A program made the translations under genes and the position numbers. A stretch of DNA of 64,000 nt from the NCBI RefSeq assembly GCF_001625445.1, contig NZ_LWHG01000011.1, positions 1-64,000 of the forward strand, in the 5' to 3' direction. The notes under the pieces are model-generated. The model saw nothing but the letters and a program-made list of their open reading frames with translations. It was not told the origin of the DNA and ran no database searches. The DNA is from Haladaptatus sp. R4 (GTDB lineage Archaea > Halobacteriota > Halobacteria > Halobacteriales > Haladaptataceae). This document shows, one piece after another, positions 1 to 64,000 of this stretch (position 1 is the first letter of the stretch; every line of letters begins with the position of its first letter).

Positions 1-941
<941 letters not shown>

Positions 942-1130
942 GTCGCTGAACACAAGGTTCAGCGTATAGGCGGAGACACTCTCAAAGAGAGTGTATCACA
1001 TATCACACGTTCGGGACACCATATCGGAAACCGACAAGGTGTCACCGAACTACCAAGGCTAACATCAGATTCCATCGTATACGGCTGACCGCAGGGGTGG
1101 AATCCTCATTTCCTTCGGATTTGAACGGAG
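942..1130 (-). other. 16S rRNA leader (external transcribed spacer)
   Basis: This stretch lies between the 16S 5' end and the nearest promoter-like element. It holds a perfect 8-bp hairpin at 976-994 (ACACTCTC, loop AAA, GAGAGTGT). In haloarchaea the leader pairs with sequence beyond the 16S 3' end to form the processing stem with a bulge-helix-bulge; that partner is outside the window, so the stem cannot be confirmed here. No coding potential is seen. Confidence 0.7.
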
Positions 1131-1141
1131 GCGAGGAAGGG

Positions 1142-1165
1142 TATTAAACCCTTCGAACCTCGTTC
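1142..1165 (-). promoter_or_regulatory. Proximal rRNA promoter candidate
   Basis: On the minus strand a TTCGA element is followed by a TATA-like TTTAATA (plus positions 1142-1148). This resembles haloarchaeal rRNA promoters, but its box differs from the CTTAAG boxes of the four upstream copies, so it is the least certain of the series. Confidence 0.5.
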
Positions 1166-1239
1166 GATCCGAGATTGTGAGACGGTTTGAACGCCTCACA
1201 GATCGCGTTTTGAGTCTTTCTTCGCGTTTGTATCCAAGC

Positions 1240-1265
1240 GCCCTCTACCACTTAAGGGCGTCGGA
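1240..1265 (-). promoter_or_regulatory. rRNA tandem promoter, copy 1 of the CTTAAG series
   Basis: The minus strand reads CGACGCCCTTAAGTGGTAGA, with the TATA-like CTTAAG at 1251-1256. It is followed by a GGGCG start-site-like region, as in known haloarchaeal rrn promoters. Confidence 0.75.
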
Positions 1266-1320
1266 TCTCGCTCGCCTCCGGCGGTTTGTGGCCGGGGGCG
1301 CGTTCACATTCAATCCAATG

Positions 1321-1347
1321 CCCCCTTTGTACTTAAGGGCACCGGAT
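1321..1347 (-). promoter_or_regulatory. rRNA tandem promoter, copy 2
   Basis: The minus strand reads CCGGTGCCCTTAAGTACAAA then GGGGGCATTGGATTG, with the CTTAAG core at 1332-1337, 81 bp upstream of copy 1. It shares its box and both flanks with the neighbouring copies. Confidence 0.78.
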
Positions 1348-1401
1348 TCGTCGTGTTTCGTTCGTCCCAAACCGAGGGACGCCGTCGACATTACATCCGA
1401 G

Positions 1402-1430
1402 TGCCCCCATACACTTAAGGGCATTGGATT
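1402..1430 (-). promoter_or_regulatory. rRNA tandem promoter, copy 3
   Basis: The minus strand reads CCAATGCCCTTAAGTGTATG then GGGGCACTCGGATG, with the CTTAAG core at 1414-1419, 82 bp upstream of copy 2. Flanks are nearly the same as in copy 2, which suggests unit duplication. Confidence 0.78.
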
Positions 1431-1540
1431 GGCTTTCTTTCGCCCGAAACCCAACCAACACATCGTGAAATGTGATGGGTTTCCGGCTGACACCTCGCGG
1501 GATGACCACGAGGCGTCCTTCGCATTTACTCAAAGTCGGG

Positions 1541-1565
1541 GGTTAGACTTAAGCCCGTCGAATGA
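1541..1565 (-). promoter_or_regulatory. rRNA tandem promoter, copy 4 (distal)
   Basis: The minus strand reads TTCGACGGGCTTAAGTCTAA then CCCCCGAC, with the CTTAAG core at 1548-1553. It carries the most complete TTCGA upstream element of the series. Confidence 0.72.
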
Positions 1566-1950
1566 AACTCTCATAGGCACAGATTAACTAGCATTATATC
1601 TCAAAGTAAGCCCGCAAAAGAGAGAAATAGTTCACCAATGGTCATTGATTTCGAGTAATCGAGCAAGTGGGCAACCGATGCGACTCGAAGGGAACACAAC
1701 CCGGGTAGTTCGGTTAGTCGCGGTTTAGCGTGTTGAACGGCTACCGCTACTGGTCGAGAGAACTATTGCGCGAGTGGAAGATCGAACCGTCATCCCACGC
1801 GTCGTGCGTTCAGTCCGGCCGGATGTGCCTCGCGCATCCGTGTTGTTTTTGTGAGCGAGCAAAAAGGCTTCTGCATGCGCTACGCGCATGCGAAGAATAC
1901 TATACTATGTTGCAGTCGAATAAAACTCTCGGTGATTGAGTACGTTCGAT
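1566..1950. other. Intergenic region between rrn promoters and mc1
   Basis: No convincing gene is seen on either strand. A 69-residue frame from 1730 to 1939 has no family resemblance and atypical composition. The only clear structure is the hairpin at 1868-1895. Confidence 0.6.
1868..1895 (-). terminator. GC-rich hairpin downstream of mc1, possible terminator
   Basis: An inverted repeat (CTTC-T-GCATGCGC, loop TAC, GCGCATGCGAAG) with one bulged base lies about 55 bp past the mc1 stop. It has no T-run directly after it on the minus strand, so it may be an mRNA-stabilising or regulatory hairpin instead. Confidence 0.4.
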
Positions 1951-2259
1951 TCACTCGTCCAGGTGCTCGATGCCCTGTTTGGAGACGTTTGCCTCGGTGA
2001 TTTCGGTCGGCATCCAGTCTGGTTTGTCGTCAGGGGCCTCCTCGTGCCATGCCCAACCCTCGTAGATGTGGACTTTGTCGGTACCCTTCTCTCGAAGTCG
2101 GAGTTCGACTTTGTCCGCCGCATCTTCGGAACTACCTGGGTCGAGTCGACGTGCTGCTTTGAGCGCAGCCTGTCGAGGGGTGTTCCCCGAAAAGACACTC
2201 GATTCATCTCCATCCGATTGGCGCAGTGCAAAGTTCCGCTTACCATCGTCACGTACCAT
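1951..2259 (-). CDS. Non-histone chromosomal protein MC1
   Basis: A 102-residue protein of the archaeal MC1 family, monomeric DNA-binding and DNA-bending proteins that coat the chromosome in haloarchaea and methanosarcinas. The whole domain is present: KRNFALR near residue 7, SVFSGNTPRQAALKAARRLD at 20-40, VELRLREKGTDKVHIYEGW in the middle, then TEANVSKQGIEHLDE. The ATG at 2259 is chosen because GGAGGAG lies just before it and family members begin MVRxD. However, the TATA box at 2297-2306 would place the transcript start near 2274, where an in-frame ATG could add five residues by leaderless initiation. It lies upstream of, and co-directional with, the rRNA operon. Confidence 0.93.
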   Translation of the reverse strand: MVRDDGKRNFALRQSDGDESSVFSGNTPRQAALKAARRLDPGSSEDAADKVELRLREKGTDKVHIYEGWAWHEEAPDDKPDWMPTEITEANVSKQGIEHLDE

Positions 2260-2296
2260 GGTTTTCTCCTCCATGCCAACCCAGCACAGGGGCCAC

Positions 2297-2306
2297 TATA
2301 AATATA
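2297..2306 (-). promoter_or_regulatory. TATA box of mc1
   Basis: The minus strand reads TATATTTATA, about 26 bp upstream of the first in-frame ATG at 2274. Confidence 0.65.
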
Positions 2307-2460
2307 TCGCCGATATGAGCGGTTTTCGGCGATAGACATAAATAGGAGAGTTCCGCAGTATCGTGATTTCACTCCGGAAAAACAGGCCGAGCAAGGTAAG
2401 TGGCCTCGGCTCATAGGGCATTTCTAAGAGAGACAAAGCGGAACAGTACGGTAGAAAACA

Positions 2461-2470
2461 CTTAAGTACA
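2461..2470 (+). promoter_or_regulatory. TATA box of the AbrB-like gene
   Basis: CTTAAGTACA lies about 40 bp before the ATG at 2503, giving a predicted leader of some 13 nt. Confidence 0.5.
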
Positions 2471-2502
2471 TCCTACGGTGAAGGACTGCATAAGATACCG
2501 CG

Positions 2503-2700
2503 ATGGTACGGAAAAAGAAGCTCAGCCCGAGTGGCGCGAAAGACGAAGACGGAGAATATCACAACGTCCACGTCAACCTACACGAAGACGAACTCGCCGT
2601 CGCTGGCATGGAGATCGGTGACGAAGTCTTTGTGCGAGTTCGGGAAGACAAGATCATTATCCAGAAGGCGGATAAAGACGAGGTCGAACACGAATTTTAG
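2503..2700 (+). CDS. Small AbrB/SpoVT-like protein
   Basis: A 65-residue acidic protein. After a basic start (MVRKKKLSPSG), residues about 20-57 read as a swapped-hairpin AbrB-type motif: VHVNLHEDELAVAGMEIGDE, then VFVRVREDKIIIQKA. In this family such domains bind DNA as dimers, either as transition-state-like regulators or as antitoxins. No toxin gene is adjacent, since the next gene is pyrD, so a free-standing regulator is more likely. It has its own TATA box, and pyrD begins 42 bp after its stop, so the two could be co-transcribed. The fold assignment is inferred from the pattern and not certain. Confidence 0.7.
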   Translation: MVRKKKLSPSGAKDEDGEYHNVHVNLHEDELAVAGMEIGDEVFVRVREDKIIIQKADKDEVEHEF

Positions 2701-2742
2701 GTCGCCGCGGGCATCCCGCAGGTGATTTTCATTCGAAGAACG

Positions 2743-3801
2743 ATGAACGGATACGACGTCGTTAAACCACTTTTATTCCAGTTGCCAGCAGAGCGTGCTC
2801 ACGGCACGGTTCACACGCTCTTGAGAACGGTGCAGGGGACACCGGCCGAGCGATTGCTCGGGATGTACTACCGGGTCACCGACCCCCGTCTGACGGTCGA
2901 CGCGTTCGGCCAGACGTTTCCCAACCCGGTCGGTATCGCTGCCGGGTTCGATAAGAACGCGGAAATTCCCTCCGCATTGGCGAGCCTCGGGTTCGGACAC
3001 GTGGAGATTGGGGGTGTGACTGCGGACGCCCAACCGGGCAACCCGAAACCGCGAATGTTCCGACTCCGCGAGGACGAAGGCATCATCAACCGAATGGGGT
3101 TCAACAACCACGGGGCCGACAGAATCGGTGCGCGCATGGCAATGCAGTCGCTCCCGGACGTTCCCGTGGGAGCGAACATCGGGAAGTCGAAGACGACACC
3201 ATTGGAGACGGCAGAGGAGGACTATCTGTACAGCTACGAGCGCGTCTCCTCGCACGCCGACTACTTCGTCGTGAACGTCTCCAGTCCGAACACGCCCGGT
3301 CTACGTGAACTTCAGAACCGCGAGAACCTCGAACGGATCTTGATGACGCTACAGGATGCAGGCGCGAGTCCGTTACTCGTGAAGCTCTCGCCGGACCTGC
3401 CGGAGCCAGCGATAGCGGACGCACTCGACCTCGTGACGGAACTCGGGTTGGATGGCGTCATCGCCACGAACACGACGACCGACCGTCCCGAAACGCTCCG
3501 CAGCGAATACCGCGACGAAGATGGCGGGCTATCGGGAATGCCGATCCAAACGCGTGCAACGGAGATGGTTCGATTCGCCGCCGAACGGGTTGACGTTCCG
3601 ATCATCGGCGTGGGGGGAATCTTCACCGCCGAGGACGCGTACGAGAAGATTCGTGCAGGTGCCCACGTCGTCCAGTTGTACACCGGTCTCATCTATCAAG
3701 GGCCGTCGATTGCCCGGGATATCAACGAAGGACTGCTGGAGCTTCTCGAACGGGACGGCTACGACGGTATCGAGGACGCCATCGGAGCGGACCTTTCGTA
3801 G
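2743..3801 (+). CDS. pyrD: Dihydroorotate dehydrogenase (quinone type)
   Basis: A 352-residue enzyme of the class 2 (membrane-linked, quinone-reducing) family, oxidising dihydroorotate to orotate in pyrimidine synthesis. The N-terminal PLLFQLPAERAHGTVH helix is the class 2 membrane/quinone element. FMN-barrel motifs follow: NPVGIAAGFDKN, GHVEIGGVTADAQPGNPKPR, NRMGFNNHGAD, and VVNVSSPNTPGLRELQ, where class 2 enzymes use a serine base. Near the end IIGVGGIFTAEDAYEKIRAG and LYTGLIYQGP bind the FMN phosphate. The ATG at 2743 is preferred to a GTG at 2722 because the family starts near the YDVxKPLLF motif. Confidence 0.95.
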   Translation: MNGYDVVKPLLFQLPAERAHGTVHTLLRTVQGTPAERLLGMYYRVTDPRLTVDAFGQTFPNPVGIAAGFDKNAEIPSALASLGFGHVEIGGVTADAQPGNPKPRMFRLREDEGIINRMGFNNHGADRIGARMAMQSLPDVPVGANIGKSKTTPLETAEEDYLYSYERVSSHADYFVVNVSSPNTPGLRELQNRENLERILMTLQDAGASPLLVKLSPDLPEPAIADALDLVTELGLDGVIATNTTTDRPETLRSEYRDEDGGLSGMPIQTRATEMVRFAAERVDVPIIGVGGIFTAEDAYEKIRAGAHVVQLYTGLIYQGPSIARDINEGLLELLERDGYDGIEDAIGADLS

Positions 3802-3812
3802 GGAATCACTCG

Positions 3813-4271
3813 TCAGGCATCACGCCGCAGTTCGAGAAACTCGTACTCCCCACCGTTGGTTTCCTGTACGAACACCTCGACGCGCTCGAATCCAACCTTC
3901 TCGTAGACGGAAATCGCGCGGTCGTTGAACGTCGCAACGGCGAGGGAGAACTCCTCGGGGTCGTACTCCTTCCGAGCGAACGCCAACCCGGCTTCGACGA
4001 ACGACCGTCCGTTGCCTCGTCCAGTGAGGTGGGGACACATTCCGAGCCCTATTTCGAGCGTGCCATCCGAGAATTCGAACGAGAAGAAGCCGACGCGTTC
4101 GTCATCCGCGCCGAACACCGCGTACTTGCCGTCCCAGTTAGTCGGATTCGTGAACAGCGCCAAATCCTCGGGTTCGCTCCCCATGTCGTAGAAATCGTAC
4201 GGCGGGTCGTAGTGCCACGAGACGATGGCGCGCACATCGTCCACTGTGATAGGCCGAAATTCGTAGTTCAT
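3813..4271 (-). CDS. GNAT-family N-acetyltransferase
   Basis: A 152-residue protein of the GCN5-related acetyltransferase fold, expected to transfer an acetyl group from acetyl-CoA to an amine. Motif A is visible as GLGMCPHLTGRGNGRSF (about residues 75-92), where the RGNG loop replaces the usual Q/RxxGxG/A that grips CoA pyrophosphate. Motif B follows as FNDRAISVYEKVGFER, typical of RimI-like members. The substrate cannot be told. It is convergent with pyrD, with 11 bp between stops, and lies upstream of pheT on the same strand. Confidence 0.88.
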   Translation of the reverse strand: MNYEFRPITVDDVRAIVSWHYDPPYDFYDMGSEPEDLALFTNPTNWDGKYAVFGADDERVGFFSFEFSDGTLEIGLGMCPHLTGRGNGRSFVEAGLAFARKEYDPEEFSLAVATFNDRAISVYEKVGFERVEVFVQETNGGEYEFLELRRDA

Positions 4272-4303
4272 AGAAAAACCGCCACACGAAAAGGAGTTAG
4301 TCG

Positions 4304-6018
4304 TTACTCTAGTGCGCCCAGTCGGAACTCGAATCCAGTGACCGGAACCTCCAAGTCGTGCTCAACGAGCACTTCCGGATGGATTTCGCCGACGATTCCG
4401 ACGGTCTCTCCGTCGAGGACGACGGCGGCCGCACGGCCGGAGATGAACGACGGGTGCTCCGTCGGGGGCGTTTCGAGGGTCACGTCGAAGTTGCGAGCGA
4501 TGGCTTGGAGACGCGCCTTGGCGTCCTCGTAGGAGGCGTCGTAGCGCGCAAGGACGCCGGCCACGGTTCGGTGTTCGGCGACGCCCGTGTTCTCCGAGTC
4601 GTCAACCGCCGCCGCCAGACCGATTTCGATGAGGTCTTGCGGATACGTTCGGTGGGTGTTGTTCTCCAACACCATCATGAGCGAGGGAAGCGCCCACGTT
4701 CGGAGCATGGTGTAATCCTCGCTGTAGGGGTTTTTGATGGTCGCCGGAGTGCCCCCGCCGACGACGTCGGTGCTGGGTTCCACGCGCATGCGTTCGAAGT
4801 TCTCCTCCTCACTGATCATGTGGAAGTTGAGCAGGTCCTCGAAGCCGAGACCGACGAGAACCTCGCGCGCTGCGTCTTCGAGTTGCGAGCGCTCGTGTCG
4901 GCCACCGACCGTCCCCACGTCGGGGTAGCGGGGCGAGAGGTCGTTGAAGCCGTAGGCGCGGCCGATATCGTCCACGATGTCCACGGGGTGGAGCACGTCC
5001 ACGCGGTAGGGCGGGATTTCCACCTCGTAGACGACGCCCCCGTCGTCGGTCTCCTCGGCTTCGCCGGAGAGGCCGGAGTGGGCCAACAGGTCCAACACTT
5101 CGTCGGGGGTGAACTCGATACCGAGCAGGGTCTCGATGCGGTCGTGGGTGACCTCCTTGGTCGTCACCTCGAAGTCCGGCCGGACCAGCGTTCGGTCGTC
5201 GTATTCGACTTCGACTTCCTCGATGGTACCGCCGCGGGCGTCGAGCGCGTAGCAGATGATGGCACACATCTTGTCGATGGTCCACTGGTCGGTACCGGTG
5301 AGTTCGACGAACAGGTTGCGCGAGTCGGCTTCGACCTCGGTCCGGCGGCCGTTGATCACCGGCGGGAACGAGAACAGACCGATGTCGTCGTAGATGGCCG
5401 GGTAGCGGTCGTACTCCGAGACCAGATCGGCGTACTTCTCGCCGGTCGGGTGGGCGCGCAGGACTTCGTCGGCGTCATCTCGGCGTCCGCGTCGAGCGGC
5501 ACGAACCGGTCGCCGTCGGAGTCGACGCCGACGTAGCGAATCGAGTTGCCGCCCTGTTCTGTTGCGGCACTTCCCTTGAGCATCGTCAGGTCGTGAATCC
5601 CGATTGCGCCCTTCGCTCGCTTGCGACCCATCGTCGCGTGGAGTTTTTCCTGCAGTTGGATGAGCGAGTCGAGCGCGTCCTCGCTGAGGTTCACGCCGCG
5701 GACGATTGCGCCCGTGACGTAGGGACGCTCCTCGGGGACGCTCTCGTCCACCTCGATGGTCCAATCCGCGTCGTTCAGCTTCGGGACGTAGACGCCGCTG
5801 TCGTCGCCGTACTGGTAGCGGAGCGACCGTGCGACACCCTCGATGGAAAGACGGTCGAGGCGGTCCGGGGCGAACTCCAGTTGCATGTCGCCGTCCTCGG
5901 TGTCGCCTTCGTACTCCAGACCGAGGCCGAACATGTCCTCCTTGAGTTCGTCGTCGCTCTTTTCGTCGTGACCGGTCAGTTGTCGCAGTTCGTCGGGGTT
6001 GACATCGACAGTTGGCAT
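4304..6018 (-). pseudogene. pheT: Phenylalanyl-tRNA synthetase beta subunit, frameshifted
   Basis: The beta chain of the alpha2-beta2 PheRS, which holds the editing and tRNA-binding domains. The first frame (6018 down to about 5471) begins MPTVDVNPDELRQLTGHDE and ends in family sequence at LDADAEMTP. The second frame resumes with DEVLRAHPTGEKYADLVSEY and runs to 4304. One missing base between 5470 and 5471 explains the break: restoring a C on the plus strand gives MTP-DEVLRAHP. The repaired product would be about 571 residues, normal for archaeal PheT. The start ATG shares its A with the pheS stop (TGATG), so the two are translationally coupled. The gene is normally essential, so sequence error is the likeliest reading. 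Confidence 0.93.
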
Positions 6019-7532
6019 CAGTGAATCACCTCCACGTCGCGGAGCAGTTCGAGGTCACACAGCGTCCCGTGGACGTCGCGGATGTCCTCGAAGCCGTACA
6101 TCAACATCAGCAGGCGTTCCAGGGCGAGGCCCCACGCCATCACGTCGCACTCGACGCCGAGGGGTTCGAGCACCTCGGGACGGAACATCCCGCTGTTCCC
6201 GATTTCGATGAGTTCGCCCGTCTCCGGGTGGTTGCCGAACAGTTCGAAACTCGGCTCCGTGTACGGATTGTAGTGCGGCTTGAACTGGATGTCCGTGATA
6301 CCGAACTGGGCGTAGAACTCCTCGAACGTGCCCATCAGGTCACGAACCGAGAGGTCCTCGGCCATCACCCAGCCCTCGATTTGGAAGAACTCCAGCAGGT
6401 GGGTCGGGTCGAGCGTGTCGTTGCGATACACCTTTTCGACGCTGAAGAAACGCTGTGGCGGTTCCAACTCGCCCTGCGCGTAGCCCGAGAGGTACCGCAT
6501 CGACAGCGAAGTGGTGTGCCCGCGAAGCGCGATGGCTCGCGCGAAGTCCTCGTCCCACGGCGAGTGATATCCCTCGCCGTGTTCGCCGACGCCTTCGCGG
6601 TGCGCGCTATGAACGCGGTCCACGAGGTCCTCCGGCAAATCCCCGATTTCGGTGGGGTTCGACAGCGCGAACCGGTCCCAGTGGGTGCGCGCCGGGTGGT
6701 CCTGGGGCATGAACAGACAGTCGTTGATCCAGAAGTCCGCGTCCGCGTGCGGGCCGTCCATCTCCTCGAAGCCCATACCGACGAGCACGTCCTTGACGCG
6801 GTTCGCGGTCTGTCGCAGGATGTGAACCTTGCCGCCGTCGACTCGCTCGGCGTCGGCCGCGACGTTGTACTCGGCGAACTCCACGTCGCGCCAGTCGCCG
6901 GTCGTGAGCATTTCCGGTGTTAGCTGGCCGACCGTCTCGGCCGCTTCGATACCTTCCATCATCGCGGTGACTCCCGCCTCGGTCAGCGTCACGGAGCGAA
7001 CCGTCGATTCGGAGCGCTCGATCAGACCGCGGCTTTCCAACTGGTCCAGCGTGTCCTCGTCGTCCACAGATTCCCCATCCGCGAGCGCGGCGAGCGCGCT
7101 CGCTTCGTCGTCCTCGTCCGGGTTCGCGTCGGGGTCAGCCGTGATTTCGCCGCTGTCGATGCTCCCGTAGCCCTTTCGAGCGTAGTTCGAGAGGGCGATG
7201 TTCACCTGTGGACCGCCGAGTCCGGATCCCCCGATGGCTTGGCCCATCTGAACGGCGTCGTCGTCAGCCCCGGCGTCGATGGCCGCCTCGTAGAGGGCGA
7301 TTTCCGGCAGTCCGTCCTCGGCGTACTCCTCGCCTTCCTCGGTCAGCGAGACGGATTCTTCGGTTCGTTCGTCGATCGATAGCAATCCCTCGTCTTCGAG
7401 TTCGAAGACCGCACCCGTCACCGTCTCCGGTTTCAGACCGGTCTTCTCGGCGAGTTCCGCTATCGTCTGTTCCTCGTTCGCGCTCGCGGCTTCCAACACC
7501 GCGACCTGTGATTCTGGTAGTTTCATGTCCAC
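6018..7532 (-). CDS. pheS: Phenylalanyl-tRNA synthetase alpha subunit
   Basis: A 504-residue class II catalytic chain that charges tRNA-Phe. The N-terminal 200 residues hold winged-helix domains (AELAEKTGLKPETVTGAVFE and similar), as is usual in archaeal and eukaryotic alpha chains. Class II motif 1 is around NDCLFMPQDHPARTHWDRF. Motif 2 is YRNDTLDPTHLLEFFQIEGW. Motif 3 is near MAWGLALERLLMLMYGFEDI, close to the C-terminus. It is the first gene of the pheS-pheT operon, with the pheT start overlapping its stop by one base. Confidence 0.97.
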   Translation of the reverse strand: MDMKLPESQVAVLEAASANEEQTIAELAEKTGLKPETVTGAVFELEDEGLLSIDERTEESVSLTEEGEEYAEDGLPEIALYEAAIDAGADDDAVQMGQAIGGSGLGGPQVNIALSNYARKGYGSIDSGEITADPDANPDEDDEASALAALADGESVDDEDTLDQLESRGLIERSESTVRSVTLTEAGVTAMMEGIEAAETVGQLTPEMLTTGDWRDVEFAEYNVAADAERVDGGKVHILRQTANRVKDVLVGMGFEEMDGPHADADFWINDCLFMPQDHPARTHWDRFALSNPTEIGDLPEDLVDRVHSAHREGVGEHGEGYHSPWDEDFARAIALRGHTTSLSMRYLSGYAQGELEPPQRFFSVEKVYRNDTLDPTHLLEFFQIEGWVMAEDLSVRDLMGTFEEFYAQFGITDIQFKPHYNPYTEPSFELFGNHPETGELIEIGNSGMFRPEVLEPLGVECDVMAWGLALERLLMLMYGFEDIRDVHGTLCDLELLRDVEVIH

Positions 7533-7798
7533 TGGGTAGTCGTTGGTCGTATCTCCCGTTCCGCCGGTTTAGCCCTTCTGAAGACAGTCGGGCCACTCGG
7601 CTCCTGCACCCGGTTTCGTCCCCACTCCGTGAGAGGAGTCCACCGACCGCTCAAGCCGCGACAAAAAAGCCGAATCCCAGCGGTGGCCGTGGTTCGACTG
7701 CACTACTGCCATGGTGGGATTCGGATGGCATGGCTGAAGGGTGGCGTCAAATCGACAAAAGGGTTCCGGAGGGCGGTGCAAAGGAACGATCGAGCAAC

Positions 7799-8641
7799 TT
7801 AGAAAAGCGAATCCTTCGCCGAAAGCCGGAGCGTCCAATCGAACTTCGGTTTTTGGTCGGTCGGCCAACTCGCCTCGCAGGTCGCATTAATCGATTGCGT
7901 GCCTGCGTAGTTCCCATCCCATTGGACACCATACATGCCACCTGAACCGACTTTGGAATCAGGGTCGAATTTTACATGTCCTTTATTGAGCGGGAACTTC
8001 GCTGCAAGGTCGGTAACGTCAGGTGATTGTGCGGAGACAGAAACAGGACCTGATGCGAAGCTCCTGCCTGGCGAGTAGGCACCCATTTTGTATGACTTAT
8101 CTTTGAAATTGATCTGAGCTTCCAAGTTGTCAAATGACGGAATATCGCTTTTTGCACTCTGTTCCGCCTTCGAAGGACCAACTCCCGCCCAGAGCCAGAA
8201 TTGGTAGTGCTGGTTCCCGTTTTCACTTACCTTATCTGGAATACGATACAAGATGACCACTCCGTCAAGAAGAGCGTTCGCCTTTTTCTTGTCGCTATTG
8301 TCACCAAATGGTTTGCTTGCATCCCAGCTACCAACATATTCGAGACCGTGATCCGGTTCCGTCTGTGCTGTACCCCAAACCCCAGAGTTGCCGTATGAAT
8401 TGATTTTTTTGGATACGAATGAATTCAATTCGTGTTTTGACATCGCATTAGTCTCAGAAGAGATATTATTGTTACTAGTGGTTTCAGTCGATGATTGGAG
8501 GAGGCCAGCGCAACCAGCTACCGAAGTAGTCCCAATGGCAGCGGTTGTAACACCGACTTTCCGAATAAACTGACGACGACCTGCGTTTTTATTGGATGTA
8601 GAGTTCAGGGGGACTTTCATTGTCTTGCGAGATTTCTTCAT
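7799..8641 (-). CDS. Tat-exported lipoprotein of unknown function
   Basis: A 280-residue protein with a twin-arginine signal, GRRQFIRKVGVTTAAIGTTS, followed by the lipobox VAGC, so it should be lipid-anchored outside the cell membrane. A Ser/Thr/Asn-rich linker follows (SSTETTSNNNISSETNA). The rest is beta-rich and unassigned, with segments such as YQFWLWAGVGPSKAEQS and GMYGVQWDGNYAGTQSINA. Its base composition is lower in GC than its neighbours, and the upstream 390 bp are strongly AT-rich, consistent with horizontal acquisition. The predicted TATA is near 8672-8685 on the minus strand. An internal ATG at 8620 is an alternative start. No family was recognised. Confidence 0.8.
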   Translation of the reverse strand: MKKSRKTMKVPLNSTSNKNAGRRQFIRKVGVTTAAIGTTSVAGCAGLLQSSTETTSNNNISSETNAMSKHELNSFVSKKINSYGNSGVWGTAQTEPDHGLEYVGSWDASKPFGDNSDKKKANALLDGVVILYRIPDKVSENGNQHYQFWLWAGVGPSKAEQSAKSDIPSFDNLEAQINFKDKSYKMGAYSPGRSFASGPVSVSAQSPDVTDLAAKFPLNKGHVKFDPDSKVGSGGMYGVQWDGNYAGTQSINATCEASWPTDQKPKFDWTLRLSAKDSLF

Positions 8642-9030
8642 GAATCACTCAGTCGAATCTTAGTACAATTTGGATACTCATAAACATTCTTGTATGAAAA
8701 ATAGTGTGGCAGATCGAAATTATACTGTCTTCGCGTACTTGCCACCGGCGAGGTGGAAGTTGTAATGGAATCCTCGACCCGTACCCGCTGGCCGTTCTTC
8801 CCTACAGCAACCGGTGAATGCTTCTTGACCACCGTTGCGGTCACCGATCCACTCAATGAAATACCATTTTATGGTGTAGTTTTACATTATATAATACGTT
8901 CTATCCTATTAAAGAAATTGTATATTTTATTTTTTTATTTGTATTAGGTATTTATTTAACTATTTTGATTAATGCCAGATTCGAGGCGAATAAGCAAAGT
9001 AATAATCAATGAAACTACAACATACGATTG
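8642..9030. other. AT-rich intergenic region
   Basis: A 390-bp stretch with no credible gene. Positions 8870-8975 are almost pure A/T, with many TATA-like words. Short frames here have no family resemblance. It probably holds the divergent promoters for the lipoprotein on the left and the methyltransferase on the right. Confidence 0.6.
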
Positions 9031-9666
9031 ATGATGGACTGGGAGCGGTTCTACGACAGGGCGAACTACGACCGCTGTGCCTACATCGGCGGCGGGCGGA
9101 TGGCAGATCTCGTGGAGCGATTTTTCGAACGGGAGGGCACGCCCGAGAACTTCGCGTCGGTTGGCTGTGGACCGGCGGTCGTCCCGTTCCTCCTCGCCGA
9201 GCGCCACCCCGACATCGACGTGTACGGGTTCGACATCTCGGAGACCGTGGTTCGGGACAACGCCGAGAAAGCGACGGAAGAAGGATTGGAGAACCTTCAC
9301 TTCGCCGTGGATTCGCTTCCGAACCTCGAAACGGACCAGAAATTCGACGTGGTGTACTGCGTCGCCACGCTCTATTTCGTGGACGAACCGCGCCGAGCAA
9401 TCGAGAACCTGTACTCACACGTTCGATCGGGAGGTCACCTCGTTTTGAACTATCCGAACGAACAGAGCAGGAGAACGTTCGATAGGGAGTTCGAGGGACG
9501 CAAACGGGAATCGTTCGAACTCGTCTTGAGCGGCGCGAACATCATTAGCGAGGACGTCGTTCGGGACGTAACTGGCGCGGAAACGCGGAGCTACTGGGAA
9601 CTGATAGACGCCGAGGACGAGGAGTTCGTCGATTCGGCGACTCCGTGTGTCGTCGTCGAGAAGTGA
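9031..9666 (+). CDS. SAM-dependent methyltransferase (class I)
   Basis: A protein of about 211 residues with a Rossmann-type methyltransferase core. Motif I reads ASVGCGPAVVPFLLAERHPD, motif II VYGFDISETVV, and motif IV FDVVYCVATLYFVDEP. The glycine-rich loop is changed to GCGPA, a common variant in archaeal members. The substrate is unknown. A TTG lies at 9028 and ATGs at 9031 and 9034; the ATG at 9031 is used. The upstream flank is very AT-rich. It stands alone: the next gene starts 68 bp later. Confidence 0.85.
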   Translation: MMDWERFYDRANYDRCAYIGGGRMADLVERFFEREGTPENFASVGCGPAVVPFLLAERHPDIDVYGFDISETVVRDNAEKATEEGLENLHFAVDSLPNLETDQKFDVVYCVATLYFVDEPRRAIENLYSHVRSGGHLVLNYPNEQSRRTFDREFEGRKRESFELVLSGANIISEDVVRDVTGAETRSYWELIDAEDEEFVDSATPCVVVEK

Positions 9667-9733
9667 GGAGAGTATCCGGTCATCATTCGTAGTTCGTAGC
9701 TGGGTTCTTACCTGTAGAAAACGAATATTAGCT

Positions 9734-10219
9734 ATGTCCGCTATCGCAACCCGAGGAGGGACGGTACGATGGCTCCGCGGCCTCTGGGAGTACTATCGAG
9801 AGTACACCCACACGGCGATACATGCGGCCGCAACCGCGGCGCTCACCGCATTCGGGTTGCTTATCTTCGTCAACAAACTGTTCGTGCTGCTGGCGATTGC
9901 CTCGTACGTTTTCCCGCCGGTTATCCTCTACAGCATCGGATTCAACGTCGAAAAATCGCCATCCTCTCCCGAGACCGGTGCTGGCCAAACGATCGCCGGA
10001 GCGAATTCGAGCGGGACTTCGAAAAGCGACGGGGGAAGCACGGGTACGATTAGGCATGACGGGGACGCGGATTCGGATGGATACGACGGCGATACCGATT
10101 CCGATAGCGACGACGGAGACACGGACTCCGACAGCGATGATGGCGACACCGACACGGACAGTGACGACGGCGACACTGATTCGGACGGCGACGACGGGGA
10201 TACCGACTCGGACGGGTGA
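9734..10219 (+). CDS. Membrane protein with an acidic 9-residue repeat tail
   Basis: A 161-residue protein of unknown function. Residues about 28-65 form one or two membrane segments (TAIHAAATAALTAFGLLIFV, LFVLLAIASYVFPPVILYSI). After a Ser/Gly-rich linker, the last 45 residues are five copies of a nine-residue unit, GDTDSDSDD or close variants. The copies differ at the DNA level mainly by synonymous changes, so the acidic pattern appears to be kept at protein level. Such Asp/Ser/Gly tails could bind cations or act as hydrated spacers in a halophile. The ATG at 9734 is preferred over upstream in-frame codons because the conserved part begins there. Confidence 0.75.
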   Translation: MSAIATRGGTVRWLRGLWEYYREYTHTAIHAAATAALTAFGLLIFVNKLFVLLAIASYVFPPVILYSIGFNVEKSPSSPETGAGQTIAGANSSGTSKSDGGSTGTIRHDGDADSDGYDGDTDSDSDDGDTDSDSDDGDTDTDSDDGDTDSDGDDGDTDSDG

Positions 10220-10298
10220 TGGCATCGCTCATCGAAGAACGAATTCGTGCGAAAGGCACCACGTCGAACGGTAAGCAAGCGCGTTGAGGTCGGTCCGA

Positions 10299-10535
10299 TT
10301 AGCCGTCGGCGTCCGCTGCAGAGGACTGCTGATGTTGGTATCCCAGGAAGAAGAGACCGAGACCGATGAGAATGAGGATGACTCCGGGAATGAGGAGGAC
10401 GAAACTCGGACCACAGGGGTTACCGACGCTACTATTGGGAGTGCACATCTGGTCTCGGAACCCGAGCCAGATCAAAAACACACCGACGACGACACCGGAT
10501 ACACCGAATCCTTCGAACGAACGGAGCCGTGACAT
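10299..10535 (-). CDS. Small two-pass membrane protein
   Basis: A 78-residue protein with two hydrophobic segments, VSGVVVGVFLIWLGFRDQ and FVLLIPGVILILIGLGLFFL, joined by a short loop with two cysteines (MCTPNSSVGNPCG). The tail is short and acidic. A disulfide in an external loop is possible but only inferred. The ATG at 10535 is preferred over the GTG directly before it. It lies just past the trpS end on the same strand. No known family was recognised. Confidence 0.68.
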   Translation of the reverse strand: MSRLRSFEGFGVSGVVVGVFLIWLGFRDQMCTPNSSVGNPCGPSFVLLIPGVILILIGLGLFFLGYQHQQSSAADADG

Positions 10536-10596
10536 CACGTTCGAGATAGAGACCGGACCCGCAAAACACTTCTGAAGCGTCGAAGTCGGGAATCGG

Positions 10597-12357
10597 TTAT
10601 CGACGCGACGATTCCAACTCGATGTCCAAACCGTCCAGCAGTTCTTCCGCCTCCTCGCGTTTTTCCTGGTGGTCTTCCAGGAACTCCTTCATGAGTTGAG
10701 CGGCCTGTTCCTTGCAGTCGCCACAGAGGCGCTCGCCGGAGACGCACTCGTCGTAGACCTCCTTCGTGAACTCGTCGTCGTCACCCGCGAGGAGGTAGGC
10801 GTACAGTTCGTACACCGGACATTCGTCGGCCTTTCCGCCCAATTCGCGCTGTTTTTCGGCGGTTTCGCGGCCGCCCGTCGTCGCGGATTTTACCTTGTCG
10901 TAGCCGTCCTCGGGGTCGTCGAGCAGGCTGATGTGGCTGGCCGGAACCGACGAGGACATCTTGCCGCCCGTCAGGCCGGTCATGAACCGGTGGTAGATCG
11001 ACGAGGGCATGATGAAGCCGTAGCCGTCGTTCTCGATCTCTATCTTCCTGGCGAGTTCCTCGGCTTCACTTTTATCTAAGTCGAATGAATCGATGTGGGA
11101 CTCATATACGCGTTTCTCGCCAGGAATAGCTTCGATAAGAGCTTCGAATGCCTCTTCAGTCCCCTCGCGATTCGAGAATCGACGACGGGACTGAAGTGGT
11201 TCTTTGCCGGAGTTTCGTAGTTTTTCGATCAACTCATCATATGTGTCTAATGATATTTCTTTAGGCGGGAACGTTTCGACAGCAAGAACGTCATCGAACA
11301 CTCCCTCGATGGTAGGGTCGGGGAGACGGATATCTCCGGTTTCGTCGTAGAATTTCTCTTTTACGAACAATCCATCGACGCTCTCATCAGACAGTTCCGC
11401 GTTCGCCCCATGGGGGAAATCCTCCCCAAGATTCGGAGAGAGTGTACGATATTCGGACAGTAATTCGGCTGCTAGATCGCATCTGAGAGCATTGATATCA
11501 ATCTCTTGAGAGTGGGCGGATTCGGCAAGATTACCATACACCCATCTTAACAGCAACTGCTCCTCCTGAGAAGCTGTCTCGAAACTTGCGTATGCCTCAG
11601 ATACTTTGAAGTAGCGCATTCGAACCGCCAGGTCGCGGGCCAACCTGACGTGCGGGTCCTGGTCCGGACCGACCGGAATGACGGTCGGTTTCGGTTCGTC
11701 GAGTTGCGGGTAGAGGATGTCCGCCATCTGTGTGACGACGCTCTGGACGTGCGAGACGTTGGTTTCGCCGTCGAAGCCGTAGATGGACTGAAATTCGGAA
11801 AAGTTCGCTTTCGACCCTAGTTCGAACGCGAGGTCTTGGAGTTCGCGGTTCTCGGACTGGCGGTAGAGCGTCCCCGTCTCAGCGTCGAACCCGAGGGCGA
11901 TAAGCGATAGCAGGTAATCCCGCGAATGCTCGTCGATTTCCTCCCACGAGAGGCCACGGGCGCTGTGGGCTTCGAGGTCCGCGATGAGGCCGTAGGTGTC
12001 CCCGCCCTGCTGTTGATGCCAGATGAGTTCGTCGAACACCAGTTTGTGTCCGATGTGCGGGTCGCCGGTCGGCATGAACCCCGACAGCGCGGCGAACGGT
12101 TCGCCGTTCTGCATCGCCTCGGCCACGCGGCGGTAGCCACGGTCGCCGAAGATGACGCTCCGGCGCATCAGGTAGTGTGGGTCAGGAACCGCCGGGAGGA
12201 CGTCGTCGAACTCCTCGATGCCGAACTCCTCGAACAGTTTGCGGTAGTCGGACACCGTCGCCGACCCCCACGGGTCGAGGACAACGTCGTCCTCCCCCGT
12301 TGCGGTACCACCGTCGGGCAGGAGTCCGCCTGTTTCGGATGAATCGTCTCGTGTCAT
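10597..12357 (-). CDS. trpS: Tryptophanyl-tRNA synthetase, mosaic composition
   Basis: A 586-residue class I synthetase that charges tRNA-Trp. The HIGH motif is PTGDPHIGHKLVFDELIWHQ and the KMSKS-type loop is LTGGKMSSSVPASHIS. IPVGPDQDPHVRLARDLAVR is the family's signature. The C-terminal part has C-x4-DC-like cysteines (GERLCGDCKEQ). Residues about 245-437 (DNA about 11048-11625) have clearly lower GC and different codon choice than both flanks, and include a long segment (LAESAHSQEIDINALRCDLA onward) that makes the protein longer than I would expect. This suggests recombination or an acquired insertion. The start overlaps the endA stop. A TTG at 12384 is an alternative start, judged less likely. 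Confidence 0.95.
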   Translation of the reverse strand: MTRDDSSETGGLLPDGGTATGEDDVVLDPWGSATVSDYRKLFEEFGIEEFDDVLPAVPDPHYLMRRSVIFGDRGYRRVAEAMQNGEPFAALSGFMPTGDPHIGHKLVFDELIWHQQQGGDTYGLIADLEAHSARGLSWEEIDEHSRDYLLSLIALGFDAETGTLYRQSENRELQDLAFELGSKANFSEFQSIYGFDGETNVSHVQSVVTQMADILYPQLDEPKPTVIPVGPDQDPHVRLARDLAVRMRYFKVSEAYASFETASQEEQLLLRWVYGNLAESAHSQEIDINALRCDLAAELLSEYRTLSPNLGEDFPHGANAELSDESVDGLFVKEKFYDETGDIRLPDPTIEGVFDDVLAVETFPPKEISLDTYDELIEKLRNSGKEPLQSRRRFSNREGTEEAFEALIEAIPGEKRVYESHIDSFDLDKSEAEELARKIEIENDGYGFIMPSSIYHRFMTGLTGGKMSSSVPASHISLLDDPEDGYDKVKSATTGGRETAEKQRELGGKADECPVYELYAYLLAGDDDEFTKEVYDECVSGERLCGDCKEQAAQLMKEFLEDHQEKREEAEELLDGLDIELESSRR

Positions 12358-13385
12358 GGTGTAAGTCGTGTCACCGACAGCCAAGTGTCTATTCGTTCGT
12401 TCTCCGCGATGAGCGCAAAAATCATTTGCTTTCGTACCCCGTGCGCCAGTCGGACGTCGAGCGCGAGGTCACGCGGGACGAACTCGTAATCGTCCTTCAA
12501 CACCCGAATCAGATACTCCGAGTGTCCGAGGTCGTCCACCGACACCACGTCGGCGTAGGTCCGGAAATCCGCACCGAACTTGAATCCCGTCTTCGGGACC
12601 ACTCCCTGTTCCCGAAGGGTTCGATACACCAGCAAGCGGCGGTCGAACCGCTCGCCTTCGACCTCCTCGCCTCGCACGACGATGTCGTCGTACGTTCCCC
12701 CGATTTCGAGATTACCCTCTGCGACGAGATGGGCCGCCTCCACGAGAGACAACTGTAGAATCCCGGTCGCATCGCGTCCACCCATCTGCTGGCCGTAAAA
12801 CGCCTTACCGTGGAGTTCGTCGGGAGCGTCCCACACCAGCACGCGGTCGCCGACAATCGACCCGGAAAGGTCGGTCGGAACGTCGTGATCCGTCGTCCCC
12901 TCGATCTCGATGCGATCGGTCTCGAAGTAAGTGATTTCGCTCTCCTCGTCCACAATCGCGAGGACCACGTCGCCTAGCTCCGCGACGGGAATCGGATCGC
13001 GCTCGCTCGCGACCCGAATCCGGTGTGACACCTCGTCGTCCCACGGGCCGCTCCCGCGCGGGTAGACGACGAAATCCGACGACGGGTGTGGGTTCGAAAC
13101 CCATCCCTCCCGGTCCGGCGAGAGGTAGAATCCGCGCTCCCTGAGGTTTGCGTAGACGAGGAACCGGGCCGCGAATCCGTTGCCAGTCGATTCCTGTAAA
13201 AATTCCTGAAATCCGTTACCATCGACCGAGTCGAGGTCGCCGCGAAGCAGGAGGTGGGCGGCTTCGACGCGTGAAAACGCTACCTCGTTGCCACTGAGTG
13301 GGCGACCGTATCCCCGCGAATCGTAGTACCGCTGGCGGGCGTCGCCGCCGACACGGACTTCGTCGTCGCGTAGGCTTCCATCCAT
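12354..13385 (-). CDS. endA: tRNA-splicing endonuclease
   Basis: A 343-residue enzyme of the archaeal alpha2-type splicing endonuclease with two tandem repeats, which cuts bulge-helix-bulge motifs in pre-tRNA and rRNA processing stems. The C-terminal repeat keeps the catalytic triad: Tyr in FKFGADFRTYADVV, His in LGHSEYLIRV, and Lys in AHGVRKQMIFAL. The N-terminal repeat (SSDFVVYPRGSGPWDDEVSH) is structural. The ATG at 13385 is used because family homology begins at MDGSLRDDEV. The stop overlaps the trpS start codon, so EndA and TrpRS are co-translated; haloarchaeal pre-tRNA-Trp carries a large intron and is a main EndA substrate. Confidence 0.96.
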   Translation of the reverse strand: MDGSLRDDEVRVGGDARQRYYDSRGYGRPLSGNEVAFSRVEAAHLLLRGDLDSVDGNGFQEFLQESTGNGFAARFLVYANLRERGFYLSPDREGWVSNPHPSSDFVVYPRGSGPWDDEVSHRIRVASERDPIPVAELGDVVLAIVDEESEITYFETDRIEIEGTTDHDVPTDLSGSIVGDRVLVWDAPDELHGKAFYGQQMGGRDATGILQLSLVEAAHLVAEGNLEIGGTYDDIVVRGEEVEGERFDRRLLVYRTLREQGVVPKTGFKFGADFRTYADVVSVDDLGHSEYLIRVLKDDYEFVPRDLALDVRLAHGVRKQMIFALIAENERIDTWLSVTRLTP

Positions 13386-13515
13386 ACGTCTTCTGTGATG
13401 TGGGCCTTCAAATGCACTACGACTCAGGGACGAACTCACCCGACCGTCCGGAGAATGTGTTCTGCTATCTCGTCAACACAGCACTCGGACGGCCGAGAGA
13501 GCAACGAAGGGAAAA

Positions 13516-14265
13516 TCAGCCCTCCGAACGGCCGTCCTCGAACATCTCGCAATCGGTGTTCAAACACCGACGACCTGTCGAGGTTCGGAACACGGGAAGG
13601 CCACAGTCACACGAATCCACGATCATCCCGTTCGGAATTCCGAACCCGACCTCGCAGTCGGGATAGCGGTCGCATCCCGCGATGATGCTTCCCTTGTTCA
13701 GAATTCGCATGTCGGCTCCGCAGTCGGGACAGTCCCATTCCCGGTGGAATCGTCGCCGCACGGCCTCGAAAACGGTGCCGCAATCGCGGTCGATGCAGAG
13801 TTCGAATTCCGCTCCGCGTTCGACGTGCATGGTCGGTAGGCCGCAGTCACACGTTTCCGTTCCGATACTGGCCCGACGCGGAATCGGATACTCCTCGCGA
13901 CAGCCGAGACAGGAAACCGTTCCCTTGGCCCGCGTGAGCGTGCCGTCGCAGTGTGGGCAGGCACCGACGGGAATCCCGGCGACTGAGCCCGGATAGCGGG
14001 AAATCCCGTGACAGGCGTGACAATCGACGCGAACGCGATGATCGTCCGTCGCCGCGACGAGGGTGAACGAATCTCCGTCGAGCGAGGCGTGGGCGGTTTC
14101 CGCGCGGGTGAGCCATTCGACCGGTTGATAGCCGTCCACGTCGTGGACGAGGAGGGTGTCGTCGGGTTTGAGGATGGCGACGACTTCGCCGCGCCGCTGG
14201 CCGTGGGTGTCGCCGTCCGTCGTAATCGTACAGTCACCGGCGAACACGCGAATCGTGTCTGTCAT
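13516..14265 (-). CDS. NucS-like N-terminal domain fused to topoisomerase-type zinc fingers
   Basis: A 249-residue protein. Residues 1-75 resemble the N-terminal DNA-binding half of NucS/EndoMS (DUF91): FAGDCTITTDGDTHGQRRGE, then AILKPDDTLLVHDVDGYQPV and EWLTRAE. The NucS nuclease half is absent. From residue 90 there are repeated Cys pairs: DCHACHG, GACPHCDGTL, VSCLGCREEYP, TCDCGLP, WDCPDCGADM, GCDRYPDCEVGF and SCDCGLP, the last ones like the C4 fingers at the end of type IA topoisomerases. The likely role is single-strand or mismatch DNA binding without its own cleavage. The ATG at 14265 begins the conserved part; the frame extends upstream only as noise. Confidence 0.82.
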   Translation of the reverse strand: MTDTIRVFAGDCTITTDGDTHGQRRGEVVAILKPDDTLLVHDVDGYQPVEWLTRAETAHASLDGDSFTLVAATDDHRVRVDCHACHGISRYPGSVAGIPVGACPHCDGTLTRAKGTVSCLGCREEYPIPRRASIGTETCDCGLPTMHVERGAEFELCIDRDCGTVFEAVRRRFHREWDCPDCGADMRILNKGSIIAGCDRYPDCEVGFGIPNGMIVDSCDCGLPVFRTSTGRRCLNTDCEMFEDGRSEG

Positions 14266-14326
14266 GTCCCGGGTTGGTTCCGTGTTCGTATTTGAACGTT
14301 CGGGCCAAGGGTTTTGAGTGAAAAGG

Positions 14327-15027
14327 ATGAACGAAGAGAAAATGGAAGAGATAGAAGAAGTGGAAGGAGCAGAGCGACAGGCAGTGCTGTTCGACATGGA
14401 CGGCGTCATCGTGAACTCGGAGGATTTCTGGGCGGAACTCGAAGAGGAGATCATCTTCCCCGAAGTGGGCGTTGAGGATATCGGCGACAACGAGATTACC
14501 GGGATGAACTTCCGCGAGATATACGACTATCTGGACGAGGAGTACGGAACCGACGTGACGAAATCGGAGTTCATCTCCCTCTACGACGGAATCGCCGAGG
14601 ACCTCTACGGCGAGCACGTCTCGCTGATGGACGGCTTTCACGACCTGCTGGACGAATTACGTGCGGAGGGAATCGAGGTGGCGCTCGTGTCCTCGTCACC
14701 CCACGACTGGATAGAAATCGTCACCGACCGCTTCGGTCTCGAATTCGAGGAAGTCGTCAGCGCCGACGACATCGACGCCCCCGGCAAACCGGAACCGGCT
14801 ATCTACGAGTATGCGGCCGGGTTGCTCGACTATCGGGCCGACGAGTGCGCCGCGGTCGAGGATTCGGAACACGGCGTCGAATCGGCGTTCGGGCCGGAAC
14901 GTACTGTGTCGGCTATCCGAACGGCGCGAAAGAACTCGACCTCACGATGGCGAACGTGGTGGTCTCCTCGCCCGCTGAATTGCACGAGGAACTGCTCACT
15001 CGACCTGCACGGACCGAACGTCGGTAA
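14327..15027 (+). pseudogene. HAD-superfamily hydrolase, frameshifted near the C-terminus
   Basis: A beta-phosphoglucomutase/phosphatase-like HAD protein. The nucleophile motif is LFDMDGVIVNSEDF, motif II is ALVSSSPHDW, the lysine is in GKPEPAIY, and the acidic motif is AVEDSEHGVESA. Just after it the frame breaks: the continuing frame is random, while the +1 frame gives RAGTYCVGYPNGAKELDLT to a stop at 15027. Adding one G near 14888 (GCG-GTT-CGG) restores ESAVRAGTY. The repaired length is about 233 residues, normal for the family. The tail overlaps the 3' end of the convergent helicase by 32 bp. The cause is most likely a sequence error. Confidence 0.85.
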
Positions 15028-17397
15028 CCGGCAGGAGGGGTAGGTCGGGGAACGCGACGCGGACGGTGAACTCCATCTCGTCGGCCGTGCCCCCGAAGAC
15101 GCCGACGGGAATCGTCGTCTCGCCGTCGAGATACGTCGATTTTGTCGTCATTTCGACGCCGTTGACGGTCACGTCGATAGCCGCCTGCTCGCGGTTACCA
15201 CGGTTCTTGATGGTGACCTCGCGCATGTCGTTCTCGCCGCGAGCGATTCGGGTCGGGAACGACCCCCACTCGATCTCCACGTCGGGAAGCTTGCGGGCGC
15301 TCGCTTCCACCTGTTCAGCGACGCCCTCGGTGAGACCCGCATCGACCAACCCATCGACGCCAGCGGCGCGCACGTCCGCGGGCGTTTCCAGACCTTCCGT
15401 CGCCAACTTGCTGGACCGCCCGGCACCCACACCATCGATTGCGGTGAGTCCGACGGAGCTTTCCCCGACGCCGTTTTCGACGCGGGCCTCGATTCGGGTG
15501 ACGAGGTTCGCGGCGACCGGCCTGTCGAGCCGTTTCAGGAACGCACGGAGCGCCGCGAGCAGTCGAACCGCGTTCTGCTGGATGACCCACGCGTCGCTCC
15601 GCAAGTCGCCCGGCGTCGAACCCGTCATGCTGGAACGGAGGATGGCGAGCACCTTCCGCCCGCCCGCTTCGAGGTCGCCGGAATCCTGTCCGACGAGGAC
15701 GGAGTTGATGGCGTCGCGCTCGGACTGGCGGGCACTGACGCTGTCGAACTCGGCCGCGCCAGCGACCGTTTCGAGCACCTTCGGCACGTCGATGACGTCG
15801 GTCTCCGCGAGGCGGCGGAACCGTTCGGCCGTGTCGAGGTTGAGGTAAAATTTCGAGGCGAGCATGGCGAGCGCCGTTCCCTCGATTTCGAGGTCGTCGC
15901 CCTGCTCCACGAATCCGCGCGAGACGAGGCGCTGGAGCGTGTTTCTGACGCGCTCGCGGTGATTTTCGAAATCGTACTCGTCGGGTTTCGTCTGGGCGCG
16001 GACGTAGTAGAACGTGGTTTGAAGCCACGACATCACATCGTCCAGATCCGAGATGGTGCCCATCGCGATTTCGGCGTTGAGATGGGAATCCAAATCCTCC
16101 GCGAGGCGGGATTCGATCTCCTTGCCGTCGCGCAGGAGTTTTCGGTACTTGTCCGCGTCCTTGAAGTCACAGACGACCCACCCGTAGCCCACGTCGTCGT
16201 AGCCGGGACGGCCCGCCCGCCCGAGCATCTGGAGCACGTCGAGCGGACTCATGTCCACCTCGCCTTCGAGCGGGTCGTGGAGTTTGGTGTCGCGCAGGAC
16301 GACACACCGGGCGGGGAGATTCACACCCCACGCGAGCGTGGAGGTGGAAAAGAGGAGCTGAATCTTCCCCTGTTTGAACCACTCTTCGACCCTGTCGCGG
16401 TCGTTCTTCGACAGTCCGGCGTGGTGGAACGCCACGCGTCGAGGACGGAGTTGCGCAGGGTGTCGTTCCGCAGTTCCTGTGTTTCGGTATGGAAATCGTA
16501 GTCGCCGCGCGCGCCGATGGGGATGTCCCGCTCGGCGATTTCGTCGCGGGCTTTCTTCGCGGCCTGCACGGTGTCCTGCCGCGAGGCGACGAAGACGAGC
16601 GCCTGTCCGTCCTCGCGGATGTGTGGCTCCGCGAGGTCCAGCGCACGATACAGCCTGCGATACTTGTCCGCGAAGGAGTTGTCCCCGTGGGAGTAGGTCT
16701 TCACGTCCGCGTGCAAATCGACGGGGCGGTAGTCGTCCCCGAACTCGAAGGTGGTCTCCGGCGGCGCGTCGAGCCAATCGGCCACGTCGCTCACGTTCGG
16801 CATCGTCGCGGAAAGCGCGACGATACGGGGGGCACAGAGCCTGCGGAGGCGCGAGATGGTGACTTCGAGGACGGCCCCGCGCTTCTCCGAATCGAGCAGG
16901 TGCACCTCGTCGATGACACAGCAGTCCACGTCGGTGATAAAGGAGTAGCGGGACGAGTCGTGTTTCCGGGTCGCCGAGTCGGTCTTCTCGGGCGTCATCA
17001 CGAGGATGTCCGCGCGCTCGGCGCGTCGCGGGTTCAACTCGCGTTCACCCGTGACGACGTACACCGAGTAGCCGAGGTCCTCGAAGCGCTCCCAGTCGCT
17101 TTCCTTCTCGTTGGTCAGCGCCCGAAGCGGGGCGATGAACAGCGCGGTGCCGTCGTCGCGCAGCGCCTTGCAGATGGCGAGTTCCGCGAGCGCCGTCTTG
17201 CCGCTCGCTGTGGGCGCGCTGGCGACGACGTTCTCGTCGCTTTCGAGCAGCGCGGGAAGCATCTCGCGTTGCATTCGGTTGAACTCCTCGAAGGCGAACG
17301 CCTCCGCGAACTGTGGAACCGCCTCGGAGACCTGCATCGTTTCGTAGGCAGAGTGGAAAGCAAAAAGGCGTTTCTGTACCGGGCTGTCAGCAGACAT
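14996..17397 (-). pseudogene. Ski2/Hel308-like superfamily 2 helicase, frameshifted
   Basis: An ATP-dependent helicase of about 800 residues when repaired. The first frame holds Walker A (SAPTASGKTALAEL), TxGxR region, DEVHLLD, SATMPNVSD and FVASRQDTVQ. It breaks after LRNSVLD. The second frame resumes VAFHHAGLSKNDRDRVEEWF and goes on with FSTSTLAWGVNLPAR, QMLGRAGRPGYD, a winged-helix region, a helix-hairpin-helix (TAIDGVGAGRSSKLATEG) and a beta-rich tail. One missing base next to 16437 (plus-strand C) explains the break. The C-terminal beta domain resembles Brr2/Sec63-like tails more than classic Hel308. The start is set at the ATG at 17397; 17337 is an alternative. Confidence 0.88.
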
Positions 17398-17544
17398 TTG
17401 ATGAGAAAGAGATAAGATTGCGAAGGCGCTCCCGGATACGGTCACGCAACGGCCGCCTCGTTGCGCTTCGTTTCTTTGGGTATTCACTTGAAATCGGTCT
17501 CGCGGTGACGAACGTCAACGAATTCGCGGGGACACTTCCTAAAC

Positions 17545-17550
17545 GATAAA
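17545..17550 (+). promoter_or_regulatory. TATA element of ilvA
   Basis: GATAAA lies about 27 bp before the ilvA ATG, matching a leaderless transcript. Confidence 0.5.
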
Positions 17551-17574
17551 GCGTCGCAAAAACTACCGACAACT

Positions 17575-18786
17575 ATGCTAGAGCTTGAAGACGTGTTGGC
17601 GGCGCGGGAGCGGGTGGCCGAGACGGCCCGGCATACACCGCTCGATTACTCTCACACTTTTACTCGGATGACGGGCGCGGAAGTTCACTTGAAGCTGGAG
17701 ACGTTCCAGCGGACGGGGTCGTTCAAGATCCGCGGCGCGACCAACCGCATCATGACGCTTTCGGAGGCCGAAAAGGAAGCGGGCGTCGTCACGGCCAGCG
17801 CGGGTAACCACGCGCAGGGTGTCGCACTCGCAGCCACCCGAAGTGGCGTCGATGCGAAGATCGTCATGCCGAAACACGCTCCGATTTCGAAGGTGCGTGC
17901 GACGGAGAACTACGGCGCGGAGGCCATCCTCTACGGCGAGGACTACGACGAAGCCGCCGAGCGCGCCCACGAAATCGAGGAGACAGAGGGCCGAACCTAC
18001 GTCCACGCCTTCGACGACGAGAAGGTAATGGCGGGGCAGGGGACCATCGGACTGGAGATCATGGACGACCTTCCCGAGGTCGAAACCGTCGTGGTCCCCA
18101 TCGGTGGCGGAGGCCTCATCAGCGGCATCGCAACCGCCATCAAGGGACGGAACCCCGACGCTCGGGTCATCGGCGTGCAGGCCGAGGGCGCATCGAGCGT
18201 GGCCGACTCGCTCCAGAAGGGGAGCGTCCAGACGCTCGACAGCGTCGATACCATCGCGGACGGAATCGCCACCCGAAGCGTCGGCCAGCGGACGTTCGAC
18301 GTGATAGACGCCCGCGTTGACGAGGTCGTCACCGTCTCGGATTCGGAAATCGCGGTGGCAGTCTCCTACCTGCTCGAACGCGGCAAGACGCTCGTGGAGG
18401 GTGCGGGTGCGGTGAGTCTCGCCGCGATCCTCGGAGGCAAATTCGACTACACGGACGACGAGGTGGTCGTCCCCGTCCTCAGCGGCGGTAACATCGACAT
18501 GAACCTCCTCACGACCGTCATCGTGCGTGGACTCGTGGAAACCGGGCGCTACGTCAAACTCAAGACGGTACTCAAGGACCGGCCCGGTTCGCTGCGAAAA
18601 CTCCTCGACGTCATCGCGGATGCACAGGCGAACATCTACGCCATCCAGCACGACCGCACCTCCCGCGATATCGGCATGAACGCGACGGAGGTCGAACTGG
18701 ACCTCGAAACACGCGGCCCGGAGCACGTCGACAACCTCCTCGACTCCCTGCGAGAGAACGGGTTCGACGTGGAAGTGCTGGTCTGA
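17575..18786 (+). CDS. ilvA: Threonine ammonia-lyase (threonine deaminase)
   Basis: A 403-residue PLP enzyme that deaminates threonine to 2-oxobutanoate, the first step of isoleucine synthesis or of threonine breakdown. The PLP lysine sits in TGSFKIRGATN, the substrate loop is TASAGNHAQGVAL, the phosphate-binding glycines are PIGGGGLISG, and SGGNIDMN lies near the end of the catalytic domain. A single ACT-like domain follows (VLKDRPGSLRKLLDVIADAQ), as in the shorter catabolic-type enzymes. A TATA element at 17545 fits leaderless initiation. RidA follows on the same strand 69 bp later but with its own TATA box. Confidence 0.95.
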   Translation: MLELEDVLAARERVAETARHTPLDYSHTFTRMTGAEVHLKLETFQRTGSFKIRGATNRIMTLSEAEKEAGVVTASAGNHAQGVALAATRSGVDAKIVMPKHAPISKVRATENYGAEAILYGEDYDEAAERAHEIEETEGRTYVHAFDDEKVMAGQGTIGLEIMDDLPEVETVVVPIGGGGLISGIATAIKGRNPDARVIGVQAEGASSVADSLQKGSVQTLDSVDTIADGIATRSVGQRTFDVIDARVDEVVTVSDSEIAVAVSYLLERGKTLVEGAGAVSLAAILGGKFDYTDDEVVVPVLSGGNIDMNLLTTVIVRGLVETGRYVKLKTVLKDRPGSLRKLLDVIADAQANIYAIQHDRTSRDIGMNATEVELDLETRGPEHVDNLLDSLRENGFDVEVLV

Positions 18787-18823
18787 GCGGATCGGTGATC
18801 GATTTTTCGCCCCCTATTGACGT

Positions 18824-18834
18824 AGGTTTAAGTT
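18824..18834 (+). promoter_or_regulatory. TATA box of ridA
   Basis: GGTTTAAGTT is centred about 27 bp upstream of the ATG at 18856, supporting leaderless initiation there and not at the GTG at 18847. Confidence 0.55.
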
Positions 18835-18855
18835 CCACGGCCCGAAGTGACGTGC

Positions 18856-19236
18856 ATGAAACGAATCATCAGCACGCAGGACGCTCCCGAGGCGGTTGGC
18901 GCGTACAGTCAGGCGACGACGAACGGTGACATTCTCTTCACCGCAGGCCAGATTCCGATGACGCCCGACGGCGAACTCCTCGCCGACGAGGACATCTCGG
19001 TGCAGACGCGCCAGAGCCTGGAGAACGTCAAAGGCATTCTCGAAGAGGAAGGGCTGAACATGCAGGACGTGCTGAAAGTGACCGTCTTCATGGACGACAT
19101 CGAGGACTTCGACGAGATGAACGAATCCTACCAGGAGTACTTCCAGGACAACCCACCGGCCCGTAGCGCCGTCGAAGTGGCGAACCTGCCGAAAGGCGTC
19201 GGCGTCGAAATCGAGGCCATCGCCAGCACCGAGTAA
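18856..19236 (+). CDS. ridA: RidA-family enamine/imine deaminase
   Basis: A 126-residue YjgF/RidA protein, a trimer that hydrolyses reactive enamines released by PLP dehydratases such as IlvA. Family landmarks are GAYSQATTNGDILFTAGQIP at the start, ENVKGILEEEGLNMQDVLKV in the middle, and PPARSAVEVANLPKGVGVEI, whose Arg binds the substrate carboxylate. The final IEAIAS is typical. Its place directly after ilvA matches the known functional link. A second family member lies at 28559-28948. Confidence 0.95.
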   Translation: MKRIISTQDAPEAVGAYSQATTNGDILFTAGQIPMTPDGELLADEDISVQTRQSLENVKGILEEEGLNMQDVLKVTVFMDDIEDFDEMNESYQEYFQDNPPARSAVEVANLPKGVGVEIEAIASTE

Positions 19237-19244
19237 GGATAGCT

Positions 19245-19433
19245 GTGAATCCTCGCGTCAAGGCGAGTCTCCTGTGGGGCGTCGTCGGCGCGCTCGCGTT
19301 TCTCGTCCTCCTACAGGGGTACCAGTTGGTCACCGGTTATCGCTACTCGGTTCCGGTGATCGTAGGGACGACGCTCGTCGTGGCGATCGGTGCGCCGATA
19401 CTCACCTATATCGCCCACGGGGCACTCGATTAG
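19245..19433 (+). CDS. Small two-pass membrane protein
   Basis: A 62-residue protein starting with GTG 8 bp after ridA. Two hydrophobic segments are clear: LLWGVVGALAFLVLLQGYQL and VPVIVGTTLVVAIGAPILTY. Such short proteins recur in haloarchaeal genomes, but no function is known to me. The tight spacing suggests co-transcription with ridA. Confidence 0.65.
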   Translation: MNPRVKASLLWGVVGALAFLVLLQGYQLVTGYRYSVPVIVGTTLVVAIGAPILTYIAHGALD

Positions 19434-19440
19434 AAAAGAA

Positions 19441-19450
19441 GGGTTTAAAC
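19441..19450 (+). promoter_or_regulatory. Promoter of tRNA-Ser
   Basis: GGTTTAAACA lies about 30 bp before the mature tRNA 5' end, the expected place for an archaeal tRNA TATA box. Confidence 0.6.
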
Positions 19451-19475
19451 ACCGGACCCGGTAACCAACAGGTAA

Positions 19476-19557
19476 GCCGGGATGGCCGAATGGCAAAGCG
19501 CACGCCTGGAAAGCGTGTTCCCTTATGGGATTCTGGGTTCAAATCCCAGTCCCGGCG
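19476..19557 (+). tRNA. tRNA-Ser (anticodon GGA)
   Basis: An 82-nt cloverleaf. The acceptor stem is GCCGGGA paired with TCCCGGC, discriminator G. The anticodon arm is CACGC-CTGGAAA-GCGTG with anticodon GGA. The long variable arm (TTCCCTTATGGGA) is class II and marks serine or leucine. The T arm has GGTTCAAATCC. No CCA is encoded and no intron is seen. Confidence 0.97.
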
Positions 19558-19744
19558 TTTTCGAGTGAGCTACCTGACGAGCACCGCGTAGCGTGGCGCT
19601 CCAAAACAGCGAACGAGAAAACGCATCGGACTGGATTTGAGCAGGAGTCTCACATTCACACCATCGAGAACTCCGTTCGAAAATGTCGATTACCGGAACA
19701 GCAGGACCCGACATTCATCACACCGGGCGTCGAACAGCGAACGA

Positions 19745-20368
19745 ATGCGTACGCGCTCGCTCGTCCCGCTTTGCTTGGTCCTCCTCATCGTACTGTTCTC
19801 CGGGGCATACGTCGCTGGCTACCACGTCCCCGGCGAACGGACGCTCGATACGGCCCGCGGAGTACAGGTGGTGGACGTTCCACACGACCAGCCGAAACGG
19901 CTGACCGACCCGAACCGGACGCAGTTTCGCCGCTGGGTGGAGTTTTACGTCCATCGCGGTATCAACGAACGGCGAGCGGAACACGGACTCGCCCCGCTCG
20001 AATTCGACGGTGCGCTCCGCGACATCGCGAGAAATCACAGTGCCGATATGGGGAAAGAAGGATACTTCGCGCACGTGTCACCGTCAGGTGCCGACCCAAA
20101 TGACCGGTATCGGCGGGCAGAGTACTACTGCATTCGGGGTGCGGGGGAAAACATCGCGTACACCTACTTCGACCGACGGGTTCGAACCGACAACGGGACC
20201 GTGGTGCGATATCGGACGGCGAAAGAACTCGCTCGGGGAATCGTTTCACAGTGGATGCACTCGCCGGAACACCGAAAGAACCTACTCTCCGAGAATTGGG
20301 AGCGAGAAGGCCTGGGAGTCTATTATACTCGGGATGGAAGAATATATGCAACAGAAGACTTCTGCTAA
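19745..20368 (+). CDS. Secreted CAP/SCP-domain protein
   Basis: A 207-residue protein with an N-terminal membrane anchor or signal (SLVPLCLVLLIVLFSGAYVA). The CAP fold (cysteine-rich secretory/PR-1) follows: INERRAEHGLAPLEFDGALR, ARNHSADMGKEGYFAHVSPS, AGENIAYTY, and QWMHSPEHRKNLLSENWERE. The two His and two Glu of the CAP cavity appear kept. Archaeal and bacterial members (YkwD-like) are extracellular and of uncertain activity. The ATG at 19745 is chosen because upstream frame sequence lacks homology and would bury the signal. Confidence 0.9.
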   Translation: MRTRSLVPLCLVLLIVLFSGAYVAGYHVPGERTLDTARGVQVVDVPHDQPKRLTDPNRTQFRRWVEFYVHRGINERRAEHGLAPLEFDGALRDIARNHSADMGKEGYFAHVSPSGADPNDRYRRAEYYCIRGAGENIAYTYFDRRVRTDNGTVVRYRTAKELARGIVSQWMHSPEHRKNLLSENWEREGLGVYYTRDGRIYATEDFC

Positions 20369-20440
20369 ATCGGTGCAAAAAATTAAATAGTTAGGGTCAC
20401 CTCTCAAAAACGAACATTCGCCCGGTCGATAGACGACACA

Positions 20441-21001
20441 ATGAACGAAGAAGTAGACGAGATGAAAGAAACGCCACTGTCGAGAGATATCATCTTTCAG
20501 ATACTGAGCAATCAACGGCGACGATACGCACTTCACTACTTGCGACGTGAGGAAGAATCGGCCGAAATCGGGGAGCTCGCGACGCAAATAGCGGCGTGGG
20601 AGAACGACGTCACCGTCGATGAAGTAACTTCACAACAACGCAAACGGGTGTACAACACGCTCCAACAGGCACATCTGCCGAAGCTCAACGAGACGGGCTT
20701 TATCGATTACGACCCGGCACACGGTGACATCACGTTGACCGAGCGGGCCGAGCTATTGAACACGTATCTCGAAATCGTTCCCGACAACGACCTCCCGTGG
20801 TCGGAGTACTACTTCGTTTTGGGCTGTGTCAGCCTCGCACTGTTGACCGGGGCACAGCTCGGTGCCGGACCGTTCGGTCTCGTGCCGGTACTGTGGTGGG
20901 CACTCGGACTCTCCGTACTGGTGACGGTTTCCGGCGGGGTTCACATGTACTACCATCGAAACCATCGTCTCGGCCACAGGGAAGTTCCACGAGAAGACTG
21001 A
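20441..21001 (+). CDS. DUF7344 winged-helix regulator with two membrane segments
   Basis: A 186-residue haloarchaeal protein. Residues about 15-100 form a winged helix typical of DUF7344: DIIFQILSNQRRRYALHYLR, IGELATQIAAWEND, VYNTLQQAHLPKLNETGFID. The C-terminal part holds two membrane helices (YYFVLGCVSLALLTGAQLGA, GLVPVLWWALGLSVLVTVSG). This suggests a membrane-tethered DNA-binding protein. The target is unknown. Its composition is near that of its neighbours. Confidence 0.85.
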   Translation: MNEEVDEMKETPLSRDIIFQILSNQRRRYALHYLRREEESAEIGELATQIAAWENDVTVDEVTSQQRKRVYNTLQQAHLPKLNETGFIDYDPAHGDITLTERAELLNTYLEIVPDNDLPWSEYYFVLGCVSLALLTGAQLGAGPFGLVPVLWWALGLSVLVTVSGGVHMYYHRNHRLGHREVPRED

Positions 21002-21282
21002 TCGAGTGGACACCGGTGGAGGGCGGTGGAAGGACGTTTCGAGAAACGACGAGCGTCGAGACGTGAAAGGGGAGGTGGAGATGAACCGTGCATCGGAGTA
21101 TATAAATAGGGGTTTGAGGATCCGATTTTCATCGAGAGTCTCGTGTTAACTAGTATCGTGATTTTCGTTGCACCGACCGCCTTACGGCGATTTTCTGTTT
21201 CAAAATTCGATGGATGGATGTCCGCGAACGAGGCAGTAGATAAAGATTTATATAGAAGCACAAACATAGTCGCCATTGTACT
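21002..21282 (+). promoter_or_regulatory. Thermosome upstream region with strong TATA
   Basis: There is no gene in this stretch. TTTATATAGAAG at about 21246-21257 is a strong TATA box centred some 30 bp before the ATG at 21283, as expected for a highly expressed and heat-inducible chaperonin gene. A second AT-rich word (TATATAAATA) lies at about 21099-21108, of unknown use. Confidence 0.6.
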
Positions 21283-22932
21283 ATGAGTCAGCGCATGCAA
21301 GGTCAGCCGATGATCGTAATGTCCGAGGACTCCCAGCGAGTCAAGGACAAGGACGCGCAGGAACACAACATCACTGCGGCGCGAGCGGTCGCGGACGCCG
21401 TCCGCTCCACACTCGGTCCGAAAGGGATGGACAAGATGCTCGTCGATTCGATGGGCGACGTGACCATCACGAACGACGGTGTCACCATCCTCAAGGAGAT
21501 GGACATCGACAACCCGACGGCCGAGATGATCATCGAAGTCGCCGAAACCCAAGAGGACGAAGCGGGTGACGGGACGACGACGGCCGTCGCGGTGACGGGT
21601 GAACTCCTCAAGAACGCACAGGACCTTCTCGAACAGGACATCCACCCGACGGCGGTTATCAAAGGCTTCCACCTCGCAAGCGAGAAAGCACGCGAGGAGA
21701 TCGACAACATCGCGGACGAGGTCGACACTGACGACGAGGACCTCCTTCGAAAAGTCGCCGAGACCAGCATGACCGGCAAAGGTGCCGAACTCAACAAGGA
21801 AGTCCTCAGCCAGATCATCGTCGACGCAGTGCAGGCCGTCACCGTCGAAGGGACGGTCGACCTCGAATACGTCAACATCGAGACCCAGACCGGCCGCTCG
21901 GCCGGCGAGTCCGAACTGCTCGAAGGCGCTGTCATCGACAAGGATCCCGTCCACGACAACATGCCAAGCTCCGTCGAGGACGCGAAAGTGCTCCTCCTCA
22001 ACGAGGCCGTCGAAGTCGAGGAGACCGACGTCGACACCGAAATCTCGATCAACGACCCCGATCAGCTCAAGAACTTCCTCGACCGCGAGGAAGCACAGCT
22101 GAAGGAGAAGGTCGACCAGATCGTGGACACAGGTGCGAACGTCGTCTTCTGCCAGAAGGGCATCGACGACCTCGCACAGCACTACCTCGCGAAGCAGGGC
22201 ATTCTCGCCGTCCGACGCGCGAAAAAGAGCGACATCAAGTTCCTCCGAGAGGTCCTCAACACGAACATCGTCTCGGACCTCGACAGCGCGTCCTCGGACG
22301 ACGTCGCAGAAGGTAGCGTCACCCGCGACGACAGCGACGAGCTGTTCTACGTCACGGGCGGCGAGGACTCCCACGGTGTCACGCTCCTCCTCCGCGGTTC
22401 CACCGACCACATCGTTGACGAGCTCGAACGCGGCATCACGGACGCGCTGGACGTCGTCGCACAGACCGTCAGTGACGGCCGAATCGTCTCCGGTGGCGGT
22501 GCCATCGAAGTCGAACTCGCCTCCCGACTCCGCGACTACTCCGACAGCGTCGAGGGCCGCGAGCAGTTGGCCGTCGAAGCGTTCGCCGACTCGCTCGAAC
22601 TCGTCCCGCGCGTTCTCGCCGAGAACGCCGGACTGGACTCCATCGACACGCTCGTCGACCTCCGCGCGGAACACGAGGACGGCGAGAAACGCGCCGGCCT
22701 GAACGTCTTCAGCGGCAACGTCGAAGACACGTTCGAGGCGGGCATCGTCGAGCCGGCTCACGCCAAGGAGCAGGCACTCTCCAGTGCAACCGAGGCCGCG
22801 AACCTCGTGCTCAAAATAGACGACATCATCTCCGCCGGCGACCTCTCCACCGACAAGGGTGGCGACGAAGGCGGCGCACCCGGCGGCATGGGTGGCATGG
22901 GCGGCATGGGTGGTATGGGCGGCGCGATGTAA
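21283..22932 (+). CDS. Thermosome subunit (group II chaperonin)
   Basis: A 549-residue chaperonin subunit of the archaeal CCT family, assembling into double rings that fold cytosolic proteins with ATP. Motifs in order: RSTLGPKGMDKMLVDSMGDV and TITNDGVTIL for nucleotide binding, the catalytic loop GDGTTTAVAV, the apical domain with VFCQKGIDDLAQHYL, then SDGRIVSGGGAIEVELASRL and the intermediate-domain ending. The tail is GGMGGMGGMGGMGGAM, typical of these subunits. Several paralogues (thsA/B/C or cct1-3) exist in haloarchaea; which one this is cannot be settled here. A hairpin overlaps the stop codon. Confidence 0.97.
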   Translation: MSQRMQGQPMIVMSEDSQRVKDKDAQEHNITAARAVADAVRSTLGPKGMDKMLVDSMGDVTITNDGVTILKEMDIDNPTAEMIIEVAETQEDEAGDGTTTAVAVTGELLKNAQDLLEQDIHPTAVIKGFHLASEKAREEIDNIADEVDTDDEDLLRKVAETSMTGKGAELNKEVLSQIIVDAVQAVTVEGTVDLEYVNIETQTGRSAGESELLEGAVIDKDPVHDNMPSSVEDAKVLLLNEAVEVEETDVDTEISINDPDQLKNFLDREEAQLKEKVDQIVDTGANVVFCQKGIDDLAQHYLAKQGILAVRRAKKSDIKFLREVLNTNIVSDLDSASSDDVAEGSVTRDDSDELFYVTGGEDSHGVTLLLRGSTDHIVDELERGITDALDVVAQTVSDGRIVSGGGAIEVELASRLRDYSDSVEGREQLAVEAFADSLELVPRVLAENAGLDSIDTLVDLRAEHEDGEKRAGLNVFSGNVEDTFEAGIVEPAHAKEQALSSATEAANLVLKIDDIISAGDLSTDKGGDEGGAPGGMGGMGGMGGMGGAM

Positions 22933-22950
22933 GATAGGTCAAACCTATCT
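22932..22950 (+). terminator. Hairpin at the thermosome stop codon
   Basis: A perfect 8-bp stem (AGATAGGT, loop CAA, ACCTATCT) begins at the last base of the stop codon. It lacks a T-run, so it may protect the mRNA end or help termination. Confidence 0.5.
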
Positions 22951-23358
22951 CCAGTGTCGAGCGAGCTTCGTCTCGCGGACAAAGCTTGAACTAAAGCCGA
23001 TTTTCAGAGACTGTGGAGTGAAGTCTGAAACGAACCTCGCGGTTAATCGGGCTTTGACTACAGTTCCATTGTGACAAGGAGAAGACAGAGTTGTGGGGAA
23101 TGTCCTCGATTGAACCTCGGAGAGGAGCTCTTTTCGGAATCTTACTACTGAACAGCCATCAATGGAATAAGGTACGAGAATACTGGTATTCAGTTGAGAA
23201 GAAGTTATTTTCGGGAGATATAAACAGACAATGTTTGACAAACAAATAATCATCGAACATATTCAGTAGAGGATTATAAGTTAGAATATATCTTCCGTTG
23301 GTAACTATTGTAAAAATATGAAAAGTATAAATATATACGGATGTCAGAATAAATTGCA
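22951..23358. other. AT-rich intergenic region before the Tat paralogues
   Basis: About 400 bp with no credible gene. GC falls steadily to the right. TATAAATATATA at about 23327-23338 is a TATA box about 26 bp before the ATG at 23359. Confidence 0.6.
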
Positions 23359-24177
23359 ATGCGAGAAATTGAAAGGTTTGTAGGTAGTAGAAGAAATTTC
23401 ATCAAGAGGGCTGCAATAGGAGCAACCGCTGCTTCTGCTCTTCCAATTGTTCAAGCAAAGGAAAAACGTAGTAGCAGCGAGATCTACAAACAGGCACTGA
23501 AAGTTCAAGAGGAGACAGGAGATCGAGCAAAATTCCGAAAATACCTCCGAAATCATGGGATGTCTGTTGCAACGAACGACATGACGATCTCGGTTCCCGT
23601 TGATTCGGGAACAGAAAGTGGTCTTTCGACTCAGAAGCTTGATAAAAACGACCTCGAAATCGGGATCTCTCTTTCGACCGGCTGTTACCACGACGAATTC
23701 TACTCAAAAGTGACGTGGAATTGGGGTAACAATGACTGGGACGATTATGGTGATGATCCGAAAGACAATATTGCGATGTCTTGGAAGGAAAACTCCTGGT
23801 ACGTCCCAGCGGACCAGGCTTGGGGCAGTTCGTACATTGCAAATGCGAACGATTACGACTATAGCGCAAACGGAATTTCGATGCGATATTCCGATGGAAA
23901 GGACATGGGATTACCAGGCGACACTAGTGGTGAACGCTGGATTGCTGCGACCCTCAAAAAACCAAGCGACGAATACAATGCAGGAGCACGACAAGTATGG
24001 GGCGTCTATAACCACTGCTATGCTGGCGGTGCTATCAAATCCGTATCCATCGGGTTCGGAATCGTCAGCGCTACGTTTGACACGAGTGCCAAGCAATGGT
24101 ACAAAGGAACAGATGAGAATGGGAATAAGCTCATATTGAGTGAAGCCGATGCCACGGTGAACTGCAGCGGACTATAA
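23359..24177 (+). CDS. Tat-exported protein of unknown function, paralogue A
   Basis: A 272-residue protein with the signal GSRRNFIKRAAIGATAASAL followed by PIVQAKE, so it is exported folded. After the signal comes a helical part (YKQALKVQEETGDRAKFRKY) and a beta-rich domain rich in Trp, Tyr, Gly and Asp: KVTWNWGNNDWDDYGDD, MSWKENSWYVP, SSYIANAND, ERWIAATLKKPSD. Cysteines in STGCYHD, NHCYAGG and VNCSGL match those in the next gene and may form disulfides. TATA at 23327 gives a leaderless start. GC is low. The function is unknown; the downstream paralogue 11 bp away implies one transcript. Confidence 0.83.
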   Translation: MREIERFVGSRRNFIKRAAIGATAASALPIVQAKEKRSSSEIYKQALKVQEETGDRAKFRKYLRNHGMSVATNDMTISVPVDSGTESGLSTQKLDKNDLEIGISLSTGCYHDEFYSKVTWNWGNNDWDDYGDDPKDNIAMSWKENSWYVPADQAWGSSYIANANDYDYSANGISMRYSDGKDMGLPGDTSGERWIAATLKKPSDEYNAGARQVWGVYNHCYAGGAIKSVSIGFGIVSATFDTSAKQWYKGTDENGNKLILSEADATVNCSGL

Positions 24178-24188
24178 CAGATAGACCG

Positions 24189-24998
24189 ATGACTGACAAA
24201 AAAAATCGAGTTGGAAGACGATCTACTCTAAAGCTGGCCGGTGCAGCGATTGCTGGCCTCAATCTCCCGATAGCGGACGCACAACCACCCCGAGGGAAAG
24301 AGTTGTTCCAGCGTGCACTCCGAGTGCAAGAAGAAACCGGTGATAAAGGCGAATATAGGAAATACCTCCGTGATCACGGATGTAGTGTCTCGACGACAGA
24401 CATGAAATTCACGTTCGATCCAAATTCGCAACAGGGAGGTTTCACGACACAGAAGCTGGACAAAAACGACCTCGTAATCAGCATTTCCCTCTCAACAGAT
24501 TGTTATTACCAAGATTTCTTTGGTAAACTCACTTGGAATTGGGGCCGTAGTGACTTGGACGACATCGGTGACAATCCACGAGACGGAGTTGGTCTTATGT
24601 GGAAACAGGATTCGTGGCGTGTTCCAACTGATGGAGGAACATACGGAAGTAGTTACATAGGGAATGCAGACAGCCCAGTGATGAGTCCGACGGGTCTTGC
24701 ATTCACTTATCATGATGGAAACGACGTCGACTTCTTCGGTGGAGGTGGTGCAGATCGCTGGGTCGCGGCAGACCTTAAAAAACAGAGCGATAACTTTACT
24801 GCATCTGGCCGTCAGCTCTGGGCAGAGTATTGCCATGCATGGGGAGGAGGCCGATTCGAGTCGATAGATGTCATTGATGGGGATCTTGAACTAACGACTG
24901 ATGGATATGGCTACACCTGGTACAAAGGAACCGATGAAAATGGCAACAAGCTTATAACGAGCGAAGCGGATTCGACGGTTAACTGTACCGGATTGTAG
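24189..24998 (+). CDS. Tat-exported protein of unknown function, paralogue B
   Basis: A 269-residue paralogue of the previous gene, aligning along its whole length. The Tat signal is VGRRSTLKLAGAAIAGLNL. Shared blocks include ALRVQEETGDKGEYRKYLRD, TQKLDKNDLVISISLSTDC, KLTWNWGRSDLDDIGDNPRD, DSWRVPTDGGTYGSSYIGNA and a C-terminal block that differs from paralogue A at only three of 26 positions. Differences cluster in the loop between about residues 155 and 190. The strict retention of Trp and Cys positions suggests a kept fold, perhaps ligand binding. It is probably co-transcribed with paralogue A. No known family was recognised. Confidence 0.83.
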   Translation: MTDKKNRVGRRSTLKLAGAAIAGLNLPIADAQPPRGKELFQRALRVQEETGDKGEYRKYLRDHGCSVSTTDMKFTFDPNSQQGGFTTQKLDKNDLVISISLSTDCYYQDFFGKLTWNWGRSDLDDIGDNPRDGVGLMWKQDSWRVPTDGGTYGSSYIGNADSPVMSPTGLAFTYHDGNDVDFFGGGGADRWVAADLKKQSDNFTASGRQLWAEYCHAWGGGRFESIDVIDGDLELTTDGYGYTWYKGTDENGNKLITSEADSTVNCTGL

Positions 24999-25042
24999 AA
25001 ATCAAAAATATGTCGATATTTTATTAACCTTGATATAAGAAT

Positions 25043-25056
25043 AGATAAATATAAAT
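25043..25056 (+). promoter_or_regulatory. TATA box of the small lipoprotein
   Basis: GATAAATATAAATG is centred about 30 bp before the ATG at 25080, fitting a leaderless or very short leader. Confidence 0.55.
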
Positions 25057-25079
25057 GTTTGTTTTCTCAACATACCAAC

Positions 25080-25457
25080 ATGGATCGTCGGAAATTCCTT
25101 CGTATTCCAGCTTTTGCCGCGATTGCAACCCTCGCGGGGTGTTCGAATCCGCTCTCCAAAAATGACCCGAAGGCGAACGACATAACGATAGTCAATAAAA
25201 GAGACAACGTTGTGATGTTCGACTTCGTAGTGGCACACCCGAGTAGCGACGGCGGAGGAGTGGTGAGTTCGACCCGCCACAAAGTCAACCCCGGGAAAAC
25301 GACCATCGAAAACGTCGCCGACTTCGGAACGTACGACCTGTCGATTGCCGTCGATGGAATGCCCAACCGGAGTCGAATCTGGCACGCGACGGACTGCCAT
25401 CATCTCACGATAACGATACGGAAAGACAGCGTGAAATTCGCCGAGAAGACGTGCTGA
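25080..25457 (+). CDS. Small Tat lipoprotein
   Basis: A 125-residue protein with signal MDRRKFLRIPAFAAIATLAG and the lipobox LAGC, so a lipid-anchored extracellular protein. The mature part is a single beta-rich domain (DITIVNKRDNVVMFDFVVAH, NPGKTTIENVADFGTYDLSI) with two later cysteines (ATDCHH and EKTC). The layout resembles small immunoglobulin-like or cupredoxin-like domains, but no copper-site pattern is evident. It lies next to the Tat paralogues but has higher GC toward its 3' half. The start at 25080 puts the twin arginines at residues 3-4, as usual. Confidence 0.82.
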   Translation: MDRRKFLRIPAFAAIATLAGCSNPLSKNDPKANDITIVNKRDNVVMFDFVVAHPSSDGGGVVSSTRHKVNPGKTTIENVADFGTYDLSIAVDGMPNRSRIWHATDCHHLTITIRKDSVKFAEKTC

Positions 25458-25787
25458 TTCGGGGCAAAATACGGTTTCGTCGTCACGGGACGGTAAGCCG
25501 TAATCGAGGAGATGGAAAATCGGCCACCGTCCGATTTTTACCCCGAGTAAACCGCGGAGTCGTCTACTGAACTCGAACCGATTTTTGAATCCACGTCGAA
25601 TCGAGACGTGTTTGCCGGATGTTACTGCAATCAAACTAACGAATGTGAATCTCCTTCGAGTACTTTCGAGATCAAGAATTCACACGAATTCCCCCGAAAC
25701 ATTCCTCAAATCAGCAGAGGAGACGACGATCGGGAGCAAAAATCGGTAAAAGGTGGAACTAAGTGGGAACCACGTATCCCTCCAAAT
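25458..25787. other. Intergenic region without a recognised gene
   Basis: About 330 bp between the lipoprotein and the alanine dehydrogenase-like gene. Frames running through it show no homology. No clear hairpin or repeat was seen. Confidence 0.55.
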
Positions 25788-26774
25788 ATGGAGACACTCC
25801 TGCTGAATCAGGATGCCGTAGACGAGAACACACAGATGCCCGAACTCATTCGGGCCATCGAGGACGCCTTCGCGGCCTACGCGCTCGGCGATGCGCAGAT
25901 GCCCGCGAAATCCTACATCGACCTGCCGCAGTACAACGGCGACTTCCGGTCGATGCCCGCCTATTTGGATGCCGACGGCTGGGACGCGGCCGGAATCAAG
26001 TGGGTCAACGTCCACCCCGACAACCCGGACGGCTTCGACCTGCCGACCGTCATGGGGACGATGATTTACAGCGACCCCGAGACGGCGTACCCGCTCGCCA
26101 TCATGGACGGGACGGAACTCACGATGAAGCGCACGGGCGCGGCCGCCGCCGTGGCGACGGACTACCTCGCCGTCGAGGACGCGACGAGCATGGGTCTGGT
26201 CGGCGCTGGCGTTCAGTCGTACACCCAGTTGGAAGCTATCTCGAAGATCCGCCCCATCGAGGAAGTCGTCATCAGCGACCTGGACGAGGAAGCGGTCGCG
26301 GACTTCATCGACTACTTCGACGACGAGTTCGACGTTCGCGCCGGATCGATTTCGGAAGCCGCGTCCTGTGACATCCTCTCGACCGTGACGCCGGTCGAAT
26401 CCCCCATCGTCTCGGCCGACGCCGTCGGCGAGCACACCCACATCAACGCGATGGGCGCCGACGCGGAAGGCAAACACGAAATCGCGGACGAAGTGCTGTT
26501 GAACGCGAAACTCGTCATCGACGACCACGCCCAGACCACCCACTCGGGCGAGATCAACGTCCCGTACAACGAGGGAACCCTCGCGGACGACGACATCCAC
26601 GGCGACATCGGCGACATCGTGATCGGCGACTTGGAGGGCCGCACCGAGGACGACGGCGTCACCGTCTTCGACAGCACCGGATTGGCGATTCAGGACGTTG
26701 CCGCCGCACACGTCGTCTACGAGCACGCGAACGAGAACGACAACGGCTACCCGTTCGACCTTCTCGGCGTCTGA
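25788..26774 (+). CDS. Ornithine cyclodeaminase/alanine dehydrogenase family protein
   Basis: A 328-residue NAD-dependent enzyme of the OCD/mu-crystallin family. Haloarchaeal members are usually annotated as alanine dehydrogenase or ornithine cyclodeaminase; the sequence does not decide. The substrate Lys is in AAGIKWVNVHPDNPDG, the dinucleotide loop is ATSMGLVGAGVQSYTQLEAI, followed by the acidic end of strand 2 in VVISDLDEE. TMKRTGAAAAVATDYLA is the family signature before the Rossmann fold. The ATG at 25788 is used since upstream sequence in frame is non-homologous. A T-run lies about 33 bp after the stop. Confidence 0.9.
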   Translation: METLLLNQDAVDENTQMPELIRAIEDAFAAYALGDAQMPAKSYIDLPQYNGDFRSMPAYLDADGWDAAGIKWVNVHPDNPDGFDLPTVMGTMIYSDPETAYPLAIMDGTELTMKRTGAAAAVATDYLAVEDATSMGLVGAGVQSYTQLEAISKIRPIEEVVISDLDEEAVADFIDYFDDEFDVRAGSISEAASCDILSTVTPVESPIVSADAVGEHTHINAMGADAEGKHEIADEVLLNAKLVIDDHAQTTHSGEINVPYNEGTLADDDIHGDIGDIVIGDLEGRTEDDGVTVFDSTGLAIQDVAAAHVVYEHANENDNGYPFDLLGV

Positions 26775-26806
26775 TTCAGGGATCCGAACCGGATTGAAGC
26801 GGGCCG

Positions 26807-26812
26807 TTTTTT
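26807..26812 (+). terminator. T-run terminator candidate
   Basis: GCGGGCCG followed by TTTTTT lies about 33 bp after the alanine dehydrogenase-like gene. Archaeal termination often relies on such T-tracts. Confidence 0.45.
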
Positions 26813-26832
26813 GGTGATTTCAGCCTCAGTGG

Positions 26833-27060
26833 CTACTCCTCGTCGCCGACCGGTGCCCGCGTCGTGAGTTCGTCGGTCAGCTTCGAGATGACCCAGACGA
26901 TGATCAGGAACGGCAACAGCGGAATCAGCAGGACGAGCAGGCCGAGAAAGATAGCCGTGCCGATGGTGTTCATCTCCCTGTCCGAATGACCGTAGTAGGG
27001 CGGCGTGACGGTTCGCACGACCTTCGTGACCGGATGGTCTTCCGACTCCTCCTGACTCAT
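26833..27060 (-). CDS. Small haloarchaeal membrane protein (DUF7535-like)
   Basis: A 75-residue protein. A conserved cytoplasmic block, VVRTVTPPYYGHSDREMNTI, precedes a long hydrophobic segment (GTAIFLGLLVLLIPLLPFLI) that could make one or two passes, then a short acidic tail. This pattern matches a family common in haloarchaea that I recall as DUF7535. The function is unknown. The longer open frame upstream to 27471 is only an in-frame extension; the ATG at 27060 begins the conserved part. Confidence 0.8.
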   Translation of the reverse strand: MSQEESEDHPVTKVVRTVTPPYYGHSDREMNTIGTAIFLGLLVLLIPLLPFLIIVWVISKLTDELTTRAPVGDEE

Positions 27061-27309
27061 AGGAGAAAGAAGGCGGGAAAAATGATAAACATTCGCACGA
27101 CACGAGCGTATTGCGCGTTCGATCCGGACGACACGAACGCTTTGCACGTTCGATTCGGATTCGATCGATCGGTGACGGTGATTTTCCAGTGGAAACCACG
27201 GGGTAGTGAACACGACGAGTACATCGCGGACGGTCACCGCACGAGTGCCAGGCGGCGTTCGAGGACGAATTCGGGACTTAACGGGCAGTTCCTGTTGCAA
27301 CCAGCGAAC

Positions 27310-27318
27310 GTTTTTACG
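27310..27318 (+). promoter_or_regulatory. TATA element of the PhoU/TrkA-C gene
   Basis: GTTTTTACG is centred 27 bp before the ATG at 27341, consistent with a leaderless transcript. Confidence 0.45.
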
Positions 27319-27340
27319 GGAGAGCGACCAACGTCGGACT

Positions 27341-28546
27341 ATGGAACCCGCGAGCGGCGACGTGGAGTACGAACCACGGAGTGTGAAGGAGGTTTTGGCG
27401 GAGATGAAGGACACGGCGGAGCTTCTGATCGACCTCTCGTACTCCGCGGTCCTCCACGGCAGTGACGACATCGCCGAGGAGGTGCTCGCGCTCGAAGGGA
27501 AGATGGACGTGCTTCAGTTGCAGGCGCGGATGAGTCTACTCATGGCCGCCAGAAGTCCGGAGGATGCCGAGGAACTCGCACCCGTGCTCGGCGTCGTCGG
27601 AGCCGCGGAGAAGATTGCCGACGCGGCGGGCGATATCGCCAAGGTGGTGTTGGAGGATATCGGTCTCCCGCAGGCGATGCGGGCGACGCTTCCGGAAGCG
27701 ATAGAGACGCTGGTGCACGTCTCGGTGGCGAGTTCGTCGTCGCTCGCGGGACAGACGCTCGGCGGGTTGAACCTCGAAACCGAGACGGGGGTTCGCGTCA
27801 TCGCCATTCATCGCGGCGGCGACTGGATTCTGAACCCGCATCGGGACACCGACCTCCGGGTGGACGACCGACTGCTCCTACGCGGGTCGGAAGACGGCGT
27901 CGCGGAGGTGTACAAGCAAGCGACCGGAAAGGAGTATCAACCGCCGGAGCCGCCGGAAGGCGGAGATACGGACCTCGAACGCGCCGTCGATTCCATCGTG
28001 TTGATGAAGAACATGAGCGAGCTAGCGGTGGATTTGGCCTACGGGAGCGTCCTGTTCGACAGCACGGACGTGGCGGAGGAAGTCGTGGAACTCGAAGCCG
28101 AAGTGGACGCACTCCAGTCTCGGTTCGAGGCGTGGACGTTGCAGGCGGCGGCGAACGCGGACGATCCCGTTTCCTTGCGCGGTCTCGTCCACCTCGCAAA
28201 CAGCACGGAAGTCATCAGCGACGCGGCGGTGGAAATCAGCGAGGGCGTGCTCCGTGGTCTTGGAACCCATCCGGTCGTGGAGTACGCAGTACAGGAGAGC
28301 GACGAGGTCATCGTCCGCGAGACGGTCACGTACGGGAGCGAGTTCGACGGCACGACGCTGGGAGCCGAGCGGGTCGAAACCGAGACGGGAATGCGCGTCA
28401 TCGCGGTACGGCGCCCGCCGGACGATTGGGTCATCTCGCCCGGTCCGGAGACCGAAATCAACGCCGGGGACGTGCTCCTGGCGAAGGGAACGCGGTTGGG
28501 TGCGGAACGTCTCGAAGAGCTATCCGGCAGCACGCAAGGTGAGTAG
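27341..28546 (+). CDS. Tandem PhoU/TrkA-C domain protein (potassium channel associated)
   Basis: A 401-residue soluble protein built from two similar halves. Each half has a PhoU-like helical bundle (VKEVLAEMKDTAELLIDLSY at about 13; DSIVLMKNMSELAVDLAYGS at about 219) and then a TrkA-C domain (LNLETETGVRVIAIHRGGDW; AERVETETGMRVIAVRRPPD). TrkA-C domains bind nucleotides such as c-di-AMP and gate K+ channels or transporters. No transporter gene is next to it, so it may regulate a channel encoded elsewhere. This fits a halophile that accumulates K+. It is convergent with a RidA-family gene. Confidence 0.88.
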   Translation: MEPASGDVEYEPRSVKEVLAEMKDTAELLIDLSYSAVLHGSDDIAEEVLALEGKMDVLQLQARMSLLMAARSPEDAEELAPVLGVVGAAEKIADAAGDIAKVVLEDIGLPQAMRATLPEAIETLVHVSVASSSSLAGQTLGGLNLETETGVRVIAIHRGGDWILNPHRDTDLRVDDRLLLRGSEDGVAEVYKQATGKEYQPPEPPEGGDTDLERAVDSIVLMKNMSELAVDLAYGSVLFDSTDVAEEVVELEAEVDALQSRFEAWTLQAAANADDPVSLRGLVHLANSTEVISDAAVEISEGVLRGLGTHPVVEYAVQESDEVIVRETVTYGSEFDGTTLGAERVETETGMRVIAVRRPPDDWVISPGPETEINAGDVLLAKGTRLGAERLEELSGSTQGE

Positions 28547-28558
28547 TTCCGACCGAAT

Positions 28559-28948
28559 TCACGCGGTGATGATGGCGTCGGCTTCTATTTCGACCAGCAG
28601 TTCGGGAGCGATGAGTCGGCTCACCTCGACCATGCTCGTGGCTGGACGCACGTCGGCGAAGAATTCGGCGTGTGCCTCGCCGACCGGTTCCCAGTTTTCG
28701 ATGTCGGTCACGTACATCCGCGTTCGAACCACGTCGTCGAGGCGTGCCCCCGCTTCGGCGAGCGCGGTTTCGACGTTTTCGAGCACCCGCTTCGTCTGGG
28801 CGTAGGCGTCCCCTTTGCCGACGATGGACCCATCCTCGGCGGTGGCCGTGGTTCCGGAGACGCAAACGTCGGTACCGATACGAACCGCACGCGAGTAGCC
28901 GACGCGGTCCTCCCACTCGGTACCACTGGAGATGCGTTTTCGTTCCAT
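28559..28948 (-). CDS. RidA-family protein, second copy
   Basis: A 129-residue YjgF/YER057c-family protein, less like classic RidA than the one at 18856. Landmarks: [60 protein letters not shown] and [20 protein letters not shown]. The usual substrate Arg in the PPARS motif is changed (RPATSMVEV keeps an Arg three residues earlier), so the substrate may differ. The ATG at 28948 precedes MERKRISSG, the start seen in relatives. It is convergent with the PhoU/TrkA-C gene, 12 bp between stops. Confidence 0.9.
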
Positions 28949-29020
28949 GGACGGGTCACGACCTACCGTGACAAAAACCATCGGTGGGGCACGGACGTTC
29001 GCAGGGAACTACTGTCTTGA

Positions 29021-29070
29021 TCGGGACAGATTTGACATCAATTCTTAATCGGACAGACCTGACACCAATT
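29021..29070 (+). repeat. Imperfect direct repeat upstream of the deacylase gene
   Basis: Two copies, TCGGGACAGATTTGACATCA at 29021 and TCGGACAGACCTGACACCAA at 29049, start 28 bp apart. They lie about 80-130 bp before the ATG at 29149 and could be regulator sites. Confidence 0.5.
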
Positions 29071-29148
29071 AGAGACCGAGCGACAGATCATCCAACTGGC
29101 AACCGGAATACCGAACTGCTAAGGGTTTTCGGCGACGGTGTATCGATA

Positions 29149-30105
29149 ATGACAACGCTCGGTACGGCGAGCGCGGCCCCAGGGGAAATCGACACGGGCC
29201 GCCTCCCGGTTGGTGAAACCCGTGACGGGAGCCAGTTCGGGCTTCCCGTCGCCGTCATCAACGGCGCGCATGATGGAAAGACGCTCTACATACAGGCAGT
29301 TAGCGATGGCGACGAACTCAACGGTCTCGGTGTCGTGAATCGAGTCGTCCCGCAACTCGCTCCCGAGGATATTTCGGGGACGATTCTCGTCACTGGACTC
29401 GTCAACTACCACGGTTTTCAGGTCGCGGAACACCGGAACCCGATCGACGACACGAAAATGAATCGGACGTACCCCGGCAACGAATCGGGGACGTCGAGCG
29501 AACGAATCGCCGCGGCGACCTTCGAGGCCGCCTCGCGTGCCGATCTCATTCTCGACTTGCATCAGGGTTCGACCAGTCGAATGATGAACGAGGCTCGTGT
29601 TCGCTGTGGCCCGCGCCATCGACTGCACGACGAATGTCTCGAACTCGCAAAAGTGTTCGACTGCGGCTACGTTCTCGACCAGAAGGGTCCGGACGGGCAA
29701 CTCGCCCGCGCCGCCCCCGACGACGGAATTCCGACCATCGACCCCGAACTCGGCGGCTGTGTCGGTTGGGACGAGGAGAGCATCCAGTACGGCGTGGATG
29801 GTACGTTCAACGTCCTCCGATACTACGGCTTCCTCGAAGGGGACGTGGAACTGAACTCGCAGACCCGCGCAACCGGGTTCGACCGCTACGGCGCACCGAG
29901 CGGCGGTCTCGTCACCTTCAAGAAGGACCTCGGCGACGAAGTCTCACCGGGTGAAACCCTGTTCACCATCACCGACGTGTTCGGTAAACTCAAGGCAGAA
30001 ATCACCGCCGACCGCTCCGGTATCTTCTGGCGCTCCCGTCGCCTGCCGCAGGTCGCCACTGGCGAATACGTCTGTTCGGTCGGCATCGATGTCAGTCGCT
30101 ACTGA
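29149..30105 (+). CDS. Succinylglutamate desuccinylase/aspartoacylase family protein
   Basis: A 318-residue zinc hydrolase-like protein of the M14-related AstE/AspA family. The second zinc ligand region is LILDLHQGSTS, and RNPIDDTKMNRTYPGN supplies substrate-binding Arg and Asn. The usual first metal motif (HGDE in many members) is here VSDGDELNG, with Asp in the place of His, so metal binding may be altered. The C-terminal part (GDEVSPGETLFTITDVFGKL) is a biotinyl/lipoyl-like beta barrel found in this family. The substrate is not known. The ATG at 29149 begins the conserved region. Confidence 0.87.
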   Translation: MTTLGTASAAPGEIDTGRLPVGETRDGSQFGLPVAVINGAHDGKTLYIQAVSDGDELNGLGVVNRVVPQLAPEDISGTILVTGLVNYHGFQVAEHRNPIDDTKMNRTYPGNESGTSSERIAAATFEAASRADLILDLHQGSTSRMMNEARVRCGPRHRLHDECLELAKVFDCGYVLDQKGPDGQLARAAPDDGIPTIDPELGGCVGWDEESIQYGVDGTFNVLRYYGFLEGDVELNSQTRATGFDRYGAPSGGLVTFKKDLGDEVSPGETLFTITDVFGKLKAEITADRSGIFWRSRRLPQVATGEYVCSVGIDVSRY

Positions 30106-30130
30106 TTGCTCCGACTGACGTTACATCCCG

Positions 30131-30229
30131 TTCAGAACGACCCATTCACAATTCTCCGTTCACAACTACCAACTCACAACTCCCCGTTCACAAGACTCAC
30201 AACGCTCCGCTCCCCACGACACTTACAAC
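30131..30229. repeat. 14-bp periodic repeat array upstream of thrC
   Basis: Units TTCAGAACGACCCA, TTCACAATTCTCCG, TTCACAACTACCAA, CTCACAACTCCCCG and TTCACAAGACTCAC begin at 30131, 30145, 30159, 30173 and 30187, exactly 14 bp apart. Two further YTYACAAC words lie at 30196 and 30222. Consensus: YTCACAAC followed by six C-rich bases. They end about 25 bp before the thrC start. Confidence 0.6.
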
Positions 30230-30253
30230 GACCGGAGTTTCCCCACTATCACA

Positions 30254-31357
30254 ATGCTCTCCAACCTCTCATGTTCGGCCTGTGGACGCGAATACGCCGC
30301 CGGAGCGGACGAACCGTGGCGGTGTGAGTGCGGCCATCCGCTCGACTTCGCCGAACGACCGCTTCCCGACCCGGACCGTCCCGCTCCCGATTTCTCCGAC
30401 ATCGACACGAGGGACGGCCTTTGGGCGTTCGAGGAGTTCCTCCCCGTCCGCCGCGTCGCGAGCCTCGGCGAGGGGTTCACGCCGCTCGTGGACGCCGACG
30501 ACTGGAACGCCCAGTTCAAACTCGACTGCGTGTTTCCATCGGGGAGTTTTAAGGACAGAGGTGCGACGACGACCCTGTCGCGTGCCGCCGAACTCGGCGT
30601 CGAGACCGTGATCGAGGACTCCTCGGGCAACGCGGGCGCGGCTGTCGCTCAGTACGCCGCTCGCGCAGGAATCGACGCAGAAATCTACGTTCCGGCGGAC
30701 GCGAAGGCCTCGAAACTCAAAGCCATCGAGTGTGCGGGCGCGACCCCCGTCCGTATCGAGGGAAGTAGACAGGACGTGACCGACGCCTGTATCGAGGCCG
30801 TCGAAGCCGGTGACGGCTGGTACGCCAGCCACGCGTGGAACCCGGCCTTCTTCGCTGGCACGATGACGTTCGCGCTGGAACTCGCCGCCCAGCGCGACTG
30901 GGAGGTTCCGGACGCGGTCGTGACGCCGCTCGGCCACGGCACGCTGTTTCTGGGAACGTACCGCGGCTTCCGCGCCCTGTACGACGCGGGGTGGACGGAT
31001 TCGATGCCGCGACTGCTCGGCGTACAGGCGGCCGGTGTCTCACCCATCGCGGACGAACTCGATGGAGAGAGGAAGGACGAACCCGAACGGAACGACGTGG
31101 CCGACGGGATTCAGATCACACATCCCGTCCGCCGTGACCAAATCCTCGACGCCATCCACGAGACGGACGGCGACGCCATCTCGCTCGACGCCGGTGCGAC
31201 CCAGGACGCCCTCGACAGGCTTCACCGAACCGGCTTTTACATCGAACCGACGAGTGCGGTTGCCGTCGCGGGACTAACGGCCTACCGCGAGCGGGGAATT
31301 TTGGACGAGGACGCGGATGTAGTCGTTCCCCTCACCGGAAGCGGGCTGAAATCGTAG
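30254..31357 (+). CDS. thrC: Threonine synthase
   Basis: A 367-residue PLP enzyme making threonine from O-phosphohomoserine. The N-terminus has a small zinc-ribbon-like Cys set (CSACGRE, then RCECGHPL). The PLP lysine is in SGSFKDRGATT, with EDSSGNAGAAVAQYAA binding substrate and TPLGHGTLFLG holding the PLP phosphate. PLTGSGLKS closes the protein. In this last loop haloarchaeal enzymes keep the ser/gly pattern. It lies directly after the 14-bp repeat array, which may carry its control sites. Some haloarchaea have more than one thrC-like gene, so isozyme roles are open. Confidence 0.93.
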   Translation: MLSNLSCSACGREYAAGADEPWRCECGHPLDFAERPLPDPDRPAPDFSDIDTRDGLWAFEEFLPVRRVASLGEGFTPLVDADDWNAQFKLDCVFPSGSFKDRGATTTLSRAAELGVETVIEDSSGNAGAAVAQYAARAGIDAEIYVPADAKASKLKAIECAGATPVRIEGSRQDVTDACIEAVEAGDGWYASHAWNPAFFAGTMTFALELAAQRDWEVPDAVVTPLGHGTLFLGTYRGFRALYDAGWTDSMPRLLGVQAAGVSPIADELDGERKDEPERNDVADGIQITHPVRRDQILDAIHETDGDAISLDAGATQDALDRLHRTGFYIEPTSAVAVAGLTAYRERGILDEDADVVVPLTGSGLKS

Positions 31358-31436
31358 CGGGATTTCGGCGGTCGCTTTCGTGCGTCATCCACGTTATCGA
31401 TACCCTTTTGCGAGTTCTGTCGAATCGACTTCACGA

Positions 31437-31964
31437 ATGGTCAACCGACCGCCGAACAACTGCCCGTACTGCGGCACCGAACTGACGACGACGGAAATCG
31501 AAGGCCGCCAGCGGCACCTCTGTCCGGACTGTGACCGAGCCGTCTGGCACAATCCGGTACCCTGTGCGGGCGTCGCCGTCGTGGACGACGATAGCGTTCT
31601 CATCGTCAAGCGCGCGGCCGACCCCGGACGAGGCGAGTGGACGATTCCCGGCGGTCATCTCGAAGTGGGCGAACCGCCCGCGGCAGGGGCGGCCCGCGAA
31701 CTTCACGAGGAGACGGGACTCTCGGTTACTCCGGACGACCTCTCACTTCTCGACGCGCGTTCTTTTGGTCCGTATCGCGGGAAGTACGTCGTCTCCATCG
31801 GCTACGTAGTTCGGCGCGAGAAGACGGACGGCGAGGTGGTGGCCGGGTCGGATGCCGATGAAGCCCGGTTCATAACCCCGGATGAATTTGAGCGGACCGG
31901 CGCACCGTTTCGAGAAAATCAACGCGAGCGCTTCGAGACGGCGGCCGGGATTTTGGACTGGTAA
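31437..31964 (+). CDS. NUDIX hydrolase with N-terminal zinc ribbon
   Basis: A 175-residue protein. Residues 8-33 hold a zinc ribbon (NCPYCGTELTTTE, then HLCPDCDRAVWHNP), as in NADH pyrophosphatase-like and ADP-ribose-type NUDIX proteins. The Nudix box is complete: GGHLEVGEPPAAGAARELHE then ETGL, with the RExxEE metal ligands. It hydrolyses a nucleoside diphosphate linked to another group; the exact substrate is not readable. The ATG at 31437 is used because the ribbon starts seven residues later. Confidence 0.93.
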   Translation: MVNRPPNNCPYCGTELTTTEIEGRQRHLCPDCDRAVWHNPVPCAGVAVVDDDSVLIVKRAADPGRGEWTIPGGHLEVGEPPAAGAARELHEETGLSVTPDDLSLLDARSFGPYRGKYVVSIGYVVRREKTDGEVVAGSDADEARFITPDEFERTGAPFRENQRERFETAAGILDW

Positions 31965-31999
31965 CGATCGACTGCGAGAGGGACCGCGAAACGTGTCGG

Positions 32000-32677
32000 T
32001 TACGTCGTTCGGAAGGCGCGGTCTCCCGCGTCGCCCAGTCCGGGGACGATGAAACCGTCGTCGTTCAGGTGGTCGTCGATGCTGACGGTCAGGAGGTCGG
32101 CCTCGGGGAACTGGTCGTGGACGTGGAGCAATCCGTCGGGAGCGCTGACGGCCGAGAGGACGAAGAAGTTCTCCGGGTTGGGCTGCTCGCGGAGCACTTC
32201 TTCGAGAACGGCACACATCGTGCTGCCCGTGGCGAGCATCGGGTCGGCGACGATGACGGTGTCCCGTTCGGTGATTTCGGGGAGTTTGACGTAGTCGATG
32301 GTGATGGGGAACTCGCCGTCCTCGTTCATGCCCGCTTCCTCGTCGCGTCCGGCGCTGATGACGCCCTGTTTGGCGCGGGGGAACGCCTTGAGCAGGCCTT
32401 CGACGAACGGCGTCGCGGCGCGGAGGACGTTGATGATGACCACGTTGTCGAGTCCTTTGACGCGCTCGCCGGTGGTCTCGGTCAACGGCGTGTCGATGGA
32501 GACGTACTCGGTGTCCATCGCGCCGTCGATGATTTCGTAGCCACAGATACGACCGAGTTTCACGAGTCCCTTGCGGAAGCCGACCTGTTCGGTCTTCTCG
32601 TCCCGAATCTTCGAGAGGGTGTCCTTCGCCATCGCGTGCGTGATGAGGTGAGCGTCACCTCGCTTCTCGATAGTCAT
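32000..32677 (-). CDS. upp: Uracil phosphoribosyltransferase
   Basis: A 225-residue salvage enzyme joining uracil to PRPP to make UMP. The PRPP loop is [20 protein letters not shown], the N-terminal part has [20 protein letters not shown], and the uracil-binding end is [16 protein letters not shown], which is diagnostic. The length is standard. It is convergent with the NUDIX gene and divergent to nothing close, as the CobW gene lies behind it on the same strand. A shared operon is possible but the 88-bp gap argues for its own promoter. Confidence 0.96.
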
Positions 32678-32765
32678 ATTCGATTCGTGAGTGGCGAGTG
32701 GCTATAAGCTAACGATACGAGCGAACCCGCGGGAGCCAGTGACAGTCGTGGACCACCGCAACTGG

Positions 32766-34028
32766 TCATTCGCCGTAGGTCAGCAGACCGTCCTCGTCGC
32801 TGGGAAACGGATCGTCGAACGCGTTCCAGTCGGCGTCCATCTCGTCGTCGGTCAGCACGCAGTCGTCCAGCGCGGCGAGAATCGTATCCTCGTCCACGTC
32901 GGTTCCGATGAAGACGAGTTGCGTCCGGCGGTCGCCCCACTCTTCGTCCCAGTAACTTGCCGAGCGGTTGCTCCGGTAGAGGTCCTGATCGATCTCCGGA
33001 AGGCTGGCGATCCACGCCCCGGCGACGGTCACGCGGGCGGACGATCCTGCCTGCCCGTATTCCAGTTTCACGTCGTCCCGTCCGGCGACCCAGAACGTCC
33101 CCTTGGCGCGGACGATGCCGTCCGGAAGCGACGCGAAGAAGTCGTGCAAGCGAGCGGGATGAAGCGGTCGGGTGGCGCGATACGATACCGACGTGATCCC
33201 GAAGGCTTCCTGTGGATGGCGGTGGTCGTGGTTGTGGTCGTGGTTGTGGTCGTGGCCGCGGCCGTGTGCCCCTTCGGAGTCGTGGTGATGGTCGCCGTCG
33301 TGGCCGTCCGCGTGTTCCATGGCCTGTTTCCATCCGGCGGAGTCACTGACTGCGCCGAGGTCGAACAGGCCGCGCTGGAGCACTCGGTCGGGGGAAACCC
33401 GACCGTGTTCGGTTCGAATCAGTTCCGCGCGGGGTTGGAGCGCACGGAGGGTGGCTTCGATTTCGTCCAGTCGGTCGTCATCCACGAGGTCGCATTTGTT
33501 CAGGAGGAGGACGTCACAGAACTCGATCTGCTCGATGACGAGGTCCGAGAGGGGGCGCACCTCTCCGTCCTCCGTTTCCGTTCGCTCGACCGGCGCACCG
33601 GGTTCGAAGAAGTCCCGGAACTGTCGGGCACTGACGACGGTGACGGTCGCGTCCACGTCGTAGCGGGCGGCCACGCGCGATTCGGTCGTGAACAACCGCG
33701 CGATAGGTGCGGGTTCGCTGATGCCGGACGCTTCGACGACGAGGGTGTCGAACTCCCATTCGCGGGCGAGACGGCTGACTTCGGTTCGCAAATCGTCCTG
33801 TAGCTCACAGCAGATACAACCGTTCGAGAGTTCCGCAACGCCCTCGTCCGCGACGATTTCCGTCCCGCCCTCCAGCAGTTCGGCGTCGATGTTTATCTCG
33901 CCCATGTCGTTGACGAGCACCGCGATGTCGGTGTCGTTGCTCACACTCAAGAGGTGGTTGAGCGTCGTCGTCTTCCCCGCTCCGAGGTTGCCGCTCAAAA
34001 TCGTGACCGGAATCGACCCCTGATTCAT
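32766..34028 (-). CDS. CobW/COG0523 GTPase with a His-rich loop
   Basis: A 420-residue G3E GTPase of the metallochaperone group. Walker A is LSGNLGAGKTTTLNHLL, the metal motif is SNGCICCELQDD, and LLNKCDLVDD gives base specificity. The CobW C-terminal domain follows (HPARLHDFFASLPDGIVRAK). Between domains lies a His/Asp-rich loop (HADGHDGDHHHDSEGAHGRG, then HDHNHDHNHDHRH) that should bind zinc, nickel or cobalt. Family members insert metal into enzymes or handle zinc shortage. No cobalamin gene is nearby, so a zinc role is more likely. Transcribed alone. Confidence 0.93.
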   Translation of the reverse strand: MNQGSIPVTILSGNLGAGKTTTLNHLLSVSNDTDIAVLVNDMGEINIDAELLEGGTEIVADEGVAELSNGCICCELQDDLRTEVSRLAREWEFDTLVVEASGISEPAPIARLFTTESRVAARYDVDATVTVVSARQFRDFFEPGAPVERTETEDGEVRPLSDLVIEQIEFCDVLLLNKCDLVDDDRLDEIEATLRALQPRAELIRTEHGRVSPDRVLQRGLFDLGAVSDSAGWKQAMEHADGHDGDHHHDSEGAHGRGHDHNHDHNHDHRHPQEAFGITSVSYRATRPLHPARLHDFFASLPDGIVRAKGTFWVAGRDDVKLEYGQAGSSARVTVAGAWIASLPEIDQDLYRSNRSASYWDEEWGDRRTQLVFIGTDVDEDTILAALDDCVLTDDEMDADWNAFDDPFPSDEDGLLTYGE

Positions 34029-34106
34029 TTGTTACCGTGGGGCACGTATTCCACCGTGTTAAGCTTGGTTAGATGTGTCCAAATCGAATTCCGAACCGAT
34101 CGGCCT

Positions 34107-34116
34107 GCTTAAATAG
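34107..34116 (+). promoter_or_regulatory. TATA box of the 98-residue gene/Get3-like operon
   Basis: GCTTAAATAG is centred 26 bp before the ATG at 34138, indicating leaderless initiation. Confidence 0.6.
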
Positions 34117-34137
34117 CGAGGGAAACTCTGTGTGTGT

Positions 34138-34434
34138 ATGTCTCTCGCGGACCGAATCGAGACGTTCCGTCGCTCCGTCGAGGAGTGGCTTCGCGGCCTC
34201 TATCACGGGATGATTTCCCATCCCGCCTACGAACTGATAGAGAAGGAAGCCGAGGATTTGGAGGACGAATTCATGCTCGCGTGCTTCCCCGACGTGTTCG
34301 GGGTACCGAGTCCGGTATCGTACTACACCGCCGAACTGCTCCCGTACCTCACCGACGAGTTCGAGGCGTGGGAACGGCGGATGTGGGACCGTGAATCGCT
34401 CGTCGAACGAAAGGGCCAACAGTTCCACTTCTAA
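34138..34434 (+). CDS. Conserved-looking small protein next to a Get3-like ATPase
   Basis: A 98-residue acidic, largely helical protein of unknown function: ADRIETFRRSVEEWLRGLYH, then AYELIEKEAEDLEDEFMLAC and TAELLPYLTDEFEAWERRMW. It has a well-placed TATA box and normal codon use, so it is very likely real. Its stop is one base before the start of the Get3/ArsA-type ATPase, so both come from one mRNA. This invites the idea of a partner or adaptor of that ATPase, which is inference only. No membrane segment is present, though an amphipathic helix is possible. Confidence 0.82.
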   Translation: MSLADRIETFRRSVEEWLRGLYHGMISHPAYELIEKEAEDLEDEFMLACFPDVFGVPSPVSYYTAELLPYLTDEFEAWERRMWDRESLVERKGQQFHF

Positions 34435-34435
34435 C

Positions 34436-35404
34436 ATGAACAAGTTCGTGTTCTTCGGCGGCAAGGGCGGCGTCGGAAAGACGACCGTTTCGAGTGCTTA
34501 CAGCCTGAAATGCGCCAGATCGGGATTGAAAACGCTGGTCGTTTCGACCGACCCGGCACACAGCACGTCCGACGTGTTCGACCAGCAGTTCGGCGACGAC
34601 CCTCGTTCGGTGGAGGGAATCGAGAACCTCTGGGCGATGGAAATCGACCCCGAAGAGGAGGTCGAAAACCACCTGATGGAGATAAAACGCTCCCTGGGCG
34701 ACCACGTCAGCGCGGGGTTGGTGAACGCCATCGACCGCCAAGTCGAGATGGCACACCAGACGCCGGGCGCGCACGAATCGGCGCTGTTCGACCGGTTCAT
34801 CGACGTGATGCAGAGTTCGGAGGAGTACGACCGCGTCGTCTTCGATACCTCGCCGACTGGCGGGACGCTCCGACTCCTCTCGCTCCCCGAGTTCCTCGAA
34901 GGTTGGATCGACCGCCTGCTTCACAAACGCCGACAGAGTATCGACCTGTTCGAGAAGGCCGCAATCGGCGACAGGGAACCGCGTCGAGTGGCTGACGGGG
35001 ACCCGATCATCGCTCGATTACAGAAGCGAAAGGAGTTGTTCGAGTTCGCGGGTGACGTGTTGCGCGACGACGCGTCGTTCTTCCTCGTCCTCAATCCGGA
35101 CGAGTTGTCGATCCGTGAGACCGGGAGAGCGGTCGAGGAACTCACCGAATCGGGACTGCCCGTGTCGGGACTCGTCATCAACAAGGTGACGCCGGAACCC
35201 GACGACGACGAAACCGGACGCGGGGCGACGTATCTCCGTGACCGCTGTCGAACCGAACGCGACAGGATCGACCACATCCGCGAATCGTTCGACGAACCGG
35301 TCGTCGCAGTCATCGAATCACGGGTATCAGAAGTGAAAGGAAGCCTACTGGCTGACGTTGCGGACGAGTTGGCGGTCGACGTCGAGCCGACGGTCGCGGA
35401 GTAA
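34436..35404 (+). CDS. Get3/ArsA-family ATPase
   Basis: A 322-residue P-loop ATPase. The deviant Walker A with signature lysine is FFGGKGGVGKTTVSSAYSLK, switch I is STDPAHSTSDVF, and switch II is VVFDTSPTGGTLRLLSLPEF. Relatives deliver tail-anchored membrane proteins (Get3) or drive arsenite export (ArsA). The single ATPase domain and the lack of neighbouring arsenic genes favour a Get3-like or other chaperone role. I see no CxxC zinc motif of eukaryotic Get3. The start follows the upstream 98-residue gene by one base. Confidence 0.92.
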   Translation: MNKFVFFGGKGGVGKTTVSSAYSLKCARSGLKTLVVSTDPAHSTSDVFDQQFGDDPRSVEGIENLWAMEIDPEEEVENHLMEIKRSLGDHVSAGLVNAIDRQVEMAHQTPGAHESALFDRFIDVMQSSEEYDRVVFDTSPTGGTLRLLSLPEFLEGWIDRLLHKRRQSIDLFEKAAIGDREPRRVADGDPIIARLQKRKELFEFAGDVLRDDASFFLVLNPDELSIRETGRAVEELTESGLPVSGLVINKVTPEPDDDETGRGATYLRDRCRTERDRIDHIRESFDEPVVAVIESRVSEVKGSLLADVADELAVDVEPTVAE

Positions 35405-35519
35405 TCAGTCACGAATCTGTTAAAAACAAGTTCGGGTTGTTCGAGAAACGACGTTTTTGGCCGTCCAACGCCGCAGACGGCAGGAGGAACACTTATTGTT
35501 CATCATCATTCTACTTGCC

Positions 35520-37283
35520 ATGAGGCAAAATACCATGGCGATTGCAATCATATGGCTGGTACTCGGCGTACTGGTACTTTTCAGCATAGGATATCTGACG
35601 TATTCACGATATCTCGCACAGTTCGTAGAATTGGACGACAGCAACGAGACACCGGCGCATAAGTACGAGGACGGGCAGGAGTACGTTCCCGCGAAAAAGC
35701 CCGTCCTGTTGGGACATCACTATTCCAGTATTGCAGGAGGTGCGCCAATCGTCGGCCCGATTACGGCAGGGGTAATTTGGGGATGGATTCCGGCGCTGCT
35801 GTGGATTGCCATCGGTAATCCGCTGCTCGGCGCGACCCACGACTTCATCTCGTTGTCGAGCAGTCTCCGTCACGAGGGGAAGTCCATCGGGCACATCATC
35901 GGTGAGTACGTCGGCGAGCGCGGCAAGAACATGTTGCTGTGGTTCGCGTTCCTGACCATCATTCTCGTCGTCGCCGTGTTCGCGTTCGTCGTCGGGGTCG
36001 TCTTCGAGAAATACCCGAGCGCCGCAACGGCGAGCATGTTATACATCGCGTTGGCGGTCGTGTTCGGAGTTTACCTGTACCAACTGAACCTGCCGTTCGG
36101 GCCGGGAACGGTGATTTTCGTGATCGGGGTGTTCGCCAGCGTTTTCGTCGGACAGGCGTACCCCATCGAACTCACGGCGGAAACGTGGGTTCCGATCGTC
36201 CTGCTGTACGCGTTCATCGCAAGCGTCCTGCCGGTGTGGACGCTTCTGCAACCGCGTGATTACCTGTCGTCGTTCCTGTTGTACGCAGGTGTCGGCGGCG
36301 CGCTGTTGGCGGTCATCGTCGGAACGATTGGCGGTTGGCTCGACATCGGAGCCATCACGCCGACCCAACCGCTCACGGTCAACATTTCGGGATACAACGG
36401 CTTCTGGGGCGTGACCGACCAGCCGTTGTTCCCGCTGCTGTTCATCACCATCGCGTGCGGGACCATCAGCGGGTTCCACTCGCTCGTGTCGTCCGGAACG
36501 ACCTCGAAACAGCTGAACAAGGAATCGGACGCGCGGGTCATCGGGTACGGCGGCATGCTCGGTGAGGGGCTTCTCGCGACGCTCGCACTCGCGTCGGTCG
36601 CGCTCGTCGGAAAGGTCGTCGAGGGTGGCGGTGTCGGACAGGCACTTCCCAACTTCGCGACCGGTGGCGGTATCATGCTCACGAGCTTCGGCATCGACCC
36701 CAGCTTCGGCGCGCCGTTCATGGCGCTCGTCATGGTGAGCTTCCTGCTCACCTCGACCGACACAGCGCTTCGCCTCGGTCGGTACATGTTCGAGGAGATC
36801 GTCGGCACGCCGGAGACGCAGGTTCAAAGCGTGGCGTCGAACCGATACTTCAACGCGGGATTGCAGTGCGTCATCGCCTACGCGCTCGTGGCGTCCGGAA
36901 CGTGGTCGGACCTCTGGCCGCTGTTCGGCGGGGCGAACCAGTTGCTCGCGGCGCTGGCGCTGCTGACGGCGACGGTGTGGCTCGCCAACTGGGACAAGAG
37001 CAAACAGCTCCTCAGCACGGGCGTCCCGATGGCGGCAATGACCATCGTGACCATCCTCGGGTTGCTGTACCTCGCGCTGTATCAGAACATCTGGCAGAAG
37101 TTCATCCAAGGCAGCAGCATGTCGCTCGGGAGCGCGCTCTCGGCGGGAGTCCAGACGATCATCGCGCTCGTCCTCGTCGGACTCGCGCTCTCGTTGGTCA
37201 AGATCGGGTATCAGAACATCGCCTCCGCGGGCAGCGAGCCCAGCGGTACACCCGTCACGGACGGAGGTGAATCCGACGACTAG
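35520..37283 (+). CDS. cstA: CstA-family carbon starvation/peptide or pyruvate transporter
   Basis: A 587-residue polytopic protein with about 15-16 membrane helices. CstA landmarks: KKPVLLGHHYSSIAGGAPIV near residue 60, PITAGVIWGWIPALLWIAIG, HDFISLSSSLRHEGKSIG, and ISGFHSLVSSGTTSKQLNKE. Near the end FGGANQLLAALALL is typical. Bacterial relatives import peptides or pyruvate under carbon limitation. The C-terminal tail is short and acidic. The ATG at 35520 is about 27 bp after the TATA-like CACTTATTG; an ATG at 35535 is an alternative. Gene stands alone, tail to tail with the next. Confidence 0.94.
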   Translation: MRQNTMAIAIIWLVLGVLVLFSIGYLTYSRYLAQFVELDDSNETPAHKYEDGQEYVPAKKPVLLGHHYSSIAGGAPIVGPITAGVIWGWIPALLWIAIGNPLLGATHDFISLSSSLRHEGKSIGHIIGEYVGERGKNMLLWFAFLTIILVVAVFAFVVGVVFEKYPSAATASMLYIALAVVFGVYLYQLNLPFGPGTVIFVIGVFASVFVGQAYPIELTAETWVPIVLLYAFIASVLPVWTLLQPRDYLSSFLLYAGVGGALLAVIVGTIGGWLDIGAITPTQPLTVNISGYNGFWGVTDQPLFPLLFITIACGTISGFHSLVSSGTTSKQLNKESDARVIGYGGMLGEGLLATLALASVALVGKVVEGGGVGQALPNFATGGGIMLTSFGIDPSFGAPFMALVMVSFLLTSTDTALRLGRYMFEEIVGTPETQVQSVASNRYFNAGLQCVIAYALVASGTWSDLWPLFGGANQLLAALALLTATVWLANWDKSKQLLSTGVPMAAMTIVTILGLLYLALYQNIWQKFIQGSSMSLGSALSAGVQTIIALVLVGLALSLVKIGYQNIASAGSEPSGTPVTDGGESDD

Positions 37284-37291
37284 CCGAACGA

Positions 37292-37894
37292 CTACGGTTT
37301 GAATCGCCCAACTAATCGAGACAACAGTCCGGATTTTTCGGGAACGAGTGGTTGCCAGAGAGCGAACGCTTTGCCGACGTCCGCGTTCTTGCTGGCGACG
37401 AGGGTTTCGTGGTCGGGGGCGACGACGGCGAGATTGATCTCGTACTGGCCGTGCAGGCCGTATTTCAGGAGCGTTCGGTCGCTGAAGTCGGCGACGAAAC
37501 CGTCCACGTCGTCCGGGATTTCGGGGGCGATCACGACGAAGGTGAACGTCGTTCCGAAGTGTTCCTCGTCGGGATCGATCCACTCGTCGGCGAGTTCGTG
37601 ACCGAAGTCCACGATGGATTCGAGGTCGCGCACACGAACCGACTCCGCACGGCGGACGAACAGGTGTTCCTCGGCGCTGTGGTTGGCGTAGTTGATGGAG
37701 CGGTGGAGAAACTGTTTCTGGGTCTCGATCAACAACCGTCCGTAGAGCGTGAACGACTCGCCGCGGACCGAGGAGGCCTTTTCGAGGTCGTAATTGACGA
37801 ACAGCCTGTCGCTGACCCGGTCTACGTACTCGTCGTCCCACTCTGGAACCGTCGCCGAACCGTCCGAATCGTGAGATTCGATACCGCCATCCAT
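37292..37894 (-). CDS. Conserved-looking cytosolic protein of unknown function
   Basis: A 200-residue protein without membrane segments. Segments include EWDDEYVDRVSDRLFVNYDL, ETQKQFLHRSINYANHSAEE, HFGTTFTFVVIAPEIPDDVD, and HGQYEINLAVVAPDHETLVA. The frame extends upstream, but a TATA box (ATATTTATCG on the minus strand at 37917-37926) sits 27 bp before the ATG at 37894, which supports a leaderless start there. The protein is predicted to be alpha/beta. No family is recognised. It is head to head with a methyltransferase gene, the two promoters lying within 110 bp. Confidence 0.8.
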   Translation of the reverse strand: MDGGIESHDSDGSATVPEWDDEYVDRVSDRLFVNYDLEKASSVRGESFTLYGRLLIETQKQFLHRSINYANHSAEEHLFVRRAESVRVRDLESIVDFGHELADEWIDPDEEHFGTTFTFVVIAPEIPDDVDGFVADFSDRTLLKYGLHGQYEINLAVVAPDHETLVASKNADVGKAFALWQPLVPEKSGLLSRLVGRFKP

Positions 37895-37916
37895 ACTCGA
37901 CCGATTGCGAGGGAGC

Positions 37917-37926
37917 GATAAATATC
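37917..37926 (-). promoter_or_regulatory. TATA box deciding the start of the 200-residue protein
   Basis: ATATTTATCG on the minus strand is centred 27 bp before the ATG at 37894. Confidence 0.6.
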
Positions 37927-37963
37927 CGTTGTTGGGTTGCTGGTCGGTACCATCACTCATCAT

Positions 37964-37974
37964 GATTTTATTAC
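37964..37974 (+). promoter_or_regulatory. TATA box of the methyltransferase at 38000
   Basis: GATTTTATTAC lies about 30 bp before the ATG at 38000, supporting the ATG over the GTG at 37997. Confidence 0.55.
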
Positions 37975-37999
37975 AAAAGATAGTGTGTGACAGACTGTG

Positions 38000-38746
38000 A
38001 TGGATTCGGACCCACTCGGTCGAGCGATACTGGATTACGAACGCGGCGGACTGCGCGGGGACTGTCTGTACAGGGACGGCGCGGAAACGTGGGACGGGCA
38101 CGTCTACGAGAACTACTTCAGACCGCGAGAGGAGTGGAGCGATAGCTGGAAGAACCTGCTCGATTCGCTCCCGTGTCCGGTCGTCGATATCGGCTGTGGC
38201 TCGGGACAGCACGCCGAATTCCTCCAAGAGAGGGGGGAAGTCGTCGCCATCGACGTCAGTCCGACCGCCGTCGAAGCGACCCGCGAACGCGGCGTCGAAG
38301 ACGCCCGCGTGATGGACATGTTCGAGCTGACGTTTCCGCCGAATCGCTTCCGCTCCGTGCTCCTCAACGGGACACAACTCGGTCTCACGGGGTCACTCGC
38401 CGGTGCACGACAATTGCTCTCCGACATCGCCCGGATTACCGAGGAGGACGGTGTCGCCGTCGTTGACAACTACGATCCGACGAACTGCGGACCGGACGAT
38501 GTTTTCGGCTACCGACCCGACCCGCGACGGGGTATCGCCCATCGGACGTTCCACTTCGAATACGAACGAGACGGGGAGCGAGAAGTCGGACGGAGCCTTC
38601 ACTTCGTCCTCTTCTCACCCGACAGACTCCGGGACGTGACCGTCGGAACGCCGTGGCGCGTCGCCGAGGTCCGTCCGGGAGATGGCTACTACAAAGCCGT
38701 CCTTCGGAAGGACGACGGGAAAAACGGACGGAAACGGGACCAATAG
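38000..38746 (+). CDS. SAM-dependent methyltransferase
   Basis: A 248-residue class I methyltransferase. Motif I is PVVDIGCGSGQHAEFLQERG, followed by VVAIDVSPTAVEA; motif IV region is FRSVLLNGTQLGLTGSL. The catalytic context (NGTQLGL in place of NxPY or similar) points to a small-molecule or unknown substrate. An N-terminal segment (RAILDYERGGLRGDCLYRDG) is typical of archaeal relatives acting alone. It is leaderless from its TATA box. The C-terminus is basic (GKNGRKRDQ), unusual among these acidic proteins. Confidence 0.88.
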   Translation: MDSDPLGRAILDYERGGLRGDCLYRDGAETWDGHVYENYFRPREEWSDSWKNLLDSLPCPVVDIGCGSGQHAEFLQERGEVVAIDVSPTAVEATRERGVEDARVMDMFELTFPPNRFRSVLLNGTQLGLTGSLAGARQLLSDIARITEEDGVAVVDNYDPTNCGPDDVFGYRPDPRRGIAHRTFHFEYERDGEREVGRSLHFVLFSPDRLRDVTVGTPWRVAEVRPGDGYYKAVLRKDDGKNGRKRDQ

Positions 38747-38783
38747 GGTAACACATAACACGGTCGCGTCCGTACGGCGAACT

Positions 38784-39008
38784 ATGGGTGGTAAACGGAC
38801 GGAAGCGTGTGGTCGGTGCGGTCTCTCGACCGTCATCGACGCGACCGAAGATGGCGAGGCGCGCGACATCTACGGGGACGAACGAATCGAGGTAGACGAG
38901 GACGAGATGCGGGCGGTGAGCCGCCACGTCGAACTGCTCGGACGCGCGAAAGATCGACTGAATACGTACGCTGAGCGAGTAACGTACGGGAATTTTCGAG
39001 GCGAATAA
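38784..39008 (+). CDS. Small protein with a CxxC motif
   Basis: A 74-residue protein starting MGGKRTEACGRCGLSTVIDA. The single CGRC knuckle near the N-terminus could hold a metal with a partner or act as a redox pair, since no second Cys pair is present. The rest is acidic and helical (VDEDEMRAVSRHVELLGRAK). It begins 37 bp after the methyltransferase stop, so co-transcription is possible. The family is unknown to me. Confidence 0.62.
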   Translation: MGGKRTEACGRCGLSTVIDATEDGEARDIYGDERIEVDEDEMRAVSRHVELLGRAKDRLNTYAERVTYGNFRGE

Positions 39009-39116
39009 TCTAACCGGCACAAACTGTGAAACTCGAAGAATCGCGCGTGAGAGGGCTTCTCACGCAAATTGGCGGTAAAAGATAATACCCTGTAGGACAT
39101 ACGAGCGAGTAATCGA

Positions 39117-39806
39117 ATGGAAGAGAGCATCTCTGGCTTCAAACTCCGAGGTAGCTGGGGAGACATCGTCGAGCACGGGGAGCGGATCACGCAAGCCCTT
39201 CGTGAGGCGGACGTGTCGGGTGAGGCATTCCGAGAATGGGACGAGTGGCGACCCAAGTCGCACGAGCGACTCGGCGAGGACGTCGCCGAGAAGACGGCGG
39301 AACAAGCACACGTCAGCGAGGGCAAGGGCGAACAAGCGGGCGAATCCCCGGACGACGATCTCCGAACAGCGGGTGAAAAACTGACCGAATCGTACGAGAA
39401 ACTGGAAAAAGACGACACCGAAGGTGCCGTCGACCGATGGCAGGACTCGGTGAACTACGTGGCGCGTGCCGCCGACTCCGCAAGCCGAAAAGCCATCCGG
39501 AAGGTCGAGGACACGGTGTATCAGAAGGTGATGACACAACTCGCGCCGTACTACTTCGACAACGAACTCGTCAGCGCGAACATCCAACAGACGAGTCGGA
39601 TGGAGGACGGCGAGGAAGGATTCATCTTCGAGGTGAACGTCAACGACGACCACCTGAAGAACGAGGTATCCGATTCGCTCACGGCGTACGAGGACGAGAT
39701 CGACCGTTGGCACGTCGAAACCGAAAAACAGACCGAGACGGTCGAAGCGGCAGAAGGCGTCGAAGCACCGAAACGAAGCGGCGGGCCACGGGCCGACAGA
39801 ACCTGA
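39117..39806 (+). CDS. DUF5828-like haloarchaeal protein
   Basis: A 229-residue acidic, helical, soluble protein. It starts MEESISGFKLRGSWGDIVEH and includes VSGEAFREWDEWRPKSHERL, a charged linker rich in Glu and Gly, and the block VMTQLAPYYFDNELVSANIQ near residue 140. This arrangement matches a haloarchaeal family that I recall as DUF5828. No enzyme motif is evident. A TATA-like word (AAAAGATAATA at 39077) lies some 35 bp before the start. Single gene, no clear partner. Confidence 0.82.
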   Translation: MEESISGFKLRGSWGDIVEHGERITQALREADVSGEAFREWDEWRPKSHERLGEDVAEKTAEQAHVSEGKGEQAGESPDDDLRTAGEKLTESYEKLEKDDTEGAVDRWQDSVNYVARAADSASRKAIRKVEDTVYQKVMTQLAPYYFDNELVSANIQQTSRMEDGEEGFIFEVNVNDDHLKNEVSDSLTAYEDEIDRWHVETEKQTETVEAAEGVEAPKRSGGPRADRT

Positions 39807-39897
39807 CCGAACCGGATTTTTCTCGATATCGAGGATCGTGCTCGAACCGGCAGGAATGGGCACAATGCGATTGTTGATCGATGACGTAGGACATGAT

Positions 39898-40548
39898 ATG
39901 TCACTTCCATTTCGACGGGAGTCGGACGAGACCGATCGACTCCTCGCGCTCAGTGACGGGGTTATCGCCATCGCCATCACCCTACTAGTGTTGGAGATTA
40001 CGGTACCGGTCGTCCCGACTGGCGCTTCGGAATCGGCGCTTCCGACCCGCGTCCTCGAACAGTGGAACGAGTTTTTCGGGTTCGTGTTGAGTTTCTCGGT
40101 CGTCGGCCTCTACTGGGTACTCCACCGACGCGTTTTCGTCCACGTCGAGCGGCACACGAAGGAAATCGTGTGGCTCAACCTCCTCTTTCTACTCATGGTT
40201 GCGTTCGTCCCGTACGCGACCAGCATGTTCAGCACCTATCCGGGACGATTCGGTGTGATGTTTCTCGCTGGTGTGCTGACACTCACTGGGTTCAGCCTCG
40301 CCGCCCTCTGGCTGTACGCTTCCCGGAGCGAACTCATCGAAGAGGGAATCACCTCACGTACCGTCGGGATTCAGGCGGCACGGTTTCTCGCCTCGCCGCT
40401 GGTGTTCGTCGCCTCGATACTCGTCGCCGCGTTCGATTCGACGGTGGCGATCTTCCTGTGGGTGCTTCTGATTCCGATAAACGCCGCGTTGCAATCACGG
40501 CTCATCGAAAGTGTCGAAGTATCAGGGCGGGGGTCGGATGGTCGCTGA
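39898..40548 (+). CDS. TMEM175-family (DUF1211) potassium channel-like protein
   Basis: A 216-residue membrane protein with six helices. The pore-lining signature of prokaryotic TMEM175 is clear in helix 1: DRLLALSDGVIAIAITLLVL (the R..xxSDxVxAIxxTLL pattern). Further helices include VLSFSVVGLYWVLHRRVFVH and LLFLLMVAFVPYATSMFSTY. Members form tetrameric K+-selective leak channels. The ATG at 39898 is used because it precedes the signature by 13 residues as in relatives; upstream in-frame ATGs lack homology. Confidence 0.9.
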   Translation: MSLPFRRESDETDRLLALSDGVIAIAITLLVLEITVPVVPTGASESALPTRVLEQWNEFFGFVLSFSVVGLYWVLHRRVFVHVERHTKEIVWLNLLFLLMVAFVPYATSMFSTYPGRFGVMFLAGVLTLTGFSLAALWLYASRSELIEEGITSRTVGIQAARFLASPLVFVASILVAAFDSTVAIFLWVLLIPINAALQSRLIESVEVSGRGSDGR

Positions 40549-40614
40549 AAACACGGTGTCGGGAACCGATATCAGTCGGTACACTATTGACGCGAGACGC
40601 TATATCGGATAGAT

Positions 40615-41802
40615 ATGGCTGGAGGGTTGCTGACGGTCGTTATCGCCGGGGTCGCGAGTCTATTCATGGCGTGGGCCATCGGAGCGGGGTCGAGCGGCTC
40701 GACCCCGTTCGCCCCGGCAGTCGGTGCGAACGCCCTCTCCGTAATGCGTGCGGGGTTTCTCGTCGGCATTCTCGGGTTTCTGGGGGCGGCGCTGCAAGGA
40801 GCGAACGTCTCCCAAGCGGTTGGCAGGCAACTGATTCACGGCGTACAGCTGTCGCCGCTCGCCGCGACGACGGGACTGCTGACGGCGGCGATTCTGGTCG
40901 CAATCGGCGTGTTCACCGGCTATCCGATCGCCACCGCGTTCACCGTCACTGGCGCGATCGTCGGCGTCGGGTTGGCGCTCGGCGGCGTCCCGGCGTGGCC
41001 GAAGTACCAACAGATAGTTTCCCTCTGGATACTCACGCCGTTCGTCGGCGGGGGAATCGCCTACGCGACCGCTCGCGTGCTCCGACGTGAGGACGTCTCG
41101 GAGACGGTTTCTATTCCGCTTTTAGGAGGGGTCGTCGGCCTCATCATCGCCAACGTCGGGTTCGTCTTCCTCGGCCCGCCGGGCGAAAGCGACTCGATCG
41201 CCCAAGCGGTCAGCGTGCATCTCCAGCTTCCGACCGTGGGCGGCGTGGATGTCGGCATCGTCCTCTCGTCGCTCGTCCTCGGCGGACTGGTCGCCCTCGC
41301 GCTCCGACGCGAACTGAGTTCGGACCTGAACCGCGGACAGCGTCGGTTCCTGCTCGCACTTGGGGGCCTCGTGGCGTTCTCCGCAGGTGGGAGTCAGGTC
41401 GGACTCGCCATCGGGCCGCTGCTCCCGCTGTTGGACCCGTACTCGATTCCGCTGGTTCCGGTGCTCGTCGGCGGCGGGCTCGGCCTGCTCGCCGGGTCGT
41501 GGACGGGCGCACCCCGGATGATAAAGGCGCTCGCACAGGACTACTCGGCGCTTGGGCCGCGGCGGTCGATCGCCGCACTCATTCCGGCGTTCGCCATCGC
41601 ACAGAGTGCCGTCTTCTTCGGCATTCCCGTCTCGTTCAACGAAATCATCGTCAGCACGATCATCGGCAGCGGCTTCGCCGCGAGCGGTGGCGGCGTCAGC
41701 GGAAAGAAGATGGTGTACACCATCCTCGCGTGGGTACTCTCGCTCGCGCTCGCGCTCGGCGTGGGTTACGGTGCGTTCAGCGCGGCCAACGCGGTTTTCT
41801 GA
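40615..41802 (+). CDS. PiT-family inorganic phosphate transporter
   Basis: A 395-residue transporter of the PiT family (Na+ or H+ coupled phosphate uptake). Two inverted PD001131-like repeats are visible: GSSGSTPFAPAVGANALSVM near residue 25 and GSQVGLAIGPLLPLL in the second half. Family features such as GVPVS/GIPVSFNEIIVSTIIG are retained. The first repeat has ATA-FTVTG in place of the usual strict motif. About 10-11 helices. A second, different PiT gene lies at 46263. No PhoU gene is adjacent. Confidence 0.88.
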   Translation: MAGGLLTVVIAGVASLFMAWAIGAGSSGSTPFAPAVGANALSVMRAGFLVGILGFLGAALQGANVSQAVGRQLIHGVQLSPLAATTGLLTAAILVAIGVFTGYPIATAFTVTGAIVGVGLALGGVPAWPKYQQIVSLWILTPFVGGGIAYATARVLRREDVSETVSIPLLGGVVGLIIANVGFVFLGPPGESDSIAQAVSVHLQLPTVGGVDVGIVLSSLVLGGLVALALRRELSSDLNRGQRRFLLALGGLVAFSAGGSQVGLAIGPLLPLLDPYSIPLVPVLVGGGLGLLAGSWTGAPRMIKALAQDYSALGPRRSIAALIPAFAIAQSAVFFGIPVSFNEIIVSTIIGSGFAASGGGVSGKKMVYTILAWVLSLALALGVGYGAFSAANAVF

Positions 41803-41820
41803 TCGAAAATAGGATGGCGG

Positions 41821-42465
41821 TCAGGTGTCGGGTCGAATGTCGGCCCGGCCGCTCGTCGCGCTTCGCAGTCGGTCACACAGCGCGTCGCTCTCCTCGACCG
41901 GAACTCGAACGGAAAACCCGACGGATTCGTCGTACTCGGCGTCGAATTCGACGCCTTCGCTCTCCAAAATACCGCGGACGGTACCCGAATCGTCGTACTC
42001 GACCGAGATATCGAGACGGCGATGTGGGCGTTCCTCGATGACTCCGGCATCGTCCACCGCTTCTTTGACGGCGCGGGAGTAGGCTCGAACGAGGCCGCCG
42101 ACGCCGAGGTTCGTCCCGCCGTAGTAGCGCGTGACGACGGCGACCACGTTCTCGATATCACGCTGGTGGAGGACGTTCAAGGCGGGTTTCCCCGCACTGC
42201 TGGTCGGTTCGCCGTCGTCACTCGACCATTCCCGAACGAACCCGCCGAGGTCGTCCGATCCGTCGCCGGAATCGTTCCCACCTTGAACGCGGTACGCTGG
42301 CACGTTGTGGGTCGCGTCGGCGTGTAGTTCCCCGATTTCCTCGATGAACGATTCGGCCGATTCGACGCTGTCCACGGGTGCCACGTAGCCGATGAACTCC
42401 GAGCCACGGACTTCGAACGCCGACTCCCCTCGACCCGCCACGGTCCGGTACGTCGTGCCAGCCAT
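41821..42465 (-). CDS. YigZ/IMPACT-family protein
   Basis: A 214-residue protein with the UPF0029/IMPACT domain first: GSEFIGYVAPVDSVESAESF, DATHNVPAYRVQGG, then SSDDGEPTSSAGKPALNVLH and VVAVVTRYYGGTNLGVGGLV, the diagnostic glycine-rich signature. A C-terminal DUF1949-type ferredoxin-like domain follows. Eukaryotic IMPACT modulates Gcn2; in prokaryotes the role is unclear, perhaps translation-related or protease-like. The length is normal. Convergent with the PiT gene, 18 bp between stops. Confidence 0.94.
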   Translation of the reverse strand: MAGTTYRTVAGRGESAFEVRGSEFIGYVAPVDSVESAESFIEEIGELHADATHNVPAYRVQGGNDSGDGSDDLGGFVREWSSDDGEPTSSAGKPALNVLHQRDIENVVAVVTRYYGGTNLGVGGLVRAYSRAVKEAVDDAGVIEERPHRRLDISVEYDDSGTVRGILESEGVEFDAEYDESVGFSVRVPVEESDALCDRLRSATSGRADIRPDT

Positions 42466-42548
42466 CGTTCACCGGTTCGGCGGGCGACACCGAAAAGGCG
42501 TGGATTTCGTTGCGGAGGGGACGATTTCGGCTCGCGTGCGCACGGTGC

Positions 42549-43328
42549 TCACTCGGCTTCGTTGACGGCGATGACGCGAAGTCGGCGATAATCCGCGGTC
42601 CACGTCCCGTCCTCGAATAGGTCATCGCGGAGACTATCCTCAACGGCGGAAACGACCGCTCGTTGCTCGCCGTCAGGAATCGGGGCCAAGAGTCCGTCGC
42701 CGAACATCCCGAGCCACGACGACAGTCCGTCCGGGCCGCCGTCGAGTTCCGTCGGGCGGTCGAACAGGGTCGCGTAGCGCACCTCGAAGCCGTGTGCTTC
42801 GAGTTTCGCGGTGTATTCGCCGACGCTCGGGAAGTACCACGGGTTCTCGATATCGTAGCCACGGTCGGCCGCGACGTCCCGTACTGCATCGAGGATGGTA
42901 GCGACGTTCCCGGTTCCACCGAATTCGGCGACGAACCGACCGTCGGGTCGGAGCGCGTCGGTGATGGAGTCGAGGACGGCGTCCTGCTCGGAGACCCAGT
43001 GGAGCGCCGCGTTCGAGAACACGGCGTCGAACGGCTTCGAGAACGAGAAATCGCGTGCATCCCCGTGGACGAACCGACACTCCGGATAGCTCTCGCGTGC
43101 CTCCGATATCATCTCCGCGGAGGAATCGAGACCGACGACGTCCGCCCCGGAACCGGCGATTCGGTCGGCCAGATGGCCGGTCCCGCATCCGAGATCGAGG
43201 ACGCGCTCGCCGGTCTTCGGTTCGAGGAGATCGACGACGCCCTCTCCGTACTCGAAGACGAAGGAGTGCCCCTCGTCGTAATCGGTCGTGTCCCACTCGT
43301 TTTCCGTGCCTTCGTCCGGTTGATTCAT
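42549..43328 (-). CDS. Trans-aconitate methyltransferase-like SAM methyltransferase
   Basis: A 259-residue class I methyltransferase. Motif I is RVLDLGCGTGHLADRIAGSG, followed by VVGLDSSAEMISEARESYPE, and motif IV is FDAVFSNAALHWVSEQDAVL, a phrase shared with Tam (trans-aconitate methyltransferase) and related enzymes. LRPDGRFVAEFGGTGNV follows. The C-terminal helical cap is also Tam-like. The substrate is inferred only by relationship. It is on the same strand as the YigZ gene, 83 bp away. Confidence 0.88.
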   Translation of the reverse strand: MNQPDEGTENEWDTTDYDEGHSFVFEYGEGVVDLLEPKTGERVLDLGCGTGHLADRIAGSGADVVGLDSSAEMISEARESYPECRFVHGDARDFSFSKPFDAVFSNAALHWVSEQDAVLDSITDALRPDGRFVAEFGGTGNVATILDAVRDVAADRGYDIENPWYFPSVGEYTAKLEAHGFEVRYATLFDRPTELDGGPDGLSSWLGMFGDGLLAPIPDGEQRAVVSAVEDSLRDDLFEDGTWTADYRRLRVIAVNEAE

Positions 43329-43409
43329 ACTGCCGGTTTCACGTCGGTCCTATTTCTATCTCCCCATCGAACAGATTTCCGTTCGCGGTGTTCCAGTGTC
43401 CGGAACGTC

Positions 43410-43913
43410 TCAGCTCAGTTGGATCTGGTGTACGAACTCCAAGTTCTTCAATTGGTTGAGCACGTCCCCCGGTACGTCCTCGTCCGTGACGAGGTAGAGG
43501 CGCGGGTCGTCGGTGAACTCCGGGTCCTCGCTGATCGTCTGGCGGATGGAGATATCGTTATCCGCCAGCAAGGAGGTGACAGTCGCAACGATGCCCGGTT
43601 CGTCGGCGTTCCGCACGTCGATGGTCAACACCGATAGATCGAGCACCGGTGCCAAATCCATCAGGCTTGGAATCGAGGAGATGTTCTGGAAGATACGGCG
43701 CATTTCCTCGTCCTTGAGAATCGCGTCCGTTGTCGAATCGACGACGCGACGGTCCACCCCGATTTCGCGCGCTATCTGCGTGTTCGGAATCTCGATACTG
43801 CCCGAAACCACCCGTCCCTCGTCGCTGACCGAGAACCCGCGTTCGAGGAGAAGCCGAATGACCTGTTGCTGGCTCGGACTGCCCTCGAACTTCTGCATGA
43901 TTCTGTCGAACAT
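43410..43913 (-). CDS. HTH-ACT amino acid-responsive regulator
   Basis: A 167-residue protein. The N-terminal half is a helix-turn-helix (QVIRLLLERGFSVSDEGRVV, IAREIGVDRRVVDSTTDAIL). The C-terminal half is an ACT domain (VLTIDVRNADEPGIVATVTS then LLADNDISIRQTI), which normally binds amino acids. Similar haloarchaeal proteins are annotated as amino-acid-binding regulators. It is divergent from the glycolipid-binding gene, with histidine genes nearby, but no target is shown by sequence. Confidence 0.88.
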   Translation of the reverse strand: MFDRIMQKFEGSPSQQQVIRLLLERGFSVSDEGRVVSGSIEIPNTQIAREIGVDRRVVDSTTDAILKDEEMRRIFQNISSIPSLMDLAPVLDLSVLTIDVRNADEPGIVATVTSLLADNDISIRQTISEDPEFTDDPRLYLVTDEDVPGDVLNQLKNLEFVHQIQLS

Positions 43914-43997
43914 CCTTGTCGGATAGACGTGCCCGACGATTTAGTCCTGTTGGGGTCGGAAGCGAGTGTTTATCGAATCACACTTCGACCGAAAACT

Positions 43998-44558
43998 ATG
44001 CAACGGAACGTGGTCTGGGAGTCGGAAGACGGGGTCAGTACGGAACACCTCTCCGTCGAATTCGACGACGCCGTCGGCGCGGACGGAGTCGTCGTGGGAA
44101 TCAGGGAGCAGAAACCGTTCCGGATTCGCTATCGTGTGGACTGCGACGGGACCGGAACGGTTCGGCGGGTAGAAATCGACCCGCTCGGGACGGGGTCGGG
44201 GATCGAACTGGAACACGACGGGGACGGAAACTGGACGAAGGACGGCACTCGGGCACCGGAACTCGCGGGATGCCGCGACGTGGACATTTCGGTTACGCCG
44301 TTCACGAACACGATTCCGATTCGGCGACTCGATTTGGATTCCGGAGAGTCCGAGACGATTTCCGTCGTCTATCTCGACGTGCCAGCGATGACGGCGACAC
44401 AGGTCGAACAGCGATACACCGGTTTGGAGTCGCTCGGTTCGTCAGGTGGCGTGTTTCGCTACGAGAGTCTGGAAAGCGGCTTCACCGCCGACCTGCCCGT
44501 CGATTCCGACGGAGTAGTGGTGGACTATCCGGGCGTGTTCGGGCGGGTGTCCCCGTAG
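43998..44558 (+). CDS. Putative glycolipid-binding (DUF1089) protein
   Basis: A 186-residue beta-rich cytosolic protein. Family landmarks: VVWESEDGVSTEHLSVEFDD at the start, FRIRYRVDCDGTGTVRRVEI, DGNWTKDGTRAPELAGCRDV, DISVTPFTNTIPIRRLDLDS, and FTADLPVDSDGVVVDYPGVF at the end. This matches the family called putative glycolipid-binding by a structure of a bacterial member. The true ligand is not known. The hisB stop on the opposite strand directly abuts its stop codon. Confidence 0.88.
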   Translation: MQRNVVWESEDGVSTEHLSVEFDDAVGADGVVVGIREQKPFRIRYRVDCDGTGTVRRVEIDPLGTGSGIELEHDGDGNWTKDGTRAPELAGCRDVDISVTPFTNTIPIRRLDLDSGESETISVVYLDVPAMTATQVEQRYTGLESLGSSGGVFRYESLESGFTADLPVDSDGVVVDYPGVFGRVSP

Positions 44559-45146
44559 CTACAGACTTTCCTTCGTGCTCGCCACGTCGCTCCGCCGGTC
44601 GTCGATCTGTGTCGCGTCGTCCAGCGCTCGCGCGGTGGCCTTGAACAGGGCCTCTATCTCGTGGTGGGCGTTCTCGCCGTAGACGCCCGCGTGGAGCGTT
44701 AGCCCGGCGTTCATCGCCAGCGAGCGGAGGAAGTGTTTCGCCATGTGGCTGGTCATGTCGCCGACGCGCTCCTGTGAGAACTCCCCGTCGAATCGGAAGA
44801 GGGGACGTCCGCTCACGTCCACGACGATGTCGCCGACTGCCTCGTCCAACGGAACCTTCCGGTCGGCGAATCGCCGGATCGCTCGCCTGTCGCCGAGCGC
44901 CTCGTCGAACGCCTCGCCGAGGGTGATGGCCACGTCCTCGACGGAGTGATGATCGTCGATGTGGAGGTCGCCGTCGGCGCGAACCGTCAGGTCGAACAGG
45001 CCGTGGCGGGCGAAGCTATCGAGCATGTGGTCGAAGAAGCCGATTCCCGTCTCGACGGTGGAGTCGCCGTCGCCGTCCACGTCGAGCGTGATTTCGATGG
45101 TCGTTTCCGCCGTCTCACGGGTCACGGCGGCGGTTCGGTCGCTCAT
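44559..45146 (-). CDS. hisB: Imidazoleglycerol-phosphate dehydratase
   Basis: A 195-residue manganese enzyme, sixth step of histidine synthesis. The metal-binding His clusters are clear: [57 protein letters not shown], and [20 protein letters not shown]. It is a stand-alone dehydratase, not fused to a phosphatase, as expected in archaea. hisA lies nearby on the same strand, with a short opposite-strand ORF between. Start at 45146 gives [12 protein letters not shown]. Confidence 0.97.
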
Positions 45147-45283
45147 ACCTATGTGATTTGGCCGTGGCTACAAGGGAATTCCGCTCGTGGTAAATCAGCG
45201 AAACCACTCTGGAAGACAGACATATGTCTGACGCAAATATATTTACCCCCGCGTTCGTATGATTATTCGTGCTAAAGCGAGAT

Positions 45284-45448
45284 ATGCTCAGCGTCCTGTT
45301 GGTCGCCGTCGGCATCCTCCTCTGTGGAACGATGCCCGGCCTGGCCCTCGGCGCACCGATGGCCGCCCTCGGTGCCTACGGGCTTGCGGAGCCGCGCCTC
45401 GGGGACGCGCCCGACGCCCTCAAAGGACTTGCTGGAGAAACCCGTTAG
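45284..45448 (+). CDS. Short hydrophobic ORF between hisB and hisA
   Basis: A 54-residue frame from the ATG at 45284 to TAG at 45448. It reads as one membrane helix (VLLVAVGILLCGTMPGLALG) with small residues after it and an acidic tail (AEPRLGDAPDALKGLAGETR). Codon use is GC-rich at third positions, as in real genes here, and AATATATTTA at about 45234-45244 is a possible promoter. It may encode a small membrane protein. It is read opposite to the flanking his genes, with hisA's stop 16 bp away. Evidence is limited to composition and promoter. Confidence 0.5.
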   Translation: MLSVLLVAVGILLCGTMPGLALGAPMAALGAYGLAEPRLGDAPDALKGLAGETR

Positions 45449-45463
45449 ACTCGACGATATTCG

Positions 45464-46195
45464 TTAGTCGAGCGCACGCTTCGCGTCCGATAGTGAGAAC
45501 TCTCCTCGATAGAGAGCGCTTCCGACGACGACAGCGCTCGCTCCCACATCCCGAAGCGTTCGAACGTCGTCCACGGACGCGACCCCACCGCTTGCGACGA
45601 CTGGAATCTCGACCGACTCGGCGACCTGCCGAACGGGATCGGTCTGGACGCCCTTCATTTGTCCTTCGACGTCGACATCGGTAAACAGAATCGCACCAGC
45701 GCCGAGGTCTTCGTATCGCGTCGCCGCCTCCGCCGGGTCGAGCCCCGTCGATTCCGTCCACCCGGAGACGAGGACTTCACCGTCCTTCGCGTCGAGGCTC
45801 ACCATCACGGAACCGGGGAACGATTCGCTGATCTCCGCGACGATATCCGGGTTTTCGATTGCGGCGGTGCCGAGGATGACGCGATCAACGCCGCGCGAGA
45901 GGAGGTCGATGGCGTCGGTCACCGTTCGGATACCGCCGCCGAGTTGGACCTCGACGTCGACGGCGTCCAAAATCGCATCGACCGCGGTGGCGTTCTTGCG
46001 CTCGCCCTCGAACGCGCCGTCCAGGTCGACGAGGTGGAGCGTTTCCGCACCGCCTTCGATCCACTTCTGTGCGGCGTCAACGGGGTCGCCGTAGGTCGTC
46101 TCCGTGCCTTTTTCGCCCTGAACGAGTTGTACCACTTCTCCATCCTGCATATCGACGGCAGGGATGACTTCGAACGTCGGGAACATACTCTGCAT
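45464..46195 (-). CDS. hisA: ProFAR isomerase (histidine synthesis)
   Basis: A 243-residue (beta/alpha)8 barrel enzyme, 1-(5-phosphoribosyl)-5-[(phosphoribosylamino)methylideneamino]imidazole-4-carboxamide isomerase. The catalytic Asp is in VIPAVDMQDGEVVQLVQGEK; LHLVDLDGAFEG, VQLGGGIRTVTDAIDLL and VIPVVASGGVAS-type phosphate sites follow (IPVVASGGVASVDDV). The second catalytic Asp is in LFTDVDVEGQ. The ATG at 46195 gives MQSMFPTFE; the next ATG at 46186 is equally plausible. It shares its upstream region with a divergent PiT gene. Confidence 0.96.
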   Translation of the reverse strand: MQSMFPTFEVIPAVDMQDGEVVQLVQGEKGTETTYGDPVDAAQKWIEGGAETLHLVDLDGAFEGERKNATAVDAILDAVDVEVQLGGGIRTVTDAIDLLSRGVDRVILGTAAIENPDIVAEISESFPGSVMVSLDAKDGEVLVSGWTESTGLDPAEAATRYEDLGAGAILFTDVDVEGQMKGVQTDPVRQVAESVEIPVVASGGVASVDDVRTLRDVGASAVVVGSALYRGEFSLSDAKRALD

Positions 46196-46227
46196 TAGGT
46201 GGGGTGGGCCCTAAACCCAACCGAGTC

Positions 46228-46238
46228 GGTACCGTTTA
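46228..46238. promoter_or_regulatory. Shared divergent TATA region of hisA and the PiT gene
   Basis: CGTTTAAGACG can be read as a TATA element on both strands. It is centred 29 bp before the PiT ATG at 46263 (leaderless) and about 40 bp before the hisA start region, which also has TTTAGGG nearer by. Confidence 0.5.
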
Positions 46239-46262
46239 AGACGTAGGGACGAATGTAAGAGT

Positions 46263-47447
46263 ATGGTCGAAATTCTGCTACTCGTCGGTCTTGCCGTCGC
46301 GGCGTTTGTTGGATTTAATATCGGTGGTTCTTCGACCGGTGTGGCGTTCGGCCCTGCGGTGGGGAGCAAGACCGTCTCGAAACTCGGTGCAGCCACGTTG
46401 ATGACGGCGTTCGCGGTGCTCGGTGGCTGGACAGTCGGACGAAACGTTATCAAAACGATGAGCAGCGATATCGTCGATTTACGGTTCACAATCGTTGCCA
46501 GCGTCGGCGTCCTCTTCTTCGTCGGATTGGCCCTCCTCATCTCGAACCTCTTCGGCGTCCCTGCGTCCACTTCGATGACGGCCGTCGGAGCTATCGCAGG
46601 GCTCGGAGCGGCGACCGGAACCCTCAACCAGGGGGTTATGTTCCGAATCGTCTCGGCATGGCTTCTCGCACCGATTACGGCCTTCTGGATCTGTGCCGTC
46701 ATCGGTCGCTATCTGTATCCGTACCTCGACGTGTGGTTCAAACTCGAACAGTCGGAGGAGCCGTTGTTCGAGTTCAACCGCGTCGGCTCGGTACCGTATC
46801 CGACGGTCTCCTCGAACGCGACGACGAAGGAGGTCATGGTGACGATCCTCGTCGTCGGCATCGGCTGTTACATGGCGTTCTCGGCGGGCGCATCGAACGT
46901 CGCCAACGCGGTCGCACCGCTCGTCGGAAGCGGCGACATCACCGGGAGTCAAGGCGTCCTGCTCGCGGGTGCTGCAATCGCACTCGGTGCGTTCACTATC
47001 GCACGGAGAACGCTCGATACGGTCGGGAACGACCTGACCGACCTGCCCCTGCTGGCGGCACTCATCGTCGAAATCGTCAGCGCGAGTCTCATCACGTTCC
47101 TCTCGGCGATCGGTATTCCCGCCAGCCTCGCAGTGAGCGCCACGATGTGTATCGTCGGGCTCGGCTGGGGACGAGCGACGCGGACGGTGCGAATCTCCGA
47201 TGCGGCTACCGCCGCAGTGCGGGGCGACGACGGGGAGAAACGCAAGGAGATGACGGTCAACGTGCTTCCCGAAGAACAGAAGGAAGTGGCGAAGATAGGC
47301 GAAGAGGAGCCGGAGACGTTGAAGGCGCGGGACTTGTTCGATCCATCGACGACCGGCCGCGTCATCGTCCTCTGGATTTTGACGCCGTCCATCTCGGCCG
47401 TCGCGTCGTATCTCCTGTTCGTTATCGTTCCCCTCTCGCCGAGCTGA
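46263..47447 (+). CDS. PiT-family inorganic phosphate transporter, second type
   Basis: A 394-residue transporter with the classic PiT repeats: VGFNIGGSSTGVAFGPAVGS near residue 17 and AFSAGASNVANAVAPLVGSG in the second half, with GVPASTSMTAVGAI and GIPASLAVSATMC for the matching pore regions. A soluble acidic loop of about 60 residues (EKRKEMTVNVLPEEQKEVAK) precedes the last two helices. It differs strongly from the PiT gene at 40615, so the two are not recent duplicates. Leaderless promoter shared with hisA. Confidence 0.92.
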   Translation: MVEILLLVGLAVAAFVGFNIGGSSTGVAFGPAVGSKTVSKLGAATLMTAFAVLGGWTVGRNVIKTMSSDIVDLRFTIVASVGVLFFVGLALLISNLFGVPASTSMTAVGAIAGLGAATGTLNQGVMFRIVSAWLLAPITAFWICAVIGRYLYPYLDVWFKLEQSEEPLFEFNRVGSVPYPTVSSNATTKEVMVTILVVGIGCYMAFSAGASNVANAVAPLVGSGDITGSQGVLLAGAAIALGAFTIARRTLDTVGNDLTDLPLLAALIVEIVSASLITFLSAIGIPASLAVSATMCIVGLGWGRATRTVRISDAATAAVRGDDGEKRKEMTVNVLPEEQKEVAKIGEEEPETLKARDLFDPSTTGRVIVLWILTPSISAVASYLLFVIVPLSPS

Positions 47448-47546
47448 TTGTAGGGAATTCGGGAGTTGAACGAATCGTTCCTGATTTATCACCACAAGCA
47501 GACGAAACAACAACTACTAACCATACCGCCGACCAAACCCCGAGTG

Positions 47547-47936
47547 ATGCCTACCGTAGAATACCTCAACTACGAAGTGCTGGATGATCAGGGCTGGGAT
47601 ATCAACGACGACGATCTCTTCGAGAAGGCCGCTGGCGAAGGCTTCGACGAAGAAGATTACGGCTCCCTCGAAGTTAACCAGGGCGAATACATCCTCGAAT
47701 CCGCCGAGGCACAGGGCTACGACTGGCCCTTCTCGTGCCGCGCCGGTGCCTGTGCGAACTGCGCGGCCATCATCAAAGAGGGCGAGATCGACATGGACAT
47801 GCAGCAGATCCTCAGCGACGAGGAAGTCGAAGACAAGAACGTTCGCCTGACCTGCATCGGTAGCCCGGCGACGGACGAGGTCAAGATCGTCTACAACGCA
47901 AAGCACCTCGACTACCTGCAGAACCGCGTCATATAA
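47547..47936 (+). CDS. fer: Halobacterial 2Fe-2S ferredoxin
   Basis: A 129-residue plant-type ferredoxin carrying electrons, in haloarchaea mainly from 2-oxoacid oxidoreductases. The cluster ligands are in [16 protein letters not shown] plus the later Cys in RLTCIGSPA. The acidic N-terminal insert typical of halophilic ferredoxins is present ([31 protein letters not shown]). The ATG at 47547 is the conserved start. A T-run at 47959 may end the transcript. Confidence 0.97.
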
Positions 47937-47958
47937 ACGAACGGCGTTCGGGAAGGGG

Positions 47959-47964
47959 TTTTTT
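47959..47964 (+). terminator. T-run terminator candidate after ferredoxin
   Basis: GGAAGGGG then TTTTTT lies about 23 bp after the fer stop. Confidence 0.45.
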
Positions 47965-47989
47965 AGGCAATATTCGAGAGCGACGCGTC

Positions 47990-48580
47990 TCACAGACTGC
48001 GTTCGAACTCGTACTCCATCGGTCCAGCCAGCGCGAGGGGTTCATCGCCCGTCTCCCGATAGTCGTGGCGGTAGAGCGGTCGGAACTCGCCGAAGTCGGT
48101 CTGGACGTAGAACTCGAAGCACGGGAAGCCGTCGTGATGTCCGTGAACGTACACGGCTCCGTCGTTCCATACGACGGCTTCGAGGTGGTAATCGACCGGG
48201 TCGGCGTGTGCACGGAGTGGGTTACTCGCGCTCGCGTGCATGTCGAACTCGACGTAATCGTCGTGCCACTGCGGGTCGGTGCAGAAGATTCCTCCCGCCG
48301 ACGCTTTCCCGCTTCGTCGGTCTTCGGTTCCGTCAGGGTAGGTGATGCGCTCTACCGACTGTCCGGCGTCGGCGAACGAGAGGAGCGTTCCGTTTGTGAA
48401 ATCGACCACCGCTTCCTGTTCGATGCGGCACCGACCGGTGTTGACGGCGTGTGGCGTGAATTCACGGTCGTCACCTTTGAATTCGAGCATCCCGTCGCCC
48501 GCGCTCGGGCGTGAAAGCCAGGTGGATGGGATGAAAGCAGCGCCCCGTATTTTTACGAGGGAGACGTCCCCTGTACTCAT
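47990..48580 (-). CDS. Uncharacterised protein
   Basis: A 196-residue protein. It begins MSTGDVSLVKIRGAAFIPST and contains FKGDDREFTPHAVNTGRCRI, a Tyr/His-rich centre (HDDYVEFDMHASASNPLRAH) and WNDGAVYVHGHHDGFPCFEF. The pattern recalls DUF3238-type proteins, with a beta-sandwich-like layout, but this is from memory and uncertain. No signal peptide or membrane segment is seen. Several His residues could form a metal site. The ATG at 48580 is preferred to an upstream ATG at 48595. Convergent with ferredoxin. Confidence 0.72.
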   Translation of the reverse strand: MSTGDVSLVKIRGAAFIPSTWLSRPSAGDGMLEFKGDDREFTPHAVNTGRCRIEQEAVVDFTNGTLLSFADAGQSVERITYPDGTEDRRSGKASAGGIFCTDPQWHDDYVEFDMHASASNPLRAHADPVDYHLEAVVWNDGAVYVHGHHDGFPCFEFYVQTDFGEFRPLYRHDYRETGDEPLALAGPMEYEFERSL

Positions 48581-48684
48581 AGGATACTCGAACAAACCAA
48601 GACAAAATAAAATTAGTGGGAAATATTCAATTTCCTTCAGATATACCGTAACAGCTAAAACATCTCACCGAGGGCTACCGTTTG

Positions 48685-49668
48685 GTGCACACTTCGATTC
48701 CCGACCTCCTCCGACTGCTCGCCGTCCCTGTCTTCGGATGGGCCGCGTGGCGTGACGTGAAGACGCGGCGGGTGCCCAACAAGACGTGGTATCCGCTCGC
48801 GGCGCTCGCCGTCGTGTTGCTCGTCTGGGACGGGGTGACCGCGATGGGTTCGTCGCCGTTCCAACGAAAACTGTTCCTCTTTCACGTCGCGGTGAGTCTC
48901 GGGTTCGTCGCGCCGCTCGTCGTCGCTTTCTGGTGGTTCCGAGCCTTCGGCGGCGCGGACATGAAGGCGTTTCTCGTGGTCGCCGCCCTGTTTCCGTCCT
49001 ATCCGACGTACTACCTCGGCAGTCAAACGTATCCCGTACAAGGAACCGTCCTCGGGGTGTTCTCGCTGACGATCCTGACGAATACGGTGTTGCTCGGGGC
49101 GCTGTATCCCGCCGCGCTGTTCGTCACGAACTTCGCCACCGGACGGCTTTCGTCGGTGATGTTCGTCGGGCGAGTCGTGGATTGGGGCGAAATCCCGACG
49201 GCCCACGGCCGACTGCTGGAGACCCCGGACGGAGTGACCCGTAACGGCGTGGATTTGGACGCGATTCGGATGTATCTGCGGTGGCGCGGGGCGACACTGG
49301 CCGACCTCAGGAACGGAGCGAACGACCTGCGTGACCCGGCAAGCCTGCCCGCGGAATCGAACCCGCCAACTGACGGTATGGTGACCGACGGCGGGACGGT
49401 GATCGAACGCGAACCGACGATAGAATCGGAGGGCTACGAGGACCCGTGGGGTGCCGCCCACTTCCTCGACAGCATCGACCACGGAGCCTACGGGGCGACG
49501 CCGAAAAAGCTCCGCGACGGGTTGGAGGTGCTGGTGACGAAGGACGAGATGTGGGTGTCGCCGGGGATTCCGTTCATCGTCCCGCTGTTCGTCGGACTCG
49601 TCGTCGCGTTGGGTTACGGCGACATCCTGTCGGGTGCGCTGGCCGTCCTCGGACTGGCGACCATCTGA
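48685..49668 (+). CDS. Preflagellin/prepilin peptidase-like protein (A24 family)
   Basis: A 327-residue membrane protein. The two catalytic Asp motifs of type IV prepilin peptidases are present: FGWAAWRDVKTRRVPNKTWY near the start and FRAFGGADMKAFLVVAALFP (GxGD type). Haloarchaeal PibD cleaves signal peptides of archaellins and pilins. This protein is longer, with an extended hydrophilic central loop (residues about 175-270) and a final membrane segment. A GTG at 48685 is used as start; a TTG at 48682 is also possible. No pilin gene is next to it. Confidence 0.87.
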   Translation: MHTSIPDLLRLLAVPVFGWAAWRDVKTRRVPNKTWYPLAALAVVLLVWDGVTAMGSSPFQRKLFLFHVAVSLGFVAPLVVAFWWFRAFGGADMKAFLVVAALFPSYPTYYLGSQTYPVQGTVLGVFSLTILTNTVLLGALYPAALFVTNFATGRLSSVMFVGRVVDWGEIPTAHGRLLETPDGVTRNGVDLDAIRMYLRWRGATLADLRNGANDLRDPASLPAESNPPTDGMVTDGGTVIEREPTIESEGYEDPWGAAHFLDSIDHGAYGATPKKLRDGLEVLVTKDEMWVSPGIPFIVPLFVGLVVALGYGDILSGALAVLGLATI

Positions 49669-49670
49669 TT

Positions 49671-50525
49671 TTAGAGAGTTTCACGAACCAATCGCGTGAG
49701 TCGTGGCCGAATGCCGACTTCCCGGCGAGTGATGATGACGGTCGTATCCGCGCGTCGGCCGACGGCTTGCGGAACCGATCCGACGAGTTGCCGTCGGAGC
49801 ATCCCTTGTCGCGTCGAGCCGAGAATCGTGATATCGTGATTCGACGCTTCTTCGACCACGGTGTCGGTGACTGATCCGGTTCGAACCTCCCGGTCCACGT
49901 CCGCGGGAGCCACGCGGGCCGCGATACCGGCGAGCAATCGCTCGGCCGTCGTGTCCTCCGCTCCGACGCGGAGGAGATTGATTTCCGCATCGTTCGCCAC
50001 CGCGATGGCACGGGCGACGTCCGCCGCGAGTTCGGCATGTGGGCCTTCGGCGACGGGGACGAGAATCGAATCCACGCCGTCCGCAGGGCCGATTTTCTCC
50101 ACGAGAACGTCGGACGGGGTTCTGGCGACGAGTCGGTCGATGTTGCTCCCGAGGACGATTTCGCTCGGCCGTTCGCGCGCCTGCCAACCGACGAGGAGCG
50201 CGTCGCAGTCGAATTCCACGACGGCGTTCGTGAGTGCGCGAGCGACATCGAAGGAGACGAGCAACTGCCCGCTGACCGGGACCGCACCCCGTGCAGTTTC
50301 GACCACGCGGTCGAGAATTTCCTGTTCCTCCCCGCCGAACTCGCGGATGATGACGTCGTCGTTGTAGAGCGCGAACGGCGATTGGCGCTCGGTCACGAGT
50401 ACCCGCAGGACGAGCACCTCACCGTCCCGTTCACGTGCGATATCGACGGCGGTTCGAGTCAACTGCGCGGCGTTCGCGGGGTCGGCGATGGCGACGGCGA
50501 TGCGATACTCACTCGTTCCCCCCAT
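49671..50525 (-). CDS. Universal stress protein, two tandem domains
   Basis: A 284-residue protein with two UspA folds. The first half runs from YRIAVAIADPANAAQLTRTA to DALLVGWQARERPSEIVLGS; the second from SILVPVAEGPHAELAADVAR to DITILGSTRQGMLRRQLVGS. The second half keeps a G-x2-G-x(9)-G-S/T-like ATP site (GSTRQGMLRRQLVGSVPQAV); the first is altered. Proteins like this occur many times in haloarchaea, often beside transporters. Here it is convergent with the peptidase gene, stops 2 bp apart. Role in stress is inferred from the family. Confidence 0.9.
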   Translation of the reverse strand: MGGTSEYRIAVAIADPANAAQLTRTAVDIARERDGEVLVLRVLVTERQSPFALYNDDVIIREFGGEEQEILDRVVETARGAVPVSGQLLVSFDVARALTNAVVEFDCDALLVGWQARERPSEIVLGSNIDRLVARTPSDVLVEKIGPADGVDSILVPVAEGPHAELAADVARAIAVANDAEINLLRVGAEDTTAERLLAGIAARVAPADVDREVRTGSVTDTVVEEASNHDITILGSTRQGMLRRQLVGSVPQAVGRRADTTVIITRREVGIRPRLTRLVRETL

Positions 50526-50625
50526 TTTCGAGACATACGGTGGCCGATGGCAAAAGCGTTAGCTCCCCCGAGAGGGGAGCGTTTCGGGTGGAGATAGTTA
50601 GCGACGTCGCTGAACTCGACGGATA

Positions 50626-51216
50626 TCAGTTCACTTTCGAGAAATCGGTGTCGACGTTTCCATCCCGGTCCAAATCGACGACGGCGTCGAACAGGCCGAG
50701 GAAGCGCTCGATTTGCACTTCGTCGTGGACGCCTTTCGAGAGGTGGAACAGGCCGACAGCATCGTTCTCTTCGAGCAGTCCGAGGACTTTCTCGACCGTC
50801 TCGTACACCCGCTGTTCGTCGGCGTAGTAGGCCATTTCGGTGATGGAGTCGAAGCTGATACGGCGTTTGCCGTCGGTTTCGGTCAGGAACGTTTCCGTGA
50901 CCGAGAGGATGCCTTCGAGGTCGTCGGGGGCCGACACGTAATGGACGTCGTTCGTGCTTCGGCGGGAGTAGCCCCGCTCGATGCTCAGGGTGTCGAGGAT
51001 GTCCGCTTTGCTCTCGTCCACGTCGTAGTGGTCGAGTTTCTGTTTTACCTCGCGGGCCGTGGTCCGTGTCGAGATGACGAGGAAGCGGTCGGTGTCAGTT
51101 TTCAGAAAATCGGTGTCGATTCGGTCGGTTTCGCCGGTACTCGGGTGTAGCAGAAGGACGCCTGTTCCGCCGGGTATCGAATCGGGCGTGTTCTCGATGT
51201 CGAGTTGGTAATCCAT
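50626..51216 (-). CDS. RecA/KaiC-fold-like haloarchaeal protein (DUF7504/DUF7090-like)
   Basis: A 196-residue acidic protein without a Walker A loop. The order of elements looks like a degenerate RecA/KaiC fold: GTGVLLLHPSTGETDRIDTD, RFLVISTRTTAREVKQKLDH, KRRISFDSITEMAYYADEQR, and NDAVGLFHLSKGVHDEVQIE, ending with a strand LFDAVVDLDRDGN. Such proteins are common in haloarchaea and often lie near signalling genes. The exact family label is from memory. Single gene between a Usp and a membrane protein. Confidence 0.8.
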   Translation of the reverse strand: MDYQLDIENTPDSIPGGTGVLLLHPSTGETDRIDTDFLKTDTDRFLVISTRTTAREVKQKLDHYDVDESKADILDTLSIERGYSRRSTNDVHYVSAPDDLEGILSVTETFLTETDGKRRISFDSITEMAYYADEQRVYETVEKVLGLLEENDAVGLFHLSKGVHDEVQIERFLGLFDAVVDLDRDGNVDTDFSKVN

Positions 51217-51264
51217 ATGGTCCGGTAACTAGTGGCACCGACTTAAAATATGCGGGAATGGACG

Positions 51265-51705
51265 TCAGAACACGGTGTCGGCGGTGGCCGCCCCGACGAC
51301 GCTGAAGACCGACCCGACGCTGACGGCTTTCGCCGTCGTGAACAGGACATCGGTGGACGTGTGACCGTCGAAGAGGCCGTCGTGGAGGAACGTCTCCGGC
51401 GCGGCGAACACGATTGCGAGGATAGCGACCGACCCGAAGGAGACGAGCATGAGCGAGATGAAGCGGGTCGGAATCCCGGCCACGTCCGCCTCGCGGTCCG
51501 GGTCACGGTCGTGGTCCGCTTTGTAGAGTGCACCGTACCCGATTCCAAAGACGAGGCAGACGGTCGCGGCGGCGTGCATCAGCGACATCGTCGCCGCCAC
51601 GTCCCACACCTCCTGTGTGACGACGAACGGACCAGCGAGGAGAAACCCACCGAGAATCTGCTGGGCCGTATCGGCGAAGGCGTATCGTTTTCTCGAACCG
51701 ACCAT
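51265..51705 (-). CDS. DUF2391-like membrane protein
   Basis: A 146-residue membrane protein with about four helices: ILGGFLLAGPFVVTQEVWDV, LMHAAATVCLVFGIGYGALY, LMLVSFGSVAILAIVFAAPE and SVGSVFSVVGAATADTVF. The start block RYAFADTAQQILGGFLLAGP matches a haloarchaeal group I recall as DUF2391. An acidic loop (KADHDRDPDREADVAGIP) separates the pairs. The function is unknown. The ATG at 51705 is used; longer upstream frames are noise. Confidence 0.83.
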   Translation of the reverse strand: MVGSRKRYAFADTAQQILGGFLLAGPFVVTQEVWDVAATMSLMHAAATVCLVFGIGYGALYKADHDRDPDREADVAGIPTRFISLMLVSFGSVAILAIVFAAPETFLHDGLFDGHTSTDVLFTTAKAVSVGSVFSVVGAATADTVF

Positions 51706-51861
51706 ATCGCTCGAAACGGAGTCGAGAAATAAAGCGCTGGCCGTTCGGATTGCCGTGTTTTTCGGTCGATACGCTTCCGACCCGGTGCGTTCCGAACTCG
51801 ATGTGGCTCGAACTCGGCACGTTCCGAACTCGTTTTGTCGGGGACGCCCGTTCTCCCGTGC

Positions 51862-52542
51862 ATGAGTGTCCGCGAGGAGTTCGACGATTGGGCGGCGGAC
51901 GGCCGCGACAAAGGGATGGAAGACCGCCACTGGCACACGGCGAAATACGCGCTCGCTCGCATGCCGGTCGAGGAAGGAGACACGGTACTCGATTTGGGCT
52001 GTGGGAGTGGCTACGCCGGGCGCGCACTCCGCGAGACGAAAGGCGCGGGACGGGTGTACGGCCTCGACGGGTCGCCGGAGATGGCGCGGAACGCGTACGG
52101 GTACACGGACGATTCCGCCGTGTCGTACCTCGTCGGCGACTTCGACCACCTGCCGTTCGCGGACGACAGCGTGGACCACGTTTTCACCATGGAAGCGTTC
52201 TACTACGCGAATAATCCCCACGAGATGCTTCGGGAAGTTCGGCGGATTCTGCGCCCCGGTGGGACCGTCTTCTGTGCGGTGAACTACTACGAGGAGAACG
52301 TCCACTCCCACGGGTGGCAGGACTCGATTGCCGTCGAGATGACGCGCTGGAGCGCCGCGGAGTATCGAGACGCGTTCCGCGACGCGGGACTGTACGTCGC
52401 CGAGCAGGACAACATCCCGGACCGGGAAATCGACATTCCCGAGGAATCCGAGTTCCCGACCGACAGCTGGGAGACGCGCGAGGCGATGGTCGAACGCTAC
52501 CGCGAGTTTGGTACCCTGTTGACGGTCGGCGTCGCGCCCTGA
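51862..52542 (+). CDS. SAM-dependent methyltransferase (UbiE-like)
   Basis: A 226-residue class I methyltransferase. Motif I is TVLDLGCGSGYAGRALRETK, then RVYGLDGSPEMARNA. Motif II/III region is FDHLPFADDSVDHVFTMEAF and LREVRRILRPGGTVFCAVNY, the UbiE/Coq5-like post-motif. An NPHE loop follows motif IV (YYANNPHEMLREV). The substrate is unknown. The start ATG at 51862 gives MSVREEFDDWAADGRDKGME, typical of haloarchaeal relatives. Confidence 0.9.
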   Translation: MSVREEFDDWAADGRDKGMEDRHWHTAKYALARMPVEEGDTVLDLGCGSGYAGRALRETKGAGRVYGLDGSPEMARNAYGYTDDSAVSYLVGDFDHLPFADDSVDHVFTMEAFYYANNPHEMLREVRRILRPGGTVFCAVNYYEENVHSHGWQDSIAVEMTRWSAAEYRDAFRDAGLYVAEQDNIPDREIDIPEESEFPTDSWETREAMVERYREFGTLLTVGVAP

Positions 52543-52717
52543 ACCCCTTCATTTCCGGTCGAAGTTCGAGACGACTCGATTCGTCGTTCGCGCTTCTCGC
52601 CAGAAACGGAGTCGTTTCGAAGCGAACGGTCAACCGCGGTAACCTCAAATTCGGTCCGTAACGGCGGACGCCTCTAAACACATCATCGATGGTCGCGCGA
52701 AGAATCCCGCTTCCGGA

Positions 52718-52730
52718 GGATTTAACCAAA
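52718..52730 (+). promoter_or_regulatory. TATA box of mdh
   Basis: AGGATTTAACCAA is centred about 29 bp before the mdh ATG, indicating a leaderless message. Confidence 0.55.
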
Positions 52731-52753
52731 CAGCAGGGCGTCTTTTAGGTGAT

Positions 52754-53671
52754 ATGGTGAAAGTAAGCGTAGTCGGTGCGGCAGGCACTGTTGGAGCCGC
52801 CGCAGGCTACAACATCGCACTGCGTGACGTCGCGGACGAACTGGTTTTCGTGGACATTCCGGACATGGAAGACAAGACGATTGGACAGGCCGCCGACGTG
52901 AACCACGGGGCCGCCTACGACTCGAACACGACCGTTCGACAGGGCACCTACGAGGACACCGCCGGGTCGGACGTCGTCGTCATCACGGCCGGGATTCCGC
53001 GCCAGCCGGGACAGACGCGTATCGACCTCGCGGGTGACAACGCACCCATCATGGAGGACATCGGGTCCTCCATCGCCGAGCACAACGACGACGATTTCGT
53101 CACCATCACCACCTCGAACCCGGTGGACCTGCTCAACCGTCACCTCTACGAGACGGGCGACCGAGCACGGGAGAAAGTTATCGGCTTCGGCGGCCGCCTC
53201 GACAGCGCCCGGTTCCGCTACGTGCTGAGCCAGCGCTTCGATGCGCCCGTCCAGAACGTCGAAGCGACCATCATGGGCGAGCACGGCGACGCACAGGTGC
53301 CGGTCTTCTCGAAGGTCCGCATCGACGGTGCCGACCCCGAGTTCACGGACGACGAGAAAGAGGAGATTCTCGGCGAGCTCAAAGAGAGCGCGATGAACGT
53401 CATCGAGAAGAAGGGCGCGACCCAGTGGGGTCCGGCGACGGGCGTCGGCCACATGGTCGAAGCCGTCATCCGTGACACCGGCGAAGTGCTCCCCGGTTCC
53501 GTCAAACTCGAAGGCGAGTACGGTCACGAGGGCGTCGCACTCGGCGTCCCCGTCAAACTCGGTACGAACGGTGTCGAGGAAGTCGTCGAGTGGGACCTCA
53601 CCGAGTTCGAGCGCGAACAACTCGGCGAGGCCGCCGACAAACTCGCGGAGCAGTACGAGAAGATCGAGTAA
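52754..53671 (+). CDS. mdh: Malate dehydrogenase (LDH-like group)
   Basis: A 305-residue NAD-dependent enzyme of the citric acid cycle. The nucleotide loop is [15 protein letters not shown] and the acidic strand-2 end is LVFVDIPD, favouring NADH. The substrate loop [13 protein letters not shown] has Arg where lactate dehydrogenases have Gln, which indicates malate/oxaloacetate. Catalytic His is in [14 protein letters not shown] and the partner Asp/Arg are in [13 protein letters not shown]. This is the well-known tetrameric haloarchaeal type. TATA gives leaderless start; a T-run lies 27 bp past the stop. Confidence 0.97.
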
Positions 53672-53697
53672 GCGAGTTTCGAGCGACTCACAGTCAG

Positions 53698-53706
53698 TTC
53701 TTTTTT
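53698..53706 (+). terminator. T-run terminator candidate after mdh
   Basis: TTCTTTTTT lies about 27 bp after the mdh stop. Confidence 0.45.
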
Positions 53707-53771
53707 GGACGCGATGCGGACGAGAAAAGTAAGAGGCGACGGAAACGGCTCGCGAAACCTCGATACGGCGA

Positions 53772-54431
53772 CTACCGACCCAACTCCAATCGCGTGCCGA
53801 TCTTGTCAGGCAATCCGGCTTCCCGAACCGCTTCCTGCACCGTCCCGATGTCGTACTCGACGCGTCGTTCGTCCACCGTCATGTCGTCGAGGTCCAGAAC
53901 CGCGTAGGCCGCGCGGGGGTCGCCGTCGCGCGGTTGGCCGACGCTGCCGGGGTTCATCACGATACCCTCGTCGTACGTTTCGTGATGTTGGACGTGCGTG
54001 TGACCCATGACGAGGACGTCCTCGTCGCCGAGCATGTCGGCGTCGAACTCCTCGGGGTAGGTGTAGTGGTCCGGGTCGTCCGGATGACCGTGGACGATTC
54101 TCACGCGGCCATCGCACGCGAGACGCGAGTCCGGAAGGCGGGCGAGCCACTCCCGTTGCAAATCGTTGAGTTCGTCACGAGCGTGCTCGACGCCCGCCTG
54201 CGCCATGCCGTTGAACGCGAACGGCGTCTCCGAGACGACCGCTCGGTCGTGATTGCCCATCACGCACGCCGTGGCTCGGTCGCGGACGATATCGACGCAT
54301 TCGGCGGGCCACGGGTTGTAGCCGACCACGTCACCGGCACAGAGCAACGCCTCGACGGAGGGCATATCATCGAGAACGGCATCGAGCGCGATGCGATTCG
54401 AGTGAACGTCCGAGAGAATACCGACTTTCAT
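53772..54431 (-). CDS. Metallophosphoesterase (MJ0936/YfcE-like)
   Basis: A 219-residue calcineurin-fold phosphodiesterase. The metal ligands are in order: GILSDVHSNRIALDAVL (DxH), ALLCAGDVVGYNP (GD), CVMGNHDRAVV (GNHD), RIVHGHPDD, and VLVMGHTHVQHHE (GHTH), with NPGSVGQPRDGDPRAAYAVL closing the fold. This last block is typical of the group containing MJ0936. The substrate is a phosphodiester, otherwise unknown. The ATG at 54431 places DxH at residues 8-10 as usual. Confidence 0.94.
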   Translation of the reverse strand: MKVGILSDVHSNRIALDAVLDDMPSVEALLCAGDVVGYNPWPAECVDIVRDRATACVMGNHDRAVVSETPFAFNGMAQAGVEHARDELNDLQREWLARLPDSRLACDGRVRIVHGHPDDPDHYTYPEEFDADMLGDEDVLVMGHTHVQHHETYDEGIVMNPGSVGQPRDGDPRAAYAVLDLDDMTVDERRVEYDIGTVQEAVREAGLPDKIGTRLELGR

Positions 54432-54456
54432 GTCGGGAGATACGTTCGGCGGTGCC

Positions 54457-55035
54457 TTAATTCCCGTTCTCGACAGCGAGGTCGAATCCGTCGTTTCCGC
54501 CGTTGCGAGTAACGCCGACCGCACAGACGGGATGCTCGAAGTCGAGGTCGTAGGCGGTGCTCGCCGCGCTCTCGGCGTTGTCAGCCTCGAAATCGAACGA
54601 CTCCGGTGCGTCCTTCTCGTAGGTTGCGACGAGCGTCGGTTCCGTCACTTCCCGCACCAGCAGGGCATCGCGTCGGACGATACCGATGTACGATTCCTCG
54701 CCGACCGTCCCCGCGATTCGCGGCGTGTCGTAGTCGTCCTTCTCGTAGTCCAGCGAGAGCAGACACTCGGCGAGAGCATCGCGCGCCGGGTAGCCGAGTT
54801 CGATCTTCTCCGCGATCGGGTCCACCTGCGAACCGTTGCCGATGACGGCCGTGTCGCCGACGATGCGAGCGCAGTTGTACGAGATATACGGGTTGTCCGT
54901 CTCCGGCGCGTCCTCGGTCGGCCCGACAGTGACGGTGTCCTCACGCGCGACCGCCTTCCGATTCGGGAACGACCGCGACGAAACTCGATACGCGCCTGTC
55001 TCCGGTCCGACGACGATGAAGCGTCCGATGTACAT
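54457..55035 (-). CDS. purO: Archaeal IMP cyclohydrolase
   Basis: A 192-residue enzyme closing the purine ring (FAICAR to IMP) in archaea. It starts [20 protein letters not shown] and includes [40 protein letters not shown] and [20 protein letters not shown], characteristic of PurO, which has an NTN-hydrolase-like fold and is unrelated to bacterial PurH. The ATG at 55035 is used, as in relatives. It lies upstream of the phosphoesterase on the same strand, with 25 bp between, so an operon is likely. Confidence 0.96.
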
Positions 55036-55097
55036 ACACGAACATGCGTAATTGGGACGGAAATACGTGCTGGTTTGTGCAAGCATACGGTGTTATC

Positions 55098-56234
55098 TCA
55101 GATCTCGCTCGACAGGAACTCCTGGAAATACTCCTCCATCCGTTCTTGGGAGTAGAACTTCACGCCTTGGTCGCGGATACCCGCCAAGAGGTAGTTTTCG
55201 ACCATGACGAACGAACCGAGTCGACGCGACTTCTTCTGTACCGTATCGACCCGATCACGGCGACGGGAGACGTAGTGGGAGAGGGCCTGTTCGATAAACT
55301 TCGAGTCGGTGCGGGTCAACTCGTCCGCGAGAACCGCCGCCGATTCCATCGCCATCGACGCACCGACGCCAGCGGTCGGCAGGATTGCATGTCCGGCATC
55401 GCCGATCAGGACGACACGTCCCTTGGTCCACTCGTCCATGTGGAGGTCGTAGAAATCGTCGTGCCACATCGTCGCCGGATCGTCTATCTCGTCGAGAATA
55501 TCCGGAACCAGGCCGCTCATATCGTCGAAAGTCGTTCGAATCCTCTCGATTCGTTCGTCGACCGGATCCGGTGTTCCTTCCGGCGCGGTGGCGGCGAGGA
55601 AGCACGCCAACTTGTCTTCGGTCGGATACAGTCCGACGAACCGTCCCGCGCCCCAGTGTTCCTGTACCTCGCCCGTCGTCGCCATCGAGGGATCGACCCA
55701 GAACGCCCACCCGGTCATGTCGTGGTAGGTCAACTCCACGTCGCCGAACACCAGTTCCCGAACTGTCGAGTGAATACCGTCGGCACCGACGACGAGGTCG
55801 TACGTTCCAGTCGTGCCATCGGTGAAGGTGACGTCTACTCCGTCGGCGTGTTGGGCGACGTCCGTGACGGTCGTCCCCATCCTGATAGTCCCCTCCGAAA
55901 CGGTCGTCTGTAACACGTCGATGAGGTTTGGTCGCCAAACGAGGAACGTCTCACCGTACTCGTCCGCGAGGCTCCCCATATCGTACTCGTGTAGCTGTTC
56001 TCCGTTGTGATTGAATACGTGGTACTCCTCGAACTGGTCGGCGTCCCCGAGGAGTTCGTCGTATTTACCGAGTCCCTTCAACACGTTCGACCCTGCGGGC
56101 CACAGGCTGAGCGTGTAGCCGAGGCCGCCGTAGTTTTCGGACTTCTCCACGACGTCGGGCGAAAATCCTCTCCCTTCCAACAGTCCCGCCAGCGTCAGCC
56201 CGGCGATTCCACCACCAACGACGAGAACTCGCAT
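55098..56234 (-). CDS. FAD-dependent monooxygenase
   Basis: A 378-residue group A flavin monooxygenase (PHBH/UbiH-like). The FAD site is MRVLVVGGGIAGLTLAGLLE, the DG motif is LVVGADGIHSTVRELVFG, and the GD motif is GRVVLIGDAGHAILPTAGVG, followed by the AMESAAVLADEL helix. The substrate is not evident; relatives act on aromatic or polyketide-like compounds. ATGs at 56264 and 56312 are alternative starts; homology begins at 56234. A TATA box (minus CTTATAAAG, about 56321-56329) precedes it. Divergent from an HTH-10 regulator that probably controls it. Confidence 0.9.
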   Translation of the reverse strand: MRVLVVGGGIAGLTLAGLLEGRGFSPDVVEKSENYGGLGYTLSLWPAGSNVLKGLGKYDELLGDADQFEEYHVFNHNGEQLHEYDMGSLADEYGETFLVWRPNLIDVLQTTVSEGTIRMGTTVTDVAQHADGVDVTFTDGTTGTYDLVVGADGIHSTVRELVFGDVELTYHDMTGWAFWVDPSMATTGEVQEHWGAGRFVGLYPTEDKLACFLAATAPEGTPDPVDERIERIRTTFDDMSGLVPDILDEIDDPATMWHDDFYDLHMDEWTKGRVVLIGDAGHAILPTAGVGASMAMESAAVLADELTRTDSKFIEQALSHYVSRRRDRVDTVQKKSRRLGSFVMVENYLLAGIRDQGVKFYSQERMEEYFQEFLSSEI

Positions 56235-56381
56235 GTCGGTACCGTATCGTACATCTGTTGTCATCGTAACGACGGGTACGAACTTGGGAATCGTCGGTCT
56301 GTTCTCTAGCATGCCACCGATCTTTATAAGAGATAGTCGTCGATATCGAACCGTCACGGGGAACGAATAGATGAGGGAGAC
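56235..56381. promoter_or_regulatory. Divergent promoter region, monooxygenase/HTH-10 regulator
   Basis: The minus strand has TATAAAG near 56322-56328 for the monooxygenase. The plus-strand start at 56382 has a less clear box (GATATCG at 56341). The short gap suggests control of both genes from one site. Confidence 0.45.
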
Positions 56382-57047
56382 ATGAGGTATGCAACAGTCG
56401 TCGTTCGGTGGGATGCGGGCGACCTCCATCCGCTCGACGATGCGGTGGCAAACGCATCGGACGTTACCATCGAGACGACCTACTACATCAACCCGGTTCG
56501 TGGCGGGACGTACGCCGAGCTGAGCCGACTTCGGGGGGACTCAGCGCGGATACGCGAACTGTTACGGAAAACACCGGAGGTGTTGGACTTCGACGTTCCA
56601 CCCGGAAGCGACGGCATCACGTACACCCACTACGAGTCCTCGCCGCTCATGGACGCACTGTTGGGTGTGCTGTTCGATCACGAAATCGTCCTCGAATGGC
56701 CGGTCGAATTCGTCGATACCGGCACCGACCGAGGCGTCCGGGTCACGTTCTTGGGAACGGAACGCGCACTGAGTGCCGCACTGAACGACGTTCCTCCCGA
56801 CTTCGGAATCGAACTCGAACGGATGGGCGAGTACTCGCCATCGATTTCCGATCCGGTCGCAACGCTCACCGACCGCCAACAGGAGGTGTTGGCGGTGGCA
56901 GTCCGAGAGGGCTACTACGAGATGCCACGGGAAACGACGCATCGAGAGATAGCAGACGAACTCTCGGTCGCTCCTGGAACGATCAGCAAACAGTTACAAC
57001 GTATCGAGATGACGTTGATTTCGTCGCTCGTGGCCGCGAGTCGGTAG
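56382..57047 (+). CDS. Bat-like HTH-10 transcriptional regulator
   Basis: A 221-residue haloarchaeal regulator of the bacterio-opsin activator type. The C-terminal HTH-10 domain is clear: LTDRQQEVLAVAVREGYYEM, then THREIADELSVAPGTISKQL and QRIEMTLISSLVAAS. The N-terminal 150 residues (MRYATVVVRWDAGDLHPLDD, ETTYYINPVRGGTYAELSRL) form the small sensor-like domain common in such proteins, without PAS or GAF. It most likely regulates the divergent flavin monooxygenase, inferred from arrangement only. Confidence 0.9.
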   Translation: MRYATVVVRWDAGDLHPLDDAVANASDVTIETTYYINPVRGGTYAELSRLRGDSARIRELLRKTPEVLDFDVPPGSDGITYTHYESSPLMDALLGVLFDHEIVLEWPVEFVDTGTDRGVRVTFLGTERALSAALNDVPPDFGIELERMGEYSPSISDPVATLTDRQQEVLAVAVREGYYEMPRETTHREIADELSVAPGTISKQLQRIEMTLISSLVAASR

Positions 57048-57170
57048 ATTCGTTGCCGAATCGACGTCCATGATAGCAGGATGCAACGCTCGGCCGGGTT
57101 CGAAACACTGAAATACGGAACTGTGCTACCGTTGAATGCAGATTCAGCGACCAAGTCGCTGGACGACAGC

Positions 57171-57243
57171 AGTCCCATGGGGTAGTGGCCAATCCTGTTG
57201 CCTTCTGGGGGCAACGACCGCGGTTCGAATCCGTGTGGGACTA
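57171..57243 (+). tRNA. tRNA-Gln (anticodon CTG)
   Basis: A 73-nt cloverleaf. The acceptor stem is AGTCCCA paired with TGGGACT, discriminator A. The anticodon arm is TTGCC-TTCTGGG-GGCAA with anticodon CTG. The D arm is GGGTAGTGGCCAATCC and the T arm is CGCGG-TTCGAAT-CCGTG with one G-U pair. No encoded CCA and no intron. The start AGUCCCAUGG is shared with other haloarchaeal tRNA-Gln genes. A 100-residue frame overlapping it is spurious. Confidence 0.96.
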
Positions 57244-57622
57244 CTCGAAATTTTACGATTTCCTTTGTAAGAGCGACCGCTGTATCGTCGATAGGATTTC
57301 AAACACGTCCGATCTACGGTTTCGACTGGCGAATATCGAAACCGCCGTCAGAGAGCCGGTATCACGCCGGATAATACCATTATTAACCGATTTCTTCTCG
57401 GCAACAGCTAAAAGCAGGGTCGGAAGCGCGGTTTCACGTTTGACTCCCTACGGAAAGCGAACCTTATCCGCACCGCTTCCAGCCTAAGTCGAAACAACAT
57501 AGAGGGAAACCGATGTTTCTATGATAGACGATACTACACGTTTATACGCCGTTCTGTTGGGTTACTCACTGCTCATCGCAAGCAGGCGTCAGTTCGTACT
57601 TCGTGATAGCGATGGAGGAAGA
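57244..57622 (+). other. Intergenic region before the glycan cluster
   Basis: About 380 bp without a supported gene. TTTATACGCC at 57541-57550 is a good TATA box for the first glycosyltransferase, giving a leader of about 55 nt. An in-frame ATG at 57521 lies upstream of that TATA, which argues against its use. Confidence 0.55.
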
Positions 57623-58873
57623 ATGACAACTGATGTAGAAGATAATTCGACAAGTTTTGGAGAGGAAGATATCGGAGAGGATTCCGACGAGCGGACGGAG
57701 AGCAACGAGACGGTGCCCGTTCTCAGCGTCGTTCTGCCGACGAAAAACGAGGAGGACGGTATCGCGGAGAGCATCGCGCAAGCGAGGGAGGCCATCGCGG
57801 AAAGCGGACTACCCGGCGAAATCATCGTCAGCGACAGTTCGACCGATAGAACGCCGCAGATAGCCCACGAGATGGGTGCGACCGTCATCAGTCCGGACAA
57901 ACCGGGATACGGCTACGCCTATCGATACGCGTTCGACCGCGCTCGTGGTGAGTACATCGTCATCGGCGACGCTGATAACACGTACGACTTCACGGAGTTG
58001 TCGAATCTGCTCCCGCACGCCGTGAACGGAAGCGCGGACATCGTTTTCGGAAGCCGTCTCTCGGGGACGATAGAGGACGGTGCGATGCCCTGGCTCCATC
58101 AACACATCGGTAACCCCGTGTTGACGAAGTTCGTGAACACCTTCTACGATGCGGGGATTTCCGACTCACACAGCGGATTTCGCGTCATTTCGCGTGATGC
58201 GCTCGAACAGCTCGAACTGAAAACCGACGGCATGGAGTTCGCCACCGAGATGGTCGTCGATGCGGGGTCGAAAGGGCTGAAGATGAAGGACGTACCGATA
58301 ACGTATCACCGGCGAACCGGCGAGACGACGCTCAACACGTTCCGCGACGGCTGGCGGCACGTCAAGTTCATGTTGCTGTACGCGCCCGGCTATCTACTGT
58401 CCATTCCCGCGCTCATCATCGCTCTCTTTGGAGTCGTAATCACCGGATTTTCGCTGTCCAACACTCACTTCGTTGGCACTGTTCTCGGTCGATCGATCGA
58501 CCTCTTCTTCGGCCTACAGATGCTGTTGGTCGGGAGCGTGCTGACGGTCGCCGGAACGCAGATCGGGACGCTCGGAATATTCCTCGCCGCGACTACTGTC
58601 GGGGACAGGTTTCCAAAGGATACTGCGACACAGTGGATGAGCCAACGGTTAGACCCGGATTACGGGATCTATTCGGGACTCGTTCTCACGCTCGTCGGAA
58701 TTGGACTACTTTGGAACGCCGTCCTCGGCCGAAATGTAGGAGATCCGAACAGTCTCGCCATCAGTGAGATACAAGTCGTGTGGTTGCTAGTCACCATCAT
58801 CGGCGTCCAGATGCTCGCAACGGGGTTTTACGCTCGAACGCTGCTGGCGAGGGAGGGGGTGTTCGAGACGTGA
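57623..58873 (+). CDS. Family 2 glycosyltransferase with C-terminal membrane domain
   Basis: A 416-residue enzyme. The GT2 domain has SVVLPTKNEEDGIAESIAQA, EIIVSDSSTDRTPQIAHEMG, and the metal motif YIVIGDADNTYDF, followed by VFGSRLSGTIEDGAMPWLHQ and DSHSGFRVISRDALEQL. This is the polyprenol-phosphate sugar synthase type. About four membrane helices follow (YLLSIPALIIALFGVVITGF and others), unlike the short dolichol-phosphate mannose synthases. It should load a sugar onto a dolichol phosphate for surface glycans. GGAGG before the ATG at 57623 decides the start. The stop overlaps the next start (GTGA). Confidence 0.92.
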   Translation: MTTDVEDNSTSFGEEDIGEDSDERTESNETVPVLSVVLPTKNEEDGIAESIAQAREAIAESGLPGEIIVSDSSTDRTPQIAHEMGATVISPDKPGYGYAYRYAFDRARGEYIVIGDADNTYDFTELSNLLPHAVNGSADIVFGSRLSGTIEDGAMPWLHQHIGNPVLTKFVNTFYDAGISDSHSGFRVISRDALEQLELKTDGMEFATEMVVDAGSKGLKMKDVPITYHRRTGETTLNTFRDGWRHVKFMLLYAPGYLLSIPALIIALFGVVITGFSLSNTHFVGTVLGRSIDLFFGLQMLLVGSVLTVAGTQIGTLGIFLAATTVGDRFPKDTATQWMSQRLDPDYGIYSGLVLTLVGIGLLWNAVLGRNVGDPNSLAISEIQVVWLLVTIIGVQMLATGFYARTLLAREGVFET

Positions 58874-60039
58874 GTTCGACCGCCAGCGAGGACGGCCTGA
58901 AAATCGCGTACGTGTACGACGCCGTCTACCCCTGGGTGAAAGGTGGCGCACAAAAGCGAGTCTGGGAGATTGCACGGCGGATGGCCGACGACCACGACGT
59001 CCACCTCTACGGCATGCAGTACTGGGACGGACCGTCGATCATCGAACGGGACGGAGTGACTCTGCACGGCGTCTGCGAGCCAGCGGACCTGTACGCCGGG
59101 GAGCGGCGCTCGATTCCACAAGCCCTGTACTTCGCGGGACATCTGACCGTTCCGCTGCTCCGCGAATCGTTCGACGTCATCGACTGCCAGTCGTTTCCGT
59201 ACTTTCCGTGCTTCTCGGCGAAGGCCCACCAACTCCTTCGGCGCTCGGCGTTCGTCGTGACGTGGTACGAAGTGTGGGACGACTACTGGTACGAGTACCT
59301 CGGTCGGAAGGGGGTGTTCGGCAAAACGGTCGAGCAGGCGACCACGAGGCTCCCGCCGACGATAATCGCCATCTCGGAGTTCGTTCGCGGGAACTTGGCG
59401 ACCATCGGGAGAGACGAGGGAGTCAACGTCGTTCCGAACGGTATCGACTTCTACGGCGTGGACGCCGTCGAACCGGCCGGAAACGACTGGGATATCCTGT
59501 ACGTCGGTCGATTATCGAGCCACAAAAACGTCGATCTGTTACTCGACGCCGTTCTCGACGCCGAAGCACGGCTCGGTCGGCAGCTCGATTGTGGCATCAT
59601 CGGTGACGGACCGGAGAGCGAGCGGTTGCGGGCCTACGCCCGTGAATTGGGTCTCTCGGGGAGTGTCACGTTTCTCGGATCGGTCGAGTCCGACGAGGAG
59701 GTTATCGGGAACTTCAAGGATGCGCGCCTGTTCGTCCTGCCGTCCACGCGGGAAGGCTTCCCGAACACGATTCTGGAGGCCAACGCCTGCGGTGTGCCGT
59801 CGATCGTCGTCGATCACGAAGACAACGGGGGGACAGCAGTCGTCGAAGACGGGGTTACCGGAAGTATCGTCGATTTCTCCGCCGACGCGCTGGGAAGGGA
59901 AGTGGCGACGCTCGTTGCGGACGACGAACTGCGTCGCCGGATGAGCGAGGACGCTCGCGAGTTCGCCCGTCGGCACGACTGGGATCGAATCGTCGCGGAA
60001 ATGGAGACAGTGTATGACAGAACAATCGCCAAACAGTGA
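58870..60039 (+). CDS. Family 4 glycosyltransferase
   Basis: A 389-residue GT-B enzyme using nucleotide sugars. The N-terminal acceptor domain has YVYDAVYPWVKGGAQKRVWE; the donor domain has DILYVGRLSSHKNVDLLLDA, GIIGDGPESERLRAYARELG, and the EX7E signature STREGFPNTILEANACGVPS. The start is the GTG at 58870, overlapping the previous stop by four bases, so translation is coupled. The 3' end overlaps the next gene by 26 bp. It adds a sugar to the growing surface glycan, probably at the cytoplasmic face; specificity is unknown. Confidence 0.93.
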   Translation: MSSTASEDGLKIAYVYDAVYPWVKGGAQKRVWEIARRMADDHDVHLYGMQYWDGPSIIERDGVTLHGVCEPADLYAGERRSIPQALYFAGHLTVPLLRESFDVIDCQSFPYFPCFSAKAHQLLRRSAFVVTWYEVWDDYWYEYLGRKGVFGKTVEQATTRLPPTIIAISEFVRGNLATIGRDEGVNVVPNGIDFYGVDAVEPAGNDWDILYVGRLSSHKNVDLLLDAVLDAEARLGRQLDCGIIGDGPESERLRAYARELGLSGSVTFLGSVESDEEVIGNFKDARLFVLPSTREGFPNTILEANACGVPSIVVDHEDNGGTAVVEDGVTGSIVDFSADALGREVATLVADDELRRRMSEDAREFARRHDWDRIVAEMETVYDRTIAKQ

Positions 60040-61063
60040 AGGGGGAACAGGGGAAGAAAACAGCGTACTGGTAACGGGAGGTGCGGGATTCATCGGGTCA
60101 CACGTCGCCGAACGCCTGCTCGAATCGGGGTGGGACGTCCACGTCGTGGACAACTGCTTTGCGGGAAGCAGGGACCTCGTTCCCGACCGGGCAACGTTGT
60201 ACGAGGTAGATATCCGCTCCGACGAATTCCGTCGTCTCGTGCGGGGGGTCGGACCGCGACGGATCGTACACCTCGCCGCGCTCCACTACATTCCGTACTG
60301 CAACGAGCATCCCGAGGAGGCGTTCGACGTGAACGTCATTGGGTCGCGGAACGTCTATCGCGTCGCTCGCGAAATCGACGACCTCGAATCCGTGGTCTTC
60401 GCGTCGTCGGCTGCAGTGTACCCGCCGGGCGACGCGCCGAACCGGGAAGAGGACGAGGTCGAGCCGATAGACATCTACGGCCAAACGAAGCTCGTCGGCG
60501 AGGACCTCCTCGAACTGTTTGCGAACGATATGGAAGACGAGAATGTTTCCTGCGTCGCGGCACGGTTGTTCAACGTCTTCGGTGACGACGAGACGAACCC
60601 GCACCTCATTCCGGCAATTCTCGATCAGCTACGGGAGGGGGACCGGACGCTGACCCTCGGAAATCTCACGCCGAAGCGTGACTTCGTCCACGTGAGCGAC
60701 GTTGCGAACGCGCTCGTCGCGCTCTCGGACGGATTCGATGGGACCTATCGTGCGTTCAACGTCGGTACGGGAACCGAATGCTCGGTCCGTGAGGTCGTCG
60801 GCTACGTCGGCGGGCTACTCGGCGAGGACATCGAAATCACCCAAACCGAGCAACGAACTCGCAAATCCGACCGTCAGCATCTCTGTGCGAACGTCGAGCG
60901 TATCCGGACCGAAATCGGATGGGAACCACGGCTGTCGTTCGTGGACGGGCTGGACGACTTGCTGGAACGCGAACCGATACCGGCCGGAGCGGGAGAGCCT
61001 GTCGAGCGGGAGGGAGAAGAAAAGACGGCACCCGATATCGAACCAACTGAAAGAGAGCGATAG
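60014..61063 (+). CDS. NAD-dependent sugar epimerase/dehydratase
   Basis: A 349-residue extended SDR enzyme. The dinucleotide loop is LVTGGAGFIGSHVAERLLES, with VDNCFAGSRD at strand 2. The active site is FASSAAVYPPGDAPN and DIYGQTKLVGEDLLE, giving Ser/Thr, Tyr and Lys. RLFNVFGDDETNPHLIPAIL and KRDFVHVSDVANALVAL are typical of UDP-glucose/GlcNAc 4-epimerase or dTDP-glucose dehydratase-like members. It supplies a nucleotide sugar for this cluster. The tail after residue 315 is acidic and poorly conserved. It starts inside the previous gene. Confidence 0.92.
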   Translation: MTEQSPNSEGGTGEENSVLVTGGAGFIGSHVAERLLESGWDVHVVDNCFAGSRDLVPDRATLYEVDIRSDEFRRLVRGVGPRRIVHLAALHYIPYCNEHPEEAFDVNVIGSRNVYRVAREIDDLESVVFASSAAVYPPGDAPNREEDEVEPIDIYGQTKLVGEDLLELFANDMEDENVSCVAARLFNVFGDDETNPHLIPAILDQLREGDRTLTLGNLTPKRDFVHVSDVANALVALSDGFDGTYRAFNVGTGTECSVREVVGYVGGLLGEDIEITQTEQRTRKSDRQHLCANVERIRTEIGWEPRLSFVDGLDDLLEREPIPAGAGEPVEREGEEKTAPDIEPTERER

Positions 61064-61067
61064 CGGA

Positions 61068-62234
61068 ATGCGAATACTACAGACTCCGCCGCGATATCAT
61101 CCGTTTATCGGAGGTGTCGAGGAGTACGTCGCCACGCTCTCACACCAGTTGGTCGAGCGTGGACACGACGTGACCGTGCTCTGTGCGCGGTCGGATTCGA
61201 AGACTCCGGTCGAGGAGGTCAAAAATTCGGTTCGAATCCGACGGCTACCGGTGGCTGGCCATCTGGCAAACACGCCGATAACGCCACACTTTCCGCGTGC
61301 GGTGTACGAGGAGGCGGCCCGAGCGGACGTGATACACACCCACATGCCGACGCCGTGGAGTGCCGATTTGAGCGCGTTGGTCGGTGCCGTCACCCGAACG
61401 CCGACGGTGCTCACGTACCACAACAACGTCATTGGAACCGGAGTCGCGAGTGTGATGGCAAGCGCGTACAACAACATTCCGCTCCCGACGACGCTTCACC
61501 TAACCGACAGCGTCATCACTACACAGCAGTCGTACCTTCGGCGGGCACGCCCGTTGAAATCGGTTCGTTCGAAAGTCGAGTGCATCCCCAACGGCGTCGA
61601 TATTCGTCGGTTCCGACCGATGTCCGTCTCATCGGAAGCGAAGCGGTCGCTCGGATTCGCGTCCGATCGTGACAACGTGCTCTTTCTCAGCGCGCTGGAC
61701 GAATATCATCGGTACAAGGGTCTCGACGTGTTGTTAGCGGCGATGGCGTCGCTCGCTGAAACCACGGAAATGCCACCGAAACTCGTCGTCGGCGGTGACG
61801 GTGTTCTTCGGGCCGAGTACCAAGCCGAGGCACGGCAACTCGGCATCGACGATCACGTTCGATTCGTCGGACGTATTCCGGATGCCGAACTGGTGACAGC
61901 GTACAACGCGGCGGATACGTTCGTCCTCCCGTCGACCGATCCCGATCAAGAAGGGTTCGGCCTCGTCCTCTTGGAGGCGCTTGCGACCGGAACGCCGGTC
62001 GTCTCGACGGACATCGTCGGTGTAGCGAACGACATCGAATCTGTTGGTGTCGGGAAAGTCGTCACACGTCACGACCCGAACGCGCTTGCCGAGGGAATTC
62101 GGGATGTACTCGACTGGGAAGACGATCCGCTGTCCGATCGTTGTCGGTCGCTGTGTGAAGAGCGGTACTCGGCACGAACGAATGCGGAGCAGGTGTTGAG
62201 CGTTTACGCCGACCTCGTCGAAGCGGAGCGCTGA
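61068..62234 (+). CDS. Family 4 glycosyltransferase, second
   Basis: A 388-residue GT-B enzyme. It starts MRILQTPPRYHPFIGGVEEY, the typical GT4 N-terminal glycine loop (GGVEEYV), followed by HTHMPTPWSADLSALVGAV. The donor domain has VLFLSALDEYHRYKGLDVLL, VVGGDGVLRAEYQAEARQLG, and the EX7E region DPDQEGFGLVLLEALATGTP. It begins four bases after the epimerase stop, so the four genes from 57623 form one operon. The 3' end overlaps the convergent membrane-protein gene by 31 bp. Confidence 0.93.
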   Translation: MRILQTPPRYHPFIGGVEEYVATLSHQLVERGHDVTVLCARSDSKTPVEEVKNSVRIRRLPVAGHLANTPITPHFPRAVYEEAARADVIHTHMPTPWSADLSALVGAVTRTPTVLTYHNNVIGTGVASVMASAYNNIPLPTTLHLTDSVITTQQSYLRRARPLKSVRSKVECIPNGVDIRRFRPMSVSSEAKRSLGFASDRDNVLFLSALDEYHRYKGLDVLLAAMASLAETTEMPPKLVVGGDGVLRAEYQAEARQLGIDDHVRFVGRIPDAELVTAYNAADTFVLPSTDPDQEGFGLVLLEALATGTPVVSTDIVGVANDIESVGVGKVVTRHDPNALAEGIRDVLDWEDDPLSDRCRSLCEERYSARTNAEQVLSVYADLVEAER

Positions 62235-63985
62235 GACTGTGACGGTCGGCAACCGCGGTCGATTCGGAATACCGTGAACTCCGGTTGCCGAACGACCGGG
62301 GTGAATAGTGGACTACGGTCGAACTTCAGGTACGCGGAGCGATTTATCGGCTTTCGTTGGTAGTTTTCCACGTAGATTACCTGCGTAGATACTTCTCGAT
62401 TAAGGATGAAATAATCAGCGCCGTACGACCGCATCTCCTCGCAAGCCGCCGTCGCGTTCGTTCCGTACCAGACGTCGACGAGGCCCTGTCGGTCGTAATC
62501 GTCGGTGTTACGGTAGACGATTTCGTATCTGTCCATGCCGACGAGATACGCGCCTGTTTTCAAGTCCGTAAAGATGGGGTCGCCGCGCTCGACGCCGTTC
62601 TGATGCATTCCGTTCACGAGTTTGTCGTAATCGCCACGATACGGAAACGTCCAGACACCGGGGATAACGAGCAAGTTTCCGACGACCATCAGCGCGATGA
62701 TGACGTATCCCGTCACGTGGGCGAAGCGAGCGATTCGGTCGCGGGAGGGAGAGATTCGTGCTGGTAGGGAAAAGTGCGGAACGCGGGATCGAAGGGAGTA
62801 CCCGGAGTGATCGGCGACGAAACGCGGGATGTAGGGGATGTAAGTCGGAACGCTCCCGGGGAGGGAAAGCGAATCGAGTTCGCCGACGGCGACCAGCAGG
62901 CCGGGAATCGAAGCCTCGAAGAAAATCCGCGTCCAGAAAAAACTCACCGAGAGTCCGGCGGGGATGTACACCACGAGGACGCTGTAGAGCCACAGCATGC
63001 GCTCGTCGAGGAGAAACTGGCTACCCTCACGGGAGAGCGCACGGAATGCGCTGACGGCGCTAACGAGCGCCACGGGGACGAGGATTATCATCACGTACGG
63101 CGGCCACGAGAGCAAAAACGGGACCGGACGAACGGTACCGAAGCCGAACCGACTGCCGATGACGCCCAGCGTGTTACTGAAATCGAACCCCGTGAACTCG
63201 CCGCCGGAATGCGAGAGTCGATCGCCGTGAAGCGCGAGGAGGATCAGCGGGCCGACGACGGTTCCGAGGACGACGTCCCGCCGCGACCCGTCGCGTCGCC
63301 AGCGAAGCACGCCGATGACGAAGATGAATGGAAGGAGCAACAGGGAACGAGGGAGGTAGAACATCGATGTGAGCGCGAGAATACCTGCGCTGGTCCAAAA
63401 CCAGCGCCCGCCCTCACGACTCCAGCGAATCGTCGTGTAGAATCCAAGCAGGGTGATGGGAAACGAAAGCCCTCGCGCTTCGGTGATGTAGAGGGGCGAA
63501 TAGTCAGGCATCAGGAAAATAGCCGTCGCGCACAGGGTTCGATAGCGGGTGTCGTCGGTGTACAGCGACGCGAGAAGGTAGCCGACGACGAACTTCACGA
63601 GCGGCGTCAGCAGGAAGAATCGCGTCCAGCGATGGACGAAATCCAGTCCCGTGAGTGCCGTGAGACCGCTCGAAAGATACGCCGCGGCGGGCGTATCGAT
63701 ATCGACGCAGATCTTCCCCCAGTACGGGTCGTAGTTGCCGACCGACGAGACGTATCCGCAGGTCGGTAGGTGGAATCCGTGCGAGAGAAGCCACTCCTCG
63801 ATGTACCACAGCGAGTACGCCCACGGGTCATCGAGCGGCGGGACGAGCATCGCCTTGACGACGACGGCGAGACAGGCGGCGAGCAGGAGACAGAGACCGA
63901 GTCGCTCGCGCCACGAGAGCGGATGAATCCGCTGATCGTACGCATCCCGTGTTCGCCGTCGAAGCGTTGTGAGTATTCGCTTCAT
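62204..63985 (-). CDS. Large polytopic membrane protein, glycosyltransferase-like
   Basis: A 593-residue protein with about 11-13 membrane helices (LGLCLLLAACLAVVVKAMLV, ILALTSMFYLPRSLLLLPFI, MIILVPVALVSAVSAF, VTGYVIIALMVVGNLLVIPG). The first outside loop has DDPWAYSLWYIEEWLLSHGF with an acidic start, reminiscent of GT-C enzymes (PMT/ArnT/oligosaccharyl types), which carry Asp/Glu in loop 1. The C-terminal soluble part (GVERGDPIFTDLKTGAYLVG, YGADYFILNREVSTQVIYVE) is extracellular-like. It may transfer a lipid-linked sugar outside the cell. Convergent with the glycan operon. The ATG at 63985 is 15 bases from the window end, so an upstream start cannot be excluded. Confidence 0.82.
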   Translation of the reverse strand: MKRILTTLRRRTRDAYDQRIHPLSWRERLGLCLLLAACLAVVVKAMLVPPLDDPWAYSLWYIEEWLLSHGFHLPTCGYVSSVGNYDPYWGKICVDIDTPAAAYLSSGLTALTGLDFVHRWTRFFLLTPLVKFVVGYLLASLYTDDTRYRTLCATAIFLMPDYSPLYITEARGLSFPITLLGFYTTIRWSREGGRWFWTSAGILALTSMFYLPRSLLLLPFIFVIGVLRWRRDGSRRDVVLGTVVGPLILLALHGDRLSHSGGEFTGFDFSNTLGVIGSRFGFGTVRPVPFLLSWPPYVMIILVPVALVSAVSAFRALSREGSQFLLDERMLWLYSVLVVYIPAGLSVSFFWTRIFFEASIPGLLVAVGELDSLSLPGSVPTYIPYIPRFVADHSGYSLRSRVPHFSLPARISPSRDRIARFAHVTGYVIIALMVVGNLLVIPGVWTFPYRGDYDKLVNGMHQNGVERGDPIFTDLKTGAYLVGMDRYEIVYRNTDDYDRQGLVDVWYGTNATAACEEMRSYGADYFILNREVSTQVIYVENYQRKPINRSAYLKFDRSPLFTPVVRQPEFTVFRIDRGCRPSQSQRSASTRSA

Positions 63986-64000
63986 CGTCTACCGATATCG

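What the first reader, a model, noticed from the sequence alone, without database searches (positions are those of the whole stretch)
23359..24998. Tandem Tat-exported paralogues of unknown family in a low-GC patch
Two full-length paralogues lie 11 bp apart. They keep Trp, Tyr and Cys positions and a C-terminal block with 23 of 26 identities, yet differ in a central loop. They resemble no family I know. Pairs like this may be secreted effectors, halocin-like or toxin/immunity-like products, or surface ligand-binding proteins. No immunity-like membrane gene is adjacent, and a lipoprotein follows.
Basis: partly seen in the sequence, partly recalled or inferred. Interest (0 to 1): 0.65.

Follow-up and report, generated by a model that had tools for sequence, protein, structure and literature searches.

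The report
Haloarchaeal exported protein pair with lipoprotein
Two neighbouring genes of a salt-loving archaeon make exported proteins of a so far unnamed family that spreads between haloarchaea and often travels with a small membrane-anchored lipoprotein, a pattern expected of cell-cell recognition or antagonism genes, though no function has been shown.

Summary
In detail: two intact Tat-signal ORFs (272 and 269 aa, 50% identical, 11 bp apart) lie in a low-GC patch, followed by a lipoprotein gene. They match no Pfam, NCBIfam, PHROG, PADLOC or PDB sequence. They are not orphans: they belong to a divergent family found only in Halobacteria (57 of 391 genomes; up to five copies per genome). The members share a Tat signal, a neutral-to-cationic helical hairpin, and a nine-strand beta-sandwich with a covarying, probably disulfide-bonded, Cys pair. 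The pair sits in a variable slot between thermosome and ornithine-cyclodeaminase genes: absent there in all 16 relatives, GC3 about 0.47 against 0.83-0.88. Small lipoprotein genes adjoin about a third to a half of family loci (validation set 8/17; 12-fold over background, p = 3e-4), and in one case lipoprotein plus family gene alone are shared between two haloarchaeal families on 2.4 kb of 84% identical DNA. I read this as a mobile, polymorphic 'exported protein + surface lipoprotein' module, most likely for antagonism or recognition, with the lipoprotein as partner or immunity protein. Function is inferred. An apparent leukocidin-like fold did not hold up in the better model.

The parts
23326..23340 (+). 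AT-rich TATA-like box about 30 bp before the start codon of the first paralogue (archaeal-type promoter, presumed)
   Evidence: sequence; a similar 18-nt block recurs at 25045-25062 before the lipoprotein gene (repeat D5)
23359..24177 (+). first Tat-exported paralogue (P0001, 272 aa): signal 1-about 35, helical hairpin 39-65, beta-sandwich 68-272; Cys109 and Cys269 predicted to pair
24189..24998 (+). second Tat-exported paralogue (P0002, 269 aa), same architecture
25045..25062 (+). AT-rich block with TATA-like element before the lipoprotein gene (presumed separate promoter)
25080..25457 (+). small lipoprotein (P0003, 125 aa; lipobox LAGC; about 105-aa mature domain of a lipoprotein group common in Halobacteria)
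   Evidence: 51% identical homologue in the same slot of G384 without the pair
22933..25787 (.). variable slot between thermosome and ornithine-cyclodeaminase-like genes that holds the three genes
   Evidence: synteny in 16 relatives, none with the pair

Best explanation
The two genes encode members of an undescribed, Halobacteria-specific family of Tat-exported extracellular proteins. Shown by sequence or model: twin-arginine signal; N-terminal helical hairpin (about 30 aa); nine-strand beta-sandwich (about 190 aa) with invariant Asp136, a conserved Y-x-H-T-W/Y motif and a covarying Cys109/Cys269 pair; patchy, multi-copy, horizontally moving; frequently next to a small lipoprotein gene. Inferred: the pair is exported folded and acts outside the cell in antagonism or recognition between haloarchaea. 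The beta-sandwich would bind a surface target, the little-acidic helical hairpin would be the part that disturbs or docks to an anionic surface (as the two N-terminal helices of HapP do once a halolysin frees them), and the lipoprotein, anchored on the producer, would bind the exported protein as immunity or docking partner. Duplication would broaden specificity.
For: No hit to any named family. Family only in Halobacteria, patchy, up to 5 copies per genome. Confident model, pLDDT 86 and pTM 0.86. Cys109/Cys269 covary, 12 both, 30 neither, 5 single, p = 4e-7. Lipoprotein genes within 1 kb: 0.160/kb against 0.030/kb in 60 loci; in 17 loci fetched afterwards 0.242/kb against 0.019/kb, p = 3e-4. 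Other Tat-exported genes have one within 500 bp in 1 of 23 against 23 of 73 for the family, p = 0.005. Lipoprotein plus family gene alone are shared at 83.7% DNA identity between genomes of two haloarchaeal families (L123/L124). Tree mixes taxonomic families. Hairpin net charge +0.01 per residue against -0.12 for the sandwich, p = 2e-10. Several members broken by stops. HapP precedent: PMC12893001.
Against: No activity, expression or binding data. Half or more of the loci have no recognisable lipoprotein neighbour. Lipoproteins of the same type are common elsewhere in haloarchaea (267 of 391 genomes), and 19 retrieved lipoprotein loci away from the family had no family gene nearby. In this very slot G384 has a P0003 homologue without the pair. 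P0003 seems to have its own promoter. The fold is a common beta-sandwich, equally at home in adhesins. The hairpin is not cationic in all members (22 of 47 above zero). Homology to HapP or to any halocin was not established.
Confidence: 0.38

Rival explanations
1. Surface ligand-binding or adhesion proteins: exported Ig/cohesin/pilin-like sandwiches that bind a polymer, S-layer sugar or another cell, with the lipoprotein as membrane anchor or receptor. Not antagonistic.
For: Best structural matches of the better model are adhesin and pilin Ig-like domains (EbpB Z 9.1, rmsd 2.9 over 123; SpaA Z 8.9) and the alpha-2-macroglobulin receptor-binding domain (Z 8.5). Conserved aromatic residues. Lipoprotein neighbour. 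The slot holds another exported protein in 8 congeners.
Against: Z about 9 for a beta-sandwich is near the level of chance resemblance stated by the tool. Strong divergence, gene decay and transfer of a two-gene unit fit conflict genes at least as well.
Confidence: 0.32
2. Leukocidin-like beta-pore-forming proteins; the tandem pair would be a bicomponent pore.
Against: TM about 0.3. With the better model (47 sequences, pLDDT 86) these chains only tie with unrelated adhesin sandwiches, Z 8.6 against 9.1. No Pfam hit to a leukocidin family in 47 members. No long amphipathic pre-stem was recognised. Most members are single genes.
Confidence: 0.07
3. A secreted enzyme or enzyme inhibitor, with the invariant Asp136 and the near-invariant Tyr217 and His219 as functional residues.
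For: Asp136 invariant in 47, His219 in 42, Tyr217 in 41.
Against: No enzyme family hit; no catalytic fold among structural matches; the same residues can be structural.
Confidence: 0.13
4. The lipoprotein adjacency is only co-residence of cargo genes in accessory slots, and the family and lipoproteins have unrelated roles.
For: Lipoprotein relatives occur alone and in clusters; P0003 homologue without the pair in G384; gene order and orientation vary.
Against: Other Tat-exported genes lack lipoprotein neighbours (1 of 23); a two-gene unit alone is shared between families.
Confidence: 0.3

Closest known systems
HapP (HFX_0892) of Haloferax mediterranei, protease-activated antagonistic precursor (PMC12893001)
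   Same: Haloarchaeal exported protein with about 235-aa mature chain and two helices at the mature N-terminus (45 aa) followed by about 190 aa; here hairpin plus about 190-aa sandwich.
   Different: HapP sequence could not be retrieved; short peptides read from its primers (QGGGTVY, SELSK, SEANEND) are not a feature of this family; no protease activation known here; no lipoprotein is reported for HapP.
Halocins H4, C8, S8
   Same: Exported haloarchaeal proteins thought or shown to act on other haloarchaea; H4 and C8 precursors are of similar size (own knowledge).
   Different: No hit of the family to any halocin model in Pfam or NCBIfam; halocin C8 carries its own immunity domain in the same gene (own knowledge), unlike a separate lipoprotein.
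VARTIG modules of Thermococcales (PMC8416519)
   Same: Archaeal, variable gene modules with beta-sandwich domains, inferred for conflict or self/non-self recognition, function unknown.
   Different: VARTIG centres on a large multi-Ig protein with a hypervariable C-terminal domain; here a small single-sandwich protein and a lipoprotein in Halobacteria.
Gram-positive adhesin and pilin Ig-like domains (EbpB, SpaA)
   Same: Nearest fold among solved structures (Z about 9).
   Different: 4-7% identity, no sortase motif or isopeptide features tested, extra helical hairpin.
Leukocidin/alpha-haemolysin beta-barrel toxins
   Same: Overall sandwich resemblance of the cap (Z 8.6-8.8), tandem paralogues.
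   Different: 7-9% identity, no pre-stem recognised, tie with unrelated sandwiches.

Membership tests
Tat-exported proteins | twin-arginine motif followed by a hydrophobic stretch at the N-terminus | tested here: met
   Both proteins carry RR-x-x-hydrophobic; NCBIfam TAT_signal_seq above cut-off for the first; RR nearly invariant across A1
Any named Pfam, NCBIfam, PHROG or PADLOC family | score above the curated cut-off, or a significant E-value where a library has none, for the mature part | tested here: not met
Halocins | sequence similarity to a characterised halocin | tested here: inconclusive
   No halocin model was hit in Pfam or NCBIfam; it was not checked that each halocin has a model there
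HapP-type protease-activated precursors | homology to HFX_0892 and activation by halolysin | not testable with these tools
   HFX_0892 not found by native primer or peptide pattern in 148 genomes
HapP-type protease-activated precursors | two helices at the mature N-terminus followed by a separate domain | tested here: met
   model of P0001 mature chain: helices 7-21 and 24-33, then strands; HapP architecture from PMC12893001
Toxin-immunity pair | conserved linkage of effector and immunity gene | tested here: inconclusive
   Enriched lipoprotein neighbour and joint sharing between families, but only in part of the loci, and lipoproteins also occur alone
Toxin-immunity pair | effector activity neutralised by the partner | not testable with these tools
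   needs bench work
Leukocidin-family pore-forming proteins | cap-rim fold with significant structural match | tested here: inconclusive
   Z 8.8 and 8.6, tied with unrelated sandwiches
Leukocidin-family pore-forming proteins | sequence profile match | tested here: not met
   no leukocidin hit in 47 members or by profile against PDB sequences
Lipoprotein (P0003) | Tat or Sec signal ending in a lipobox Cys | tested here: met
   RRKFLRIPAFAAIATLAGC at 25080, regex test
VARTIG | large multi-Ig protein with hypervariable C-terminal domain | tested here: not met
   proteins are 269-272 aa with one sandwich

The most novel reading that the evidence does not exclude
A new class of haloarchaeal antagonism system: a Tat-exported two-domain effector (membrane-active helical hairpin carried on a target-binding sandwich), inert on its producer because a surface lipoprotein encoded next door holds or neutralises it; the effector-lipoprotein unit moves between haloarchaea as a cassette and diversifies by tandem duplication.
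Probability: 0.2. Interest if true: 0.78.

Novelty: new variant of a known kind. Interest (0 to 1): 0.48.

Why it matters
Few protein weapons or recognition systems of archaea are known, and most haloarchaeal exported proteins have no family. Here a family without a name in the libraries searched turns out to be recurrent, mobile and linked to a surface lipoprotein. That gives a concrete two-gene hypothesis (exported protein plus lipoprotein partner) that can be tested in a laboratory haloarchaeon, and a profile (A3) with which further members can be found.

Tried and rejected
VIA-align absence of other folds is not taken as evidence. Viral origin: no match of P0002 in phage records, no relatives of three members in IMG/VR, no viral structural match with E below 0.001; weak tests, close relatives only. 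HapP membership: native primer not found in genome contigs, degenerate QGGGTVY pattern hit an unrelated ORF. One chance resemblance (GGNVY in L063) was not taken as evidence. Lipoprotein as a strictly obligate partner: rejected, since relatives occur alone and in G384 in the same slot. Alignment A1 could not be used for pattern search and P0002 alone found nothing in genome contigs. Bacterial homologues: not seriously tested; only 197 genomes of the same phylum were searched, and all hits were in Halobacteria.

Full report
OBSERVATION. The window (G000:C11, a genome of 4.9 Mb) comes from a haloarchaeon: the named relatives of its proteins are all Halobacteria. Two ORFs on the + strand, 23359-24177 (272 aa) and 24189-24998 (269 aa), are intact and 11 bp apart. 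They are 50% identical over 263 residues, E = 2e-91, and 23 of the last 26 residues agree. Both start with a twin-arginine signal; one passes the NCBIfam Tat cut-off. GC falls to 0.43-0.49 and GC3 to 0.48 and 0.46, against 0.83 in the upstream thermosome gene and 0.88 in the downstream gene; the lipoprotein gene has 0.66.

FAMILY. Pfam, NCBIfam, PHROGs, PADLOC and PDB sequences give nothing for the mature parts. A single-sequence search of 391 halobacterial genomes already finds relatives in 21. A profile of mature chains (A2, 20 rows) finds them in 57 of 391 genomes and 31 of 86 genera. In 197 genomes drawn from the phylum all seven positive genomes are Halobacteria. A profile of 47 members (A3) finds them in 12 of 28 genomes of the window's own family, with up to five copies. 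Some copies carry stops. Tandem copies also occur in G380 and G379. In the tree, the window pair are sisters (support 100/100), but the G379 pair and the G380 pair are split by copies from other genera, so tandem arrays arise both by duplication and by other routes.

STRUCTURE. With 15 sequences the model of P0002 was middling (pLDDT 72), with 47 sequences the model of mature P0001 is good (pLDDT 86, pTM 0.86): two helices (P0001 residues 39-53 and 56-65), then a nine-strand beta-sandwich. The better one ties Gram-positive pilin and adhesin Ig-like domains (Z 9.1, 8.9), the alpha-2-macroglobulin receptor-binding domain (8.5) and leukocidins (8.6). The tool itself warns that Z near 8 may mean only a common arrangement, so I take the result as 'Ig/adhesin-type sandwich, no clear relative'. 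Asp136 is invariant in 47 members, His219 present in 42, Tyr217 in 41, and Cys109 and Cys269 go together (12 both, 30 neither, 5 single; p = 4e-7), which predicts a disulfide. The helical hairpin is much less acidic than the sandwich (mean net charge +0.01 against -0.12 per residue, p = 2e-10; +5 over 34 residues in P0001), but it is above zero in only 22 of 47 members.

LIPOPROTEIN NEIGHBOUR. P0003 (25080-25457) has a Tat-like signal and lipobox. I noticed such neighbours while reading 20 loci, then counted. In 60 loci a lipobox ORF lies within 1 kb at 0.160 per kb against 0.030 per kb further away in the same loci; 800 kb of haloarchaeal DNA away from the family gives 0.025 per kb. Because that set suggested the idea, I tested 17 loci fetched afterwards: 8 have a lipoprotein gene within 1 kb, seven of them within about 120 bp; 0.242 per kb against 0.019, p = 3e-4. 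Among other Tat-exported genes 1 of 23 has a lipoprotein within 500 bp, against 23 of 73 family genes, p = 0.005; this control is small and several of its rows are orthologues. Orientation varies (downstream, divergent, convergent), so co-transcription is not the rule. The lipoproteins fall into several groups by sequence: small ones of about 105-130 aa like P0003, others of about 150-170 aa, and PQQ-propeller lipoproteins of about 400 aa. The most telling case is L123 against L124: two genomes of different haloarchaeal families share 2.4 kb at 83.7% DNA identity, and this stretch is just the lipoprotein gene and the family gene, with no similarity in the rest of the 9 kb.

LIMITS OF THE LINK. 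Relatives of the small lipoproteins occur in 267 of 391 genomes, and 19 loci chosen by lipoprotein score away from the family had no family gene nearby; some lie in clusters of lipoprotein genes. P0003 seems to have its own AT-rich promoter element.

THE SITE. In all 16 relatives examined, thermosome and ornithine-cyclodeaminase-like genes are neighbours with 0.2-1.4 kb between them, and none has the pair there. In eight congeners the gap holds a different Tat-exported protein; in G384, of another genus, it holds a 51% identical P0003 homologue without the pair. The slot is therefore a site of changing cargo, and the pair was most likely gained in the window's lineage. A family gene with a lipoprotein also lies about 1.4 kb from a thermosome gene in G165, which may or may not be coincidence.

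MECHANISM. Shown: export signal, domain architecture (by model), family, mobility, lipoprotein enrichment. Inferred: extracellular antagonism or recognition, the lipoprotein as partner or immunity protein, the hairpin as membrane- or surface-active part. The nearest tested precedent is HapP of Haloferax mediterranei (PMC12893001): a precursor whose first 45 mature residues, two helices, kill haloarchaea once a halolysin cuts them from a 190-aa rest. The size and layout agree with this family, but I could not obtain the HapP sequence, so this is a likeness, not membership. A reading as surface ligand-binding protein with a lipoprotein anchor is nearly as likely. No function is demonstrated by anything here.

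VERDICT. A real and previously unnamed protein family with a reproducible genomic link; worth a bench test; function open.

Noticed in passing
window 22933-25787; L189-L196: Eight congeners carry, in the same slot, another Tat-exported protein of about 200 aa with a '...LDIDVKPxSxSNEI...SRGVVPVAV' motif; the slot seems to exchange exported-protein genes.
   Followed up: partly
L198 (G384:C1:2414668-2415033): A 51% identical homologue of lipoprotein P0003 stands alone in the thermosome-OCD slot, without the exported pair.
   Followed up: partly
L117 (G165:C1:1357000-1366000): A family gene plus lipoprotein gene also lies about 1.4 kb downstream of a thermosome gene in another haloarchaeal family.
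   Followed up: no
L173 (G175:C2:11500-18500), L171, L172: Clusters of several small lipoprotein genes in a row or divergent pairs, away from the exported family; purpose unknown.
   Followed up: no
L123:2557-4862 and L124:2722-5007: PQQ-propeller lipoprotein gene plus family gene shared at 84% DNA identity between two haloarchaeal families with no other similarity nearby.
   Followed up: yes
L141 and L142 (G057:C1:897000-906000 and 919500-928500): A stretch with an identical family gene appears twice, about 22 kb apart, with the flanking ORFs the same.
   Followed up: no
window 8001-9000: A second low-GC stretch (0.435) in the window.
   Followed up: no
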